DNA of 64,000 nucleotides from Anaerolineaceae bacterium (GTDB taxonomy: Bacteria > Chloroflexota > Anaerolineae > Anaerolineales > Anaerolineaceae). The DNA is taken from positions 124,001 to 188,000 of the forward strand of contig PABH01000036.1 of assembly GCA_002702705.1 (NCBI GenBank), written 5' to 3'. Every line of letters starts with the position of its first letter. Position 1 is the stretch's first letter. The notes beneath the pieces were generated by a model. The model ran no database searches. It was not told the origin of the DNA and saw nothing but the letters and a program-made list of their open reading frames with translations. Positions 1-64,000 of this stretch are shown here, piece by piece. Made by a program: the position numbers and the translations under genes.

Positions 1-1014
1 TTGGGTGGAGCGGACGCTAACGAAAATGCAATCAAATTAGCACGATCCTATACGGGAAAATTTAAGATTTTAACCCGTTATCGTTCTTATCATGGGGCTA
101 CGTATGGTGCGATTGCTTTAACTGGTGATCCTCGCAGGTTGGCCTGGGAACCTTCCGTGATGATGGGCGTTGTTCATTTTTTAGATCCCTACCAATACCG
201 TTCTACATTTCACCGTACCAACCCTGATATTCCGGAAGAAGAATTTACGCAAGATTATTTAAATCATTTGGAAGAAATCATCATGTATGAGGGGCCACAG
301 ACCATTGCGGCAATTATGATTGAAACAATTAGTGGAACAAATGGTGTTTTAATTCCTCCCAAAGGGTATCTGGAAGGATTAAGAAAAATTTGTGATAAAT
401 ACGGAATCGTTTTAATCTGTGATGAAGTAATGAGTGGTTTTGGACGGACCGGAAAGTGGTTTGCTTTTCAACATTGGAATATTGTTCCTGATATTGTAAC
501 GATGGCAAAGGGTTTATCCTCTGGTTATGCACCCTTGGGGGCTGTTGCTATGCGGGCTGAGATCGCCAATGCTTTTCGTGATAAAGTTTATCAAGGGGGA
601 TTAACTTACAATGGGCATGCCATTTCCCTGGCCGCAGCAAATGCTGTTATCCATGTGATGAAAGAAGATCGGTTAGTAGAAAAAACAGCAGAAATGGATG
701 GTATTTTGTGCCGCTTTTTGCAAGAGATGAAAGACAAACATCCATCGGTTGGCACATTCCGTTCAATAGGTTTGTTTGGAATTTTGGAAATTGTTCGCAA
801 CCGTGAAACAAAAGAACCAATGGCACCCTACAACGGGAACAGTCCAGAAATGATCGCACTACGAAAATATATGTTAGATCATGGTTTATTCATCAGTACC
901 CACTGGCATACCGTATTAATTATTCCTCCTTTGATCATTACACCTGAACAATTAATGGAAGGATTTGATATCATAGACAAAGCACTTGAAATTACAGATG
1001 CAGCTGTTGTTTAA
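1..1014 (+). CDS. Class III PLP-dependent aminotransferase, 5' truncated by window edge
   Basis: This is the C-terminal part of a class III (fold-type I) aminotransferase, which moves an amino group from an amine donor to a 2-oxo acid using pyridoxal phosphate. The frame is open from the first base. The TTG at base 1 is an internal Leu codon, since full family members are about 430-460 residues and this one begins inside the GxDANE-like cofactor region. In the visible 337 residues, Asp141-Glu142-Val is the cofactor-binding DEV motif and Lys170, in MAKGLSSG, is the expected Schiff-base lysine. It resembles the beta-alanine/taurine-pyruvate branch, but the substrate cannot be read from sequence. 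trxB follows after 66 bases with its own ribosome-binding site. Confidence 0.9.
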   Translation: MGGADANENAIKLARSYTGKFKILTRYRSYHGATYGAIALTGDPRRLAWEPSVMMGVVHFLDPYQYRSTFHRTNPDIPEEEFTQDYLNHLEEIIMYEGPQTIAAIMIETISGTNGVLIPPKGYLEGLRKICDKYGIVLICDEVMSGFGRTGKWFAFQHWNIVPDIVTMAKGLSSGYAPLGAVAMRAEIANAFRDKVYQGGLTYNGHAISLAAANAVIHVMKEDRLVEKTAEMDGILCRFLQEMKDKHPSVGTFRSIGLFGILEIVRNRETKEPMAPYNGNSPEMIALRKYMLDHGLFISTHWHTVLIIPPLIITPEQLMEGFDIIDKALEITDAAVV

Positions 1015-1080
1015 TTAAGTAACATTTTTGCTGAATTGTGCATCTAATATAGTGAATAAAATATTTTAAGGAGTTTCTAA

Positions 1081-2079
1081 ATGGAATTAAACTTGGGATC
1101 TATAAATATGAATAATGAAACCGAAAGCCCAGGGATTGAAGATGTTATTATTTTAGGTGCCGGACCAGCTGGTTTATCGGCTGCTTTATATGCTGCGCGA
1201 GCGGAACTTTCGCCACTTGTATTAACAGGAATGGAGTTAGGTGGTCAGGCTTCACTCACCCATATTATTGAAAATTATCCGGGTTTTCCGGAAGGATTAG
1301 GCGGACCGGAATTAGGTCAGTTGTTCCAAACACAAGCTGAACGGTTTGGCGCCCGATTTGAATTTGATATGGTGACCGAGGTTGATCTTTCATCCCGTCC
1401 ATATATTGTAAAAACGTACAGTAAGACCTATCAAGCAAAAACATTAATATTATCAACCGGTGCAAGCCCCAATCATCTTCAGAAACCGGGTGAAAAAGAA
1501 CTTACCGGAAAAGGTGTATCCTATTGTGGAACCTGTGATGGTTGGTTTTTTAAGGACAAAAAGGTTGTTGTTGTTGGCGGTGGGGATAGTGCCTTGGAAG
1601 AAGGCTTATTCTTAACACGTTTTGCGACTTCGGTTACAGTGATCCACCGGCGAGATGAACTACGAGCGAGTAAAATCTTACAAAACAGAGCATTTTCAAA
1701 CCCGAAAATGTCATTTATCTGGGATACCGTTGTAGAAGAAATCCAAGGTGATAAAGCAGTCCAATCTGTTTTGCTGCATAATGTAAAAACCGGCGAAAAA
1801 ACTGTTTTCGAAACAGACGGTGTGTTTATTTTTATTGGACATACACCAAATACAAAAATTTACGAAGGACAGTTGGAGATGACGGGGGCTGGGTATATCG
1901 TAACTGACCACCTGATGCAAACCAGTCTACCTGGAGTGTTTGCGGCCGGTGAAGTGATGGACCAGCATTTTAAACAAGTTGTTACTTCTGCAGGAATGGG
2001 TGCAGCGGCGGCAATTCAAGCGACACGGTTCTTGGAAGCAATGGAAGAACCCGTTGAAGTAATCGATCAATCTATATAA
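1081..2079 (+). CDS. trxB: Thioredoxin-disulfide reductase
   Basis: FAD- and NADPH-dependent flavoenzyme that reduces thioredoxin in the cytoplasm. The 332-residue length fits the family, with a short extra N-terminus. Motifs in order are the FAD dinucleotide fold GAGPAG at residues 26-31, the redox-active CGTC at 149-152 followed by DG, the second nucleotide fold GGGDSA at 166-171, and a C-terminal FAD-contact motif FAAGEV (usually GDV). The start at 1081 is supported by AAGGAG about 7 bases upstream; a second ATG ten codons in has no such site. The gene ends just before a strong bidirectional hairpin. CGTC instead of the more common CATC is a tolerated variant. Confidence 0.93.
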
Positions 2080-2089
2080 ATCTGGATAA

Positions 2090-2129
2090 AAAAACGAGAG
2101 GGTGTTTTCATTACCATCCTCTCGTTTTT
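2090..2129. terminator. Bidirectional rho-independent terminator
   Basis: Inverted repeat of about 14-15 bp (AAAAACGAGAGG with its complement, one G-U wobble near the loop) flanked by A-tract and T-tract. It sits between the convergent trxB and LysM genes and can serve both strands. Confidence 0.88.
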
Positions 2130-2146
2130 AATTTAATCTGGATTGT

Positions 2147-3292
2147 TTAAGGTGTTTGTGTCGGCGAGATGTTTGCCCACCAAATAAATGTTCGTGGTTC
2201 GCTGATAGCGCCGGCTTCTGTATAAATTGGTTGCCCATCTGCACCCGTGCCACTTTGGCGAACTGCAAAAACATGCCATCTTAAGATATGTGGTTGGCTA
2301 TCATTTGGACGGAAACTGGTTGGGACGATAAATTTCGTGTCAGTTACGTATTCTACCAATCGCCGGCCTTCACCTTCTGTAACATCTTCAATGGAAACGG
2401 CATAGGCTTCACTTTCGCGGAGACTGCCTACAGAAGACCATTGAAGGGCAATGGTATCATTTGCTGCAGTAAAGGCATCACCATCAGCAGGTAATAACAA
2501 TGTAGGGGCACCGTAAGGTGGCGGTAGTGTAGCGGTCGGTGTTGGTCCCGGTGTTGGTAATCTTTCACATAATGGGATAATCAAAACCTGGCCTTCATAA
2601 ACCACATCATTCGACATATTATTCCAGTTTTTGATTGAATCGATGGATACATTGTAATTTCTTGCAATTGAACTGAGGGTATCACTTGAAGTGACCGTGT
2701 AATCCAATTTTGTGCAAGCTGCTTCCGTAGAATCCAGGGCGCTTAATGTTGCCGTTGGCTGGGCCGTTGGGGTTGGCGTAGGCTGTGGAATTAATAAGGT
2801 GCTGCCCGGAATTAAATTTGAACAATCAGCTGCTAGGCTGTTATTAACAATGATACTTTGAACGGAAACATCAAATGCTATTGCAATCCCTAAACACGAA
2901 TCTCCTGCTTGTACTTTGTATTCAAGATCAGGCAAGGGAGTGAGCGTAGGTTCAAGTGTTGGTGTGGAAGTTACTGTTGGTGTAACGGTCAGAGTTGGCG
3001 TTAAGGTTGGCGTTGTAGTGGCTGTTGGTTCCACAATTTGATCGGTTTGTTGAAGTACTGCAAATACAACACCGGCACCAATTGCCATTAAAATAATAAT
3101 TAAACCAATAGCGACCGGTAAATTTAAGGTGATACTCGGTAATTTTGGACCGGACACCTCCGATTGCATTGGTTTTACATCACTTTTTTTCTCTAAGCTT
3201 GTGCCACACACAAGACAACGGGATGCGTTTTCACTAATTTTTGATCCACATACGGGACAGTTCGTTAAGGGTTGTTTGTTTTCAGTTGCCAT
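2147..3292 (-). CDS. Zinc-ribbon, membrane-anchored double-LysM protein
   Basis: Probable envelope protein that binds glycan. Domains in order are an N-terminal zinc ribbon (Cys12, Cys15, Cys26, Cys29), one transmembrane helix at about 58-80, a Thr/Pro-rich linker at about 89-121, LysM 1 at about 125-169, a second Pro/Thr linker, LysM 2 at about 197-240, another Pro/Thr stretch, and a C-terminal domain of about 120 residues that I do not recognise. LysM domains bind N-acetylglucosamine-containing glycans, including peptidoglycan. The zinc ribbon should lie in the cytoplasm and the LysM domains outside. GAGGA stands 8 bases before the ATG. Thr-Pro repeats between domains are a style common in Anaerolineae. 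Confidence 0.85.
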   Translation of the reverse strand: MATENKQPLTNCPVCGSKISENASRCLVCGTSLEKKSDVKPMQSEVSGPKLPSITLNLPVAIGLIIILMAIGAGVVFAVLQQTDQIVEPTATTTPTLTPTLTVTPTVTSTPTLEPTLTPLPDLEYKVQAGDSCLGIAIAFDVSVQSIIVNNSLAADCSNLIPGSTLLIPQPTPTPTAQPTATLSALDSTEAACTKLDYTVTSSDTLSSIARNYNVSIDSIKNWNNMSNDVVYEGQVLIIPLCERLPTPGPTPTATLPPPYGAPTLLLPADGDAFTAANDTIALQWSSVGSLRESEAYAVSIEDVTEGEGRRLVEYVTDTKFIVPTSFRPNDSQPHILRWHVFAVRQSGTGADGQPIYTEAGAISEPRTFIWWANISPTQTP

Positions 3293-3442
3293 AAGTTTTC
3301 CTCAGGTACTAATTCCTTTCGTGGTAATGTTAATACCTAAACTCTGGCGTGGGATTATACCACAGCGCCTGTTTTTCCTTTATTCGTTGTTTTTTCTTAC
3401 GTTATATAGATTGCTTTTCATTCTTGTGTTATCCTGTGAAGC

Positions 3443-4609
3443 ATGTCAGCTCACAGTCTTTATTTTCATATTCCATTTTGCCAAAAGCGTTGTTCCTATT
3501 GCGATTTTAACACATTTGCTGGAATCAGTCATTTAATCCCGGCTTATGTCTCTGCATTGACCATTGAAATTCAACAGTACGGGGCTTTGTTGAACAAAAA
3601 ATATCCGATAAAAACCATTTTTTTTGGTGGAGGAACCCCATCTTTATTAACTGCAAGACAGTTTGAAACGATTTTTTCAGTTATATACGATCAGTTTGAC
3701 GTATTACAAGATGCAGAAATTAGCATTGAAGCCAATCCGGGAACAGTCCAGTTATCTTACTTACAAGATTTAAGAAAATTAGGCATTAATAGACTGAGTT
3801 TTGGAGTTCAGACATTACAGCAGCATCATTTTGCTCTAATGGGAAGAATTCATAATTTTTATGATGCCATAGAGGCTGTGAAAAATGCTCGGTTGGCAAA
3901 ATTTGATAACCTAAATCTTGATTTGATTTATGGATTACCGAATCAAACATTAAATGAATGGAAATCAACCTTAGACCAAATTTTAAAGTTTGAATCTGAA
4001 CATATTTCTTTGTATGCCCTTGGTATTGAGGAAGGTACACCTTTATTTGATTGGGTTGAGCATGGCTTAGTAAATGAGCCAGATGATGATTTAGCGGCTG
4101 CCATGTATGATTTTACCTTTGAAAAATTGACTCAATCCGGTTATTCTCTGTATGAAATTTCTAACTATGCTAAATCGAGTTCACAAACGGATTTTCGCTG
4201 CCAACATAATTTGCAATATTGGCGGAATTTGCCTTATCTGGGTTTGGGTGCAGGCGCACATGGTTACTTCAATCAACATAGAACAGAAAATATTCACGGT
4301 GTCCCGGCATATATTACCCGTATGCAAAATAATACGGATTTTTCCATATCATCGGTCATCTTAGAGATAACTCCTATTAATACGTATCGTGAAATGCAAG
4401 AAACGATGATGGTAGGATTGCGGTTAATAAATGAGGGAGTAAATATTCAAAATTTTTTGAAACGTTTTGGCCAAGATCCTTTAACAGTATTTAAATCGGA
4501 AATCAGTAAATTAACGAATCAAGGCTTAATTACCGTATCAAATAATCGGATTGTTTTAAGCCAGGAAGGGCGTTTATTAGGAAACCTGGTTTTTCGGGAA
4601 TTTGTTTAA
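3443..4609 (+). CDS. hemW: HemW-like radical SAM protein (heme chaperone family)
   Basis: Radical SAM protein of the HemW/HemN-like family. HemW proteins bind heme and pass it to acceptor proteins; true coproporphyrinogen oxidase HemN is a relative and older annotations confuse the two. Cys13, Cys17 and Cys20 form the CxxxCxxC iron-sulfur motif, followed by Asp-Phe rather than the extra Cys of HemN, which favours HemW. GGGTPS, contacting SAM, follows in the N-terminal third. The length of 388 is normal. No clear Shine-Dalgarno sequence precedes the ATG, but a TATCCT hexamer lies 7 bases upstream, so the transcript may be leaderless. It converges with the L,D-transpeptidase gene, nine bases away. 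Confidence 0.85.
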   Translation: MSAHSLYFHIPFCQKRCSYCDFNTFAGISHLIPAYVSALTIEIQQYGALLNKKYPIKTIFFGGGTPSLLTARQFETIFSVIYDQFDVLQDAEISIEANPGTVQLSYLQDLRKLGINRLSFGVQTLQQHHFALMGRIHNFYDAIEAVKNARLAKFDNLNLDLIYGLPNQTLNEWKSTLDQILKFESEHISLYALGIEEGTPLFDWVEHGLVNEPDDDLAAAMYDFTFEKLTQSGYSLYEISNYAKSSSQTDFRCQHNLQYWRNLPYLGLGAGAHGYFNQHRTENIHGVPAYITRMQNNTDFSISSVILEITPINTYREMQETMMVGLRLINEGVNIQNFLKRFGQDPLTVFKSEISKLTNQGLITVSNNRIVLSQEGRLLGNLVFREFV

Positions 4610-4618
4610 TTAATTCGT

Positions 4619-5662
4619 TTAAGTAACGATTACTTCAGTGCCCAATCCTCGGGTTTCAATAGAGTCGTGGGTTGAAGGGGGAGTAGCCCAGCGGAAAAGC
4701 CATTTTGCTTCTTCTGTTTTCATGTTGACGCAGCCGTGGCTCATGGGGATACCAAAATTGTGGTGCCAATAGGTGCCGTGAAACGCAACACCAGTTTTGG
4801 GTTCAAAGAAACTTACCCAGGGAACCCCAGGAATTTCGTAGGCAAAAATGTCGCTTGTTAATTTTCCATCCCCCATATGTTTTGACACCATTTTTGATTG
4901 GATGTTAAATTTCCCTTTGGGTGTATCTGTAGGAATCACATCAGGGTCAGGGTTACGGTTGGGAACCCCAGAAGATATTTTGGTCTCAAATACGACTTGA
5001 TCATATTCATAACAAGTTAATCGCTGATTAGCAATTGAAACTTCAATCCGTTTTTTATGTGGGGGTATTTCAGCTGCAATTGGGGTTAGTTCATCAGGTG
5101 GTATGATGCGCATGTGGGATGTAGGTACATCATACTCTACCTCTAATAATTCGTCTTTTAATTTATACCAGAGATTTCCGTCAGGTCCTTCTTCAATGCC
5201 AGTAATCCAATGTGTGGATTCATAATATAGGCGATAGAGCGGCTCCCAACCATAAGGACCTCGGTTTCGCATAGTTTGGGTAAGCGGGACGGTTACTTCG
5301 GCTAATAATCCAGACTCAGGGATCGTAGTAATTGTTGGGTTATACCGAATTTTAACTCTTTGTAAATACCCTGAATGAATATAACCACCCCAAACACGAT
5401 ACCATAATGGATTGTAACCGGGTGTTTCGGCAATTACATCCTCATAAATATTTACCAAATCATCACGAAACCGTTGGTAAAGGATTTTACTTTCATCATT
5501 TGGTTCGCTGTAAACACTGAGCGAATCAGCCGCTACACGGGCCAGGTTGTTTGAATTTTGATTTTCCTCGCTACCAAAAAATGGACGGAAAGCAGTTGTA
5601 CTTAATGCCGCTCCGCCAAGCAAAGATAATTTTAAAAAGTTTCTTCTAGATAATTCATTCAT
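4619..5662 (-). CDS. Exported L,D-transpeptidase (YkuD family) with Tat-like signal
   Basis: Cell-wall enzyme that cross-links peptidoglycan stem peptides or attaches proteins through a catalytic cysteine. The C-terminal YkuD domain ends with the signature SHGCVNM (Cys311 counted from the chosen start), preceded by a conserved His in HGTYWH. The N-terminus has a twin-arginine motif, SRRNFLKL, and a hydrophobic stretch, so export by Tat is likely. A longer frame starts at 5695, but I chose the ATG at 5662 because it puts the Tat motif next to the N-terminus and has AGG about 7 bases upstream. The middle third (about residues 40-200) may hold an SH3-like wall-binding region; that part is weakly supported. 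Confidence 0.87.
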   Translation of the reverse strand: MNELSRRNFLKLSLLGGAALSTTAFRPFFGSEENQNSNNLARVAADSLSVYSEPNDESKILYQRFRDDLVNIYEDVIAETPGYNPLWYRVWGGYIHSGYLQRVKIRYNPTITTIPESGLLAEVTVPLTQTMRNRGPYGWEPLYRLYYESTHWITGIEEGPDGNLWYKLKDELLEVEYDVPTSHMRIIPPDELTPIAAEIPPHKKRIEVSIANQRLTCYEYDQVVFETKISSGVPNRNPDPDVIPTDTPKGKFNIQSKMVSKHMGDGKLTSDIFAYEIPGVPWVSFFEPKTGVAFHGTYWHHNFGIPMSHGCVNMKTEEAKWLFRWATPPSTHDSIETRGLGTEVIVT

Positions 5663-5791
5663 GAACATACCTGCATTATACCAAAACTTGAGCATTTTTG
5701 TCCTAATTAAGTATATATTGAGAAATTGTTAGTAATAGAATCATTTGATGTTAAAAAATAATCCAAAATGGTTAAAATTTTTTTCTTTGTT

Positions 5792-5823
5792 TTGAAAAAA
5801 CATAAAATAAACTCGATTATAAT
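5792..5823 (+). promoter_or_regulatory. Promoter giving a near-leaderless transcript
   Basis: TTGAAA at 5792-5797 with either GATTAT at 5815-5820 (17-bp spacer) or TATAAT at 5818-5823 (20-bp spacer). Transcription would begin about 2-5 bases before the ATG at 5832, which has no Shine-Dalgarno sequence. Confidence 0.5.
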
Positions 5824-5831
5824 TAACTTCA

Positions 5832-7181
5832 ATGACAACGGACTATGAACTTAGCGAAAGAGAAATAGAAATTATTCGCCTGGTGGCTACGGGGGCAAGT
5901 AACAAAGAAATTGCTCAGGTTTTGGTCATTAGCCCGAATACGGTAAAGGTGCATTTAAGAAATATATTTACCAAATTGGAAGTTGCATCTCGCACAGAAG
6001 CAACGATGGTTGCTATCCGGGAAGGATGGGTCAGTTCACCCGGCAATCAAAACGAATCTAATATTGACGAACAGCCTGGGGACAATGGTTACACCTCTTC
6101 TGAGGAAAGTGAGACTAAACCAGAATTAGTTCAAAAGCCCATAATTTCTCGTAAGCGGTTATTAATTCTAGCTGGATTTGCTGTCATTGTGGTCGTAGCG
6201 ATTTATCTTTTATCAATTTTGAGAAATCAAAACCCTTCTGTCTCGACAGAAGTACCCCCTGAACAAACCAACCTTTCGGAATCCATAAACCGCTGGGATT
6301 CCTTAAGTTCAATCCCTCAACCCTTAATGGGAATGGCATTTTCTCGTTATGAACAATCTTTTTATTTGATGGGCGGGAAAACTAGCGATGGCGTTAGTAA
6401 GCAAGTTTGGATCTATAAAATTGAATCGGATCAATGGATAGAGGGACAAAAATTGCCAGATGCCGTCTGGAATATAAAAGCGGCGGTTTTAGGTGAAAAA
6501 ATCTATGTTCCCGGTGGAATGACGGAATCCCAAACAAATATGCAGAAACTGAGTGTTTACGATCCACGTGAAAATCAATGGGAGCAGCGGGCTGATTTAC
6601 CTTACCCTATTAGTGATTATTGTTTAACTGCTTTTGAAGGAAAACTTTATTTGTTTGGCGGATGGAACGGAGCGGAATATTCTAACCAGGTTTTACTGTA
6701 TACACCAGAAGACGATGAATGGACCTCGTTTGGGGAAATGCCAAAAGCGAAAGGTGCGTGTAGCGCAAGTGTCGTGGGTGGAAAAATCCATGTTTTTGGT
6801 GGAAAAAATGAAACAGAGATTTTTAATGACCATGATTTGTTTGTTCCGCAACGATACCTGCAAAACGAGGACCCTTGGGAAACTGCCGCGGAAATGCCGG
6901 AAGTCCGGTTTGGAATGGAAAGCGGCGTATTGGCTGATATGATATATGTTGCTGGTGGACTGGATGGAGAGGGTAATAGCCTGAATTTAATACAATATTT
7001 TCCGCCTAAAGATTTGTGGGTATCTATTGATCAGCCAAAAGCGGCCGTTGGTGAATCTCCTGCTGTTATTCCTTATGAAACCCGTTTGTATATCATCGGT
7101 GGTTTGTTAGACGGTTCATTTTCAGATTCTCACCAGGTTTATCAGGCTGTTTACACCATCCTAGTACCCATCGTGCGTTAA
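5832..7181 (+). CDS. LuxR-type HTH, transmembrane helix and Kelch beta-propeller fusion
   Basis: Three-part protein. Residues 5-65 are a GerE/LuxR-type DNA-binding domain (LSEREIEIIRL, then SNKEIA and the recognition helix SPNTVKVHLRNI). Residues about 109-130 are one transmembrane helix. Residues about 163-449 carry six Kelch-type repeats, each with a Gly-Gly pair after a hydrophobic strand (for example YLMGGK, YVPGGM, YLFGGW, HVFGGK, YVAGGL, YIIGGL), forming a beta-propeller that should lie outside the membrane. The layout suggests a membrane-tethered regulator with an external sensor or binding domain; this is inference. No response-regulator receiver domain is present. It stands alone between two divergent or convergent genes, and its targets are unknown. 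Confidence 0.85.
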   Translation: MTTDYELSEREIEIIRLVATGASNKEIAQVLVISPNTVKVHLRNIFTKLEVASRTEATMVAIREGWVSSPGNQNESNIDEQPGDNGYTSSEESETKPELVQKPIISRKRLLILAGFAVIVVVAIYLLSILRNQNPSVSTEVPPEQTNLSESINRWDSLSSIPQPLMGMAFSRYEQSFYLMGGKTSDGVSKQVWIYKIESDQWIEGQKLPDAVWNIKAAVLGEKIYVPGGMTESQTNMQKLSVYDPRENQWEQRADLPYPISDYCLTAFEGKLYLFGGWNGAEYSNQVLLYTPEDDEWTSFGEMPKAKGACSASVVGGKIHVFGGKNETEIFNDHDLFVPQRYLQNEDPWETAAEMPEVRFGMESGVLADMIYVAGGLDGEGNSLNLIQYFPPKDLWVSIDQPKAAVGESPAVIPYETRLYIIGGLLDGSFSDSHQVYQAVYTILVPIVR

Positions 7182-7216
7182 ATAACAAATGCTAAGATTT
7201 GTAATGTTTAAAAAAT

Positions 7217-7243
7217 AAAAACTGTCTGGTGAAGACAGTTTTT
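7217..7243. terminator. Bidirectional rho-independent terminator
   Basis: Perfect 11-bp stem AAAAACTGTCT/AGACAGTTTTT with a 5-base loop. It lies between the LuxR-Kelch gene on the plus strand and the 3' end of tRNA-Gly on the minus strand. Confidence 0.88.
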
Positions 7244-7245
7244 TG

Positions 7246-7317
7246 AGCGGGAGACGGGATTCGAACCCGCGAATGTCAGCTTGGAAGGCTGATGCCTTAC
7301 CACTTGGCGACTCCCGC
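7246..7317 (-). tRNA. tRNA-Gly(TCC)
   Basis: The minus strand folds as a cloverleaf: acceptor GCGGGAG pairs with CTCCCGC, the discriminator is T (U73, usual for bacterial tRNA-Gly), and the T arm contains GGTTCGAATCC. The anticodon loop is CTTCCAA, so the anticodon is TCC and it reads GGA/GGG. No CCA end is encoded. Length is 72 nt. Confidence 0.96.
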
Positions 7318-7328
7318 GTGACCTGTGT

Positions 7329-7334
7329 ATTATA
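7329..7334 (-). promoter_or_regulatory. Extended -10 promoter of tRNA-Gly
   Basis: On the minus strand TATAAT is preceded by TGG (extended -10 form) and lies 11 bases before the tRNA 5' end. The -35 region (CTTCCC) is poor, as expected when an extended -10 is used. Confidence 0.6.
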
Positions 7335-7375
7335 CCACTGATAAAACAGTTGGGAAGGTTATTTTTGTTAAAAAT

Positions 7376-7792
7376 TTATTTTTCGTAAGGTTCCACAACC
7401 AACAAATTAATCAATTCAACTTGATCGGGATTAGAATCAAGAGCGCATACCGTCATATATTTTGCAGTGATCTGGGGAGATAAGAACTCGTCATTCGTTT
7501 GGGATTGTGCTGGTGCAGAGAATTTTGCGATAATATTGTCGGTATCCAATGGGTCAAATTTTCCCTCCAAATCGAAAAATAAGACATACCAGGTATAATC
7601 ATCAAGGGTTTGATTATTGATTTTTACCTGAATCTTTTCCCCATTTGGCACGAATAATTCTACGGGTTTGCAGCCGTTTTCATTGATTTCGATAGAAATT
7701 TGGTTACTTGCCAATGCACGCGGGTCTTCAACCGTACGGCAGCCGGATAAGACCAATAAAAATAAAAAAAATAACCCCAGTCGGAAACGCAT
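7376..7792 (-). CDS. Small lipoprotein with cupredoxin-like features, function unknown
   Basis: 138-residue predicted lipoprotein. The signal peptide ends in the lipobox LSGC with the modified Cys18, so the mature protein should be anchored on the outer face of the membrane. The rest is short and beta-rich, with the pattern of hydrophobic strands and a phrase like VPNGEKIQVKINN that recalls cupredoxin-like domains, but no copper ligand set (His-Cys-His-Met) is visible. I do not recognise a family. It lies 40 bases downstream of the lytic transglycosylase gene on the same strand and may be co-transcribed with it. No good Shine-Dalgarno sequence is seen. Confidence 0.7.
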   Translation of the reverse strand: MRFRLGLFFLFLLVLSGCRTVEDPRALASNQISIEINENGCKPVELFVPNGEKIQVKINNQTLDDYTWYVLFFDLEGKFDPLDTDNIIAKFSAPAQSQTNDEFLSPQITAKYMTVCALDSNPDQVELINLLVVEPYEK

Positions 7793-7832
7793 GAGGTTAT
7801 TTTACCAGTTAATTTATAAAGGACTAAAATCG

Positions 7833-8426
7833 TTATTGATACTGGTTGTAAATTGAGATAACCAGATCGGCATAATGGTACCCAACATCCATCGGGCCGT
7901 AGTCTTTGAGGGCATCACGCCAATTGCCATGTTTTTCAATTAAATTGGTTAACATCTGAGAACCATAATCAACATTAAAATCAGGTATAAAAAGTTCGTC
8001 CATGCTGGGGCGGTTTGTAAAGCAGGGTCCATTTACGCACATAAATTTTGATGCAATACCATCTCGAGGCATAACCTGCATTAAACCGACTGCACCGGAA
8101 TGGCTGTAAGCATCCGGATTACCACCTGATTCCTGCAGCATGACGGAAGCAATTAGTTTCGGATCTAAGTTGTATTTTGCACTAACTTCGTTAATTAATT
8201 GACACCATTTAAGAATATTTTGGGGAAAAGAAGCGGGTAATGTACATGCAACGAGGTCAGTTGTTTGTTCTGGTTGGTTAATATTTTCTGCTTCGACAGA
8301 CGTATCGGAAAATTTTATGGAAACCTCGATTTGGTTAAAAGGGATTGCTAATTCCTTTGCAAAAAACAATAAGGCGCATGACCCAAACAACATACCGATA
8401 AAAACATACTTAATTGGATTCTGCAT
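7833..8426 (-). CDS. Lytic transglycosylase (SLT domain), exported
   Basis: Peptidoglycan lytic transglycosylase of the Slt/MltE type, cleaving the MurNAc-GlcNAc bond with 1,6-anhydro product formation. The N-terminus has a hydrophobic segment (about residues 6-24) acting as signal or anchor. The goose-lysozyme-like domain fills about residues 75-197: catalytic Glu99 in MLQESGGNP, then the family motif AVGLMQVMP at 112-120. A pair of Cys within the domain (in MCVNGPCF) could form a disulfide. GAGGT stands about 7 bases before the ATG. At 197 residues it is a compact, single-domain member. A terminator of the upstream EF-G gene lies between the two genes, so it likely has its own promoter. Confidence 0.88.
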   Translation of the reverse strand: MQNPIKYVFIGMLFGSCALLFFAKELAIPFNQIEVSIKFSDTSVEAENINQPEQTTDLVACTLPASFPQNILKWCQLINEVSAKYNLDPKLIASVMLQESGGNPDAYSHSGAVGLMQVMPRDGIASKFMCVNGPCFTNRPSMDELFIPDFNVDYGSQMLTNLIEKHGNWRDALKDYGPMDVGYHYADLVISIYNQYQ

Positions 8427-8493
8427 AATCTACCTCACATAGGGAAAATATTCTATGAGTTATTATAGCACGAATGTTCTAAAATGTAAATAT

Positions 8494-8526
8494 AAAACAG
8501 GGTTTGCATTTTGCAAACCCTGTTTT
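8494..8526 (-). terminator. Rho-independent terminator of the EF-G-like gene
   Basis: Perfect 15-bp inverted repeat (AAAACAGGGTTTGCA and its complement) with a 3-base loop, 7 bases past the stop codon of the minus-strand EF-G gene and followed on that strand by a short T-rich tract. Confidence 0.88.
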
Positions 8527-8532
8527 GGTTAT

Positions 8533-10599
8533 TTATTCTTTTTCTTCCTGTTCACGTTTGTGAGCATCAATGATTTCTTGCTGTAAATGGCTTGGCACTC
8601 TTTCAAAATGATCAAATTCCATGTCGAATATGCCACGACCACCAGTTAAGGAACGTAATTGGGTGGTATAGCGTAACATTTCAGCCATCGGAACCTGAGC
8701 TGTTACAACGGAACGACCTTTGTCTGTATCCATACCCTGAACGCGGGCACGGCGGGTGTTCAAATCACCCATGATATCACCCATGTTATTTTCAGGTACA
8801 GTGATTTTTACTGTCATGATGGGCTCGAGTAAGACTGCGCCAGCATCTCGAAATGCAATTTTAAACGCTTCACGGCCTGCAATTTCAAAAGCCACTGGTT
8901 TGGAATCCACGGCATGTTCTTTTCCATCAAAAACAGATACACGTACACCAAATACTGGGAAACCAGCCAAAATACCATCTTTCATGGTATTAAGGATTCC
9001 TTTTTGGATAGAAGCAAAATAGGATTGTGAAATCGCGCCACCAAATACGTCCCATGTCATTTCAAATTCACCATCGGTGGGCATACACTTTAAGTGGACT
9101 TCACCAAATTGGCCTGAGCCACCAGTCTGTTTTTTATGGCGGTACATACCAACACCTTCTTTGGTGACGGTTTCTTTATAAGCTACCTTTGGTTCTTTGA
9201 TATTGATATTTAATTGGAATTTGCTTGAGGCTCTTCGAACAGCCACATCGATATGCTGGTCGCCCATCCCTTGTAATACTGTTTCACGGGTGGCAGGTTC
9301 ATTCATCCATGATAAGGTCATATCTTCTTCACAAAGGCGAGTTAATACAGTACTAATTTTTGCTGAATCTGCCTGAGTTTTAGGTGTGACAGCCACACGG
9401 AAAAGCGCATTCGGGTATTTTGCATTTGGAAGGAAGATAGGCGTGGATTTATCACCTAATGTATTTCCTGTAACGGTTTCTGATAATTTGGGTACTACAG
9501 CGATATCACCCGCATGAATGGTTTTCACAGTAATCGTTTCTTTACCCATCGGGATATTTACGGAACCAAAACGTTCTTCAACACCTTTGTCATGATTCCA
9601 AATTCGGCTATCAGAGGTGATTACACCAGAATAAACGCGGAAATAGGTCTGTTTACCAACAAAAGGATCCGCCGTTGTTTTCCAAACATAAGCTGCTAAT
9701 GGACCGGAATCGGAGGCTTTAATTTCAATATCATTTCCATCTTTATCCTTTGCAGGATATGGACCGGCTTCGATTGGTGATGGCATTAAACCAAGAATGG
9801 CATCTAACAATGGGAGGACACCGATTTGGCTGGTTGCAGCGGAAGCAAATACAGGTACAAAATTGCCTTGCCAAACACCAGCTTTTAATCCCTTGAAAAT
9901 CTCTTCTGAAGTTAGTTCACCAACTTCAAAGAATTTTTCCATTAATGAATCTTCCCCTTCAGCTGCAGCTTCAACTAATTCCATGTGAGCGGTTTCAGCT
10001 TCGTCCATATATTCAGCTGGAATATCACTCGCTTTTTTGCCCTCACCCAAATATGCTTTCATGGAGATTAAATCAATGATACCTTTGAAATCTTCCTGTT
10101 CACCAATTGGAATTTGGACAGGGATTAATCGGACATCGGTTAATTCATCGAGGCTTTGTAATATTTTTTTGAAATTCGCATTATCACGGTCCATTTTGTT
10201 GATAACAACAAAACGCGGTAAATTCATATCACCACTGTTGTTCCATGCTAACTCTGTACCTACCTCAACACCAGCAACGGCATCGATTAAAATAATGGCA
10301 CCATCCGAAACGCGAAAAGCAGAGATCTCTTCACCAACAAAATCCGTATAACCTGGTGTATCAAGAATATTAATTTTATGATCTTTATATTCAATCGGGA
10401 GAATGGAGGTGTATAGAGAAATACTACGACGTTGTTCTTCTTCGTCAAAGTCTGATACGGTTGAACCATCTTCTATTTTACCCATCCGGGTGGTAGCACC
10501 CGTTAAGTACAAAAATGCTTCGGACAGCATGGTTTTTCCGGCTCCACTATGGGAGGCCAACGCAATATTGCGAATTGACTCGGTCTTATATTCTTTCAT
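8533..10599 (-). CDS. Elongation factor G-like GTPase (EF-G paralogue)
   Basis: Translational GTPase with the full EF-G domain order (G domain, domain II, III, IV, V). The P-loop is SHSGAGKT at residues 16-23 rather than the AHIDAGKT of canonical EF-G, and DTPG and NKMD G-motifs follow. This variant P-loop marks the 'EF-G-like/type II' paralogues that coexist with the main fusA, so I do not call it fusA. Such paralogues may work in ribosome recycling or under stress; the role here is unknown. The frame opens at 10605 with TTG, but the ATG at 10599 has AGAAGGG about 9 bases upstream and is preferred. It stands alone, away from any rpsL-rpsG-tuf cluster. Confidence 0.9.
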   Translation of the reverse strand: MKEYKTESIRNIALASHSGAGKTMLSEAFLYLTGATTRMGKIEDGSTVSDFDEEEQRRSISLYTSILPIEYKDHKINILDTPGYTDFVGEEISAFRVSDGAIILIDAVAGVEVGTELAWNNSGDMNLPRFVVINKMDRDNANFKKILQSLDELTDVRLIPVQIPIGEQEDFKGIIDLISMKAYLGEGKKASDIPAEYMDEAETAHMELVEAAAEGEDSLMEKFFEVGELTSEEIFKGLKAGVWQGNFVPVFASAATSQIGVLPLLDAILGLMPSPIEAGPYPAKDKDGNDIEIKASDSGPLAAYVWKTTADPFVGKQTYFRVYSGVITSDSRIWNHDKGVEERFGSVNIPMGKETITVKTIHAGDIAVVPKLSETVTGNTLGDKSTPIFLPNAKYPNALFRVAVTPKTQADSAKISTVLTRLCEEDMTLSWMNEPATRETVLQGMGDQHIDVAVRRASSKFQLNINIKEPKVAYKETVTKEGVGMYRHKKQTGGSGQFGEVHLKCMPTDGEFEMTWDVFGGAISQSYFASIQKGILNTMKDGILAGFPVFGVRVSVFDGKEHAVDSKPVAFEIAGREAFKIAFRDAGAVLLEPIMTVKITVPENNMGDIMGDLNTRRARVQGMDTDKGRSVVTAQVPMAEMLRYTTQLRSLTGGRGIFDMEFDHFERVPSHLQQEIIDAHKREQEEKE

Positions 10600-10798
10600 G
10601 AACAATACCCTTCTTTAAAATAGCATTTTATTACCTTTTCTAACCCTAAAATTTTACGGGATGAAAGGTAGATTGTCAAAGATGAGATTTTGACGGATAT
10701 CAAAAGCCAAGTAATTATATCAGTTTAGATAAGAAAATGTACCCTGTTTTTGGGACAGATATTAATTTTGGTTTATTGATTTATCAAAAAAATGGTTA

Positions 10799-10822
10799 AA
10801 AATAACTGTTATCAGTTATTTT
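10799..10822 (-). terminator. Terminator after the GNAT gene
   Basis: Inverted repeat AAATAACTG/CAGTTATTT with a 4-base loop, just past the GNAT stop codon, followed on the minus strand by TTTTT. Confidence 0.72.
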
Positions 10823-10826
10823 AATG

Positions 10827-11375
10827 CTAAAAAGATAATTTTTTACTCATTTTCCAGGCGGGTTCGATAATTCTACGCAAGTTGTTATGATGATCACGAA
10901 ATGTCCAATCCCCTTTTTCATAACCAATAATTGTGTATCCTGTTCGTTGATACAGTCGAATGGCGGCTTCATTCTTCTGGGCGACGTTAAGTGTCATTTC
11001 ATTAAAACCTCGCTGCCAAATATCTTTTTCTGCAAAATCCAACATTTTAATTCCCAGTCCTTGATTGCGATAAGCAGGCCTAACACGAAATGCATATAAA
11101 TAAGCCTTATTTGTTCCGTCTGCAAGATCCAACCGATTGGATTCAAGTTGAATAAATACTTGTGCTACAATTCCAAAATTCGGAAGATCTGCCGCCCACA
11201 TTAGCGTTTTGCCTTCGCAAGATTTTTGGAAAGTGCGTTGATATATTTTTCGATACTGAATGTAAGCACCTTCCCATTCTAAACTTTTTAAGTCAGTAAA
11301 ACGAACCGGTCGGAAAGTAATTTCTTGAACCCAATTTTTAGATCTCAAATCATGGTGTTGTTTGGCTGTTGTCAT
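10827..11375 (-). CDS. GNAT-family N-acetyltransferase
   Basis: 182-residue acetyltransferase using acetyl-CoA. Motif A is visible as VRPAYRNQGLGIKML (the Q-x-x-G-x-G/A type pyrophosphate loop, here RNQGLG), and motif B follows with LNVAQKNEAAIRLYQRTGY, the usual Asn/Ala-rich segment and aromatic GY ending. The acceptor substrate cannot be told. The first codons overlap the 3' end of the upstream DHH-CBS-PAP gene by 26 bases on the same strand, so the two are translationally coupled or at least co-transcribed. Whether the enzyme acts on tRNA, a protein or a small molecule is open; the coupling alone does not decide. Confidence 0.87.
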   Translation of the reverse strand: MTTAKQHHDLRSKNWVQEITFRPVRFTDLKSLEWEGAYIQYRKIYQRTFQKSCEGKTLMWAADLPNFGIVAQVFIQLESNRLDLADGTNKAYLYAFRVRPAYRNQGLGIKMLDFAEKDIWQRGFNEMTLNVAQKNEAAIRLYQRTGYTIIGYEKGDWTFRDHHNNLRRIIEPAWKMSKKLSF

Positions 11376-14022
11376 TTTTTAACTCTGGATTTTGGTCGAT
11401 AAAATCTTGGACAATTTTTAACTCTTGTTCCAAAGAATGGATTTTTTTATCAAGCCTGGCTCCACGTAATAAATTAAGAATTTTTTTGAAGTGGGGTCCT
11501 GGTTTGATACCCATATTTTTTAATTCATCACCTGTGATCTCTGGTTTAATAAACTGCCATATTTCAAAATAATGATAAAGGATTTTAAGGCTTTCTTGTT
11601 TCGTTGTTAGCAAATAAAGGCAGTATAAAACAATTTTTGGAAAATCTGACAAAAATTCAACAATTTCACTGATTGGTTTATTAATATATTGCGATATTTC
11701 AGTCTGAAGTACTTTTACTTTAAGAGTGGATTCGAGAATCAACGCAGAAGTTCTCAAGCGTTTACAAATCGATTCTGGTGTATCTGTTACGAGTGAAATC
11801 CAAATAATGTAAGCGAGTGTCAATTGATCAAGCATATTGCCATTAAAAATTGTGATTTCCCAATTATCCGGTTGCGGAGAATGAATAGCTTTAACAACCA
11901 TATCAGCGATTTGATCGGTAATAAAAAATTTTTCATGGATATGGTTTAGTAAATTTAAGGATTGGAGTCTTAATAAAGCCGGTTTTGGGTTTTTTTCTAA
12001 TAAAATTAAATTGAGTTCATGCCGTAGTCGATCTCCGGAAACCTGTGAAAGCATTTCCAAAGCCTCATCCATTAATTGTAGGGTTCGGTGTTCAATAGAG
12101 AAACCAAAACGCTGTTCAAATCGAACTGCACGGATTAACCGCGTTGGGTCGTCTATAAAAGATAAGGAATGTAAAACACGGATGGTTCCATTCTGAATGT
12201 CTTCTAATCCACCCCAGTAATCATACAATTCACCATAATGCCGTCCATCCAAACGGAGAGCGAGTGTATTAATTGAAAAATCTCTGCGGTGTAAGTCTAG
12301 TTTGATGCTTGACTTTTCGATTTTTGGAAGGGCTGTGGGAAATTCATAAAATTCAGTACGGGCTGTTATTAAATCTAAACTGGATGGAACTTCCTTCATC
12401 TGTTCTGGATTTACGAAGTGTAATTTTTCTAAAAATTCAGGTTTTAAGTTTTCTATATCCCATTTTGCAGTGCCAAATCGTTTGTGTGTATGCAGTTTTC
12501 CGCCATAATTTTCCTGAATGGTTTTACCGAGTGCGATTGCATCTCCTTCCACCACAATATCAAAATCCAGACTAGGACGATTCAGAAGTAAATCTCGAAC
12601 AAAACCACCTACTATATAAATCGGCATATTTTGTTCTGCAGCAATGGAAGCAATAAATTGTAAAAAAGCAATTCTGCCAGGGGGTAATGATTTGTTTAAT
12701 AAGGCCGTTAAATTTTTTTTACCTGGCATTGAAGTAACTGGTTTACCTAAAGCATTAATTAGATCAGTGCGAGTTACAATACCAACGATCTTTTCCGATT
12801 TGGGGTGTAATACAGGCACTTGCCCCCAACCGGAAGCTGTCATTACTTGTTGGAGTTTCTGTAAAGAATCGAACGTGTAGACAAAATAATTTCCCGCTTT
12901 CATTAAACTTGCAGTTTTTTTATTGAGTTTATGTGATATGGCACGATCTACCGCTCGGCGGGTTAACAAACCAACGACCTGATCATTCTTTACTACTGGA
13001 TAACCTTCAAAGCCATAACGCTGCATTAAGGATGCTGCTTTTTGAACGGTAGTTTCAGGTGTTATTGTTAGTGGATTTTTTGACATAATTTGTTGAACTG
13101 AAACGGAGGGTTTGATGATGTTTGGCAATACAGACATTAATTCATTATAAAAAGACTCAATTGTTACATCTTGTTTGTCAAAAGGCAGTAATGCAGCAGC
13201 AGCTCGAGCGTGTCCACCACCATTAAAAATTTCAGCAACTTGATTAACGGGAACTCGGTCATGAGAGGATCTGGCAATCAGACGAATTCCTTCGTTTGTT
13301 TTTACAATAAAAAACAATGCATCAGGGTCAAGTAAATCGCGAATTTTATGAGCGATCGAAGATATTTCTACATTTTTATCAGAAGCATCGGCTGTTGAAA
13401 ATAGAATTCTGGTGCCATGAATTTCGTGATAACTCACATTTTCCATTAACCGTTGGTAAATTATTTCTTGTTCATTTGAAAGTGGGGGATTTAAGTATTG
13501 ATTGGCAATTTTTAAACTGGCGCCATTTTCCAAAAGATAAGCAACAGCAAGCGCATCACGGGGTGTAGTGTGAGCATATGATAAAGATCCGGTATCTTCA
13601 TAAATTCCGAGTAATAGCAAAGTCGCTTGCAGAATATTTAATTGCCCATGATGGGCACGAAAATCTTCTACTAAAATTGTTGTGCATGCACCTGTGGCAT
13701 GAAAGCTCAAACTCCAATTTTCAGGAAACTTTTCTTTTTTTGGATGATGGTCAATGACCTGAATTTTCGTTGTCTTTGATAAACCTTTAATCGTTACCAA
13801 AGATTGGGTATCTACCAGGGTCAAATGATTTATTTTTTCCTGTGGAAGATCTTCGTAGTTAAAAAATGGAAACTCACCACCGTATAACTCCAAAAATGCT
13901 TTTACATTTCTATTGATTTTTCGGGGTAATAAGGCGAAAGCATTTTCTTGAAGCAATGCTGCAGTTAATAAAGATGCAATTGCGTCAAAATCTGCTTGTT
14001 CGTGGGTCATCAAAATATCCAT
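11350..14022 (-). CDS. DHH phosphoesterase, tandem CBS and tRNA nucleotidyltransferase/PAP fusion
   Basis: 890-residue fusion. Residues 1-300 are a DHH-DHHA1 phosphoesterase: HEQADFDAIAS near the start, DHH at 91-93 and GGGHARAAA at 268-276. Residues about 311-363 and 373-426 are two CBS domains, typical adenosine-nucleotide sensors. From about 450 on it is a class II nucleotidyltransferase of the CCA-adding/poly(A) polymerase family: GGFVRD at 472-477 and the metal-binding DFD at 486-488. This architecture is known from several bacterial phyla, including Aquificae, cyanobacteria and Chloroflexi. It may complete tRNA 3' ends, possibly as a separate A- or CC-adding enzyme, while the DHH part may degrade short RNA or dinucleotides. 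None of the tRNA genes here encodes CCA, so such activity is needed. Confidence 0.88.
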   Translation of the reverse strand: MDILMTHEQADFDAIASLLTAALLQENAFALLPRKINRNVKAFLELYGGEFPFFNYEDLPQEKINHLTLVDTQSLVTIKGLSKTTKIQVIDHHPKKEKFPENWSLSFHATGACTTILVEDFRAHHGQLNILQATLLLLGIYEDTGSLSYAHTTPRDALAVAYLLENGASLKIANQYLNPPLSNEQEIIYQRLMENVSYHEIHGTRILFSTADASDKNVEISSIAHKIRDLLDPDALFFIVKTNEGIRLIARSSHDRVPVNQVAEIFNGGGHARAAAALLPFDKQDVTIESFYNELMSVLPNIIKPSVSVQQIMSKNPLTITPETTVQKAASLMQRYGFEGYPVVKNDQVVGLLTRRAVDRAISHKLNKKTASLMKAGNYFVYTFDSLQKLQQVMTASGWGQVPVLHPKSEKIVGIVTRTDLINALGKPVTSMPGKKNLTALLNKSLPPGRIAFLQFIASIAAEQNMPIYIVGGFVRDLLLNRPSLDFDIVVEGDAIALGKTIQENYGGKLHTHKRFGTAKWDIENLKPEFLEKLHFVNPEQMKEVPSSLDLITARTEFYEFPTALPKIEKSSIKLDLHRRDFSINTLALRLDGRHYGELYDYWGGLEDIQNGTIRVLHSLSFIDDPTRLIRAVRFEQRFGFSIEHRTLQLMDEALEMLSQVSGDRLRHELNLILLEKNPKPALLRLQSLNLLNHIHEKFFITDQIADMVVKAIHSPQPDNWEITIFNGNMLDQLTLAYIIWISLVTDTPESICKRLRTSALILESTLKVKVLQTEISQYINKPISEIVEFLSDFPKIVLYCLYLLTTKQESLKILYHYFEIWQFIKPEITGDELKNMGIKPGPHFKKILNLLRGARLDKKIHSLEQELKIVQDFIDQNPELKNDNSQTTP

Positions 14023-14153
14023 AATTTCATTTTATCATTTTAGGCATTGAAAAGCTCCTAAAACTGCTTGGTTTTTTGAATAAATACAAGCAGTTGATAA
14101 ATTAAGGACCCATCTGGTAACATTACCTTTAGAAACAAACAGAGGATGGTAGT

Positions 14154-15305
14154 ATGATGAATAGCAAACTTACACAGGAAGAAGTATTACGTTATTCACG
14201 TCATTTAATGATTCCGCAGGTGGGTTTAGTGGGACAAGAAAAATTAAAAAGTAGTTCCGTTTTAATTGTTGGTACTGGTGGGTTGGGTTCTCCAATTTCG
14301 CTTTATTTGGCTGCTGCAGGTATTGGAAAAATTGGTTTAGTTGATTTTGATACGGTTGACTCTTCAAATTTGCAGAGGCAGATCGTTCATAGTACGTCAA
14401 CCGTTGGCAGACCAAAAGTAGAATCTGCACGAGAACGCTTACAAGACCTTAACCCTTTAATTAAAATTGAAATCTTTAATCAATACATATCTGCAGATAA
14501 TATTAAAGAGATCGCACAAGATTATGAAATCATTGTTGACGGAACTGATAATTTTTCGTCTCGCTATTTATTAAATGATTATTGCGTTTTATTTAAAAAG
14601 GTTTATGTTTACGGTTCGATTTACCGTTTTGAGGGTCAGGTCAGTGTATTTGATTCCGAAACTGGACCTTGTTATCGTTGTATATTTCCAACCCCCCCAT
14701 CTCCGGGATTAGCACCAACTTGTGGTGAAGGTGGTGTTTTTGGTGTTTTACCAGGTACAATCGGCACATTGCAGGCCACGCAGGTGATTAAGTGGATTCT
14801 AAATATTGGTGAGAAAGAATCAGGTAATTTATATTTGTACGATGCCCTTGATCTTTCACTTCAAAAAATCAAATTAAGAAAAAATCCAAAGTGCAAAATT
14901 TGTGGTGAAGAACCGGAAATTCATAATTTGATGGATACAAAACAATTTTGTATAGTTCAGGAACAAGCTGAACAGCCGATTGATTCTTCATGGGAGATCA
15001 CTCCTGAAACCTTGAAAAAGAGAATTTCATCTGGTGAAAAAATTCGTTTGATTGATGTGAGAGATCCTGTAGAACAAGAAATTAATAATTTACCCGAATC
15101 AGAAATTATCCCGTATGAGCGTATAAATATGGATTTTGAGTCTCCTGACCCGGAGGAAATGGTTGTATTTTATTGTCGAAATGGAATCCGTTCCGAACGT
15201 GCAGTTAGGCAATTACGGCATAAAGGATTTGCTAATGTGTTGAATTTAAAAGGCGGTGCTAACGCATGGGTTCAACGTTATGACAAAGATAAATTTATTT
15301 ATTAG
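14154..15305 (+). CDS. ThiF/MoeB-like adenylyltransferase with C-terminal rhodanese (MoeZ type)
   Basis: E1-like enzyme that adenylates the C-terminal glycine of a ubiquitin-like sulfur carrier (MoaD, ThiS or CysO type) and, through its rhodanese domain, can transfer sulfur to it. The ATP-binding loop GTGGLGSP is at residues 40-47. Zinc ligands are Cys173, Cys176, Cys247 and Cys250. The conserved adenylation-domain Cys is Cys190. The rhodanese domain spans about 285-383 with active-site Cys341 in CRNGIRS. No sulfur-carrier gene is adjacent, so the pathway (molybdopterin, thiamine or cysteine) is undecided. AGAGG lies 8-12 bases before the start. The LmbE-like gene follows after 8 bases and is probably in the same operon. 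Confidence 0.9.
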   Translation: MMNSKLTQEEVLRYSRHLMIPQVGLVGQEKLKSSSVLIVGTGGLGSPISLYLAAAGIGKIGLVDFDTVDSSNLQRQIVHSTSTVGRPKVESARERLQDLNPLIKIEIFNQYISADNIKEIAQDYEIIVDGTDNFSSRYLLNDYCVLFKKVYVYGSIYRFEGQVSVFDSETGPCYRCIFPTPPSPGLAPTCGEGGVFGVLPGTIGTLQATQVIKWILNIGEKESGNLYLYDALDLSLQKIKLRKNPKCKICGEEPEIHNLMDTKQFCIVQEQAEQPIDSSWEITPETLKKRISSGEKIRLIDVRDPVEQEINNLPESEIIPYERINMDFESPDPEEMVVFYCRNGIRSERAVRQLRHKGFANVLNLKGGANAWVQRYDKDKFIY

Positions 15306-15313
15306 AGGTTTGA

Positions 15314-16198
15314 ATGGGATTAAAAAATGTGGAATTAAAAAATAATGAAACTCCTAGATTAATGGCTGTTTTAGCACACCCCGATGATGAAAGTTTTGGC
15401 ATGGGCGGAACCTTAGCAAAATATGCCAGAATGGGGGTGGATGTATACCTGGTTTGTGCAACCCGTGGAGAAGTCGGAGAAATGGATGAACAATTTCTCC
15501 GAGGATACGATAGTCCTGCAGCACGGAGAGAGGCTGAATTGCGGTGTGCGGCTGAAAAATTAGGCATTAAAGAAGTGCTCTTTTTGGATTATCGCGATTC
15601 AGGTATGACAGGGTCCCCTCATAATATTCATCCCCAATCGCTTTTTTCCGCCCCATTAAGCGAAGTTGCTGAAAAAGTCGCTCATCTGATTCGAAAATAT
15701 AGGCCTCAAGTTTTGATAACTTTTGATCCAATTGGTGGATATCGCCATCCAGATCACATAAAAATTCATGAAGCCACCATTTCAGCTTATTCCTTGGCTT
15801 CTTCTCTGGAAGACTATCAGGATCCTGAAAACCTGACAGATTATAAACCGGCCAAGTTGTATTACCATACCATTCCAAGAGCTTTTTTAAGGTTTACTGT
15901 TAAATTATTAAAATTTGTTGGAAAGGATCCTCAAAAGTTTGGAAAAAACAAAGATATTGATCTCTTATCCATAACGGAGGTTGATTTTCCTGTAGATGCT
16001 GTAATCAATTATCGTGAGGTGGCTGAGTTAAAAAGTAATGCGAATGCTTGCCACGCTAGTCAAGGCGGTAGTAAACTTGGCGGTGGAATTATGGGTTGGT
16101 TACGTGTTTTTTTTGGCAGTAAGGATTTATTTATGCGGGCTGTTCCGACGCCATCCAATGCGGAAAAAAAAGAAGCAGATCTTTTTTCTGGAATTTAA
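15314..16198 (+). CDS. PIG-L/LmbE-family deacetylase
   Basis: Zinc-dependent N-acetylglucosamine-type deacetylase family. The N-terminal AHPDDE motif (His22, Asp24) and the later HPDH segment supply the zinc ligands and the catalytic Asp. At 294 residues it matches the MshB/Mca/BshB-like group that acts on GlcNAc-containing thiol precursors or their conjugates, though LmbE proteins also act on other glycans. Its place directly after a sulfur-transfer E1 enzyme (8-base gap, GAGG upstream of the ATG) makes a thiol or sulfur role plausible, but no other low-molecular-weight-thiol gene is near. A strong hairpin closes the operon. Confidence 0.88.
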   Translation: MGLKNVELKNNETPRLMAVLAHPDDESFGMGGTLAKYARMGVDVYLVCATRGEVGEMDEQFLRGYDSPAARREAELRCAAEKLGIKEVLFLDYRDSGMTGSPHNIHPQSLFSAPLSEVAEKVAHLIRKYRPQVLITFDPIGGYRHPDHIKIHEATISAYSLASSLEDYQDPENLTDYKPAKLYYHTIPRAFLRFTVKLLKFVGKDPQKFGKNKDIDLLSITEVDFPVDAVINYREVAELKSNANACHASQGGSKLGGGIMGWLRVFFGSKDLFMRAVPTPSNAEKKEADLFSGI

Positions 16199-16241
16199 AA
16201 AAAATGAGGACCAGAATTTTGCAACTGGTCCTCATTTTTTT
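16197..16241. terminator. Bidirectional rho-independent terminator
   Basis: Stem of about 17 bp (AAAAAATGAGGACCAG with its complement) and a 10-base loop, with A and T tracts on both sides, between convergent genes. Confidence 0.9.
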
Positions 16242-16260
16242 ATTCCAAGCACGTGATGAT

Positions 16261-17337
16261 TTATAACCTTATTACCGCACCACAATATTCACAATCAAAT
16301 TGATCCATTCCTCGTAGAATAACTGCTTTAATGGTTGCTCCACAGGATGGGCAGATTGTAGGTGCGTTTTTAATTTTATCAATAACTTCTTGTGGAACTT
16401 CCTTAGTTCGATTCTTATCATAATCACCACTATTAACTTTATTAATCATGGATAACCAGTCTGCGCTATCTTGTCCGAATAAATGTAATTGAATTTGATG
16501 ATGCGTAGCTTGAGAATTTAGCTTTAAATCCAAAAAATCTTTATTCTTAAATAGCCCCTGTTCAGTGGCTTTCATGTCATCGATTGATGATAAGGGGATA
16601 GAAAATAATTCCTCTTGTACTAATTTTCTTTCGGTAGTTACAAACAATACTTTTTTGGTAGCGACTTCCTCTTTTTGTTCAAAAATCAATCGTTGATCCG
16701 TAAGGAAGAGGTTACCCCTTGGATCGTTTTTGTCTTCTTTGCCATCTTTTGTCCAAACGGCTTCAACCGCCATGATTAAATTTTCATGCGCAAGTAATTT
16801 AAAACAAGCTTCATCCAGCTCCTTAAATGAAAACTCTAACCATTTTAGAAATTGATCCATTTTTTGAATTTCGCTGTTTAAGGAATCATATAACCCTTTT
16901 ATGGCTTTTGTGGCTGAATTTACCTTATTTTTTAGGCTGTCCTGGCTAAATTTTATTGATGATAAAAGTTTTTTTGCCTGAATTGGATTGTTTTTTTGAA
17001 TTTCTGCTTGTTTTAATTGCAGTTCCATTTGTCTTAAATCATTTTTTAATGGAAGCATTTCTCGAGAAATGGCTCTTTTAATCTCGGGTTCATTACTTGT
17101 CCAATGATTTTTTAACTGAAGGATTTGTTTTTCTAAATCCTTGTCAAATACATAATTTTCAGATCGCAATTTTTGAATGCGCAACGGAAAACCACTAACC
17201 ATCGTTTTTTTATCTTCAATTTCATCGGTGATATTTGATAAATTTACTGAATCTCTAATGGAAGCAAAATCATATTGAATACTGGCAAGCTCTTTTTTTA
17301 TTTCTTCTAGTTGTTCGGTTCTAGATAAATTCTCCAT
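16261..17337 (-). CDS. Coiled-coil protein with PH/GRAM-like region and C-terminal zinc ribbon, unknown function
   Basis: 358-residue soluble protein, family not recognised. Residues about 1-175 are rich in Glu, Lys, Gln and Leu with heptad-like spacing and probably form long coiled coils. Residues about 180-300 contain a beta-rich segment with the phrases LFLTDQRLIFEQKE and IPLSSIDDMK that resemble bacterial PH/GRAM-like domains. The C-terminus holds a zinc ribbon, CPSCGA plus CEYCGA. No signal peptide or membrane segment is seen. It follows the CHAD gene by 27 bases on the same strand and is likely co-transcribed, which hints at a link to polyphosphate or phosphate metabolism; that link is inference from context only. 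Confidence 0.75.
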   Translation of the reverse strand: MENLSRTEQLEEIKKELASIQYDFASIRDSVNLSNITDEIEDKKTMVSGFPLRIQKLRSENYVFDKDLEKQILQLKNHWTSNEPEIKRAISREMLPLKNDLRQMELQLKQAEIQKNNPIQAKKLLSSIKFSQDSLKNKVNSATKAIKGLYDSLNSEIQKMDQFLKWLEFSFKELDEACFKLLAHENLIMAVEAVWTKDGKEDKNDPRGNLFLTDQRLIFEQKEEVATKKVLFVTTERKLVQEELFSIPLSSIDDMKATEQGLFKNKDFLDLKLNSQATHHQIQLHLFGQDSADWLSMINKVNSGDYDKNRTKEVPQEVIDKIKNAPTICPSCGATIKAVILRGMDQFDCEYCGAVIRL

Positions 17338-17364
17338 TTTTTTCCTCTGTGGTTAAAAATTTTA

Positions 17365-18405
17365 TTAAATATCTTGGTTTTCGTTAATTAATCCATCATT
17401 TGTTGTTGATAGATTATTTTCTGCATCAGCTTGTTGTACCGTGTTATCAAAAACAGGAATTGAATATTGTTCCAGGATTTCTCTAAATTTAGACCAAAAG
17501 AGGTCTTGAGAGACATTATTCCAATGGTTAATAAAATCAATATATAAATCATCACGGGATTTGGTTATTTCGGTTTTTAGAAAATTCAAACCGGGTTTCA
17601 TTAAATTAAAAGGGGATGATTTTCCATAAAACTGTAAAACACGATATTGTTCTTTGATCGCAAAAGAGTCCAAATCTTCCAGCCATACATCGCAATCATG
17701 AATATTGCCTAGATAATCTTGAAAGATCTTAAATGTATCGATGTAATAAGTTAAATCAGAATAGATATCTGTGAACAATTCTGTCGTATAACGTAGGTTT
17801 TTGATTGCAATTCGCATATTATGAAGGTCATCAATATTATTTGGATCTGAGATAAATGGCACAAAGGTAAAACAATGTTTTACATGGCTATCAATTGTTT
17901 GGATTGCTAAACGAAATAATTCTTCCGGTGGTTCAAATTCATCTGAAGGGATATAGTATGTTTTAATAAATTTTTGAATTTCGTTTAAGGTTTCTGATTG
18001 TTCAAAAACAGAAATGGAATTGAGGATTTGTGTTTGAAATTTCTCTCGTTTTTGCATTTTTCTTAATAAAATGCGATTGATTCCTTGCCGATATTCATTT
18101 TTGATATCTTTGGTGAGTTCTTTTTCTAAAAAGATGATCTGAACATCAATATCTCGCACCTTGGTTAAAGATTTCGTGAGATATCGAATCGAAGGTAACC
18201 ACTTTTTTATATTTTTTTTACCGACATAGGGGGAAAAAGATTGAAGAATATTTCTGATGCGGCGACTTGAGACTCTCGTTTGATGGATAAATTCTATTTC
18301 TTCATCGAATTTAACACCTGAAAGTTGCGTTTTAAGGTAGTCAACCTGCTTCTTAAATAATCGACTAGCGTATGCTTTGATTAGTTTTGATTCTTCCTTT
18401 TCCAC
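17365..18405 (-). CDS. CHAD-domain protein (putative polyphosphate-binding)
   Basis: 346-residue alpha-helical CHAD protein. CHAD domains carry conserved histidines and basic residues and bind inorganic polyphosphate. The characteristic repeated helices are visible: FIHQTRVSSRRIRN near residue 40 and LHNMRIAIKNLRY near residue 195, each with a His plus following Arg/Lys residues. No CYTH (triphosphatase) domain is fused. The gene lies downstream of pstB2-phoU on the same strand, separated by a terminator, so it sits in a phosphate neighbourhood even if transcribed separately. A role in polyphosphate granules or storage is a reasonable inference. Confidence 0.85.
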   Translation of the reverse strand: MEKEESKLIKAYASRLFKKQVDYLKTQLSGVKFDEEIEFIHQTRVSSRRIRNILQSFSPYVGKKNIKKWLPSIRYLTKSLTKVRDIDVQIIFLEKELTKDIKNEYRQGINRILLRKMQKREKFQTQILNSISVFEQSETLNEIQKFIKTYYIPSDEFEPPEELFRLAIQTIDSHVKHCFTFVPFISDPNNIDDLHNMRIAIKNLRYTTELFTDIYSDLTYYIDTFKIFQDYLGNIHDCDVWLEDLDSFAIKEQYRVLQFYGKSSPFNLMKPGLNFLKTEITKSRDDLYIDFINHWNNVSQDLFWSKFREILEQYSIPVFDNTVQQADAENNLSTTNDGLINENQDI

Positions 18406-18514
18406 TCAAACTCACTTTCTTATTCATCGTTTGTTGATTAGTTAAAGGTATAAATATTGAATCTAGCTGATTTACCCATTTTAGATTAATTTGATTGAAA
18501 GTACAAATATAAAA

Positions 18515-18547
18515 AAAGAACCTTAACACTTGATGTTAAAGTTCTTT
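18515..18547 (-). terminator. Terminator after phoU
   Basis: Stem AAAGAAC-TTAACA with its complement, one mismatch, 5-base loop, then seven T on the minus strand. It separates pstB2-phoU from the CHAD operon. Confidence 0.82.
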
Positions 18548-18566
18548 AATTAATTGGGGCTGATTG

Positions 18567-19259
18567 TTAAACTTCTTCTAATCCAAATTCATCTTCATCT
18601 TCATCCACTTCCAATTCCATCAATTCTCCTGTGGAAACAAAGATCGTTCTTTCACAGATATTTGTAACCCGATCTGCTAAACGTTCTAAGTTGTGACCAA
18701 CCCAGATAATAAGGTTAGCATCATCTACGTGTTGTGGGTTTGCCATCATAATGTCGACTGCATGATGATATACATCGTTATATAACTGATCAACCATATC
18801 ATCTTCATAGGGTATTTTTGATGCAGTTTGAGTATCATCCTCGATGAAGGCGGTTAATGCTTTATGTAACATTTTAATTGCCAGCTCAACCATCGTTTCG
18901 ATTTCTGTTATTGGTAATTTTATGTTCGCGCTTTCCAATCGAAGTGTTACTTTGGCAATTCCCTTTGCATAGTCGCCCATGCGTTCCAATTCGGAAATTA
19001 CATCCAGCATAGCAGCTAACTGACGTAAGTCTTTTGCCATTGGATTCTGTGTCGCAATGGTAATTAAAATTGCATTCTCAATAGCAAAACGTTTACCATT
19101 GATATTCTGATCTTCTTCATAAACATTTTTTGCTAATTTTACATCGCGATTCTTTAAAGAATTGACTGCATTAATGATCGCATTTTCCACCATACTTCCC
19201 AAAAGGAGAACTTCATCCTGAATACTGCTTAATTTTCTGGTAAAGAGATTTCTTGTCAT
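18567..19259 (-). CDS. phoU: Phosphate transport system regulator PhoU
   Basis: PhoU dampens the phosphate-starvation signal by linking the PstSCAB transporter to the PhoR-type sensor kinase. This 230-residue form has two three-helix repeats, each with the family's acidic metal-binding pattern (for example ELERMGDYAKGI in the first half and NLERLADRVTNI in the second). The C-terminal tail is acidic. A longer frame opens with TTG at 19298, inside pstB2, but the ATG at 19259 is preferred because GGAAGGA lies just upstream and the protein then begins MTRNLF, the usual PhoU start. It follows pstB2 by about 30 bases in the same operon. Confidence 0.93.
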   Translation of the reverse strand: MTRNLFTRKLSSIQDEVLLLGSMVENAIINAVNSLKNRDVKLAKNVYEEDQNINGKRFAIENAILITIATQNPMAKDLRQLAAMLDVISELERMGDYAKGIAKVTLRLESANIKLPITEIETMVELAIKMLHKALTAFIEDDTQTASKIPYEDDMVDQLYNDVYHHAVDIMMANPQHVDDANLIIWVGHNLERLADRVTNICERTIFVSTGELMELEVDEDEDEFGLEEV

Positions 19260-19290
19260 AAATTTTCCTTCCAATTCGCTAGATGGTTTT

Positions 19291-20055
19291 TTATCCAAAC
19301 CGACCTGTAATGTAGTCTTCAGTTATTTTGTTTTTTGGTGTTGTAAAAATTTTCTGAGTTTCATCGAACTCAACTAAATAACCAGCACGGTCTTCATGAA
19401 TATGAAAAAAAGCGGTGAAATCTGAAGATCGTGCTGCTTGCTGCATATTATGGGTAACTATGACGATTGTATATTTTCTTTTAAGCTCTTGTATCAAATC
19501 CTCAATCCGCAGGGTTGCAATTGGATCGAGAGCAGAAGCAGGCTCGTCCATTAAAATAACATCCGGTTCAACTGCTAATGTGCGGGCAATACATAACCTT
19601 TGTTGTTGTCCACCGGATAATGATAATCCAGATTGATTTAAACTGTCTTTGACCTCATCCCACAAAAAAGCATCTTTTAGGCTTTTTTCGACGATTTCTT
19701 CCAGTTCATGCTTATCGTGAATACCATGAGCTTTTGGACCGTATGCAACATTATCAAAAATTGACTTTGGAAATGGATTTGGTCTCTGAAATACCATCCC
19801 GATCTTTTTTCTCAATTCAACTGGGTGTAGTTCTAAAATATTTTCATTTTCTAATAAAATTGTTCCGCTAATACTTACAGATGTAATCAGGTCATTCATT
19901 CGATTAAAAGATCGTAAAAAGGTACTTTTGCCACATCCTGAAGGTCCGATCATCGCTGTAATTTGATTTTCAGGGATTTCGACACTTACATCTCTTAATG
20001 CTTGAAAAGACCCATAATGTAAATTGAAATTCGACACAGAAATTTTTGTATTCAT
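19291..20055 (-). CDS. pstB: Phosphate ABC transporter ATP-binding protein PstB (copy 2, divergent)
   Basis: ATPase of the high-affinity phosphate importer. Walker A is GPSGCGKST, the ABC signature LSGGQQQR, Walker B VILMDEP, followed by the H-loop VTHNM. At 254 residues it has normal length. It is paired with phoU on the minus strand, while a second full pstB sits at the end of pstSCA on the plus strand. The two copies are similar in the motifs and ends (ITGRFG) but clearly diverged, so this is an old duplication. Upstream lies an array of 11-bp-phased repeats that probably binds a PhoB/PhoP-type regulator. Confidence 0.93.
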
Positions 20056-20182
20056 TTAATAATTTCACCAATATCCATAAGAAATACCATGCAAATTTTA
20101 AGTTTTAAAACCTTTGAATGATTTATATCACTAAAATCATATTTCAATGTTACCAGACTAATGATTGTTTTTATACAAGTAA

Positions 20183-20221
20183 TGTTAATAAATTGTAAAA
20201 GTATGATTACCAAGTTGTAAA
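20183..20221 (-). promoter_or_regulatory. Putative Pho box array for pstB2-phoU
   Basis: Four hexamers start exactly 11 bp apart on the plus strand (20183 TGTTAA, 20194 TGTAAA, 20205 GATTAC, 20216 TGTAAA). Read on the minus strand, the direction of pstB2, they are TTTACA, GTAATC, TTTACA, TTAACA, close to PhoP/PhoB-type direct repeats. A TATAAA -10-like hexamer follows 7 bases downstream on the minus strand. Confidence 0.68.
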
Positions 20222-20531
20222 GAAATGATATTTTAATGTTAAGAGCAATATAATACAAGCTCTTTATTTCGGCAGAAGGGGGAATCAACAAGAAGACATA
20301 TATTCCCAACACTATTTCGACGGTCAAAAGCAATCACTCATGATTCGTGGATCCAGGAAGCGAATTAAGGAGCGAAATCGATTTTTGTTTAGGCGACTTT
20401 GATTGATTTGTTCATTAGTTTAAAAAGGGAAGCCGCTAATGGATTTTATTAACGAAATGTTGATAAGAACAACGATTGGTTAATACTTTAATATCGTTTG
20501 TTAATCTAAACTCGTATATTGAACCAAAGCC

Positions 20532-20574
20532 TTAACTTAATCTTAAATTGATTTTAAACATGAGTGGTTACTAT
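20532..20574 (+). promoter_or_regulatory. Putative Pho box array and -10 for pstSCAB
   Basis: Three direct hexamers with an 11-bp period, TTAACT (20532), TTAAAT (20543) and TTAAAC (20554), followed after 9 bases by TACTAT (20569-20574), a plausible -10. This is the usual layout of an activator-dependent Pho promoter, where the box replaces the -35. Confidence 0.68.
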
Positions 20575-20624
20575 TGTGGATGAAATATTATTTTTGTCAA
20601 AAAAGAAAAAAGGAGATTTTCCGA

Positions 20625-21644
20625 ATGTCGTTTAAAAAATTATTGCCTATTGTTGTGTTATTAGTAGCTCTTTCTTTAGTCTTGAGTGCATGTGCAGCAC
20701 CAGCTTCTCAGCCAACTGTTGTTTCAGAAGGTGATGCCGACACCTCTGAAGATGTAATAGAACCAGTAGCTTCTGACTTAAGCGGAGATGTGATTGTTGA
20801 TGGTTCAAGTACAGTTTATCCCATCACTGTCGCTGTTGCTGAAGAATTCGCGACAGTTGCACCGGAAGTTCGTGTTTCGGTTGGGTTATCCGGTACCGGT
20901 GGCGGATTTAAAAAATTCTGTCCTGGTGAAACTGATATCAGTGATGCATCCCGTCCGATCAAAGATTCAGAAAAAGAACTTTGTGCAGAGAATAATGTCG
21001 AATTTGTTGAATTTGTGGTTGCTTTAGATGGTTTGACCGTGATGGTTAATCCGGAAAATGATTGGGTTACCAGTTTATCAGCCGAACAATTAGGTCAAAT
21101 TTTAGGTGCAAGCAGCACGATCACCAAATGGTCTGATATTGATCCCAGTTATCCTGAAGAAGAAATCTTGTTCTTCATTCCAGATCCGGATTCCGGAACC
21201 CGTGATTACATGACAGAGATTGTTGAAGAAGCTGTTGGTGATGAGGATTTACGCCAGGACGAAAACACAACCTTTTCCAGTGATGACAACGTACTGTTAG
21301 ATGGAATTGCCAATGAAAAATATGCATTTGGTTTCTTTGGCTTTGCATATTATGTTGGTAATCAAGATGAAGTTCGTGCAGTGCCGATCGTGAATGCAGA
21401 AGGTAACGCAGTGTTACCCAGTGATGAGACTGTTCAAAATGGGACTTACAATCCACTTTCAAGGCCCCTCTTTATTTACGTAAATACACAGAGCCTGTCG
21501 GAAAAACCCCAGGTTGCTGGTTTTGTGAATTACTTCTTTAGTGAAAACGGCGGTCCCGCAATTATGAGTGATGTCGGTTACAGTATGCCGCCAATTGGAA
21601 CGTATGAATCAAACCTGGAAAAGCTCTTAGGTTACGTAAAATAA
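20625..21644 (+). CDS. pstS: Phosphate ABC transporter substrate-binding lipoprotein PstS
   Basis: Extracytoplasmic phosphate-binding protein delivering phosphate to PstCA. The signal peptide ends in the lipobox LSAC, so it is a membrane-anchored lipoprotein. Phosphate-contact motifs are visible: GSSTVYPIT near the mature N-terminus, [10 protein letters not shown] and ISDASRPIK, and later DSGTRDY. The open frame begins with TTG at 20574, but the ATG at 20625 is right: AGGAG stands 9 bases upstream and the protein then starts directly with a signal peptide. Length is 339 residues. It lies downstream of a Pho-box-like array and ahead of a hairpin that separates it from pstC. Confidence 0.94.
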
Positions 21645-21661
21645 AGTAATCTAAATGTACT

Positions 21662-21704
21662 AAACGGTAGGGACTTGCCTTTACAGGAAAGGTCCCTATC
21701 GTTT
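21662..21704 (+). terminator. Intercistronic hairpin between pstS and pstC (likely attenuator)
   Basis: Stem AAACG(G)TAGGGAC with its complement (one G-U pair), about 17-base loop and TTTT at the 3' side. It lies within the operon, so partial termination would give more PstS than PstCAB. Confidence 0.72.
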
Positions 21705-21730
21705 TGAGTGATAAAAAGGTGAATATAAAT

Positions 21731-22702
21731 ATGAACATGGTTTCAAACAAAAAAAGAATAAAAAATTTACTATCTTTTTTTCATAGTACAGGCATGAATG
21801 ATTTTAATGAAAAGGTAATGAAAGTATTGCTTTTTGGATGTGGTGTTTTTTCAATTTTAATAACAGTAGGAATCATTATTTCTCTTTTCAGCGAAGCAAT
21901 TGCATTTTTTGCAAGACCGGAAGTAAATTTATTTACTTTTTTTACTGGAACTACCTGGCGACCTCTTTCATCAAATATCGTTCCTGAAAATTTTGGTGTG
22001 CGACCTTTAATAAGAGGAACTTTAATGATTGCTATCATGTCTGGTGCGATTGCTATTCCATTGGGGTTAGGGAGTGCGATTTATTTAAGTGAATATGCCT
22101 CTGATAGGGTTCGAAATATCATTAAACCGTTACTGGAAATATTGGCGGGAATCCCAACCGTTGTTTATGGTTATTTTGCCTTATCTTTTATCACACCATT
22201 GTTAAAAACTGTTTTAGAAGAAAACTTAGGAATCGATGTAAATTTTTTTAATGCACTCAGTGCATCCATTGTTGTAGGTGTAATGATTATTCCGATGGTG
22301 GCTTCAATAAGCGAAGATGCTATGCGGGCCGTGCCGCGCTCTTTACGTGAAGGTGCGTATGCATTAGGTGCAACGAAATTTGAAGTTTCAACAAAAATCG
22401 TTGTGCCCGCTGCATTAAGTGGCATTATTGCAGCTTTTATTTTAGGAATATCTCGCGCTATAGGAGAAACAATGGCGGTATCAATTGCTGCCGGCTCGAC
22501 ACCGCGTATGACCATGAATCCTTTGGATAGTGTACAGACAATGACTTCTTTTATTGTTCAGGTTAGTTTTGGAGATGCTCCATCCGGTTCCATTAATGGG
22601 CAATCAATTTTTGCAGTTGGGGCTACCTTATTTGCAATGACATTTATTATGAATATTATTAGCCAAACTTTTATTAAACGTTTCAGGGAGGCATACGATT
22701 AA
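21731..22702 (+). CDS. pstC: Phosphate ABC transporter permease PstC
   Basis: Inner-membrane permease subunit, partner of PstA. About six transmembrane helices are visible, the first at about residues 30-55 ([19 protein letters not shown]). The coupling loop EAA motif that contacts PstB is present as [13 protein letters not shown]...GISRAIGET. The open frame starts with TTG at 21704, within the hairpin; I prefer the ATG at 21731 because AAGGTG lies 9 bases upstream. Another ATG is two codons further in. With this start it has 323 residues. Its stop codon overlaps the pstA start (TAATG). Confidence 0.92.
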
Positions 22703-23709
22703 TGGAAAATAAATCTGTTATTCTTGCGCCGATTTATAAAGATAACTTAAGGAATCGAAAAATAATCGGCAAAATATTTAATATATTATTGCTCATTTCC
22801 GTATTGGCGGGATTATTTATGCTTACGGTATTGTTGGTTGATATTGCAATTGAAGGCGTTCCTTGGTTAAGACCAGAATTATTCACGAATTATCATTCAC
22901 GCAAACCAGAAAACGCGGGAATGAAATCTGCTATTGTTGGCAGTTTTATTGTTATTTCACTAACCGGGATAATTAGTTTTCCTGTCGGAGTAGGGGCAGC
23001 CATTTATTTGGAAGAATATGCCAGAAAAAATCGATTTACTGATTTTATAAATTTGAATATCAACAACTTAGCTGGCGTGCCTTCAATTGTTTATGGGATG
23101 TTAGGGCTAGTGGTATTTGGTAGAATGTTTGGTTTGTTTTCTAAGGATAGCTGGCTTGTTCAAACTTTTAGTTTGCCTGTCCAATCCGGCATGGTGAATG
23201 GTTTGGTTTTTAACCTGTTTGGTATCCCGTGGTTGGAAATTCATCTGCCATTTGGCCGCAGTATGCTTGCTGGGGCATTAACCATGTCATTATTAATTTT
23301 GCCAGTTGTTATCATCGCTTCTCGAGAGTCTATCAGAGCTGTTCCGCCATCAATTCGTGAAGCCGGATATGCTATGGGAACAACCAAGTGGTATGTAACC
23401 AGAACTTTAGTATTGCCAATTGCTTTACCTGGTATCTTAACCGGAATGATCCTTGCGTTGAGTAGGGCGATCGGCGAAACAGCACCTTTGATTATTATGG
23501 GTGCATTCACTTATGTACCTTTTTTACCAAATTCCATTTGGGACCAATTTACAGCAATGCCAATTCAAATTTATAACTGGATTACCTTACCACAAGAAGA
23601 TTACCGAATCCATCTTGCCGCTGCAGGGATTATTGTTTTGTTGTTATTTTTGTTTATTTTAAATGGAATAGCTGTTTATTTACGAAATAAATTTCAAGTG
23701 AAATGGTAG
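22702..23709 (+). CDS. pstA: Phosphate ABC transporter permease PstA
   Basis: Second permease subunit of the phosphate importer, 335 residues with about six membrane helices; the first is near residues 27-50. The cytoplasmic EAA loop is clear: [15 protein letters not shown] followed by [13 protein letters not shown]. The start codon overlaps the pstC stop (TAATG), so the two permeases are translationally coupled, fitting their 1:1 heterodimer. pstB1 follows with a gap of four bases. A region with a longer periplasmic loop (about residues 130-180, including two amphipathic stretches) is somewhat longer than in the E. coli protein. Confidence 0.93.
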
Positions 23710-23713
23710 GTTT

Positions 23714-24529
23714 ATGGAAGCAAATATTTTACCCTCTGTTAAAACACAAAATGAAGAAATTATTCTATCCACAAAAAATGCAAGTTTTTTTTATCATGAT
23801 AAAACTGCTGTAAAAAATGTAACGCTAAATATTAAAAAAAACAAAATCACTTCGTTTATTGGACCTTCTGGATGTGGGAAAAGCACATTGTTACGTTCAT
23901 TTAACCGAATGAATGATTTGATTCCTGGAGCTTCCGTAGAAGGTGATGTGTATTACAAAGATCAAAATTTATATAAAAGTTCAATTGATCCAGTTAAGAT
24001 AAGGCAACAAGTTGGAATGGTGTTTCAGAAGCCCAATCCATTTCCAAAAAGCATATACGAAAATATTGCTTTTGGTCCAAAGATAAACCAGTTTCAAGGA
24101 AATATGGATGAGTTGGTTGAATCATGTTTAATGAAAGCTGCATTATGGGATGAAGTCAAGGATAAACTAAATGAAAGTGCCTATGCCCTATCTGGTGGGC
24201 AGCAGCAACGTCTATGTATTGCAAGAGCTTTGGCTGTTTTTCCAGATGTGTTACTAATGGATGAGCCCGCTTCTGCTCTTGACCCGATCGCCACCTTACG
24301 AATCGAAGATTTGATGAATGATTTAAAAGAAGAGTACACGATTGTTGTAGTTACACATAATATGCAACAAGCGAGTCGAGTATCAGATTACACGGCTTTT
24401 ATGAGCATTGATCGTGATCGAATTGATGAACGAATTGGTGTTTTGGTTGAATATGACGAGACGATAAAAATATTTACAAATCCGAAAAATAAAGAAACAG
24501 AAGATTATATTACCGGGCGTTTTGGATAA
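23714..24529 (+). CDS. pstB: Phosphate ABC transporter ATP-binding protein PstB (copy 1, in pstSCAB)
   Basis: ATPase that powers phosphate uptake. Walker [10 protein letters not shown], signature LSGGQQQR, Walker B VLLMDEP and H-loop VTHNM are intact, and it ends in ITGRFG like the divergent copy. It is 271 residues because of an extra N-terminal stretch of about 15 residues. Being directly after pstA, this copy is the obvious partner of the PstCA permease. The divergent paralogue next to phoU could substitute for it or answer a different level of phosphate. About 300 bases of AT-rich DNA follow without an obvious terminator. Confidence 0.93.
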
Positions 24530-24835
24530 TTTGAATATATGATGATTGTTTTTTAATTTTATAAAAAAATTACGTTTACTATTCACATAGCAGGCTGTAA
24601 TTGATAAATGTACTTCATTAAAAGATCATATTGGCACATTAAAAAGACAATAAGGAAGAAAATTTTAGGGTCGACAAAAAAATTACAGTGTGGGCAGTTA
24701 TCGTATTGATCAAATTGTTATTTGTAAAAGTCTAAAATGAAAACCTATAAAGATTGTTCATAAACCAATAATTGGGCAAAGTTTGCGCAGACTGGTATAA
24801 TTCAACGAGATTTTATAACCAAGAATGTGAACACT
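24530..24835. other. AT-rich spacer between pstB1 and prfA
   Basis: About 300 bases with no frame of interest and no clear hairpin terminator after pstB1. Its right end holds the prfA promoter listed separately. I see nothing else in it. Confidence 0.6.
24772..24801 (+). promoter_or_regulatory. Sigma-70-type promoter of prfA operon
   Basis: TTGGGC (-35) and TATAAT (-10) with an 18-bp spacer, and TGG directly before the -10 (extended form). It would give a leader of about 27 bases before the ATG at 24836. Confidence 0.7.
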
Positions 24836-25921
24836 ATGAGTAAAAATAACTTACTGGAAAAAGTAGAAGCTATTGAAGAAAAATTTTCTGAGCTATCAAA
24901 TGCCTTAGAATCAGTTGGAGATGATTATCAAAAGGCAGGCGAATTAGCAAAAGAGCGCTCTGATTTAGAGACCATTTTTAATAAAGCCAATGAATATCGG
25001 GAAATTTATAATCAATTAGAAGAATCACGTCTTTTATTAGATTCTGAAGATGAGGAAATGAGACAACTCGCTGAAATGGAAGTTTTAGAGTTGGAATCTC
25101 AATTAGAAGAAGTTGGCGAAGAATTCAAAAAAATGCTCGTTCCAAAAGACCCTCGTGATAAAAGAAATGTAATTGTTGAGATTCGCGCTGGTGCTGGTGG
25201 TGATGAGGCTGCTTTGTTTGCATCAGAATTATTCCGTCTTTATTCACGATACGCAGAAAAACGGCGCTGGAAAGTGGAAGTTTTGAGTTTGAATGAGATT
25301 GGCATTGGCGGTATTAAAGAAATCTCTTTCACGATAAAAGGTGATGGCGCTTATTCCCGCCTAAAATTTGAATCAGGGGTCCATAGGGTTCAGCGAATTC
25401 CAGTTACGGAATCTTCAGGCAGAATTCACACTTCCACAGTTACGGTAGCTGTTCTGGCTGAAGTGGAAGAATTTGATATCGATATTCCTAGCAGTGATAT
25501 TCGGATTGATGTGTATAAATCTGCAGGTGCAGGTGGACAGAGTGTTCAAAAGAACTCAACAGCGGTTCGGATCACACATCTTCCCTCAGGGATGGTTGTT
25601 TCATGTCAGGATGAACGTTCTCAATTACAAAATAAATTGCGTGCTATGAGCATTTTAAGAGCCAGACTATATGAAATTGAAGAGGATAAACGTCAGTCAG
25701 AACAAGATGCTGACCGTCGCTCTCAAGTAGGGTCCGGAGAACGTTCTGAAAAAATAAGGACCTACAATTTCCCGCAAAATAGAGTTACGGACCATCGTAT
25801 CAACACCTCATCCTTTAATTTACCGGCTGTAATGGATGGCGAAATTGATTTATTTGTTGATGAGCTAACCCTACGTTATGAATCAGATCGTTTGGCAGCG
25901 GTTGGCGAGGATGAAGATTAA
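24836..25921 (+). CDS. prfA: Peptide chain release factor 1
   Basis: Class I release factor that reads UAA and UAG and triggers hydrolysis of the finished peptide. The catalytic GGQ is present in GAGGQSVQKN, and the codon-recognition tripeptide is PVT (in RIPVTESSG), of the PxT type that defines RF1 as opposed to the SPF of RF2. I chose the ATG at 24836 over the GTG at 24827; it gives 361 residues, the usual RF1 length. No Shine-Dalgarno sequence is obvious. prmC, which methylates the GGQ glutamine, overlaps the end of the gene. Confidence 0.93.
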   Translation: MSKNNLLEKVEAIEEKFSELSNALESVGDDYQKAGELAKERSDLETIFNKANEYREIYNQLEESRLLLDSEDEEMRQLAEMEVLELESQLEEVGEEFKKMLVPKDPRDKRNVIVEIRAGAGGDEAALFASELFRLYSRYAEKRRWKVEVLSLNEIGIGGIKEISFTIKGDGAYSRLKFESGVHRVQRIPVTESSGRIHTSTVTVAVLAEVEEFDIDIPSSDIRIDVYKSAGAGGQSVQKNSTAVRITHLPSGMVVSCQDERSQLQNKLRAMSILRARLYEIEEDKRQSEQDADRRSQVGSGERSEKIRTYNFPQNRVTDHRINTSSFNLPAVMDGEIDLFVDELTLRYESDRLAAVGEDED

Positions 25922-26756
25922 TCTCGGTTCCTGGCGAAACCATGCATTAACAAAACTTTCAGGTGATCGGGATGAAATTTCAATCGCTGTAAATGCCCTC
26001 CTAAAAAAAAGCCTGAATAAAGACCAAGTTTGGATGTTAACAAATTTGGATCATGAACTTAAAAACGAACAAATTATTGAGTTGGAGAATCAGCTCAAAC
26101 GCTTAATAAACAATGAACCGCTCCATTATATTCTTGAGGAAGCAGCCTTTTTTGGTAGAATTTTTCGGGTTTCTCCTGACGTGCTCATTCCCAGGCCTGA
26201 AACTGAATTGTTAGTAGAAACCGTTATTGATTGGGCTCAACAAAAAAGCCATTCCGATGAAATCAAACTTTTGGATATTGGAACTGGTTCCGGATGTATC
26301 CCGATTAGTATATTAAAAGCTATTCCCGGTAGTAAGGGGATTGGGGTGGACATTTCGTACAAAGCATTAAAAGTAGCTCAAATAAACGCGAAAGAACTTG
26401 GTGTTGAAGAATTATTATTGATTCAATCTGATTTAATATCCGGATTAAAATCAAAATTTAATGTCATTACTGCAAATTTGCCCTATATTCCGACAGATGA
26501 ATTAAGAAAATTGCGCGTAGCTAAGTTTGAGCCTGAGCTAGCTCTGGATGGGGGAGAAACCGGTTTATTGTATTATGAACGCTTATTTCTAACACTCAAT
26601 AAAATTTTGGATGGATCCGCATTATGTATTTTTGAATTCCACCATGATCAAGGTGAGCGAATTAGATATTTGGCAAAGAAATTAATAAAATCAAAATCCA
26701 TTAATATTCTTCAGGATTATGCAGGTTTTGACCGATTTATAAAAATAGAGGTATAA
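25911..26756 (+). CDS. prmC: Release factor glutamine methyltransferase
   Basis: SAM-dependent enzyme that methylates the glutamine of the GGQ motif in release factors. The SAM-binding motif LDIGTGSGCIPI is clear, and IPRPETELLVE is the family's substrate loop. The usual catalytic NPPY tetrad reads NLPY here, a variant worth noting but one that keeps Asn and Tyr. The frame is open from an ATG at 25878, but the ATG at 25911, overlapping the last codons of prfA, gives the natural N-terminus and follows a GGCGAGG stretch. The overlap with prfA matches the classic prfA-prmC coupling. The next gene starts directly after the stop. Confidence 0.9.
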   Translation: MKINLGSWRNHALTKLSGDRDEISIAVNALLKKSLNKDQVWMLTNLDHELKNEQIIELENQLKRLINNEPLHYILEEAAFFGRIFRVSPDVLIPRPETELLVETVIDWAQQKSHSDEIKLLDIGTGSGCIPISILKAIPGSKGIGVDISYKALKVAQINAKELGVEELLLIQSDLISGLKSKFNVITANLPYIPTDELRKLRVAKFEPELALDGGETGLLYYERLFLTLNKILDGSALCIFEFHHDQGERIRYLAKKLIKSKSINILQDYAGFDRFIKIEV

Positions 26757-27383
26757 ATGCAGACCAAAATCATAAAATTGCAAGAAGTTACTGCTTTGGA
26801 AGAAGCGGCTGCTGTTTTAAACAATGGGGGATTGGTCGTTTTTCCGACAGATACTGTTTATGGTCTAGCTGCAAAAGTCACAGATTCTGTTGCGATTGAA
26901 CGGATCTATGATGTAAAGGGGCGAGAACATACTAAGGCGATTGCAGTATTAATTGGTGATCAATCCCAACTCAATGAGGTTTCGGATCAGATTTCAAACC
27001 AAACACATAACCTATTAAAAAACTTTTGGCCAGGTGCTCTTACGGCTGTAGTGAAAAAACAGCCAGAATTACCAAAGTCCTTATCTCCCAACTTAACAAT
27101 TGGTGTGCGGATGCCGGATTTTGAATTTGCAAGGACTCTAATTAAAAAAGTTGGCCCTTTAGCGACAACATCTGCAAATTTATCCGGTTTTGAGGCTGCA
27201 ATTAATGCAGAAATGGCGTATAAACAATTAAACGGAAAGATTGATTTAATAATTGATGGTGGTTTTTGTTCAGGCGGGGTGGCTTCTACGGTTATTGATT
27301 GTACAGATGAATCCTTTCATATTTTACGGGAAGGAGCCATAAAAGAAGAACAAATCCGGGCTGTATTAAGGCATAATACTTAA
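26757..27383 (+). CDS. tsaC: L-threonylcarbamoyladenylate synthase (TsaC/Sua5/YrdC)
   Basis: Makes threonylcarbamoyl-AMP from threonine, bicarbonate and ATP, the first step of the t6A37 modification of ANN-decoding tRNAs. The YrdC fold motifs are present: PTDTVYGLAA near residue 30, the KGREHTKA basic loop, and SANLSG later, all lining the nucleotide/threonine site. At 208 residues it is the short TsaC form without the Sua5 extension. It starts immediately after the prmC stop codon, with GAGG upstream inside prmC, so prfA-prmC-tsaC form a translation-quality operon, an arrangement also found in many other bacteria. Confidence 0.92.
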   Translation: MQTKIIKLQEVTALEEAAAVLNNGGLVVFPTDTVYGLAAKVTDSVAIERIYDVKGREHTKAIAVLIGDQSQLNEVSDQISNQTHNLLKNFWPGALTAVVKKQPELPKSLSPNLTIGVRMPDFEFARTLIKKVGPLATTSANLSGFEAAINAEMAYKQLNGKIDLIIDGGFCSGGVASTVIDCTDESFHILREGAIKEEQIRAVLRHNT

Positions 27384-27433
27384 TTAGTAAAATTAAATTT
27401 TTTCGATAAATTCAATAACCTGGAGATATAAGT

Positions 27434-28705
27434 ATGAAACCAATTACTAAAGAAGAGGCATTAATTTATCATCATCTAAATGGGATTCCCGGAAAAACAT
27501 CTGTTATTTCCACCAAACCATTAGACAATCAGCGAGATTTATCATTGGCTTATACTCCGGGGGTTGCTTATCCGGTTTTGGAGATTGATCGCGAACCTGA
27601 ATTAGTTTTTGATTATACAAACCGAGGGAATTTGGTTGGGGTTATTTCGAATGGGACAGCAATATTAGGATTGGGGGATCGGGGGCCATTAGCCTCCAAA
27701 CCAGTAATGGAAGGAAAAGCAGTTTTGTTTAAAAAATTTGCTGGGATCGATGTGTTTGATTTGGAATTAAACTTAAAAGATCCCGACCAGATAATTCAAG
27801 TAATTGAAGCGCTTGCACCTTCTTTTGGTGGTATAAATTTGGAAGATATTCGGTCACCGGAGTGCTTTTACATTGAAACCGAGTTACAGAAAAGACTCGA
27901 TATTCCCGTGTTTCATGATGACCAACATGGAACAGCCATAATTTTGGGAGCAGCACTATTAAATGCATTAGAAATTGTTCAAAAATCAATAACGGATATT
28001 AAGGTCGTCTTTTCTGGGTCTGGTGCAGCTGGAATTGCCTGTGCCAAACAGTTGGTTAAATTAGGAGTACCGGTAAAAAACATCTGGATGTGTGATATTG
28101 GCGGTTTGGTTTATTTAGGGCGGACGAATCAAATGTTTGCTGAAAAAATGGATTTTGCCCAGGGTGAGATGCCTGATTGTTTGGATAATATTATTGCCGG
28201 AGCAGATGTTTTTATTGGTTTATCCGTTGCTGATGTGTTAACTGCTGAGATGGTTAAAAAAATGGAGAAAAACCCAATTATTTTTGCAATGGCGAATCCA
28301 AATCCGGAAATTGCTTATGACCTGGCAAAATTGACCCGTCCTGATGCGATTGTTGCCACTGGACGTTCGGATTACCCAAACCAAATTAATAATGTATTAG
28401 GTTTTCCATTTATTTTTCGAGGGGCTTTAGATGTACGTGCAACAAAAATTAACGATGAGATGAAGATTGCTGCTTCAATTGCCCTGGCTACCTTAGCAAA
28501 AGAACCGGTACCGGATCAGGTCCTAAAAGCATATGGGCTTGACTATTTGGAATTCGGAAGAGATTATATTGTTCCCAAGCCACTAGATCATCGGGTTTGT
28601 ATATGGGAATCGACTGCGGTGGCCAAGGCAGCAATGGAGAGCGGAACAGCTCGGCGAATGATCAATTTAGATGATTATCGCAGTCGATTAAGTTGTATGT
28701 TTTAA
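27434..28705 (+). CDS. NAD(P)-dependent malic enzyme (malate to pyruvate)
   Basis: Oxidative decarboxylation of malate to pyruvate and CO2, linking the TCA pool to pyruvate. The 423-residue length is that of the short bacterial malic enzymes without a phosphotransacetylase domain. Visible motifs are YTPGVAYPV near the N-terminus, [16 protein letters not shown] with the catalytic lysine, FHDDQHGTA with metal-binding Asp residues, and the nucleotide fold [16 protein letters not shown] is about 10 bases before the ATG. It is probably a separate unit from tsaC (50-base gap). NAD versus NADP preference cannot be read with confidence. Confidence 0.93.
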
Positions 28706-28739
28706 AGGTAATCTTTCAAATTAATGCTACAATCATTCC

Positions 28740-29129
28740 ATGGATAAAAAACAAAATTCCACAAAAAAAGAATTGATTTTGCAGATTTACTTCCCATTGA
28801 TAGGGTTTGTTTTTCTGGTTTTGGCGATTGGATTATTGGCTATTTTAAGTACAACCAATGATTTTTCACAAACAGCTGACTGGGCAAATGTCTCTGTTGT
28901 GGTTTTATCTGTCCCTTTTTTAATATTTACTTTCATCATACTAGCTGTAATTGTTTTATTGATTTATGGACAAGCAAAATTAATCAGGTGGTTACCTATT
29001 CAACTAAAGCGGTTATATGCACTCGTTTTGACGATTTCTGCAGCGGTTTGGCGTTTTTCTGATAAAGCAGCCCAACCCATAATTAAGGTTAATGGCTGGA
29101 AAGCTGCACTTAATAGATTATTTAAATAA
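28740..29129 (+). CDS. Small membrane protein with two transmembrane helices, unknown
   Basis: 129 residues, family not recognised. Two hydrophobic helices, at about residues 17-37 and 52-76, are separated by a short polar loop containing Trp48. The C-terminal half is basic and amphipathic. No enzymatic motif is seen. There is no Shine-Dalgarno sequence; a TACAAT hexamer ends 6 bases before the ATG, so the message may be leaderless. It is followed within 22 bases by another small membrane protein, suggesting the two work at the membrane together. Confidence 0.68.
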   Translation: MDKKQNSTKKELILQIYFPLIGFVFLVLAIGLLAILSTTNDFSQTADWANVSVVVLSVPFLIFTFIILAVIVLLIYGQAKLIRWLPIQLKRLYALVLTISAAVWRFSDKAAQPIIKVNGWKAALNRLFK

Positions 29130-29151
29130 GTTCCACTGAATTGAGGTGTTT

Positions 29152-29358
29152 ATGGATATGAATAAAGATTGGCAAAAAAAAGTTTTTATCATTGGCGGTG
29201 TGGTTGGCTTGTTGAGCGGATTATTTGCCGCTTATTTATTGGTTCAACGAAATAATGAAAAATTAAGTGCACCGGATATTTCTGCTGGGGATGGTGTGAA
29301 AGTTGGGTTGGGTGTTTTGGGTGTTTTGAAATTGATTGCTGATTTGGGTGAAAAGTAA
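29152..29358 (+). CDS. Small single-span membrane protein, unknown
   Basis: About 68 residues with one transmembrane helix (about residues 11-32) and a Gly-rich C-terminal half. Family not recognised. The frame opens with GTG at 29146, but GAGG sits 5-6 bases before the ATG at 29152 and about 11 before the ATG at 29158, so the start is 29152 or 29158. It sits between a two-helix membrane protein and a PfkB-like kinase, all on the plus strand with short gaps. Confidence 0.62.
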   Translation: MDMNKDWQKKVFIIGGVVGLLSGLFAAYLLVQRNNEKLSAPDISAGDGVKVGLGVLGVLKLIADLGEK

Positions 29359-29408
29359 TTTCCAATTGGATGAAAATCCAAAAAAATAAATAAAATGGAG
29401 AACGACAA

Positions 29409-30422
29409 ATGGAACAAAGTGCTCCATTTTTGCGTTTTGTTATAGCAGGCAATTTATTCAGAGATTTCTTGGTTTATTCCAACAACAAGACTGCGTTGGA
29501 TATACCCGGAGGGGGGGTATTGTACACTGCAGCTGGTTTATCTCTTTGGGATGAACATATCGGGTTAATCTCTTATGTGAACGAAGATTATCCAGACGAA
29601 TGGATTCAAGATTTTAATAAACGAGGATTTGATACAAGAGGTATTCAAATCGGTAGAAGCCCGTTGGAGCAGCGTAGATTTATGGCTTATCCCAGCTTAG
29701 ATCAAGTTAACTACGATAACCCAATGGCACATTTTGCAAGAATTAACCAGGCTTTCCCAAAAACTATGTTGGGTTACCAATATGATGAATATAAGGTAAA
29801 TCAATTTTCGTTTAGTAATTATTTTAAATTTAATGAAATTCCTGAAGATTATTTTGATGCCACTGCAGCTCATATATGCCCTATGGATGCTTCGTTTCAA
29901 ATTCGTTTAACTTCTGTATTAAAACAAGGACAAGTAACTACGTTAACCCTTATGGCATCTGATAGTTATATGGATCCAATCTTTTTTGATGAGGTGCCTA
30001 TCATTGTAAAAGGGGTGACCGCATTTGTTTGTACAGAAAAACAAGCTTTAAATTTATTTAGAACGCGTACAAAAGATATTAATCAAATTGCTGAAACCTT
30101 GGGTTCGTATGGATGTGAGTTTGTTGTGATTGAAAAATTAAACCAAAAATATATTGTTTATGATCAACTGACAAAAAGGCAATTTGAAGTTCCTGCATAT
30201 CCTGTACGAACAATGGATATTACCGGTGTAACAGATGCATTTTGCGGAGGTTTTATTGCGGGGTTGCGGTTTAATCATCAGCCTGAATTGGCTGCATTAA
30301 AAGGGAGTATCTCCGCCTCATTTGCTTTGGAAGGTGGAAATGCATTTTTTAGCATGGATGCTTTACCAGAGCTTGTGAAAGCTCGCTTTGATGCCATTCA
30401 ACACCAAGTTACACGGTTATAA
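29409..30422 (+). CDS. PfkB-family sugar/nucleoside kinase with altered anion-hole motif
   Basis: 337-residue member of the ribokinase/PfkB fold, which phosphorylates sugars or nucleosides with ATP. The N-terminal substrate-binding GG is in PGGGVLYTAA. The C-terminal signature reads DITGVTDAF at 270-278, where canonical PfkB has DTxGAGDxF: the catalytic Asp276 is kept but the Ala-Gly of the GAGD anion hole is Val-Thr. Activity may therefore be changed or lost, and the call as an active kinase is cautious. GGAG is 7-10 bases upstream of the ATG. The M20 peptidase gene follows with a gap of two bases, so the pair is surely co-transcribed. Confidence 0.82.
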   Translation: MEQSAPFLRFVIAGNLFRDFLVYSNNKTALDIPGGGVLYTAAGLSLWDEHIGLISYVNEDYPDEWIQDFNKRGFDTRGIQIGRSPLEQRRFMAYPSLDQVNYDNPMAHFARINQAFPKTMLGYQYDEYKVNQFSFSNYFKFNEIPEDYFDATAAHICPMDASFQIRLTSVLKQGQVTTLTLMASDSYMDPIFFDEVPIIVKGVTAFVCTEKQALNLFRTRTKDINQIAETLGSYGCEFVVIEKLNQKYIVYDQLTKRQFEVPAYPVRTMDITGVTDAFCGGFIAGLRFNHQPELAALKGSISASFALEGGNAFFSMDALPELVKARFDAIQHQVTRL

Positions 30423-30424
30423 CA

Positions 30425-31528
30425 ATGATTCGAATGGAAGCGATTTATTCGGATATATTGTATGAAGCAGAAAAAATACAGTGTATACCGGCTCCAACCT
30501 TTTTTGAATTTAATCGCGCTGCTTATATAAAAAAAAGGTTTTTGGAAATTGGATTGACAAATGTTGAAATTGATTCAGTGGGTAATGTAATTGGTTATGC
30601 GATAGGAAGTAAACCAGAACAAAAGCCGATTATTATAAGTGCACACATGGATACGGTTCATGCAAAGGATGTGAACCATCAGTTAATCAAACAAGGTGAA
30701 AAATGGATCGGTGCAGGAATTGGTGACAACACCATAGCGCTGGCGGTTTTAATTAATCTAGCTAAATTTTTTATTAATAATCCAACGCCTCGTACAATAA
30801 TTTTTTGTGCGAATATATGTGAAGAAGGACTTGGAAACCTGATCGGTATCAAAGCCCTGGTTGATAAATTTAAAAATTCCCCATTATTTTATTTGGTGTT
30901 AGAAGGAATGGGGTTAGGGGTAATTTTTAATCGCGGCCTTGGTGTCAAAAGATTTGAAATCACGGTTAAAACGAATGGTGGTCATTCCTGGGGAAGTTTT
31001 GGTGAGCCTTCCGCTATTCATGAAATTGCAAAATTTATTAATAATTTTTCCATAGATGATTTATCAAAAACGGTACGCTCAACATATAATTTTGGCACAA
31101 TAAATGGTGGTACAACAATCAATTCCATTGCCCAGGAAGCTACCACTGAACTAGATATTCGATCTGAAAATCAAATGATTTTGAATCAAATCGAAAAGAA
31201 ATTATTTAATTTAAAACAAAAGATGGAAACACCAAAAGTACGTTTTTACATAAATCGCATTGGGGAAAGACCGTATGGTGCGTTAAGTAATAGCCATTGG
31301 TTAGTTAAATTGGCTGAAAACGCCTTAAGGAAATTAGAGATTGAACCTGTTTTTGTAATTGGTTCAACTGACGCTAATTACCCGCTTAGTTTGGGTTATC
31401 CGGCTATCTGTGTATGTTTAACAAAAGGTGGGAATGTACATACACCGGAAGAATTTATTTTTCTTGATCCAATAAAGAAGGGTTTTATACAGATTATTGA
31501 GATCATCCAGAATGCAAAGGAAACTTAA
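30425..31528 (+). CDS. M20-family metallopeptidase/deacylase
   Basis: Zinc-dependent amidohydrolase or aminopeptidase of the M20 family. Metal ligands fit: His74 and catalytic Asp76 in SAHMDTVH, Asp101 in GIGDN, and the Glu133-Glu134 pair (catalytic base and ligand) in ICEEGLG. A dimerisation/lid domain with NGGHSWGSFG follows, and a late His near the C-terminus (GGNVHTPEE) is the last ligand. The length of 367 is normal. It follows the PfkB-like gene by two bases, which points to a shared small substrate (for example an acylated or peptidyl sugar/nucleoside), but this is inference. Its 3' end overlaps the convergent cyclase gene by four bases. Confidence 0.88.
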   Translation: MIRMEAIYSDILYEAEKIQCIPAPTFFEFNRAAYIKKRFLEIGLTNVEIDSVGNVIGYAIGSKPEQKPIIISAHMDTVHAKDVNHQLIKQGEKWIGAGIGDNTIALAVLINLAKFFINNPTPRTIIFCANICEEGLGNLIGIKALVDKFKNSPLFYLVLEGMGLGVIFNRGLGVKRFEITVKTNGGHSWGSFGEPSAIHEIAKFINNFSIDDLSKTVRSTYNFGTINGGTTINSIAQEATTELDIRSENQMILNQIEKKLFNLKQKMETPKVRFYINRIGERPYGALSNSHWLVKLAENALRKLEIEPVFVIGSTDANYPLSLGYPAICVCLTKGGNVHTPEEFIFLDPIKKGFIQIIEIIQNAKET

Positions 31529-33243
31529 TCCTTCAGACCCAGGACTTCAAAAACCTCTATTGGATGTTTTTTCCCTTTTGCAATAATGACATCATTTAAT
31601 TTTACAATGACATCGTTCTTAACTTTTTCATAAACTTGGGTTGAAATTAGGATTTGACCTGCTTTACTGTTCTCTTGAATTCGTTTGGTTGTATTAATTG
31701 AATCTCCGATGGCAGTATATTCAAGTCGTTTTTCATTTCCTACCAAGCCTAAAACAGCCTCTCCTGAATGGATGCCTATTCCAAAAGATAATCTGAATTC
31801 CGCCTCATAAATATCATGAAGCCGTCTGATGGACTTTTGAATGGCAAGAGCAGCTTTTATTGCTCGTAAACTATGATCAAATTGTGGGATAGGGGCGTTA
31901 AACCAAGCCATAACTGCATCTCCCATGAATTTATCAATCGTACCTTCTTCTTCTAGTATCGCTTCCGCAGCCTCAGATAAATAATGGTTCAAGACCGTAA
32001 CCAATTTTTCAGGCGCTAACGATTCACTGAAACTGGTGAACCCCCGAATATCAGCAAACATGGCTGTCAGTTCTGTTCTTCGTCCGCCAAGTTCCAATTC
32101 ATTGGGGTTTAGTTGTTGGATGACAGCTGGTGATACCATTTTTTCAAATAATCGGCTTTGGGCTTCCAGCTGTTTTTTTTCTGTGAGGTCATCCAGAACG
32201 ATGGCTACACCTTGTGTATCGTTTTCCATATTTTTTAATGGAGCCAAACTGAGCCGGAGATCTACCAAACCTCTTGGGGGAATAGACGGAGAAATCTCAA
32301 GTCCAATAATCGTTTTATTTTTCTTAATTACATTTCTTAATTCATCTTGAAATGAGGATGGAAACGGAGGAAAAGCTTGATGAATGGTTTTCCCAATTAT
32401 TGTTTTGGCATCCAAACCCAGGATACTTTCCGCTGAACGATTACAAAGTAATATTTTTTCTTCAATATCAGTTGTTAATACACCGCTGGTAATAGAAGAA
32501 AAAATATTATCCATAAGGTTTTTTAGCTCTGTGACTTCCGCGAGGGTTTGTTTTACAGAAGCAAATAATTGTGCATTATCAATCGCAACTGCGGCATGGT
32601 TAGCAAATACGGTCAGTAATTCCAGATCTTTTTGGGTGAATAAACCACTTCGAATCCGGTTGTCTGCGTATATCACACCAATAATCTCATTTTTTACATG
32701 GAGAGGGACACATAAAATTGATCTCAGATTATAGGCAATAATTGAATTTTGTTCGTTAAAGCGTGGATCTTCCTGGGCATTTGTTGTTAGAATAGCTTGA
32801 TTTTCTTCTACAACTCGTTTGATGATGGTATTGCTAATCAAAAATTCGGATTGGTCTAAGGTTTCTTGTTCAAAATTCCGAGCTATTTTTGTCTTTAATT
32901 CATTGTTTTCGTTTCTCAACATTAAAAATCCACGTTCTGCATTGGTCAATCGGATGATGGTATCCATCACGATTTGCAAAACCACATCCAACTCAAGACT
33001 TGAATTAATGATCTGTCCAATTTGAGAAACAGCGATCAAATTCCGGTTTTCATCTTCCAAAGCGGTTATTTCTTTATCCAGTTTCTTGACCGTTTCCAAG
33101 GTGTGAAAAGCGCGTTTATAGGTGGCTGTAGGTAACGCCGCAGAACGAACCGATTGAAGAGATGTATTAATCAACGTCAATTGTTCGATCAATTCTTTGA
33201 TTTCAGGCTGTAAGGATTTCCTGGGGAGTGATTCATCATTCAT
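31525..33243 (-). CDS. GAF-PAS class III adenylate/guanylate cyclase
   Basis: 572-residue soluble signalling enzyme. A short coiled coil (about 42-72) leads into a GAF domain (about 72-225), a PAS domain (about 240-355) and a class III nucleotide cyclase domain (about 385-560). Metal-binding Asp398 (in FADIRGF) and Asp442 (in FMGDAV) are both present. Lys438 and Asp514 (in IGDSIN) match the adenine-specifying pair, so cAMP is the likely product, and the transition-state Asn517/Arg521 are intact. Two sensory domains suggest control by a bound small molecule. No cAMP receptor protein is seen nearby. The promoter region has TTGACA at about 33261 (minus strand). Confidence 0.92.
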   Translation of the reverse strand: MNDESLPRKSLQPEIKELIEQLTLINTSLQSVRSAALPTATYKRAFHTLETVKKLDKEITALEDENRNLIAVSQIGQIINSSLELDVVLQIVMDTIIRLTNAERGFLMLRNENNELKTKIARNFEQETLDQSEFLISNTIIKRVVEENQAILTTNAQEDPRFNEQNSIIAYNLRSILCVPLHVKNEIIGVIYADNRIRSGLFTQKDLELLTVFANHAAVAIDNAQLFASVKQTLAEVTELKNLMDNIFSSITSGVLTTDIEEKILLCNRSAESILGLDAKTIIGKTIHQAFPPFPSSFQDELRNVIKKNKTIIGLEISPSIPPRGLVDLRLSLAPLKNMENDTQGVAIVLDDLTEKKQLEAQSRLFEKMVSPAVIQQLNPNELELGGRRTELTAMFADIRGFTSFSESLAPEKLVTVLNHYLSEAAEAILEEEGTIDKFMGDAVMAWFNAPIPQFDHSLRAIKAALAIQKSIRRLHDIYEAEFRLSFGIGIHSGEAVLGLVGNEKRLEYTAIGDSINTTKRIQENSKAGQILISTQVYEKVKNDVIVKLNDVIIAKGKKHPIEVFEVLGLKD

Positions 33244-33264
33244 ATTAAGTTGTTCTTTGGGATG

Positions 33265-35649
33265 TCAAGAGATGGGGCTATATTCTTCCGGGTTTTCAGT
33301 AATGAACCATTTTTTAATTTTATGGATTATGGTCTCTTTAAATATTTCTTTACCCAATTTTTGCATCTCTACCACATCAGGTTGATAATTACTGTAAAAT
33401 GCCTTTTGATATTCTACCAGTAAATGATTAGCTTTTGTTTGTAAACTAGGCATCAATTCTATTAATTGATTAACTAAATGGGCTGGTGTTGAAGCATCAG
33501 AAACTTGCACCCTCAAAAAATAAAGTGACCATACGATACTTGAAAAAGCGCGTTGGTAATCAGGGAGCTGCACATAATAGGACCATCGTGATAACCAACT
33601 CGGAGGCTGCCAGCCTCGTTTTTCAAAAAACCGTTCCAAATGCATTGGTGTCTTAAATGAGTAGCCTAATCGTCTGCTTCGAAGAGTTATTAAAAGAATG
33701 AGATCAACCACAAAAATAATAATGAATAGGGGTAACCAATTTATTAATATTGTGAAAATTGAATCCGTTTCCGTATCGCCAACATCAATATTTTCAATGT
33801 CGTCCAATGTATCTTGTTCTAATAAAGCTTCCATTGCTTCTCGATCAAATTGGTTTGGCCTTCTACCGATTTCACCTTCTCTTATCGAGTCCGGATCGCT
33901 TGGATTACCGACCAATCGTGTGAGCGCTGGTTGTCCTCTTGTTGGTTCAAATTCTACCCAGCCTATTCCTCCAAAATAAACTTCTGGCCAGGCATGTGAT
34001 TGTTTTCTGCGGACCGTATATGTGATATCTTCCAGATCCTCTTCCCCTTGGGCATAACCAAAGACCATTCTTGCCGGAATGCCAATAGAACGAAGCATTA
34101 ATACTTCTGCAGAAGCATAATAATTACAAAAACCTTGTTTTAGGTCAAATAAAAACCATTCTATCGGGTCTTGATTTTTTGGAGGAGCAGGAATTTGTTC
34201 TTTGTACTCAATATTATTTCGGAGATATAAGGTGATTGCAAACGTTTTATCATAAGCGGTTTCTTCATCTTGAGTAATTTCTTCAGCAAGCTGCCTAATC
34301 GAAGGAGAAAAATCAGAAGGGAGTTGTAAATAGTGATCTGTAACCCAGTCAGGATAATCTGTGGATGATTCCCGTAATTCCCAAATAGTTGGATTATCAA
34401 TATAAGACCGCACTTGATAGGTTTCACCAGAATAAATGGTCCGTTCAGTAGTAACCGCAACCAAATCAAGCCCGGTTTCAGGAATTTCATTTGCTACCAA
34501 AGTAGCGTTTCGATTAATTTCAAGGGGGTAAATTGGTGTGTATAAAAGTCCTAAATTAATTTCAGGGTGAAAAGTAAAAATGCGCTCAGGCATGTTTTCA
34601 TCTGGTGTGTAAATTGACGATTCTTCGCCCGCAAAATAATCAATTTCATTATTAATCGTGTTATTCCACTGATAATTACTATATTGGTCGTAGGTTCTTG
34701 CTCGCCAATAAAAACGTGAGCCCGGGGGTTTAAATCGATTGGATTCGATCTTAAAAATGATATCATCACCCAAAACTGCGCCAGTTCCTAAACCGATCGT
34801 TTCACCATAGTATTCTTGTTGTAGGACTAAAGGACCTTGAAGCGGGGTTGTGATTTTAACGAATTCATTTCGGACTTGTTCGAATAATCCGAAAATTTTC
34901 TTCTGTTGGGCTGATCCGGGAGTAAAAGTAGCAACTACACTGGAAAAATTCCAAACCAATAAAACCAAAACAATTCCTATTAACAAAGCGGAGCGTCCAA
35001 TATTAAATTCGGTTTCAAACTCAACCAATGTTCCTTTTTTGCGCCATTTTTTTAAGGAGTGCATGAAATTGGTTTGTGATAATAACAGTAAACTAAAAAT
35101 CAGAAATGCAGCGGAAAATAAGTTTCTTTCCGTGACATAATAAAATTCAGTTACAAATAGTGTGATACCAGAAATGATGAGTGCTAACCATGGTTTTCCG
35201 TTGCGAATAATACTATAACCACCAACAATTGCTGTAAACCAAATGATGGAAGAGATTAAAGTGATAAATAATAAGGGATCTTCAATTCGAATATTATTAA
35301 AATATTGGTATAACGAGGCATTGTATCTTCCTGCAAGGTTTCCGAGCCGCTCTGACCATAAGAGAGCGCTTGTGGTTGGCAGCATAAGAAACCATGGCAA
35401 AATTAAAATCGAATAACAAAAGGATAAAAATCGGATCGTGGGTGGTTTAAAATCACTATATCCCATCCCCAAACCTAAAAGAAAACCAATGGTAGTTAAC
35501 CATTTGAGGATAACAAATTCATTAGCCCACTCCGTGGCTTCAAGCCGGAATGAAGTGATCAATAAGGCTGCAAATAAACAAAATACGGCGGCAAGATCCC
35601 ACCATCGATCTTCTTTCTTAGTCATAGAAAAAGTGTACAATATAGGCAT
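33265..35649 (-). CDS. Membrane protein with extracytoplasmic transglutaminase-like domain
   Basis: 794-residue protein of the TgpA/DUF3488-like layout. At least six hydrophobic segments occupy residues about 15-240 (for example 15-32, 46-62, 72-92, 126-146, 155-170 and 222-240). A long extracytoplasmic part follows with a transglutaminase core: Cys508 in KQGFCNYYAS, His552 in SHAWPEVYF and Glu568 in FEPT. Then comes another helix near 650-670 and a cytoplasmic C-terminus. Such proteins are often paired with a DUF58 and a MoxR ATPase, but neither is adjacent here. Substrate unknown. An alternative start is the ATG eight codons in (MTKKEDRW); no Shine-Dalgarno sequence decides. Confidence 0.85.
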   Translation of the reverse strand: MPILYTFSMTKKEDRWWDLAAVFCLFAALLITSFRLEATEWANEFVILKWLTTIGFLLGLGMGYSDFKPPTIRFLSFCYSILILPWFLMLPTTSALLWSERLGNLAGRYNASLYQYFNNIRIEDPLLFITLISSIIWFTAIVGGYSIIRNGKPWLALIISGITLFVTEFYYVTERNLFSAAFLIFSLLLLSQTNFMHSLKKWRKKGTLVEFETEFNIGRSALLIGIVLVLLVWNFSSVVATFTPGSAQQKKIFGLFEQVRNEFVKITTPLQGPLVLQQEYYGETIGLGTGAVLGDDIIFKIESNRFKPPGSRFYWRARTYDQYSNYQWNNTINNEIDYFAGEESSIYTPDENMPERIFTFHPEINLGLLYTPIYPLEINRNATLVANEIPETGLDLVAVTTERTIYSGETYQVRSYIDNPTIWELRESSTDYPDWVTDHYLQLPSDFSPSIRQLAEEITQDEETAYDKTFAITLYLRNNIEYKEQIPAPPKNQDPIEWFLFDLKQGFCNYYASAEVLMLRSIGIPARMVFGYAQGEEDLEDITYTVRRKQSHAWPEVYFGGIGWVEFEPTRGQPALTRLVGNPSDPDSIREGEIGRRPNQFDREAMEALLEQDTLDDIENIDVGDTETDSIFTILINWLPLFIIIFVVDLILLITLRSRRLGYSFKTPMHLERFFEKRGWQPPSWLSRWSYYVQLPDYQRAFSSIVWSLYFLRVQVSDASTPAHLVNQLIELMPSLQTKANHLLVEYQKAFYSNYQPDVVEMQKLGKEIFKETIIHKIKKWFITENPEEYSPIS

Positions 35650-35702
35650 TCAGTTCGTCAATCAGCCATCTAAACTATATTTGAGCAATTTTGGAGCAGT
35701 GT

Positions 35703-36689
35703 ATGGAAAATCTTTGGGGATATCTTGTAAATGTAAATTTATTTTTACAAGGCTTTGGGGATTGGATTATTTCCCCTATGCATTGGGTCACTTTTTTGGG
35801 TGATGAAGAATTTTATTTATTAGCCATGCCAGCGATATATTGGTGTATTGATTCAGGATTGGGGATTCGAATGGCGATGATTCTAATGTTATCCAATACA
35901 TTGGGAACCAGTTTAAAATTCTTATTCCATTCACCTCGTCCATTCTGGGTTTCCACGAATGTAACGGCACATGTGCAGGAGACATCTTTTGGAATGCCGT
36001 CAGGACATGCCTTGAATGCCACAACTCTATGGGGATTTGTTGCAACGAGAATGCAAAACCGTTGGCTTATGTTTGTTTTTTGGGCTCTGGTTTTTCTGAT
36101 TGGTTTTTCGAGAATGGTGCTTGGCGTTCACATGATTAATGATGTTTTGTTGGGCTGGCTCGCGGGCGGTATCTTATTGATGTTGTTTTTGATCGTTGAA
36201 AAAAAATATCAAAAAACTATTCCCCAGTGGTCATTCAACAAAAAATTAGCATCGATTATTATTTCAACATTGATCTTATTAGCTATACCCTTACTCATTT
36301 GGATTATCAATCATGATTTTCCGATTAATGAAATCTGGGTAGAAAATTATGCTACCGCCTATCCTGGGGTTGAACTACTGCCATATTCACTGGAAGGGGC
36401 AGTCACTGCTGCTGCGACATGGATGGGATTACTGATTGGTTTGTTGATTTTGGATCAAAAACAAATTTCCATTTCTGCTGCCGGTCCAATTTGGATAAGA
36501 ATTGTGCGTTATTCGGTCGGTGGCATCGGCGTTTTGGTCTTTTGGATGGGCTTAAAATTGATATTTCCGGATGGAGAAAATTTTGTTGCCCTAAGTTTAA
36601 GATTTTTCCGGTATACTTTAATTGGATTATGGGTTGCTTTTGGTGCCCCATATTTGTTTATAAAATTAAACTTGATGAAATCCTCATAA
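35703..36689 (+). CDS. PAP2-superfamily membrane phosphatase
   Basis: Lipid or diphosphate phosphatase with several membrane helices. The three PAP2 signatures are intact: K(x6)RP at 72-80 (KFLFHSPRP), PSGH at 99-102, and SRxxxGVHxxxD at 136-147 with catalytic His102 and His143. A second half of about 150 residues has further helices, making this longer (328 residues) than minimal PAP2 proteins. The frame opens with TTG at 35691, but GGAG six bases before the ATG at 35703 sets the start there. It could dephosphorylate undecaprenyl diphosphate or phosphatidic acid; sequence does not tell. A YtxH-like gene follows closely. Confidence 0.88.
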   Translation: MENLWGYLVNVNLFLQGFGDWIISPMHWVTFLGDEEFYLLAMPAIYWCIDSGLGIRMAMILMLSNTLGTSLKFLFHSPRPFWVSTNVTAHVQETSFGMPSGHALNATTLWGFVATRMQNRWLMFVFWALVFLIGFSRMVLGVHMINDVLLGWLAGGILLMLFLIVEKKYQKTIPQWSFNKKLASIIISTLILLAIPLLIWIINHDFPINEIWVENYATAYPGVELLPYSLEGAVTAAATWMGLLIGLLILDQKQISISAAGPIWIRIVRYSVGGIGVLVFWMGLKLIFPDGENFVALSLRFFRYTLIGLWVAFGAPYLFIKLNLMKSS

Positions 36690-36706
36690 AAAAAATTGGA
36701 GGTACG

Positions 36707-36916
36707 ATGAAAAAATACATATCATTTTTAACCGGGTTTTTAACCGGTGCGGTTGTGGCTGGGGTGTTAGGTTTGTTATTTACCCCGGAGCCAGGTGAAA
36801 GTTTGCAAGAATCGATTAAAGAAATTGTGTTAAAAACAAAAAATGAAATTGATGAAGCCGCGGCAAAAAAACGGGCCGACATGGAAGCCGAGTTAGCCAA
36901 ATTACGCCAAGGTTGA
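36707..36916 (+). CDS. YtxH-like small membrane/gas-vesicle-type protein
   Basis: 69 residues. An N-terminal Gly-rich transmembrane segment (about 7-26) is followed by FTPEPGESLQ and a charged amphipathic helix rich in Lys, Glu and Ala, the typical YtxH layout. GGAGG stands four bases before the ATG at 36707, which fixes the start; a longer open frame running back into the PAP2 gene is spurious. It is 17 bases after PAP2 and probably co-transcribed. YtxH proteins are linked with envelope stress in other bacteria, but the function is not known. Confidence 0.75.
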   Translation: MKKYISFLTGFLTGAVVAGVLGLLFTPEPGESLQESIKEIVLKTKNEIDEAAAKKRADMEAELAKLRQG

Positions 36917-36929
36917 TTTAAGAATAAAA

Positions 36930-36964
36930 AAAGCCTGTCATTCATCAAGTGAATGACAGGCTTT
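36930..36964. terminator. Bidirectional rho-independent terminator
   Basis: Perfect 15-bp stem AAAGCCTGTCATTCA with its complement, 5-base loop, between the convergent YtxH-like and metalloprotease genes. Confidence 0.9.
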
Positions 36965-36985
36965 ATGTTTAAACAGAATCAATAT

Positions 36986-39052
36986 TTACTTGGCAGGTTG
37001 AATGTAAATTCGATAAAATGCGTTTTGACGGGTGAAGCGAGTATTGCCGCTGACTGTCAAAATAACTTCATCAAATTCTGACCCATTTATTTGAAGTTGG
37101 GTCGTTTGCGTAACATCAATTGGAAGCCTGATCACATTATTTTGTGAACCATTGGTTTCAATCAGAGAAAGCTCAAAAGTTTGTGGTAAGCGGTTTTGAA
37201 TGCGAACCCAACCATCAGGCTCCCAACCTCCTAAATCCGTCTCAAAATCGCTGAAATAGTCGATTGCGGGGATACTTACATCATCTAACAAAAAACCTTC
37301 TCCATTTACGGCTGCGTCCGTAATATATTCAAAGCGGAGTTGAATTTCTTTTCCGGCATAATCCGAAAGGTCAACCACTTCCTTTATCCAGCCATTGGTT
37401 ACATCATTGTAACCACAGCCGAAACTGTTGCCGGAAGGGTCTTCCGAGGTACAGGAAGGAGTATTTAATATATCCCAATTTAGTCCATCTTCAGAAACTT
37501 CTAAATATAAATAGTCATAATCAGTTTCAAGGTCGTACCAGGTACGGAATTCAAACTCAATTGGACCACTGACATTCGTAAAATCGAAATCGCGGGTTAA
37601 GGTCATATCCGATTCATCACCCTTATTGGACCAAATGGCATAATCTCCTGAATAGGGGTTTTCGGGTAAAACACCGACTTCGGTTTCTCCTTCAAAGGTG
37701 AGAATAAAATCTTGGTCACAATTAATGGAAATATAATCAACCCCATATTGGTTTACATCCCGTTCCAACCAACCTGTATTGCATGAATTTACACTTTCTG
37801 TGATTCCTGGTTGGGGTGGGGAATCGTAAATATAATAGGTATAGCGACCATCATTGGCATTTTCATCCAAAAGGAAATTGGCTACAACCCAATCCGCAAA
37901 GACATCATCCGCTGTAATGGGCTCATTGGTTAACGGATCAAGGGCATTAATTTCATTTAACACAAAATCAATACTGCTCATGCCGTTTGCTGGATCTGCG
38001 ACAACAGCTTTTGTTGCTTCCTCGCCAAATCGATCCAAAAAATAGGTAACAAACAAAAACGAAGATCCGTAATGCGGTGTCGTCGCACTGGAATCATTTG
38101 GCCAGTCATTTAACTGCAGGTCAGGTTCTAACATGGCTAAATAATCAAAGCCGGATTCATAATAACCGTTTAAGAAGGCAGCTAATTCCGAAAAACCTTC
38201 ATTTAGCCAGGAAGATTCATTACGATCACGATACCAGTGGATCATATGCTGGAATTCATGCGCTAATACGCCATAGGTGAATTTTTCATCCAATTCAATC
38301 GTATCGGCATTGAGCATGAACATTTCATGCGCATTGGAATAATCATGCGCTTGAGGAGGAACTTCATCCGCAGACGAAAAATAACCGGCTAAATTGGAAC
38401 CCAACCCTGTAGCATATAACAAAAACAAGTGTTCATTTTCATCAATGCCGGGGGTCCATTCAGGGCCGAAAAATTCCCGATTGGTGGGATAAATTTCATT
38501 TTCGAAGGTTTCAACCAAACGAGATAAATCCCCAGGGCGATATTTGACCCCTTGTTCAATCCAGAAATAAACGTGATCGGTTTCGTAACCCAGTTCAGCA
38601 ATGATGCTGAAATTCTCATTCGTGTCCACATTCGTAACCCAAAATTGTTTGGTATCACCAACTTGATAATCGGTTTGATCCGGTACGGTCGCGGGTATAT
38701 TGGTGATACCCTGGAGGCGTTCTGCTAATTCAATGGGATCATTGTTCGGCACGATGGTATTGGATAAAGTATCCAGGGTTTCAATGGCACCGCTGGATGC
38801 TGGATTCACAACAGAAGGTTCCGGATTTTCACCAGGCATTTCCGGAGGGTTGTTTTCTTCAAAATGAGGATCAGCAGAAGGATCACTCTCAGAGGGTTCA
38901 ATGACAAACGGGGGTACATCAAGTGTCTCTGTGATTGAGGAAGAAGAATCTCTGATTAACAAAAATGAACCAACACCGATTCCGAGACATGACAGGCATA
39001 AACAAAATATGATGATAACTATTAAGACGATCCAAAACCATCTGGATTTCAT
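36986..39052 (-). CDS. Secreted zinc metalloprotease (M6/immune-inhibitor-like), membrane-anchored
   Basis: 688-residue exported protease. The N-terminus (MKSRWFWIVL...) is one hydrophobic anchor or signal segment, followed by a Pro/Glu/Ser-rich linker. The catalytic motif is HEFQHMIHW with NEGFSE downstream, giving two His and a Glu as zinc ligands plus the catalytic Glu, as in gluzincins. The C-terminal half has MAM/immune-inhibitor-like beta-sandwich modules (phrases such as FRTWYDLETDYDY and LRFEYITD). The frame opens at 39097 (TTG), but GGAGG with a 5-base gap sets the ATG at 39052. It could process surface proteins or digest external protein. Confidence 0.85.
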   Translation of the reverse strand: MKSRWFWIVLIVIIIFCLCLSCLGIGVGSFLLIRDSSSSITETLDVPPFVIEPSESDPSADPHFEENNPPEMPGENPEPSVVNPASSGAIETLDTLSNTIVPNNDPIELAERLQGITNIPATVPDQTDYQVGDTKQFWVTNVDTNENFSIIAELGYETDHVYFWIEQGVKYRPGDLSRLVETFENEIYPTNREFFGPEWTPGIDENEHLFLLYATGLGSNLAGYFSSADEVPPQAHDYSNAHEMFMLNADTIELDEKFTYGVLAHEFQHMIHWYRDRNESSWLNEGFSELAAFLNGYYESGFDYLAMLEPDLQLNDWPNDSSATTPHYGSSFLFVTYFLDRFGEEATKAVVADPANGMSSIDFVLNEINALDPLTNEPITADDVFADWVVANFLLDENANDGRYTYYIYDSPPQPGITESVNSCNTGWLERDVNQYGVDYISINCDQDFILTFEGETEVGVLPENPYSGDYAIWSNKGDESDMTLTRDFDFTNVSGPIEFEFRTWYDLETDYDYLYLEVSEDGLNWDILNTPSCTSEDPSGNSFGCGYNDVTNGWIKEVVDLSDYAGKEIQLRFEYITDAAVNGEGFLLDDVSIPAIDYFSDFETDLGGWEPDGWVRIQNRLPQTFELSLIETNGSQNNVIRLPIDVTQTTQLQINGSEFDEVILTVSGNTRFTRQNAFYRIYIQPAK

Positions 39053-39111
39053 ATTTTCCTCCGAATTAACCGATAAGAATGTTCGTAATTTTACCAATTA
39101 TAAAACGAAAC

Positions 39112-40518
39112 TTAAAAAGCACCTTTTTTTCGTAGAACGACCCAGATGGTTCTGGCAATGATTTGCAAATCCAGCCAGATGGAATAATGCTGTACGTAAT
39201 ACAAGTCATCTTCGGTATGCAAATGCATAGGCCGGTCACTGCGGCCATTGACCTGCCACCAGCCGGTGATGCCCTGGGGAACAGCGAAACGTTTGCGCTG
39301 CCAGGGTTGGTACTCATCTACCAGTTCCGGCATTTCAGGCCGTGGACCAACCAGACTCATCGACCCATCTAAAACGTTTAGAATTTGTGGTAATTCATCC
39401 AGACTGGTTTGACGTAAAAATTTTCCGATTTTGGTGATGCGAGGGTCAGAACGCGATTTGTGAATGCGGTTGCCGTTTTCATCTCTGGTTTCCACCAAAT
39501 GTTTTAATGAATCGGCGTTTGAAACCATAGTGCGGAACTTTAACATTGTAAATAATCGCCCATTTTCGCCAACCCGTTTTTGTTTGTAAATGACCGGACC
39601 GGGTGAATCGAATTTGATTAATAAACTGATCAAAGCAATGAGTGGCAAAGTAAAGGGTAAAGTAAAGAGGCATAAAATCAGGTCAAAGGTTCTTTTGACC
39701 ATGCGTTGATATTCATCCAGAGCGGGGGCTCGCAGATCCAACATGGGAATACCAGCAAAATCAAAAACGCCGGCTTTATGTAAGGTAAGTGAAAAATAAT
39801 CGGGAATAACCCAAACCCGAACGGGCAAGTCATGCAGTTCGGAAACAATTTGATTCAAACGCTGGTAAGCAGAGCCGGGGAGTGCGATGACGACATCATC
39901 AATCTTGGAGAAGCGGACAATTTCCCTGGTGATGTTTAAATCCCCAACCACATCCGGATGGCTGGATTTTGCCGGGTCGTCATCCAGGTATCCAATGACA
40001 TGCAGCCCGTACATGGCGCCGTGGTTAATTTGTTCACCAATTCTTCGCCCGGCTGTACCTGCCCCGAGGATGAGCACATTGCGCATTTCTTTTTTTAACT
40101 CAAACCGCCGGTGGATGGTGGTGCGGACTAAAACACGCCAAAACAGCATCATAACATAGGCAGTAAAAGCAAATAGGGCAAATTGAAAACGGGAAATTTC
40201 ACGGAAGGAAAGATATAACACCCCAGCGGACGCAATGGTTGAAAAAAATGAAGCCAGGGTCAGGCTGGCAAATTCATCCACGACACGGATGTTTTTTCGT
40301 CCGTCATAGATACTAAACACCAACAGGGTTAAAACCCAGATCAAGGGGAATAAAACAAATAATTCGGGTGGCACGGGGATAAGCGGCATCGGTCGAACAA
40401 AGTCAAACTGATTTGAAAATTGGCGAAGGAAGTTGGAGAGATATAAAGCCAAAGAAATTAACAAACCATCGACAAAAACTGAAAACACAGCAAAATTGGT
40501 GGAAAAACGGCGTAACAT
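39112..40518 (-). CDS. Polyprenyl glycosylphosphotransferase (initiating sugar transferase)
   Basis: Transfers a sugar-1-phosphate to undecaprenyl phosphate, the first step of exopolysaccharide or O-antigen repeat assembly. About four N-terminal membrane helices precede a nucleotide-fold-like middle region ([11 protein letters not shown]), another helix (about residues 275-300) and the bacterial sugar-transferase domain with KRTFD, SPGPV, KQKRVG, LKFRTM and the late LDELPQ and VGPRPE motifs. It belongs to the WbaP/WcaJ-like group with about 468 residues. The frame opens with TTG at 40533, but the ATG at 40518 overlaps the stop of the upstream O-antigen ligase-like gene (TAATG) and is preferred. 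Confidence 0.9.
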
Positions 40519-42836
40519 TATTTGCCCCCACAAGGTGAAGATTTTTCATACTCTGTTAAATAATCCGGCACATAGGATAATAATTGATCTAAAGTTGTTT
40601 GGCAGCCTTCGCTGTCATTATTTAAAGCATACCACTCCGCCAGGGTGAAATAACGATGTTCCCATTCTCCGGGCAAGGGGATGGTGGTTAATTGTGGCAC
40701 AAATTCAACCGGTAAAACAGGAGCGCGGTATACCCCATCATAATATAAGGATGTGCCAGCGCTGCCCGGGCCGTAAACACCTTGTCGTAAAACAAAATAG
40801 AATGTACCTTCGGCTTGGGAAATTGCCTGTTTGTAGTTTCCTTGTGCGGCAAGTATTTCTGCATCGAGCCAGTGTAACTCGTATTTTTCAGGTTCTCGAC
40901 GGTAATATGCAATGGAAGCAAGCTGACGGTAGTCTTGTGCGAGTGAAATATCTTGATCTGACAAAGCTTGTTTTGCACGGCGGATCAAAGGAATGGCATA
41001 TGGCTGGTCTAATTGGTTTTCGTAGGTTTCATAAATATCAATTGGTACAATTTCCGTTGATAGTACAACACTCGTGCGAAACTCATTTTGTCTGAAAAAA
41101 TAAGCGGTTGCCCATTCCGGATTTAGAGTTAAGGCTGTTTTATAACTCTGTTCGGCTTTGGTTAAATCCCCTGATTTTTCCAGTGAATGGCCAAGATTTA
41201 AATGGTATAAACCCCAATTGGGGGCTAATGAAACCGCGTTGGTGTCTTCCTGTATGGCGTTGGAAAAATTTCCTGTTTCCCGATATAAGGCAGCCAGATT
41301 GGCATGGTTTAATGCCCAATACGGGTCAAGGGCGACTGCTGCTTCAAAAGCTGGCAGTGCGATTTGGGTAATATGATGCGATGTATCGGAAAACATCAAT
41401 CCTGTGTAAATTTGGTTGACGGTGTAAGCTGGATTTCGATCTTTTGCTATCAGGATTTTTTGTTGAGCTGCCGGGAGAGATTCTTCTTTGTAGAGGGAAA
41501 CGGCATCTTTCAGCGGTTCATTTTGCCAATAATTAAGCCAGCTGTAACCAATTACCGGGATGATAAAAATTAGAGAAAACATCTTTTTGGATAGGTTGGG
41601 TATTGATGGTGATTCCGTATGAAGGTGGTGACTGAATAAATAAGCCAGATAAATCAAAAAAGTAAAACCGGCAAAAATCATTAAATAAAGACCATCAAAA
41701 AAACTGTGGATCGCAAAAGCAAAAATTGCAGCAGAAACGCCAAGATAGTTTCGATTTTTAAAACAATCTATTTTCAGCAGGATCTTTCCCCCCACAAAAG
41801 CCAGCCATAAAAAAGAGACCAATCCCAAAATGCCGGTTCCGCCCAATATATCAAAATAACTGCTGTGGGCATGCAAAAAAATTTGTGAGGGCGGGGTGGA
41901 TACTTCGCTGGTATACCAACTGGCGAAGGTGTATAAACCTTTTCCGACCAGAGGAGAAGCAAAAAAAGCGCGTATGGCTGGCGGCCAAAATTCACTTCTT
42001 GAAGTTAGTGGATTGCCGTGAGAGGGATGGTTGCTGGCTTGATAAAAATAAAAAATAGTAAAAGTTATTAAAGCGAGAAATCCAACCAAAACAGCAACTA
42101 AAAAAATGGAACGTAGTTTTTTGTTCCCCCAAAGTTTTTTGAGGTTTTGATGGATTGTGTTTTGTAACAAAAAATAAATGAAAAAGCTCACCCCGCCTAT
42201 CAGGCCAAGCAGCGCACCGCGGGATGAACTAAGAATGATTAATCCAAAGCTTAATAAAGCACCTACACTAAAAAGCCCTTTTAGAAGTTTGTTTTTTACT
42301 TGAAAAACAAAACCCAAAAACAGAAAAAAGATTAAGCTGTAAAAAGCAGCGATGGTGTTGCCCCCATTTAAGCGGTAACTGATGGAAGGTGCCGCTGCAA
42401 AATTCTTAATTGCTTGCAGGTAGGTGATGTTCCAGCGGTACACATCAAACCAACTTAAGGTCATCATCCCGGTTGCTACCAATACAACGGACACCAAAAT
42501 TGCTTTTTTTAAGTCTGAACTTGAAAGCATAACAGCCAGAGTAAATACTAAACAAATCCCCAAACCAACCAACCAAAATTGATAAGCAGAACGGATGGGG
42601 TCAATGGAGAAAAAAACGGATACAAGATTCGTGATCAGAAAAACAGCAAGCGGCGGGATTAGTTTTTGAGGTAAACGGTGACTGTTAAAAATCAAGAACA
42701 ATCCGCCCATCGAACATACAATTGGAACCGTTAAACCCTGGTAAAAACCGGCTAATAAAATTAAATAAATAACAATGAAAAATAAAAGAATATAACGAAT
42801 GTATTTGAGAATAAATTCAAGGTTGATGGTTTTCAT
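40518..42836 (-). CDS. O-antigen polymerase/ligase-like membrane protein with TPR region
   Basis: 772-residue protein with 10-12 predicted helices in its first 420 residues and a soluble C-terminal half. The membrane half has the Wzy_C/WaaL-type segment around SRSEFWPPAIRAF and GTGILG, so it should polymerise or ligate lipid-linked glycans. The C-terminal half contains tetratricopeptide repeats (for example ALNPEWATAYF and LAPNWGLYHLNLG). O-antigen ligases with fused TPRs are known from several phyla. The start overlaps the WecG/TagA stop by four bases, and its own stop overlaps the sugar-transferase start. Confidence 0.85.
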   Translation of the reverse strand: MKTINLEFILKYIRYILLFFIVIYLILLAGFYQGLTVPIVCSMGGLFLIFNSHRLPQKLIPPLAVFLITNLVSVFFSIDPIRSAYQFWLVGLGICLVFTLAVMLSSSDLKKAILVSVVLVATGMMTLSWFDVYRWNITYLQAIKNFAAAPSISYRLNGGNTIAAFYSLIFFLFLGFVFQVKNKLLKGLFSVGALLSFGLIILSSSRGALLGLIGGVSFFIYFLLQNTIHQNLKKLWGNKKLRSIFLVAVLVGFLALITFTIFYFYQASNHPSHGNPLTSRSEFWPPAIRAFFASPLVGKGLYTFASWYTSEVSTPPSQIFLHAHSSYFDILGGTGILGLVSFLWLAFVGGKILLKIDCFKNRNYLGVSAAIFAFAIHSFFDGLYLMIFAGFTFLIYLAYLFSHHLHTESPSIPNLSKKMFSLIFIIPVIGYSWLNYWQNEPLKDAVSLYKEESLPAAQQKILIAKDRNPAYTVNQIYTGLMFSDTSHHITQIALPAFEAAVALDPYWALNHANLAALYRETGNFSNAIQEDTNAVSLAPNWGLYHLNLGHSLEKSGDLTKAEQSYKTALTLNPEWATAYFFRQNEFRTSVVLSTEIVPIDIYETYENQLDQPYAIPLIRRAKQALSDQDISLAQDYRQLASIAYYRREPEKYELHWLDAEILAAQGNYKQAISQAEGTFYFVLRQGVYGPGSAGTSLYYDGVYRAPVLPVEFVPQLTTIPLPGEWEHRYFTLAEWYALNNDSEGCQTTLDQLLSYVPDYLTEYEKSSPCGGK

Positions 42837-43588
42837 GACCTAGACCGTTTCTTTTTAAGTAATTCAATTAAAACAAGAACCACAAATCGGGGATACCCCA
42901 GGATATACCGTCTAAATAATCGTTTGGGCTCATGAAAAAATCGAAAAAGCCATTCCAAACCGGATTTTTGAATCCAACGGGGTGCCTGGGATTTATGGCC
43001 GCTTAAAAAATCAAAAGCAGCACCTACCCCGATCATTAAAGGTGCATCAATCTTGCCAACATGGTCGTACATCCACTGTTCCTGTTTGGGAGAACCCAAA
43101 CCAACCCAGACGATATCCGGTTTGGTTTTTTTAACCATTTCGGCGACTTGAACTTCCTCCGCTGGATCCAACGGCCGAAAAGGAGGAGAAAAAGAACCCA
43201 CAATTTGAAGACCAGGGAATTTTTTTGACAGGTTGATTTTTAAGTCTTCCAATACTTTTGGTGTGCCGCCATAAAAAAAATGCTTGTACCCAGTAGATAA
43301 GGATTGTTCACATAAAGCCAATAACAAATCCGGACCATATACTCGTCCAACTTCTTTGTGACCCATTAATTTCAGCAGCCAGACGACCGCCATACCATCA
43401 GGGGTGTTCAGGTGGGAGTTGTTAAATACGGGAAGCAAATCCGGATTGTCATAACATTCCATGATTGAGTGGGCTGGAACACAGCAGATGTAGTTGTGGT
43501 TAAATTTTTTAAGCGTATTAAAAATAATTTTTAAAGTTGAATCAAGATTTGTATTATTTATTTTAATACCCAATATTGTATTTTTCAT
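42833..43588 (-). CDS. WecG/TagA/CpsF-family glycosyltransferase
   Basis: 251-residue GT26-family enzyme that adds a second sugar, often N-acetylmannosaminuronate or ManNAc, to a lipid-linked primer. The family features are clear: TPDGMAVVWLLK near residue 65, HFFYGGTPKV, then VGLGSPKQEQWM and VGAAFDFLSG. Its position directly downstream of the flippase gene and upstream of the polymerase and initiating transferase fits glycan repeat assembly. The stop codon overlaps the next gene by four bases (ATGA), indicating translational coupling. The sugar donor cannot be told. Confidence 0.92.
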   Translation of the reverse strand: MKNTILGIKINNTNLDSTLKIIFNTLKKFNHNYICCVPAHSIMECYDNPDLLPVFNNSHLNTPDGMAVVWLLKLMGHKEVGRVYGPDLLLALCEQSLSTGYKHFFYGGTPKVLEDLKINLSKKFPGLQIVGSFSPPFRPLDPAEEVQVAEMVKKTKPDIVWVGLGSPKQEQWMYDHVGKIDAPLMIGVGAAFDFLSGHKSQAPRWIQKSGLEWLFRFFHEPKRLFRRYILGYPRFVVLVLIELLKKKRSRS

Positions 43589-43617
43589 CTGTTAAATATT
43601 ATTGTACTTGGTTATAA

Positions 43618-45054
43618 TTAATGTGATGATATTATTTGACTGTTAATTAGCTTTAGTAAATTTAAAATATCTGTTTTGTTAGTAATAATAAAAAAAATAA
43701 CACCAGTAAAAATTCCTAGTAATGATTTGTTTGAAATAATTCCCAATAAGATAATAAATGTCGAAACAATATTTTTCCATGGAAACAATGAAAAAAATCT
43801 TCGATAAGAATGGATCTCTAGAGAAAATGAACCAATTATTGATTGGAGTGTGGAATAAATAATTGACCCTATAAAAACTGAAATGGCTACCCAAACAAAA
43901 TTAAAATTAAGACCCACTATGACCAAACCAATTATAATCACAATGATCATTGAACTAGTTGAAATCAATGCAACACTTATTTGCTTTTTCCTTGCAATAG
44001 CCAAACAATTATATCCAAAAGAAACTGATAATATTGTTTGAGATAGTAATAGTATTCTTAAAGTATCTGAGGCCATTTCATATTGTGGGAGGAAACGGAA
44101 AATAATGGGAATAATACTGATTAGTATAAAAACGATAATAAATACAGATGTACCGTATAAACTGTTTACTTGCTGAACGAGTTTTTCAGCTACTAAGTTT
44201 GAATCTAACAATTTTAATTTTGATATAATTTTTGGGAAATAGACCCATCCAATTGCATTAATTCCTAACAGTGAAGCTGTTGTAAGGCTATTGGCAAAAG
44301 TATAATACCCCATCACTTCTACGGAATAATATAAGCTGATAATTGTTCGGCTTGATATTGTTATTAAATAATAGCTTAAATTATAAATTAATAATGGTAT
44401 ACCAATTGATAAAAGTGTTACTGAGTTTTGATAATTAAATGATAATTTTAATGTCATAGGTGAATTTTTTATAAAAATAAACAAACTAATCATATATGAA
44501 ATTATTATTGAGAATAATAAAAATAAAATTAAGTGTGTTCCTTGAAAAAGAATAGCAACAATCAATGGAATTGTTGAATTTATTAGTTCGTTAATTGATA
44601 TTCTAGATAATTTGTCGTATACCCTGTAAATATTAATAAATAATTGTTGAAAATTGTTGAGGATTGTAATAATGGTAATATATACAACATACTGATTAAA
44701 AGAAAATTTAGAAAAATATGAAATATCGCTTCTAACAAAAAAACAACTTATTAAAACTAATAGTAAAGAAACAAAAAAACTAATTGAAAGGGCATTGCCT
44801 ATTAACTCTCTTTTTTGATTGTTAGAATAATGAGGATTAACTGCTAACTCTACATTTAGAGAGTATTGCAAACCGAAATTCGTATATGATAAATATTGTA
44901 GAACAAGGGTTAAAAACCCCCATGTTCCAAACAATACTGGTCCTAAAAATTTTGCAATCAGAATTCCTCTAATGAAAAGAATAAAATAACTTGCATACTT
45001 GGTTATAAAAAAAAATATTAATTGATTATTAATGAGATTTTTGAGTCTAATCAT
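43618..45054 (-). CDS. Wzx-like polysaccharide flippase
   Basis: 478-residue multi-spanning protein of the MATE/MOP (polysaccharide biosynthesis) type, with about 12-14 hydrophobic helices and an Asn/Ser-rich composition. It should flip undecaprenyl-linked repeat units to the outer face. No conserved catalytic motif exists in this family, so the call rests on topology, length and neighbours (initiating transferase, WecG/TagA and Wzy-like genes). The DNA is visibly richer in A and T than the core genes and codons ending in A/T dominate, a common sign of horizontally moved glycan genes. Confidence 0.82.
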   Translation of the reverse strand: MIRLKNLINNQLIFFFITKYASYFILFIRGILIAKFLGPVLFGTWGFLTLVLQYLSYTNFGLQYSLNVELAVNPHYSNNQKRELIGNALSISFFVSLLLVLISCFFVRSDISYFSKFSFNQYVVYITIITILNNFQQLFINIYRVYDKLSRISINELINSTIPLIVAILFQGTHLILFLLFSIIISYMISLFIFIKNSPMTLKLSFNYQNSVTLLSIGIPLLIYNLSYYLITISSRTIISLYYSVEVMGYYTFANSLTTASLLGINAIGWVYFPKIISKLKLLDSNLVAEKLVQQVNSLYGTSVFIIVFILISIIPIIFRFLPQYEMASDTLRILLLSQTILSVSFGYNCLAIARKKQISVALISTSSMIIVIIIGLVIVGLNFNFVWVAISVFIGSIIYSTLQSIIGSFSLEIHSYRRFFSLFPWKNIVSTFIILLGIISNKSLLGIFTGVIFFIITNKTDILNLLKLINSQIISSH

Positions 45055-45427
45055 TTGAATTTGTTCTGTTTTATTCCCGAAATTTAAGTACTAAATGCAG
45101 CAAATTGAGTTTCACAAATAAATGTTATTTATATCCTTTATATAGTAACTGGATTGCTTGGTGAAAATTCGTAATTACCTAAATTAACGTCAGTTATTGT
45201 TTAACTCTTTTTTTCATAACGAGATAATTTACTCGTTATGACAGTCCAATAAATTGGAGCGTTCTCTAAAATTTAAGCAAAATTATGTTCTATTTTATGC
45301 TATTAATTTCTAGTTATGTGATCTTTTATCCATGAATCGAAGATTTTTTTTGTCTATGTTATTTTGAAAATAATTCCAACAGGGTAAAGTTTAGTAAAAA
45401 TTGTTTATGAAATTTAATATAAATTGC
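45055..45427. other. AT-rich intergenic region with one long perfect inverted repeat
   Basis: About 370 bases between two minus-strand glycan genes. No supported gene. The only clear structure is the inverted repeat at 45214-45241 listed separately. Confidence 0.6.
45214..45241. repeat. 10-bp perfect inverted repeat
   Basis: TCATAACGAG at 45214-45223 and its exact complement at 45232-45241, loop of 8. It has a T-run on its left, that is on the wrong side for a minus-strand terminator of the upstream gene, so it is either an operator-like site or a hairpin of unclear use. Confidence 0.55.
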
Positions 45428-46858
45428 CTAATTATCCAAGAGAAATATTTCATAGTTAGCATGATTTTGGTTTGAAAATTTACCTGTAGCTTTATGGATT
45501 TCGGTTTCTTTATAAACAACTTTTTGCCAAAACTTGTTTTTTTCGAGATCTTTAGAATTTTCTCTGATTTCATCAATTAATATATTTGCTAATAAGGATG
45601 AGGAGCCTTCATAAGGTGTATTAATCGTATCACAAAAACCTTTCAAGTTGTTTTTTATATTTATTCTATTATTTCTGTGTTCTAACAAGAATTTCTTAAT
45701 ACCAGTGATTGTATTTATTTTAAAAATTATTTTTTTTTGATGAAAACCATACCAATCCTGAATTTCTTGGTCGGGGGTGTAGGATATGGGTATAACATTT
45801 AAGAGAGCGGCTTCAAGTAGAATATTAGAATTTCCTGCAATTATTAAATCTGTTTGTAACAAGTAATCTAAAGAATCCTCAAGTAATGGATTAGAAAAAT
45901 TAATTTTATATTTTTGGGCTAGGCGTTTCCAGTTATTATTATTTTTATCGGATGGATGAGGTCTAAGGAAAATTTCACATTTTGGAAAAGATGTTACCAA
46001 CATATTTATTATATGATCAAATTCACTAATTGAATCAAGAGGATTAGTAGTAATTCCAATCACTTTTATTTCTTTATGATCATTTTTATTTATTATAAGA
46101 TTATCAAATTTAGGAATTCCAATTAGATATATTTTGCTTTTATACACATTCGGTAAATAATTATTAACAGTCTCTACACCTTCCAATAACGAATATGTAA
46201 ATTTTAAGGGTGGAAAAAATTTTGTAGAAGATGCATGGGGTATAAAAACTGTAGGAATATGCAACTCATTACATGTATAAAGAATAGTTCTGTAAATGGC
46301 CACATGGTCATTAGATAAAATTACGGCCGTTGGTTTTTTCCATTTAAACCAATAGTAGAAAAGAATAAAATTTCCATAGATCGTCATATATTCTTCTAAT
46401 GAATATTTAAATGTTTCTTTCTGATAATCCGTACCAGTTTTATATTTTTTTATTACTATGGATAAAAACGGAATTGACAGTAAATAACTTATAAAAAGAG
46501 GAAATCGTCTTGTTCCTGGTAAAGTTAGTTTGTTTTCATAATCAATTAAAACCAGTTCTGAGTTCAAACATTTATTTCTTACGGGTGAAAGAGTGGAATA
46601 TTGATTGTTTGTTCCGATAAAAAAAATAATTTTATGAACATCGAGTCTAAGAAAATAGAAAAAATCACATCTTAAAAAATTTAGAAAAGTTTTATGTAAT
46701 AATGAAAACAACCTTACAAAATAACCTTTCTTTGGAAGGCTTTTTTGTGGATAATTTGTTTTTCTTAATTTTTCTGAACCATATATATAATTAATGTCAA
46801 AGATATCTAAACTAATAATTTTTTTTAACAGTGTGTTATTTTTATAACTTTTTTCCAT
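45428..46858 (-). CDS. Putative GT-B-type capsule/polysaccharide glycosyltransferase-like protein
   Basis: 476 residues, not assignable to a named family by eye. The C-terminal two-thirds has a GT-B look: FLRPHPSDKN (a phrase common in capsule and CDP-glycerol-type transferases), then IAGNSNILLEAALLNVIPI, a typical donor-side motif with Ser/Asn followed by Glu. The N-terminus lacks a signal peptide. A hydrophobic stretch near 140-160 may associate with the membrane. Very AT-rich with many Ile, Asn and Lys. It may add a sugar or polyol phosphate in the surface glycan. It is divergent from the GT4 gene at 47113. Confidence 0.6.
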   Translation of the reverse strand: MEKSYKNNTLLKKIISLDIFDINYIYGSEKLRKTNYPQKSLPKKGYFVRLFSLLHKTFLNFLRCDFFYFLRLDVHKIIFFIGTNNQYSTLSPVRNKCLNSELVLIDYENKLTLPGTRRFPLFISYLLSIPFLSIVIKKYKTGTDYQKETFKYSLEEYMTIYGNFILFYYWFKWKKPTAVILSNDHVAIYRTILYTCNELHIPTVFIPHASSTKFFPPLKFTYSLLEGVETVNNYLPNVYKSKIYLIGIPKFDNLIINKNDHKEIKVIGITTNPLDSISEFDHIINMLVTSFPKCEIFLRPHPSDKNNNNWKRLAQKYKINFSNPLLEDSLDYLLQTDLIIAGNSNILLEAALLNVIPISYTPDQEIQDWYGFHQKKIIFKINTITGIKKFLLEHRNNRINIKNNLKGFCDTINTPYEGSSSLLANILIDEIRENSKDLEKNKFWQKVVYKETEIHKATGKFSNQNHANYEIFLLDN

Positions 46859-47112
46859 AATTTTTATTATTTCTTCAATATCTTTATATCAAAAAAGAGT
46901 ATAGAGTATACTTGATATTAAAACAATATGAAAAGCTAATAAAATTCAATCATGTCTTGATCGGAAACAATTAGATGTTACGGGATTTCAAGAGATGCGT
47001 TAGATAATGTTTATGGTTTTGCTAAGGATAGCTTTTTTGGGCTATATGTATAGAACCATTATTAAAATTACAACTTTAATACAAAATAATTTGATTATTT
47101 AAGAGAAACAAA
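46859..47112. other. AT-rich divergent spacer
   Basis: About 250 bases between two divergent glycan genes; should carry both promoters, but no strong match was found. A short hairpin GATAGC/GCTAT is near 47028-47045. Confidence 0.45.
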
Positions 47113-48258
47113 GTGTCAACGAAAAAAGTTATCATAATATACAGATATATTCCGCATTATAGAAAAAAATTTTATGAGTTATTAAAATTAAATTTAATGA
47201 AATCGGAGATAAATTTAGAAATTATTTACGGGAATCCTGGTGCTTTTGATTCTAAAAAAAATGATAGTGTCGAATTAAGTTGGGGAATAAAAATCAAAAA
47301 CTATATTTTTCCATTGGGAAATAGAGAAATCTATTGGCAACCAGTATTAACAAAAATATCAAAAGCAGATTTGATAATTGTTGAACAAGCAAGTAAGTTA
47401 TTAATTAATTATATATTAATCTTCTTAAATTTTATTAAATGGAAAAAAGTCGCATTTTGGGGACATGGAAAAAATTTCCAACAAGAAAAATCCAATATTT
47501 TTGGGGAATGGATTAAGAAAAAACTTTCAACCAAAGTTCATTGGTGGTTTGCCTATAATGATCTCAGTGCTAGTATAGTGAAAACAATTGGTTTTCCTCA
47601 CGAAAAAATCACCTCTGTTCAAAATTCTATCGATCAAAATATCATTCTTAATAAAATAAATACTATTACACCTAAGGAAATCAATCTTGTAAAAGCTGAA
47701 CTTAATTTAATAGGGAAAAATATAGGTCTATATGTTGGGGGAATGTACTATGAAAAAAAAATTCAATTTTTATTAGAATCATGCAAAATAATAAAAGAAT
47801 ATATACCTGAATTTGAAATGTTATTTATAGGTGATGGCGTTGATTCAGACTTAGTAAATGATTTTGCTAAAAGAAATAATTGGGTTCATTATTTGGGTAC
47901 AAAATTTGGGGAAGATTTAGTCCCATATTATTTAATATCTCATGTTTTTATGATGCCGGGACTTGTGGGATTATCATTAATAGATTGTTTTACTGTACAA
48001 TTACCTCTCGTTACAATGAAAAACAATAATCACAGTCCTGAGATTGATTATTTGGAAAACAATATTAATGGTTTAATTATCGATGAAACAGATGATCCAA
48101 AGATTTATTCTTCAGCAGTGATAAAAGTTTTATTAGATTCTGATTTGCGTAAAAAATTGAAGAAGGGTTGTGAAAATTCAAGCAAGATATACTCTATAGA
48201 TGAAATGGTTGATAGGTTTTCTCAAGGTATTATTAAAGCTTTGAAAACGGACTTTTAA
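47113..48258 (+). CDS. Glycosyltransferase family 4-like protein
   Basis: 381-residue GT-B glycosyltransferase. The C-terminal half has the GT4 pattern: GLYVGGMYYEKKIQFLLES (start of the donor domain, Gly-Gly and Lys for phosphate contact), FIGDGVDSDLV, and LIDCFTVQLPLVTM where the family has the Glu-rich EpfG motif. The usual ExxxxxxxE is weak: one Glu position is Asp/absent in GLVGLSLIDCF, so activity may be unusual. The start is GTG at 47113 with AAGAGA about 7 bases before it. Highly AT-rich. It ends about 300 bases before a decayed transposase. Confidence 0.78.
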   Translation: MSTKKVIIIYRYIPHYRKKFYELLKLNLMKSEINLEIIYGNPGAFDSKKNDSVELSWGIKIKNYIFPLGNREIYWQPVLTKISKADLIIVEQASKLLINYILIFLNFIKWKKVAFWGHGKNFQQEKSNIFGEWIKKKLSTKVHWWFAYNDLSASIVKTIGFPHEKITSVQNSIDQNIILNKINTITPKEINLVKAELNLIGKNIGLYVGGMYYEKKIQFLLESCKIIKEYIPEFEMLFIGDGVDSDLVNDFAKRNNWVHYLGTKFGEDLVPYYLISHVFMMPGLVGLSLIDCFTVQLPLVTMKNNNHSPEIDYLENNINGLIIDETDDPKIYSSAVIKVLLDSDLRKKLKKGCENSSKIYSIDEMVDRFSQGIIKALKTDF

Positions 48259-48563
48259 ACAAGTTTAACATTATATTTATTGCAGAATATCCTTTAAAAA
48301 TTTACTATTAAAAACAACCTCCCATATCCCGAGAAAACGCAAATTTATTTAAGAGTTCTTTTTTTGATTAAAAAATTAAACTACAGGAAGATCAAGTTAC
48401 TATTATATATTACCCGGATTCTATGCCACCGAATCGGCCAAAGAGAGACCTTTGAAAAAACACTTTTAGTGAGAAATTTAACTTTCTGAGCCAACTATTT
48501 ATCAATTTGAGGTCAAAGTCACCGCATCTGGTTTTTGAAAACGTATCCACCAACAAAATCAAA
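48259..48563. other. Noncoding DNA before the transposase remnant
   Basis: About 300 bases with no intact frame. It probably contains the left end of the decayed IS1380-type element and its lost N-terminal coding part, but I could not locate terminal inverted repeats. Confidence 0.45.
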
Positions 48564-49675
48564 ATGAATCACATCAAACCCATGCTGTGTGGCAACTTCA
48601 TTGGAATTATTAAATTGGAGTGACTAAAATCTCTCGAAAGTGATCCCCTTGTCAATGAGTTCAATATATCGATCAAAGAGCCAGAAACAGTATCACGCTT
48701 TCTGGGAAACTTCAGTTACAAAACTACCCACATGCTGAGAGAAATCAATTTCAAGGTCTTCAGAAAGTTGCTGAGAAAGAGTAAGCTAAAAGCCATCACT
48801 ATTGATATCGACAGCAGTGTGGTCAGTGTGTAAGGCCATCAGGATGGTGCAGTCATAGGATTCAATCCCAAAAAGCATAGAAACCGCTGTTACAACTTGC
48901 ATTTTGTATTCTGTGATGAATTGAAGGCCTATATTACTGGATTTGTACGGAGCGGGAATACATACACAGCTAACGGCGCTGCCGAAATGATACAAGAAAT
49001 CGTTGCCCAGATTAATACAGATGATCTGGAAATCATGTTCCGCACGGACAGCGGGTAATTCGATGACGAGATTAATGAAACCATCGAAGCAGCCGGTTAC
49101 CTGTATTCGATCAAGGGAAAATCATATCCAACACTCACCTCTCAAGTTAAAGCACCACATATTTCATTCACGAAAGGTGATGAAGGTTGGGAAACAACTG
49201 AGTTTTTTGCGAAACTAGAAACTTGGAACAAGGATAGAAGATTTGCCGGATCCCGCGTATTGAAACCAAAAAAAGCAGTATGCAATTATCTTTTCTGGAT
49301 GATGAATATGAATACTTCTACTTTGTGACCAATACCAAACTGCCTCCAGAAAAAGTGGTCATGGCTTATGAAAAACGCGGCATTGCTGAAAATTATATCA
49401 AAGAAGCCAAATATGATATGGCGGTTGGTTGCTTATTCCTCAAATCATTTTGGGTCAACGAAACCATCTTTCTACTGATGATGCTCACTTACAACTTGTT
49501 TTTGCTTTTCAAGATGGATTTCACAAATGAAACGGAATATCGGCAGTAAATAAAGAAGTTTAGATTGATGTACATTTTTCTCCCTGGGAACAAGACCCAT
49601 TCGAGCAGAAGCGTGATAATGAAATTTCCTGAAAACTACCCGTATCGAGAGATGTATGAACAAAGCTTTCCCTAA
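48564..49675 (+). pseudogene. Decayed IS1380-family transposase
   Basis: Remnant of a DDE transposase in one frame, broken by in-frame stops at 48621-48623, 48831-48833 and 49056-49058, then a one-base shift in an A-run near 49270 and a further stop at 49547-49549. Family signs are DIDSSVVSV followed by GHQDGAVIGFNPKKH (first Asp), FRTDSG then FDDE (second Asp), and KRGIAENYIKEAK (the Glu helix), and a late FRLMYIFLPG. Normal length is about 430 residues, so about 60 N-terminal residues are missing or unreadable. It cannot be active. It lies inside the AT-rich glycan island and marks past rearrangement there. Confidence 0.85.
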
Positions 49676-49903
49676 AAGAACGCACAAAATCACTTCTCGC
49701 CCCACTAATTGTATTTAAGTCTGGCCTGGTAAAACCAATCCCAGTACCCGATTTTTTGAAATAGATTGCGAAAAATGAACCAAAATGGAGACAATGATGC
49801 TAAAATTGATTGAGTTCAGCCACAAGCATCACCTTATTAGAGTGAAAATGTTGTGAAATATATCAGACGTGGAATTTCGGTAATAAATTCAAAAGGAGGG
49901 AAA

Positions 49904-50743
49904 ATGAATTTCTCAAAAAAAATATCAATCAATTGGGAAAATATACCTAAAGCAGCAACAAATATTTTAATTATATTAATCCTGATTTTGAGTATCCTCT
50001 TTTTCCCCCAGGAACGTACTGGAAAAGATTGGATAACTTTTAGAACGGCAACAAGATATTTGATTTTTGACGGTAACCCATATTTAAGAGAAAATTTTTA
50101 CAATCCCCCCTGGATATTGTTTCCATTAATACCGATCAGTTTACTTCCTGAAAAGCTCAGCTATTATGTAATAATATTGTTAAATTTAATAACCTATGGA
50201 TTTTTAGCTCATTATCTAGGAGCCAGAAAAATAATTATTCTCATATTTTTGTTAGCGCCATTTGTTCAAAATGCACTCTCAAATGGTCAAATTGATTTCA
50301 TTGCTACTTTTGGAATAATATTGCCTCCTCAAATAGGTTTATTTTTCATTTTATCAAAACCGCAAACTGCTGGAATGTTAGCAGTCTATTGGTTATTCAT
50401 ATCTTGGAAAAAAGGAAAAATTAAGGAAGTAATAAAAGTATTTTCACCAGTTACCATAGCTTTTGGAATCAGTTTTTTGATGTATGGTTTTTACCCATTA
50501 AAAGCATCAAAATTTATTACTGAAGAATTAGCCTGGAATCAATCATTATGGCCATATTCAATTCCCGTTGGTTTACTTGTTCTTGGTTATGCGATTAGCA
50601 AAAACAATAAGTGGTATGCAATTTCCTCTACCCCACTACTCTCACCATATTTTAATCCTTATAGTTTGCCAGCCGCTTTTCTTGGCTTCATCAAAAATGA
50701 ATTATTATTCTTAATATTAGTCTTTATTTATTGGTTATTTTAA
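49904..50743 (+). CDS. GT87-like polytopic membrane glycosyltransferase, short
   Basis: 279-residue membrane protein with about seven hydrophobic helices, starting near residue 20 and ending at the last residues. The first outer loop holds DWITFRTATRYLIFDGNPY with an acidic residue after the first helix and then NPPW, as in GT87/DUF2029-type mannosyl- or arabinosyltransferases using polyprenyl-phosphate sugars. These are usually 400 residues or more, so this is either a short form or truncated. AAGGAGG six bases before the ATG at 49904 is an excellent ribosome-binding site and sets the start; the open frame begins earlier at 49853 (GTG). It lies just past the IS1380 remnant. Confidence 0.65.
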   Translation: MNFSKKISINWENIPKAATNILIILILILSILFFPQERTGKDWITFRTATRYLIFDGNPYLRENFYNPPWILFPLIPISLLPEKLSYYVIILLNLITYGFLAHYLGARKIIILIFLLAPFVQNALSNGQIDFIATFGIILPPQIGLFFILSKPQTAGMLAVYWLFISWKKGKIKEVIKVFSPVTIAFGISFLMYGFYPLKASKFITEELAWNQSLWPYSIPVGLLVLGYAISKNNKWYAISSTPLLSPYFNPYSLPAAFLGFIKNELLFLILVFIYWLF

Positions 50744-50768
50744 CTTCAATAGAAAACTAAATTTTTCT

Positions 50769-51645
50769 TTATAAATACTCCCAATACTTTTGTTCCCGGC
50801 AGATTGCCTTCTGCCTATAGATTAGCTGGAAAATTTGAGGATTAATCGGAAATGATGCAGCAGGAATCTCCATATGCCCATAACCAATATTTCGCCGTAA
50901 TTCATAATTCTTGTGATAAAAATAAGCTCTTGTCACTATAGTAATCTGTTGGATATATTCATTAACTGAATGATATTCCATTTCAGATAGACTGTGAGTG
51001 TTTACAAATAGATCTACTGAATTTGATTTTAGTTTGGATAACTCAAAAATGGGCATTAAGATAATATCGTAATGATCTAGAACATCTGATAAATAACTTC
51101 CATATTAACTAAGTATCCAAACGGATTTCCCATTGATGGCAATTCTAATTCGGAAATATCTCCTGTATGAAAATAATCTTTCTAGATATTATTGTCTTGG
51201 AAAATCTCTAGTAAAAATTCTTTTGGTAAGTTTTTCTAAGAATAATGTTGTTATGAGTTAGACCAGGTTATAAACTTTTGTTCAAAATCGAAACGGCTCA
51301 ACTATTTCGGAAAAAATTACTCAATAATTTTGATAATTCATGTGTATTAAGATCTTTCAGGGCGTTCAGATAATTCATCCGCTTTTCTAAAATTTGAGGT
51401 TTTCATTTCGCTCAAGGTAGATATCTACCATCAATATTAATATGTTTATTTATTGAATAATTAATAGCTTTAGAAATTCGTTTAAATACTTTAGATTGAT
51501 AATCGGCATTATGGTTGGCATTATTTTGATTTTCCCCTAAGTAAATATCAGAAATTTTAACCTCAGTTTGCGAACGAAACTTGTTTTCTATTAGGAAATA
51601 ATTATAAATCGCATTTATACTTTTTTAATTTTTTTCAATTAGCAT
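50769..51645 (-). pseudogene. Broken sugar O-methyltransferase-like gene
   Basis: Only the last 95 codons remain as a clean frame (50769-51056, with NTHSLSEMEYHSVNEY, a phrase I associate with putative sugar O-methyltransferases). Reading the minus strand upstream, recognisable coding continues in other frames: GDISELELPSMGNPFGYLVNM near 51100-51165, then several stops, up to an ATG at 51645 preceded by AGAGG. The start, Shine-Dalgarno site and length (about 290 codons) fit a once-complete gene now carrying at least two frameshifts and several stops. The family name is tentative. Confidence 0.6.
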
Positions 51646-51891
51646 TGTGTACCTCTTTTTTTGAACATTTAATTTTTTTGTTATGGATATAACCAGAATA
51701 AATAACGGGAGAGATGGATAATAAACAAAGCCTCTGCAAAATTGTCGATATCAGTTGTTGAAGGGAATGTTAATTAAGTTGTTTGTTTAGTACTCAGACA
51801 CTTGTCTATAATTTATGAACCATAATTAATGTTAGTCCAGTCCCCTCTGTGAAAATTGGATAGGTTAAATTGATGATAGCGTTTGTTTTTC

Positions 51892-53809
51892 TTAAATATC
51901 GATTGGGGTTGGATCTGAGATAGTTCTTACCAGAAATTTATTGCTGGTTGTGTATGATGGCTCCAAAAAGCTTTGATTAAAAATTAAAGGGAATTGTGAG
52001 TTTTCCATACGAACTTTGAGGGGATCTAATTGAATCACTTTTTCCGGTTTGCCCGCAAACGCAAAACCTGCTTTAACATTCAGCAGCTGTGCCAGATCGG
52101 GCTGGTTTTGATCCAGATAATATTCGATTAATTCATTAAACAATGAAAAGCATTTATATATCCTGAGATGGATAATAATCCGCAAACAAAGATAAATCCT
52201 TTTGTTAATAGATTTTGCGGCCACATATGCTGGATTAAATCATAAACAAAACAAAAAAGGATAAATGATGAGCTCATGATCATCATTTATCCGAATGACC
52301 GCCACGGACCAATGGAATTTGTTGAAGAGAGTAAACAAACCCCAACCCAAATAATCACTGACAGTTTAAAAGGCAATGTAGACTTTTGTTCAAAAATCAT
52401 CTAACAAACAGCAATCGTGGTTAGTAAGCTGGCAGAAAAAATTAAAACCCGATATTGGATTAAGGAATGCGTGTATCCAATTACAAGCAGCAGCAGTGTC
52501 ATTACCAGAAAAAGAACACTTTCCTGGAAAAGAAAAATGTACTTGTTTGAAAAATTTAATGGTCTCATTTTTTATTTCTCATGCTCCGCCATAGTGACAA
52601 CCAAATAAGGTTTCCCTGCTCGCATATTCATTATAGTTGGGCAGGTTAACAAATCGGTTAATTACTGCTGATTTCATGCATTAGGCATCAAGGAAAGTTG
52701 TTTTTGCCAAAAAAAAATATAAAAATAGCCATCCTTTTTGGTACAACAAATCACAACACAAGCCAAAGATCGTGTTTTTATAACAAATGCCATTCGATTA
52801 AGGAAATCAAAATAAAGGCAAATCTAAACAGCCAATCTTTCTTTGCCGGTAAGGTTAATAATATGATTGGAATTAGATAAAGCATCCATTGCGGACTTCA
52901 TCCGGGAGACCACAGCAAAAAGAGACCCCATGTTATACCAACCATAGAAAGAAAACCCTGAGGAGATTGATTAGAAAATCTGAAAAGAAGCACGATACCG
53001 ACCAAACCGAAGAGTATCAGCGTTATCCAAGAAGGGAAAATTGCCGGATTTCCTCTAGGAAATGTAGCTGCTTCAGGCCAGAGTCTTTCCTTTTAATGGA
53101 ATAAATTCCCCTGTTGTGTAATTGCTATCAATCAGGGCCCAGATGGTTTGCCATGATGATCGTGAGGGTTGTGATTCTAAAGAAGCTTTGGTCATTACAG
53201 GTGATATTAGATAAAAACCGCCCCAAATTAAGCATGTGATGCCGAAAGAAATAAGGGCAATCCGAAAAGCTTGTTTCCACTTTTTATATCTGAAAATTGC
53301 CGGTAAGAGAAGAATAGGAAACCATTTTGCCAATATCCCAGCAGCCAAAACAACAGCTGATGTTTTTATTTTGTCATGGAGGATCAAGTATATCACCCAA
53401 AGCATTAACATCACTGGTATAAAATCAAAATGCCACCAAGTGTACGCAAAAAAAGCAGATAGGCTAAAATAAGCCAGGTTGATTATCGTCTGCTGATTTT
53501 CATTTAAATTAACTAGTTTAGATATTTCATAAAATAACCAGAGGGAAACTGACCCACAAATGGTTAATAACAAAAAAAGAACAAAATCGAACAAAAATTG
53601 ATATCCACCGCCAATCTGGTATATGCCTTCAACCAACCAAGCAAAAAGCGGCGGATATTCTGACCAGGTATGAAAATATGGATAACCTGGCAGCTCAGCT
53701 ACCTGGAAATAAATAAATAAATAGGGAAGTCTCCAAAACCGTGCAAATTATTTGGAATTAATGCCAAAAATAACAATAACCTCCCTGCAAAAAACAAAAC
53801 AGGCAGCAT
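51892..53809 (-). pseudogene. Broken GT87-like membrane glycosyltransferase gene
   Basis: Minus-strand reading gives a chain of coding pieces: an ATG at 53809 (MLPVLFFAGRLLLFL), a frameshift near 53710, then TWSEYPPLFAWLVEGIY leading into a clean 187-codon piece (53073-53636) with several membrane helices and AAGILAKWFPILLLP, then further hydrophobic pieces in changing frames down to a clean C-terminal piece at 51892-52224. The pattern of an early acidic/aromatic loop (WSEYPP) and repeated helices fits GT87/DUF2029-type transferases of about 600 residues. At least three disruptions are seen, so it is not functional. Confidence 0.68.
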
Positions 53810-53855
53810 GGTTTGAAATGTGACAGGGGAGGTTTTTTATTTTCATATAAATCGT

Positions 53856-54488
53856 TTATAAATACGGATTATATTTTTTCTCATAACCAATCGTGGTTTC
53901 GGGGCCGTGGCCGCTGAGGAGGCGAGTGTTGTCGGGGAGGGGTTTGATTTGCTGATCGATGGAGCGTAAAAGTAGTAAATGGCTGCCGCCGGGCAGGTCG
54001 GTTCGGCCCACGCTTTGGCGGAAGATGAGATCGCCGCACAGTACAATATCCGCCTCCGGTAAATAATAAACGACATGGCCCGGTGTATGACCGGGTGTAA
54101 AACGCATTTCAATTCGGTGTTCACCGAGTTGAAGCACTGTGTTCTCATCTACAAAATAATTAGGTTGGGTTTTTGGCGTGAAGCTTAATCCGAATTGCGT
54201 GGCGCCGCCTGAATTTAACCATAACGGAAGATCTTTTTCATGCAGGCAAATTTGCGTCTGCGGTGTAATTAACTCACTGATTTCATTAATGCCGGCGATA
54301 TGATCAAAATGGGCATGAGTACATAAGATATAAGAAAGTGTCCATTGATTCTCTAAAAAGGCTGGAATCATTTCTTTGCTGTTAAAAGCCGGATCGACCA
54401 GGGCTGCTTGTTTGGTTTGGGGATCAATTAAAAGAAAGGTGTTATTTTCAAGGGGGCCAAGGACATGTGTTTTAATAATCAGGTTCAT
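53856..54488 (-). CDS. Metallo-beta-lactamase-fold hydrolase (glyoxalase II-like)
   Basis: 210-residue MBL-fold enzyme of the YcbL/GloB-like group, hydrolysing a thioester or related bond at a binuclear zinc centre. Zinc ligands are clear: THAHFDH (HxHxDH), GHTPGHV, the bridging Asp in LCGDLIF, and the late His in LSGHGPETT. FRQSVGRTDLPGG is typical of the glyoxalase II-like/persulfide-dioxygenase-like branch. The gene overlaps the upstream MFS gene by four bases (ATGA), so they are translationally coupled. The end of the protein, IGYEKKYNPYL, is typical of the family. Confidence 0.9.
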   Translation of the reverse strand: MNLIIKTHVLGPLENNTFLLIDPQTKQAALVDPAFNSKEMIPAFLENQWTLSYILCTHAHFDHIAGINEISELITPQTQICLHEKDLPLWLNSGGATQFGLSFTPKTQPNYFVDENTVLQLGEHRIEMRFTPGHTPGHVVYYLPEADIVLCGDLIFRQSVGRTDLPGGSHLLLLRSIDQQIKPLPDNTRLLSGHGPETTIGYEKKYNPYL

Positions 54489-55615
54489 GTAATCACCTCT
54501 GTTTGAGATTTTGGTAATAAGACAACATTGATGATACCACTAAGCAAGACACCAAAAATGGCGATCCAAAAGATGAGGGAAGGGTTGTATTGATAAACCA
54601 ACCCGCTCAGCGGTGGGGCAAGGATGGTGGCAACCCCGTTGGTTGTTTCCATAAACCCAAAGGCAATGCCGGTTTCTTTGGCTTTTACAAATTGTCTTGT
54701 AATCGCAAGCAGCATGGTTCGTGCCAGGCGGTACCCTCCTAAGAAAAAATACGCTGCTGCAAACCATATAAAATGGTTAAATTTTGCCATTAACAAACCA
54801 AATATTATCACCAATGGAAAACTGATGAGGTACGCCGTTTTTGCTTTTAACTGACCAATACTTAACGCCAATACCACATTACCAATACTGCCAATTGCTC
54901 CCAGGTAACCAATTTCCTGCAATCCAAGCTGGTGTACCTCTTCCAGGAATACGGGTGTTAGGGGTTGGGCAAAAAACATAAAAAACAGGGCTATAAAACT
55001 GAGCGGCAGGATTCGCATAAATAACTTGTTATGGAAAATGGAGCTGGCCGGTTCATGCTCCAGGGTTGGTTCGATTTCCACTTTTTTGATAAATAAAACC
55101 AGGGTGCTGGAAACGACAAAAAAGATGGCTGCGATGGTATATAAAAATTTTAAAGAAAACTGCTGCCCTAAAAACCCTCCGAGAAGGGGCCCTAAAACCA
55201 TCCCAAAATGAAAAGCAGCCGATGTAACGGAAAGTGCTTTTTCAGCAGACCATTCACCTCGAGCGCTGGTGATGTAGGCATTCATAGGAGCTAACACCGA
55301 ACCTGTCAAACCGTAAATTAATAAACCGACAGTAAACATTGAAAGATCATTGGCCAAAGCCATGATCCAGGCAGCAAAGGATGCTAACAACCAGGACCCC
55401 CACATCAAAGGGCGTGTACCAATCCGGTCTGCAAGGTATCCGGAAGGGATTTGTGCCAGCGCAAGGGCTACACCCATCCCACCCAGGATACCGCCAATCA
55501 GCACCGGATCAGCACCAAGTTCTTTCAAATAAAGCGGCTGAAATAAGAGGAACATGCCTTCCCCTAATCCCCAGGCGAATAATGAAATTGTGACAAGTTT
55601 GAGGTTAAGATTCAT
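54485..55615 (-). CDS. Major facilitator superfamily transporter
   Basis: 376-residue multi-spanning carrier with about 11-12 helices. The loop between helices 2 and 3 has the MFS signature in the form GYLADRIGTRP (G-x-L-a-D-r-x-G-r). The N-terminus FAWGLGEGMFLLFQPLYLKELG is typical of sugar or drug MFS members with a Glu in helix 1. Substrate unknown. It is followed by the MBL-hydrolase gene with a four-base overlap and could export or import a compound handled by that enzyme. Confidence 0.88.
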   Translation of the reverse strand: MNLNLKLVTISLFAWGLGEGMFLLFQPLYLKELGADPVLIGGILGGMGVALALAQIPSGYLADRIGTRPLMWGSWLLASFAAWIMALANDLSMFTVGLLIYGLTGSVLAPMNAYITSARGEWSAEKALSVTSAAFHFGMVLGPLLGGFLGQQFSLKFLYTIAAIFFVVSSTLVLFIKKVEIEPTLEHEPASSIFHNKLFMRILPLSFIALFFMFFAQPLTPVFLEEVHQLGLQEIGYLGAIGSIGNVVLALSIGQLKAKTAYLISFPLVIIFGLLMAKFNHFIWFAAAYFFLGGYRLARTMLLAITRQFVKAKETGIAFGFMETTNGVATILAPPLSGLVYQYNPSLIFWIAIFGVLLSGIINVVLLPKSQTEVIT

Positions 55616-55679
55616 GATGTGCTTGGTCGAGCCATTTGTTGTTTGTGATTTCTTTCAAAAAAAGGTTGAAAGAAAGAAA

Positions 55680-56786
55680 TTATTCCCCAATGATAATTAA
55701 CTCCCGAGGAAGGGTAGTCAGGCTGAAGGAACCGTCTTGGGTGACAACAACATCATCTTCAATACGCACACCGCCCTTACCGGTCAGGTAAATGCCGGGT
55801 TCAACGGTATGCACCATGCCGGGTTTGAGAATAAGGTCGTTTTCAGCAAACATATAAGGACCTTCGTGAGCTTCCATACCCAAACCGTGTCCGGTGCGGT
55901 GGAAAAATTGTGCTCCATAACCGGCTGAATCGATCACTTTGCGGGCTGCCAGATCTACTTCACCGGCACGGGCTCCCGCTTTGCTGGCTGTCTGTCCTGC
56001 CAAATTGGCTTTTTTCACAATTTCTGCAATGTTTTTAAAGATTGGGTCAACATCTCCTACAGCAAAGGTGCGGGTGATATCAGAAGCATAACCTTGATAG
56101 GCTGCGCCATAATCGATCAAGAGCAGATCGCCGAGGTTGATTTGACAATGGGAGGGAGTTGCATGTGGGTCAGCGCTGTTTGGTCCGGCCGAAACGATTG
56201 GTCCAAATGGAAGTTCACCTTGAGAACCAGCTCGTAATAATTGAACGGTTAGTTCGGATGCCAGTTCCATTTCCGTCATGCCTACTTTAAAGAGAGAAAG
56301 GGTGTTTAACAGCGCTTTTTCCGCAATTTGGGCTGCTGTTTGCATATTTTGAATTTCATTTTCGTCTTTTTGTAACCGCAGGTTATCAAAAACCGAAGCG
56401 CCCGAAACGAGATTTAATTCCGGCACCGATTTTTGGATATATTCCATTTCTAAATATCGAAAGCGGTTTGGTTCAAGGGCAGTTTTTTGGGTGGTTAGAT
56501 CCAATGAAGTTAAGGCGTTGTCAAATTGGGTTTGCCATTCCGCGGGATTATCTCCATAAGGGAAAAGCTCAATGGGCAAGGTACTGGTTTCCGCTCTAGA
56601 AACTTCTAATTTTGGCAGTACCAAAGCAGCCCTTCCATCTGTTTTGATGATTAAGACAGTTGGACGTTCCATTAAATGGAAATCCAGGTTGGTCAGGTAT
56701 TTAAAACTTGCACCTGGATTTAAAACAGCGGCGTCAAATTGATTTTGTTGAAGGGATTCGAGAAGATGGTAAAAGCGTTTGTTCAT
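55680..56786 (-). CDS. M24-family aminopeptidase (Xaa-Pro peptidase type)
   Basis: Dinuclear-metal peptidase removing an N-terminal residue next to proline. The creatinase-like N-terminal domain (about 1-130) leads into the pita-bread domain, where all five ligands are visible: two Asp in LLIDYGAAYQGYASDITR, His in RTGHGLGMEAHEG, Glu in HTVEPGIY and Glu in VRIEDDV. The frame opens with TTG at 56801, but GGAG about six bases before the ATG at 56786 sets the start (MNKRFYHLL). Length 368 is normal for bacterial PepQ/PepP-like enzymes. Confidence 0.92.
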   Translation of the reverse strand: MNKRFYHLLESLQQNQFDAAVLNPGASFKYLTNLDFHLMERPTVLIIKTDGRAALVLPKLEVSRAETSTLPIELFPYGDNPAEWQTQFDNALTSLDLTTQKTALEPNRFRYLEMEYIQKSVPELNLVSGASVFDNLRLQKDENEIQNMQTAAQIAEKALLNTLSLFKVGMTEMELASELTVQLLRAGSQGELPFGPIVSAGPNSADPHATPSHCQINLGDLLLIDYGAAYQGYASDITRTFAVGDVDPIFKNIAEIVKKANLAGQTASKAGARAGEVDLAARKVIDSAGYGAQFFHRTGHGLGMEAHEGPYMFAENDLILKPGMVHTVEPGIYLTGKGGVRIEDDVVVTQDGSFSLTTLPRELIIIGE

Positions 56787-56868
56787 GATTATCTCCAGCA
56801 AGAATTATCCAAATGGATTATAGCCCATTCACTTAAAAATGGCAGTAATAAATGGCATAAACAATTCC

Positions 56869-56897
56869 TTGACACCAGCGATGGCGGAGGGTAGAAT
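56869..56897 (+). promoter_or_regulatory. Consensus sigma-70 promoter of the tRNA-Ala cluster
   Basis: TTGACA at 56869-56874, a 17-bp spacer, and TAGAAT at 56892-56897, 17 bases before the first tRNA. This is the best promoter match in the window and fits a highly expressed stable RNA unit. Confidence 0.87.
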
Positions 56898-56914
56898 TTC
56901 AGTCACCCAAACAA

Positions 56915-56988
56915 GGGCCTGTAGCGCAGTCTGGGAGCGCGCTTCAATCGCACTGAAGAGGCCGAGGGTTCGAATCCCTCCAGGTCCA
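56915..56988 (+). tRNA. tRNA-Ala(CGC)
   Basis: Cloverleaf with acceptor GGGCCTG/CAGGTCC, including the G3-U70 pair that marks alanine tRNA. Anticodon stem CTTCA/TGAAG with loop ATCGCAC gives anticodon CGC, reading GCG. T arm has GGTTCGAATCC. No CCA encoded. 74 nt. Confidence 0.96.
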
Positions 56989-57031
56989 CTGGGTAAAGGT
57001 GACTGTTCTTTACAAAACTATCGAAAAAAAT

Positions 57032-57104
57032 GGGCCCATAGCGCAGTTGGGAGCGCGCCTCAATGGCATTGAGGAGGCCGAGGGTTCGAATCCCTCTGGG
57101 TCCA
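57032..57104 (+). tRNA. tRNA-Ala(GGC), copy 1
   Basis: Acceptor GGGCCCA/TGGGTCC with G3-U70; anticodon loop ATGGCAT gives GGC, reading GCC/GCU. Identical in sequence to the next tRNA. 73 nt, no CCA encoded. Confidence 0.96.
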
Positions 57105-57158
57105 CTTTTACTATATCAACCGTAAAGACAAAAAATCTTTACCAACCATTTTTGAAAT

Positions 57159-57231
57159 GGGCCCATAGCGCAGTTGGGAGCGCGCCTCAATGGCATTGAG
57201 GAGGCCGAGGGTTCGAATCCCTCTGGGTCCA
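57159..57231 (+). tRNA. tRNA-Ala(GGC), copy 2
   Basis: Exact repeat of the preceding tRNA, including some flanking bases on both sides, so a recent tandem duplication. Followed by a T-tract that may end the transcript. 73 nt, no CCA encoded. Confidence 0.96.
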
Positions 57232-57527
57232 CTTTTTTATTTAAAAGGCAACCATGATTTCCGCGATTTCCCGCGAAGGAATTTTTATGCAAGTACAAAG
57301 GCTGGAAAGAGCTAACCTCGGTCTAGATTCTTGCAAATCGTGTATTACCGGGTTATTTCGAAATTTTCCAACAAGCTAAATTGGAATTCCAAAATCCCGA
57401 GGCCGGGAGCCTCTCAAAAGCAAGCGCGGATTCCACGAATCCATGCGAAAGAATAATTTTACAGGCACAAAAGGAACGGGTATACTCAACTAAATTTGAG
57501 ATTATTCCCAAGATTAAAGAGGCGAAT
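57232..57527. other. Spacer with several short inverted repeats
   Basis: About 300 bases between the tRNA cluster and the creatininase-like gene. Two hairpins stand out: GAGGC/GCCTC at 57399-57413 with loop CGGGA, and GGATTC/GAATCC at 57428-57442 with a 3-base loop and CGC/GCG beyond it. An open frame from 57381 that joins the creatininase frame has no start signal. I cannot name an RNA. Confidence 0.5.
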
Positions 57528-58211
57528 ATGCGATTAGAAGAATTAAATTGGATGGATGTGGAAAACTATCTAAAAACAGATAACCGCATCATGGTTGTTC
57601 TCGGTGCGTGTGAGCAGCACGCATATTTAAGTCTGTTAACCGATGTAAAGATCCCAATGGCGTTGGCGGATGCTGCCAGTCAGGAGAGTGGGGTGTTGGT
57701 TGGTCCGCCAGTTAATTTTGGGGTTTCACCCTATTTCATGAATTATCCCGGTACGATTAGCCTGCGGGTGAATACATTACTTGATGTTGTTGAAGATTAC
57801 CTAACCAGTTTGTACCAGCATGGCTTCCGGCGGATATTAATCTTAAATGGGCATGGTGGTAATGAACCTGCGCGTGGAAGAATTTCTGAAATATGTAACC
57901 GGTATGATGATTTGAATGTGATTTGGTATTCCTGGTGGACCTCCCACAGCGTAGAACAGGTTGCAGTAGGACATCAATTAAAACCAAACCATGCCAATTG
58001 GTTGGAGGCATTTCCATTTGTGCGTGTAGCTGAATTGCCGGAAAAACCAAAGACCCCACCGCATTATCAAGGCTTAATGGGTGCTAAACAAATGCGGACT
58101 GTTTTTGGAGATGGCTCCTTTGGCGGTGAGTATGTGGTGAGTGATGAAATCATGAATGAGTTGTTTTACGCTGCATATGAAGATGTTTTGCATTATTTAA
58201 AGTTTGAATAA
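57528..58211 (+). CDS. Creatininase-family protein, divergent
   Basis: 227-residue amidohydrolase of the creatininase fold. The core NGHGGN is intact, as is the EQH of the first metal motif (GACEQHAYL), with Asp in LLTDVKIP after it. Normal family members have EQHGxHLP, and the second His of that motif is Tyr/Leu here. The later HAGExxTS segment is also unrecognisable (GLMGAKQMR), so metal binding and activity may differ. Related proteins include creatinine amidohydrolase and MftE-type peptidases; no mycofactocin genes are near. The start at 57528 is set by AAGAGG about 7 bases upstream; the frame extends back to 57381 without support. Confidence 0.8.
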   Translation: MRLEELNWMDVENYLKTDNRIMVVLGACEQHAYLSLLTDVKIPMALADAASQESGVLVGPPVNFGVSPYFMNYPGTISLRVNTLLDVVEDYLTSLYQHGFRRILILNGHGGNEPARGRISEICNRYDDLNVIWYSWWTSHSVEQVAVGHQLKPNHANWLEAFPFVRVAELPEKPKTPPHYQGLMGAKQMRTVFGDGSFGGEYVVSDEIMNELFYAAYEDVLHYLKFE

Positions 58212-58277
58212 ATTTTTTCTGGCAGATTTTATTGGTTAATATTCCGACATGGTTAGTGATTTGAGCACAATAAGTTA

Positions 58278-60005
58278 ATGCAAAAAAAATTAATCAAACT
58301 GGTAAACGATTTCCCCTGGTATTTTCTGATCGCAGTTATTAGTGCTGAAATCGGGGCGATTTTACTCATCTTACAATATAAACAGGTGGCTTTCTTTGCC
58401 AACCAGGTAATGTATATTGGCAAAAAGTTTGATTCCGTAACTGGTATCTTGATCGGAATTGTTGCAGCAGTTTTTATCCGTGGTATTTTTCAGTTTTTTT
58501 CTGATTGGTTTTCTCAAAAGATGGCGGTTCAAATCAAATCCAAGCTGCGTCGTGATTTGATTAAAAAGGCAACGCGTGTTCCATTTCACACCATTCAACA
58601 GCGATCGGTATTCCAAACCTTAATGGTTGATGGTGTTGAGGCTTTGGATCGTTATTTCAGCCAGTATGTCCCTCAGATATTAATATCTATTTTTGTACCG
58701 ATTTCGATCCTTTTGTTTGTTTTCCCTTTGGATGAATTAACAGGCTGGGTATTATTGTTAACTGCTCCATTAATTCCAGTTTTTATGGTTTTAATTGGTC
58801 GATATTCCAAAGTAGTTACTGAACGGCAATGGACCAAGTTAAACCGGATGAGTCATTTTTTTATTGATTCCATCCGGGGAATAAAAACCTTGCTTTTATT
58901 TAATCAAGGCGAAAATCAAGTTCACCGGATTAAAAAAGTAAGTGAAGATTATTATGAAGTTACAATGAAAGTGCTGCAAATTGCTTTTTTATCAGCTTTT
59001 TTCTTAGAGTTTGTAAGCACCTTATCGACTGCAGTTGTCGCTGTAGAAATTGGATTGAGATTGCTGTATGGTCGATTGGGTTTTGAAGAAGCCTTTTTCA
59101 TTTTATTAATAGCTCCGGAATTTTATCTACCTCTGCGAAACCTGGGTTTACGTTTTCACGCCGGGATGAACGGAGTAGAAGCTGCTAAAAATATCTTTGC
59201 ATTTTTGGAGCAAGGAGAACCTCGAAACAATTCCTTTTTTTTGAACCAGAAATTTGATTGGAATGGGTTTAAAAATATTCGATTTAATAACATTAGTGTG
59301 ATTTATCCGGAATCTAAACAAAAGGTATTAAATTCGGCTTCATTTAATATTCCTATTGGTAAAAGTACGGCAATTATTGGTCCTAGTGGTGCTGGAAAAT
59401 CCACCGTTTTTCAAACTTTACTTCGTTTTATAAATCCAGTTGCTGGTGTCGTTAGCCTGGACGATCTCAGCATAAGTGAAATCGATATCGATTATTGGCG
59501 AAAACAAATTGGTTGGATTCCCCAAAAACCGTATTTATATAATGGCACTTTGTTAGAAAATTTAAAATTAGGAAATCCAGACGTTAACTTCCAACAAATC
59601 AATCAAGTTTTAGCTCAAACCTTTTTGAGGGATTTTGTAGCTCGTTTACCATATGGTTTGGAAACAAAACTATCCGATATAGGAACGCAAATCAGTTCCG
59701 GTCAACGCCAACGGATAGCAATTGCGAGAGTTCTGTTAAGAGACTGCCAGCTTCTTTTGTTTGATGAATTGAGCGCATCGCTTGATCCGATTGTAGAAGA
59801 ACAAATCCTTAACAATTTAAAAGAGTTCTCAAAAAATAAAACCCTTGTATCCATTGCACATCGTTTGCATACGATCACATCCTCCGATGAAATTATTGTT
59901 TTAAATGAAGGTAAGGTAAATGCCGCTGGAAATCATCAATTTTTGCAATCCCATAGTGATTTATATGGAGAATTTTTGAAAACATACTTTGGGGTGATGG
60001 CATGA
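58278..60005 (+). CDS. CydD-like subunit of an ABC exporter
   Basis: 575-residue half-transporter: six N-terminal helices (residues about 15-320) and an ATPase domain. CydDC-type exporters move glutathione/cysteine or heme-related compounds to the periplasm and are needed for cytochrome bd assembly in E. coli. Walker A is GPSGAGKST, but the signature is ISSGQRQR (normally LSGGQ) and Walker B ends in FDELSASLD (Leu in place of Pro after DE). The second half gene overlaps by four bases and the two certainly form a heterodimer. No cydAB genes are in the window, so the exact role is open. Confidence 0.82.
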   Translation: MQKKLIKLVNDFPWYFLIAVISAEIGAILLILQYKQVAFFANQVMYIGKKFDSVTGILIGIVAAVFIRGIFQFFSDWFSQKMAVQIKSKLRRDLIKKATRVPFHTIQQRSVFQTLMVDGVEALDRYFSQYVPQILISIFVPISILLFVFPLDELTGWVLLLTAPLIPVFMVLIGRYSKVVTERQWTKLNRMSHFFIDSIRGIKTLLLFNQGENQVHRIKKVSEDYYEVTMKVLQIAFLSAFFLEFVSTLSTAVVAVEIGLRLLYGRLGFEEAFFILLIAPEFYLPLRNLGLRFHAGMNGVEAAKNIFAFLEQGEPRNNSFFLNQKFDWNGFKNIRFNNISVIYPESKQKVLNSASFNIPIGKSTAIIGPSGAGKSTVFQTLLRFINPVAGVVSLDDLSISEIDIDYWRKQIGWIPQKPYLYNGTLLENLKLGNPDVNFQQINQVLAQTFLRDFVARLPYGLETKLSDIGTQISSGQRQRIAIARVLLRDCQLLLFDELSASLDPIVEEQILNNLKEFSKNKTLVSIAHRLHTITSSDEIIVLNEGKVNAAGNHQFLQSHSDLYGEFLKTYFGVMA

Positions 60006-61744
60006 TTGGATGGTTGATCCGGCTTTCAAAGGGCTATCGTTGGCGGATATTGTTGTCGATAATTTTGGGCAGCTTAACCATATTTAGCAGTATTGGTTTA
60101 TTCGGCACCTCAGCTTATTTAATTTCCATGGCTGCTTATCAACCTTCGATTGCTGTCTTACAGGTCGCCATTGTTGGGGTGCGTTTTTTTGGCATTTCCC
60201 GTGCAGTCTTTCGTTATCTGGAGCGGCTGGTTAGCCATTCCGTTAATCTAAAATTATTGGCTTCATTACGTAGTTGGATTTATGAAAATTTATTAAGTAA
60301 ATTTCCAATTCGAAATGAAGAATTAAGTAATACTGATGTTTTAAACGTTTTGATCCAATCTGTGGATGTACTTGAAAACTTTTATGTTCGTTTATTTTCC
60401 CCAGTCGTTGTAGCATTTATTGTTTCAATCAGCACAGCTCTATTTTTTGGATTGTATTCGTTGGAATTGTTTTTGATTATTATTTTCGGTTTGGGGTTAA
60501 CCGGATTTTTATTACCAGGTTTGGCAGAGAACATGGGAAAGCAGGCAGGGTTTGCATTAGAAAAGTCCAGGCTTGTTTATAAGGAAGAAATTGCCTCTTT
60601 TACTGAGTCTTATCAAGAATTATCCGTTTTGCAGGCTTCGGATCGCATTATGGATCAAATTTATTTGGTAGAAAAAAATTGGGCAAAACAAAAAAATCGG
60701 CACAACTTTCTTCAATCTCTATTTAGCATGTTAAGTTTTTACAGCACACAAGGGGTGTTTTTACTTGTTTTGGTTGTGGCGGCAGGCTTGGTGATGAATC
60801 AATCTCTGGATGCAGTTATGATGGCTGTATTATCACTAATTTGCCTCGCTTCTTTTGAAGCAGTAATCAATTTACCGGTTTCGGCGCAATTACTAGGCGA
60901 TGTGCGCGCAGCCGTGAACCAAATTCGAAAACTTGAATTAAGTGACAATTCAAAACCAGTAATAAAACATACATATGAACAGCCAATAAGTTTTTCTGAT
61001 GGGGTAAAAATAAAAAATTTGCGGTTTCGGTATTTCTCTTCTGCCGATGATGTGTTATCAGACATAAATCTTCAACTGTCGCCAGGTAAAAAAATTGCTA
61101 TAGTTGGTGAAAGTGGTTCTGGAAAATCAACTTTATTAAATATTTTATTGGGATTTTATCCAGATTATGAAGGGGAGATTTTTATAAATGGTGCTGATGG
61201 GCATCAAATCTCAGATCATCAAAAACGAGATTATTTTGCTTATATGAGTGCCAATCCATATTTTTTTGATACAAGCCTTATTCAAAATTTTCAATTGGCT
61301 AATCCAAATATAGAAGAAAACACTGTGAACCATTTGTTAGATCAGGTGGGGTTAACACATCTTCCAGAGGAAAGGATTCAGACCGTAAAAGAATTTTTGG
61401 AAGGTGGTGTTCAGTTTTCTGCTGGTGAGTTCCAACGATTGGACTTGGCTCGTGCTTTGGTTAGGGAAGCCGAAGTATATTTGTTAGATGAACCAACTGC
61501 AAATTTGGATCCCTTATTAGGTAAAAAAATTTTTCGCAGTATTTTAAATCAGCTCAAAGAAAAATCCGCAATTTTTGTTACCCACCAATATTTTTATATG
61601 GATCATTTTGATGAAATCATTGTGTTATACAAGGGAAAAATTATTGAGCAAGGAAAACATCAAGCCTTGTTGGATCGAAAAGGTTATTATTTCCAATTGT
61701 ATCGCGCGCATTTTCCCGAAATTTCCCATAATTTGTCACATTAA
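60002..61744 (+). CDS. CydC-like subunit of an ABC exporter
   Basis: 580-residue half-transporter, partner of the preceding gene (ATGA overlap). Six helices come first, including GVRFFGISRAVFRYLERLVSH around residues 58-80, which is highly typical of CydC. The ATPase domain has Walker A GESGSGKST, a degenerate signature FSAGEFQR and Walker B VYLLDEPTANLD. With both signature motifs altered, the ATPase sites may be unequal. The family identity is good, but whether the exported compound is cysteine, a thiol or another molecule is inference. An about 320-base leader region for recX follows. Confidence 0.84.
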   Translation: MIGWLIRLSKGYRWRILLSIILGSLTIFSSIGLFGTSAYLISMAAYQPSIAVLQVAIVGVRFFGISRAVFRYLERLVSHSVNLKLLASLRSWIYENLLSKFPIRNEELSNTDVLNVLIQSVDVLENFYVRLFSPVVVAFIVSISTALFFGLYSLELFLIIIFGLGLTGFLLPGLAENMGKQAGFALEKSRLVYKEEIASFTESYQELSVLQASDRIMDQIYLVEKNWAKQKNRHNFLQSLFSMLSFYSTQGVFLLVLVVAAGLVMNQSLDAVMMAVLSLICLASFEAVINLPVSAQLLGDVRAAVNQIRKLELSDNSKPVIKHTYEQPISFSDGVKIKNLRFRYFSSADDVLSDINLQLSPGKKIAIVGESGSGKSTLLNILLGFYPDYEGEIFINGADGHQISDHQKRDYFAYMSANPYFFDTSLIQNFQLANPNIEENTVNHLLDQVGLTHLPEERIQTVKEFLEGGVQFSAGEFQRLDLARALVREAEVYLLDEPTANLDPLLGKKIFRSILNQLKEKSAIFVTHQYFYMDHFDEIIVLYKGKIIEQGKHQALLDRKGYYFQLYRAHFPEISHNLSH

Positions 61745-62068
61745 ATTTGGAATGTTAATAAAAAATCGTGTATAATAACAAAAAATTAACAATAAAATCT
61801 GTTAAGAATTAAATTGCGGACGAAACTCTGACCTGAGCTTGATCCCGTTTCCTCATTGAAAATGAGTTGTTTTAATAAATTAATCAATCGCTTAAGATTG
61901 TTGAGATAAAAACGGAAGAAGACAATGTTATTTTATTTGAAAAATAGAAGAATCTTGATCAATTAAATTAATCAAATCGTCTTCAAAAGTTCAATCAACT
62001 TGAAATAATCTAATTAATTTCAAGAATACGAGAATCGTTTCGCCTCCAATGCAGATACTGAATGGAAT
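61745..62068 (+). promoter_or_regulatory. Long structured leader upstream of recX-rny
   Basis: Promoter TTGGAA (61747) - 18 bp - TATAAT (61771-61776) followed by about 285 bases before recX. The leader can fold into several helices: CCGTTT 61845-61850 with AAACGG 61910-61915 enclosing CTCATT/AATGAG (61852-61866) and CAATC/GATTG (61885-61900); GAAGAC 61918-61923 with GTCTTC 61979-61984 enclosing TTGAT/ATCAA; and CTTGAAAT/ATTTCAAG at 61999-62024. Base composition is very AT-rich, so chance pairing is possible. No known riboswitch motif was recognised. Confidence 0.5.
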
Positions 62069-62707
62069 ATGGCGAAAAAGATCACAGCTCTCAAAGTACA
62101 AAAGAAAAATCCCGAACGGTTAAATATTTATCTGGACGGTGAATTTGCTTTTGGGCTTTCACGAATTGTTGCGGCATGGTTATCGATTGGCCAGGAATTG
62201 GATCAGTCTCAGATTGATTCTTTGTTGGCAAAGGATGAAATTGAAGTTGCCTATCAGCGAGCATTAAAATTTCTTTCATATAAAGCCAGGTCTGCTCATG
62301 AAGTCGCACAAAAACTTACGAAAGTTGGTTTTTCCGATGAGGTAACAAATATTGTTATCGATCGTTTATTAACAAAAGAATATCTTAATGATAAAAAATT
62401 TGCTTCGTTATGGGTGGAGAATCGAAGTGCTTTTCGGCCTAGAAGTTATCGGGTGTTAAGCTGGGAATTAAAACAAAAAAAGATATCAGAAGACATTATT
62501 CAAGAAGTACTTGCAGAGGCTGATACAGAGCTTGAATTAGCTGAATCTGCTGCTCAAAAATATTACCGCCGTTTAGAAAATCTGGACTACGAAAGCTTTC
62601 AAAAAAGACTGTCCGGTTATCTAGCTCGAAGGGGGTTCTCCTACAGTATCGTTAAACAAGTGGTAAAAAATTTGTGGGAGGAAAAAAATTATGAAAAAAA
62701 TGGATAA
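62069..62707 (+). CDS. recX: RecX-family regulatory protein
   Basis: 212-residue helical protein that binds RecA filaments and restrains recombination. The three-helix RecX repeats are visible: the first around ALKFLSYKARSAHEVAQKL, then GFSDEVTNIVIDRLL and YLNDKKFASLWVENR, a family hallmark, and later RRGFSYSIVKQVV. Normally recX follows recA; no recA is in this window. The rny gene follows on the same strand 24 bases later, and recX-rny is a common pair in many Chloroflexota and Firmicutes. The ATG lacks a strong Shine-Dalgarno sequence (GGAAT only). Confidence 0.86.
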   Translation: MAKKITALKVQKKNPERLNIYLDGEFAFGLSRIVAAWLSIGQELDQSQIDSLLAKDEIEVAYQRALKFLSYKARSAHEVAQKLTKVGFSDEVTNIVIDRLLTKEYLNDKKFASLWVENRSAFRPRSYRVLSWELKQKKISEDIIQEVLAEADTELELAESAAQKYYRRLENLDYESFQKRLSGYLARRGFSYSIVKQVVKNLWEEKNYEKNG

Positions 62708-62731
62708 GATCATGGGAAATGAGGTAAAAAA

Positions 62732-64000
62732 ATGGGGAACACAATAATTTACATTGCAATTGCATTAATTGTAGATTTGCTGATTTTAGGTGCAATATGG
62801 TTTTTTATGAACCGGTATTTCACAAAACGGCTAGAAATTGATCGAAAAAATCAAGCTGATACAATTATTGCCACCGCTAAAGAAAATGCAAAAAATATTG
62901 AAATTGAGGCGAAAGATAAGGCATTAAAAATATTGCAGGATGCTGAATCAGAAAACACAAAACGCCGAAATGAGCTGAATCGTGAAGATGAAAGGCTCAA
63001 TAAACGTCGGACAGATTTGGATCATCGAATTGAGAGATTTGAACAGCGTGAATCAACGTTAAATAAACGACAAAGTGCTTTGGATAAACGGGCAAATGAA
63101 GTTGAAAAAATGTATGCACAGCAGTTGGCTGAACTTCAAAAAATTGCTCAGATGAGTGTGGAAGAAGCTCGAGAAATTTTACTGCAAGAAGCGGAAAAAG
63201 AAGGCCGAGATGATATGGCACGCATTATCCGCCAAATTGAAGCGGCTGCTCGTGCAGAAGGCGAAAAACGCGCAAGAGAAATTGTTGCGGATGCCATTCA
63301 ACGTGTTGCTTCTGAGCATGTCAATGAAGTTACGACATCCGTTGTTACATTACCCAATGAAGAAATGAAAGGGCGTATTGTTGGACGGAATGGCCGTAAT
63401 ATTCGCGCCTTTGAACAGGCGGCAGGTGTTGATGTGATTGTGGATGATACACCAGAAGCAGTGACCATTTCATGTTTTGACTCGGTCCGGAGAGAAATTG
63501 GTCGAAGAGCCCTTGAATATCTTATTTTGGATGGGAGAATCCATCCTGCCCATATCGAAAAAGTATTAGAAGATAAACAAAAAGAAGTTGAAAAGACGAT
63601 CGAAGAAGCGGGTGAAGAAGCTGCTTATGACGCTGGTGTTTCCGGATTGCGACCTGAAATATTAAAAATGTTAGGTCGATTAAAATTTAGAACATCTTAT
63701 GGACAAAACCAATTATCTCACGCCGTAGAAGTTGCCAAACTAGCTTCTGTAATTGCATCAGAGCTGGGTGCTGATACTGAAATTGTTAAAGCAGCTGGGT
63801 TATTGCACGACCTGGGCAAAGCAATGGATCACAATACTGAAGGAACACATGCCATGTTAGGCGCGGAATTTGCTCGTCGCTATGGGGTTAATCCAAAAGT
63901 GGTGAATGCAATTGCCTCCCATCATCATGAAACTGAACAAGAATCCTTGGAAGCTATCATCGTAGAAGCTGCGGATGCAATCTCCGGTGCAAGGCCTGGT
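62732..64000 (+). CDS. rny: Ribonuclease Y, 3' truncated by window edge
   Basis: Endoribonuclease that starts mRNA decay from the inner face of the membrane. The ATG has GAGG seven bases upstream. Visible order is an N-terminal transmembrane helix (about residues 3-26), a long Glu/Lys/Arg/Ala-rich coiled coil (about 30-190), a KH domain with GRIVGRNGRNIRAFEQ near residues 211-226, and the start of an HD hydrolase domain (QNQLSHAVEVAKLA, then LLHDLGKAMD). The frame runs to the last base of the window; family length is about 510-520 residues, so about 90 are missing. It is the second gene of the recX-rny unit. Confidence 0.95.
   Translation, partial: MGNTIIYIAIALIVDLLILGAIWFFMNRYFTKRLEIDRKNQADTIIATAKENAKNIEIEAKDKALKILQDAESENTKRRNELNREDERLNKRRTDLDHRIERFEQRESTLNKRQSALDKRANEVEKMYAQQLAELQKIAQMSVEEAREILLQEAEKEGRDDMARIIRQIEAAARAEGEKRAREIVADAIQRVASEHVNEVTTSVVTLPNEEMKGRIVGRNGRNIRAFEQAAGVDVIVDDTPEAVTISCFDSVRREIGRRALEYLILDGRIHPAHIEKVLEDKQKEVEKTIEEAGEEAAYDAGVSGLRPEILKMLGRLKFRTSYGQNQLSHAVEVAKLASVIASELGADTEIVKAAGLLHDLGKAMDHNTEGTHAMLGAEFARRYGVNPKVVNAIASHHHETEQESLEAIIVEAADAISGARPG

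Follow-up and report, generated by a model that had tools for sequence, protein, structure and literature searches.

Described phosphate operators and the pst spacer

In Escherichia coli, a distance of 10 bp separates the Pho box from the −10 element downstream of it (PMC1906773), and the box is composed of PhoB repeat units of 11 bp (PMC4415409). The phosphate-uptake (pst) locus analysed here shares both measures, whereas its repeat, (C/G)TTAAC, differs from the E. coli CTGTCAT, and its likely regulator scores below the PhoB cut-off. Cyanobacterial SphR boxes consist of at least three direct repeats with the core CTTAAC, located ahead of pst operons as in the present case, and their 11-bp period, the same as here, is made up of 8 bp plus a 3-bp linker (PMC1906773). 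The SphR consensus is CTTAACCT repeated three times with 3-bp linkers, of which the core CTTAA(C/A) and the period are present in the window (the whole 64,000-nucleotide stretch of DNA that was analysed), and listed SphR sites such as CTTAATT/CTTAATT/CTTAATC (PMC1906773) are close to the window repeats; however, the CCT tail is missing from the window repeats CTTAACTT, CTTAAATT, and TTTAAACA, and the phylum is a different one. Judged by sequence, the (C/G)TTAAC repeat is nearest to the SphR box among the boxes compared, a likeness that concerns the operator. The Streptomyces PhoP box, GTTCACC, likewise consists of direct repeats in this length class, with another repeat sequence, and mycobacterial SenX3-RegX3 is counted among phosphate regulators as well (PMC4415409). 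The WalR/VicR box, with the consensus TGTWAH-N5-TGTWAH, is built from two hexamers at an 11-bp period (PMC4168254).

An initial annotation had proposed candidate Pho boxes of the PhoB/PhoP type on both sides of the divergent pst spacer of this Anaerolineaceae genome, a proposal which conservation and promoter position now support. The two arrays are well-supported candidate Pho boxes of a known operator class, in a phylum (Chloroflexota) for which a full-text literature search found no published Pho box; none is described in the available parts of PMC1906773, PMC4168254, PMC4415409, and PMC3834237. With a probability of roughly 0.86, the spacer contains a pair of PhoB/PhoP-type activator sites in opposite orientations, bound by PhoP under phosphate starvation and starting pstSCAB on one side and pstB2-phoU on the other.

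Sequence and genomic context of the two arrays

The right array, facing pstS, comprises three 11-bp-phased repeats on the plus strand (20531..20559), which read CTTAAC, CTTAAA, and TTTAAA in the register NTTAAN, or TTAACT (20532), TTAAAT (20543), and TTAAAC (20554) when taken one base further on. The candidate −10 of pstS, TACTAT (20569..20574, plus strand), follows 9 bases after the last of these hexamers, i.e., 10 bases in the NTTAAN register. A degenerate fourth, outermost repeat is found as TGAACC (20520..20525, plus strand), the corresponding sequence in relatives being CTTCAA, ATTCAA, or similar. The left array, facing pstB2, comprises four 11-bp-phased repeats on the minus strand (20183..20221): TTTACA (20216–20221), GTAATC (20205–20210), TTTACA (20194–20199), and TTAACA (20183–20188), with GTAATC a poor repeat within the series. 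A weak candidate −10 for pstB2-phoU, TAAAAA (20168..20173, minus strand), follows the last NTTAAN repeat at a distance of 10 bp. On direct reading, the hexamers of both sides, their strands, the 11-bp steps, and TACTAT all stand exactly where the initial annotation had placed them.

Profile matches of the flanking genes likewise bear out that each array faces its own operon, pstB2-phoU on the left and pstSCAB on the right. The pstS gene (20625..21644, plus strand; ATG at 20625, with a lipoprotein-like signal) reaches 263.7 bits against TIGR02136 (cut-off 206.6; score taken on the longer frame from 20574), and a putative ribosome-binding site, AAGGAG (20610..20615, plus strand), precedes it. 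Downstream, pstC, pstA, and pstB (21704..24529, plus strand) match TIGR02138, TIGR00974, and TIGR00972 above cut-off. The minus strand encodes pstB2, a second phosphate ABC ATPase (19291..20055; TIGR00972, 393 bits, cut-off 343.2), phoU (18567..19298; TIGR02135, 184.8 bits, cut-off 130.25), and, adjoining phoU, a CHAD-domain protein (17365..18405; Pfam PF05235, 119.1 bits). The CHAD domain is polyphosphate-binding, and a CHAD homologue occurs near phoU in many of 20 pst neighbourhoods.

We scored both arrays with a matrix that combines four NTTAAN repeats, spaced 11 bp apart, with a −10 placed ten bases further on. Its weights were chosen by hand from 30 pstS upstream regions that had already been inspected, the right array being among them and the left array not. 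Across 215,562 positions, drawn from the window and 44 kb of the same genome (108 kb; three neighbouring or related stretches), the right array came first (35.8, a rank partly built in because the weights were set from regions that include it) and the left array second (33.1), with 31.7 in third place. This agrees with the earlier statement that chance is an unlikely source of the arrays. Without the −10 term, the two arrays rank 1 and 3 over the same positions. The left array is first with a literal TTWACA score of four repeats at 11 bp, and the right array is also first with a cruder score fixed earlier from the cyanobacterial repeat. With one mismatch allowed, the simple pair TTWACA-N5-TTWACA occurs 6 times in the window where 4.67 are expected, which is chance level.

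Conservation and divergence within the genus

PstS was sought in 61 genomes, eight of which belong to the genus; seven of these eight encode a close PstS, each with a divergent pstB2-phoU, and the eighth (G002) has no close PstS. The 11-bp phase, whose fate in close relatives the initial annotation had singled out, is retained on both sides in all seven divergent pstB2/pstS spacers, where NTTAAN repeats are aimed at their own operon. The right side holds three or four repeats and a TAnnnT at 10 bp in 7/7 genus genomes, with one repeat out of register in G003, and the left side has TAnnnT at 10 bp in 6/7. The arrays display three features of a Pho box, namely at least two direct repeats at 11 bp, a position before phosphate-uptake or signalling operons, and a last repeat at the −35 position, 10 bp from the −10, this last feature with the right and left frequencies just given. 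Counts of distances between TTAAC-like words gave a weaker signal within the genus than outside it: on the plus strand, 14 pairs were found at lag 11 and 20 at lag 22, but also 15 at lag 32, and on the minus strand 22 at lag 11 and 15 at lag 22, but also 14 at lag 10.

The left side of this particular genome departs from its relatives. TAAAAA occupies the place of the TAnnnT seen in the other six genus spacers, and the spacer is about 170–230 bp longer than in these six relatives. One block, TGTTAATA-N3-TGTAAA, aligns without change across all seven genus spacers. In this genome it forms the inner pair of the left array and in relatives the outer one, so that the array here is shifted outward by about two repeats. 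Such differences could mean that only the right array is real, the left one being a decayed remnant with pstB2-phoU read from another start or constitutively: one repeat is poor, the −10 is atypical, the register is shifted, and the extra length of the spacer is unmatched in the four genus genomes searched. We nevertheless consider decay doubtful, as the left array still ranks second of the 215,562 positions and keeps four repeats at 11 bp, and we retain the reading of two opposed sites.

The extra stretch of the spacer (approximately 20260–20510) is single copy in its own genome and has no match in those four genus genomes, which speaks against a repeated mobile element. An RNA element was also considered and set aside, with no Rfam match at E-values up to 0.1 within 19000–21000. 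A further sequence, AATTAACAATTATTAACAAA, with two TTAACA at 10 bp, precedes the right array as a conserved element in the loci of four relatives (L033, L034, L035, and L037) and is absent from the window.

The repeat in wider relatives and in held-out loci

Outside the genus, in 23 pstS upstream regions, TTAAC words with up to one mismatch recur at lags of 11, 22, and 33 bp (27, 37, and 22 pairs, respectively), compared with other lags, which average 4.3 pairs and never exceed 10. In 28 of the 30 regions, the best three-repeat array outscores 95% of shuffles, the matrix having been built with sequences of this kind already in view. When three repeats followed by TAnnnT were sought on the plus strand of the 30 loci at varying gaps, 11 matches in nine loci were found at gap 10 and no more than 3 at any other gap; on the minus strand, five loci matched at gap 10 and equally five at gap 18. 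Relatives lacking the divergent layout also have the repeats ahead of pstS, oriented as NTTAAN and always 10 bp from the −10.

A held-out set was obtained from a 201-genome sample of the phylum, which yielded 30 loci, reduced to 27 once three already used had been dropped. The pstS upstream regions of 23 of these 27 were significant (p-value < 0.05; 100 shuffles each), or 19 of 23 if five near-identical regions from one genus (L190–L194) are counted once. The mean best score of the held-out loci peaks at a period of 11 (32.06; next 26.31) and at a gap of 10 (next 29.75). The four failures (L200–L203) all come from one genus, and three of the 23 passing regions (L183, L204, and L205) are without a good −10.

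Genome-wide occurrence of the pattern

Genome-wide searches gave a divided answer to the initial suggestion that matches should gather at related promoters. A strict pattern, CTTAA-N6-CTTAA-N7-TTAA, occurs five times in the eight genus genomes, always at a pstS promoter; it was derived from these promoters, and its reversed controls occur seven times in the same genomes. Looser patterns did not stand out: BTTAAC-N16-BTTAA-N11-TANNNT has 64 matches vs. 57 reversed in the 61 genomes (13 vs. 34 in the AT-rich genus and 51 vs. 23 outside it), and three TTAA repeats plus a −10, with up to one mismatch, have 51 vs. 126 in the eight genus genomes. As matches are not above reversed controls, we reject these genome-wide counts as proof.

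What distinguishes the 64 matches is their position: 27 lie directly upstream of a pstS that had been found, and five of these do not belong to the 30 regions from which the pattern was derived. A likely pstS follows another two, one a contig-end fragment recognized by eye that has no Pfam match (L096), the other encoding a PBP_like_2 protein (L117). Two precede phoU (L157 and L163), and others precede SurE (L101), PAP2-like proteins (L161, and L091 below cut-off), and an LMW phosphatase (L150). Further matches stand before a PHP-domain protein (L098) and before genes with no evident connection to phosphate; the contexts given here cover all but three of the matches (G004:C21, G043:C46, and G047:C1:1399875). 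The three-repeat pattern also recovers the left array of relatives, facing pstB2, in G001, G004, G005, G006, and G007. Its 10 exact matches comprise five at pstS, three at a PnrA-like (Bmp) lipoprotein, and two others in this genome, one at 222 bp from a phosphoribosyltransferase and one at a PH-domain protein.

AT-rich intergenic DNA might by itself yield TTAA-like words at 11-bp steps, and it counts in favour of such an origin that loose patterns are no commoner than reversed controls in the genus, whose genomes are AT-rich. The ranks of the arrays, the strict-pattern matches solely at pstS, and the lag and held-out tests oppose it, and for the right array conservation outside the genus has already refuted it; overall, we regard chance as extremely improbable.

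Two smaller groups of sites were encountered in these searches. A three-repeat box with a −10 stands before the PnrA-like (Bmp) lipoprotein wherever a genus genome encodes a close orthologue of it, exact in L112, L115, and L132 (G004, G006, and G001) and with one mismatch at G007:C8:52285. A nucleoside-transporter site in the regulon of the genome studied here is ruled out, since no close orthologue is present (best 33%). This genome (L111, C23:33100) and two others of the genus (L123 in G003 and L135 in G002) also have a box-like site ahead of a phosphoribosyltransferase-like gene, at a distance of 222–231 bp.

A likely PhoP/PhoR pair and its mode of action

An OmpR-family response regulator (G000:C38:193693-194403) is encoded 49 kb to the right of the spacer and forms a pair with a histidine kinase (together G000:C38:193693-196155). 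Outside the genus, 16 pst loci were examined, and 10 of them have orthologues of this regulator and kinase upstream of pstS, with the order glycosyltransferase-phoP-phoR common to seven of the ten. When all ten neighbouring PhoPs were compared with the 30 OmpR-family loci of the genome, their best match was invariably this regulator (56–74% identity; next 43–49%). The pair is absent from the other six of the 16 loci and from all four genus loci examined, in stretches of up to 20 kb. Because its orthologues adjoin pstSCAB in 10/16 loci, the pair is likely the phosphate regulator PhoP/PhoR, a name given by gene neighbourhood.

Curated models leave the assignment below threshold. In NCBIfam, the regulator reaches 232.1 against PhoB (cut-off 296.2) and the kinase, which has sCache-like, PAS, HisKA, and HATPase domains, 294 against phoR_proteo (334.2) and 373.2 against PnpS (400); the best models are YycF/WalR for the regulator (269.8) and WalK for the kinase, both also below cut-off. 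The best full-length solved relative of the regulator is RegX3 (236.7 bits). A tryptophan in the recognition helix (SRTVDVHxRWLR) is present in 11/11 orthologues examined, in contrast to the arginine of the compared WalR, VicR, and RegX3 chains, the last setting it apart from mycobacterial SenX3-RegX3. This position presumably contacts DNA.

Another OmpR-family regulator, e.g., of the WalR/YycF type, could instead bind the arrays, placing both operons under the control of envelope stress or growth and not of phosphate. When reverse-complemented, the left repeats come close to the WalR box, and the plus strand of 20183–20199, TGTTAA-N5-TGTAAA, fits its consensus exactly (PMC4168254), within a block that is invariant in the seven genus spacers; in addition, YycF is the best model of the pst-linked regulator, and 30 OmpR-type DNA-binding domains above the Pfam cut-off are encoded in the genome. 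Yet the WalR/VicR box differs from the arrays in orientation, promoter position, and gene context (PMC4168254), and a site read in this way would face away from the adjoining gene. The NTTAAN direction of the repeats ahead of pstS in non-divergent relatives, at their fixed distance from the −10, argues against a WalR-type site too, as do the orthology of the pst-linked pairs to this PhoP/PhoR and the nearest solved full-length structure, RegX3, which belongs to the phosphate regulator SenX3-RegX3 (PMC4415409). We thus hold control by a regulator other than PhoP to be unlikely.

We infer from sequence that PhoP would bind the arrays, that it would activate rather than repress, and that phosphate would be the signal. 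Under phosphate starvation, phosphorylated PhoP would assemble head to tail, with each 11-bp direct repeat receiving one subunit and all subunits lying on the same face of the helix. The gene-proximal repeat, 10 bp from the −10, would replace the −35 element, and PhoP bound there would recruit the sigma subunit, so that the right array would start pstSCAB and the left array pstB2-phoU. In another genome (G060), ATTAAC-like repeats and a TATAGT, identified by eye, precede phoP (L087, upstream of 9191), which suggests that phoPR may control itself there.

More tentatively, and with rather more doubt than belief on our part, the phylum may possess a Pho-box class of its own, with four (C/G)TTAAM repeats at 11 bp, a rigid 10-bp gap, a PhoP whose tryptophan-bearing helix would confer TTAAC specificity, and a regulon including nucleoside uptake and phosphatases besides pst. 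The period, core, −10 distance, and regulator together offer a usable operator definition for phosphate control in a mostly uncultured phylum, from which phosphate-starvation genes would become predictable in genomes reconstructed from environmental DNA. They also indicate that gene neighbourhood and promoter geometry, taken together, suffice for calling a Pho box where no curated PhoB model is matched.

Other pst loci

A second pst-like operon is present in the same genome (L068:4462-7888, G000:C57); its upstream region has no convincing box, the best matrix score being 28.2. In one genus genome, a single 673-aa frame (L084:10260-12281, G007) contains two tandem PstS domains, each >70% identical to the PstS of the window, and several genomes of the phylum similarly have two PstS matches per frame, in frames of about 670–750 aa.
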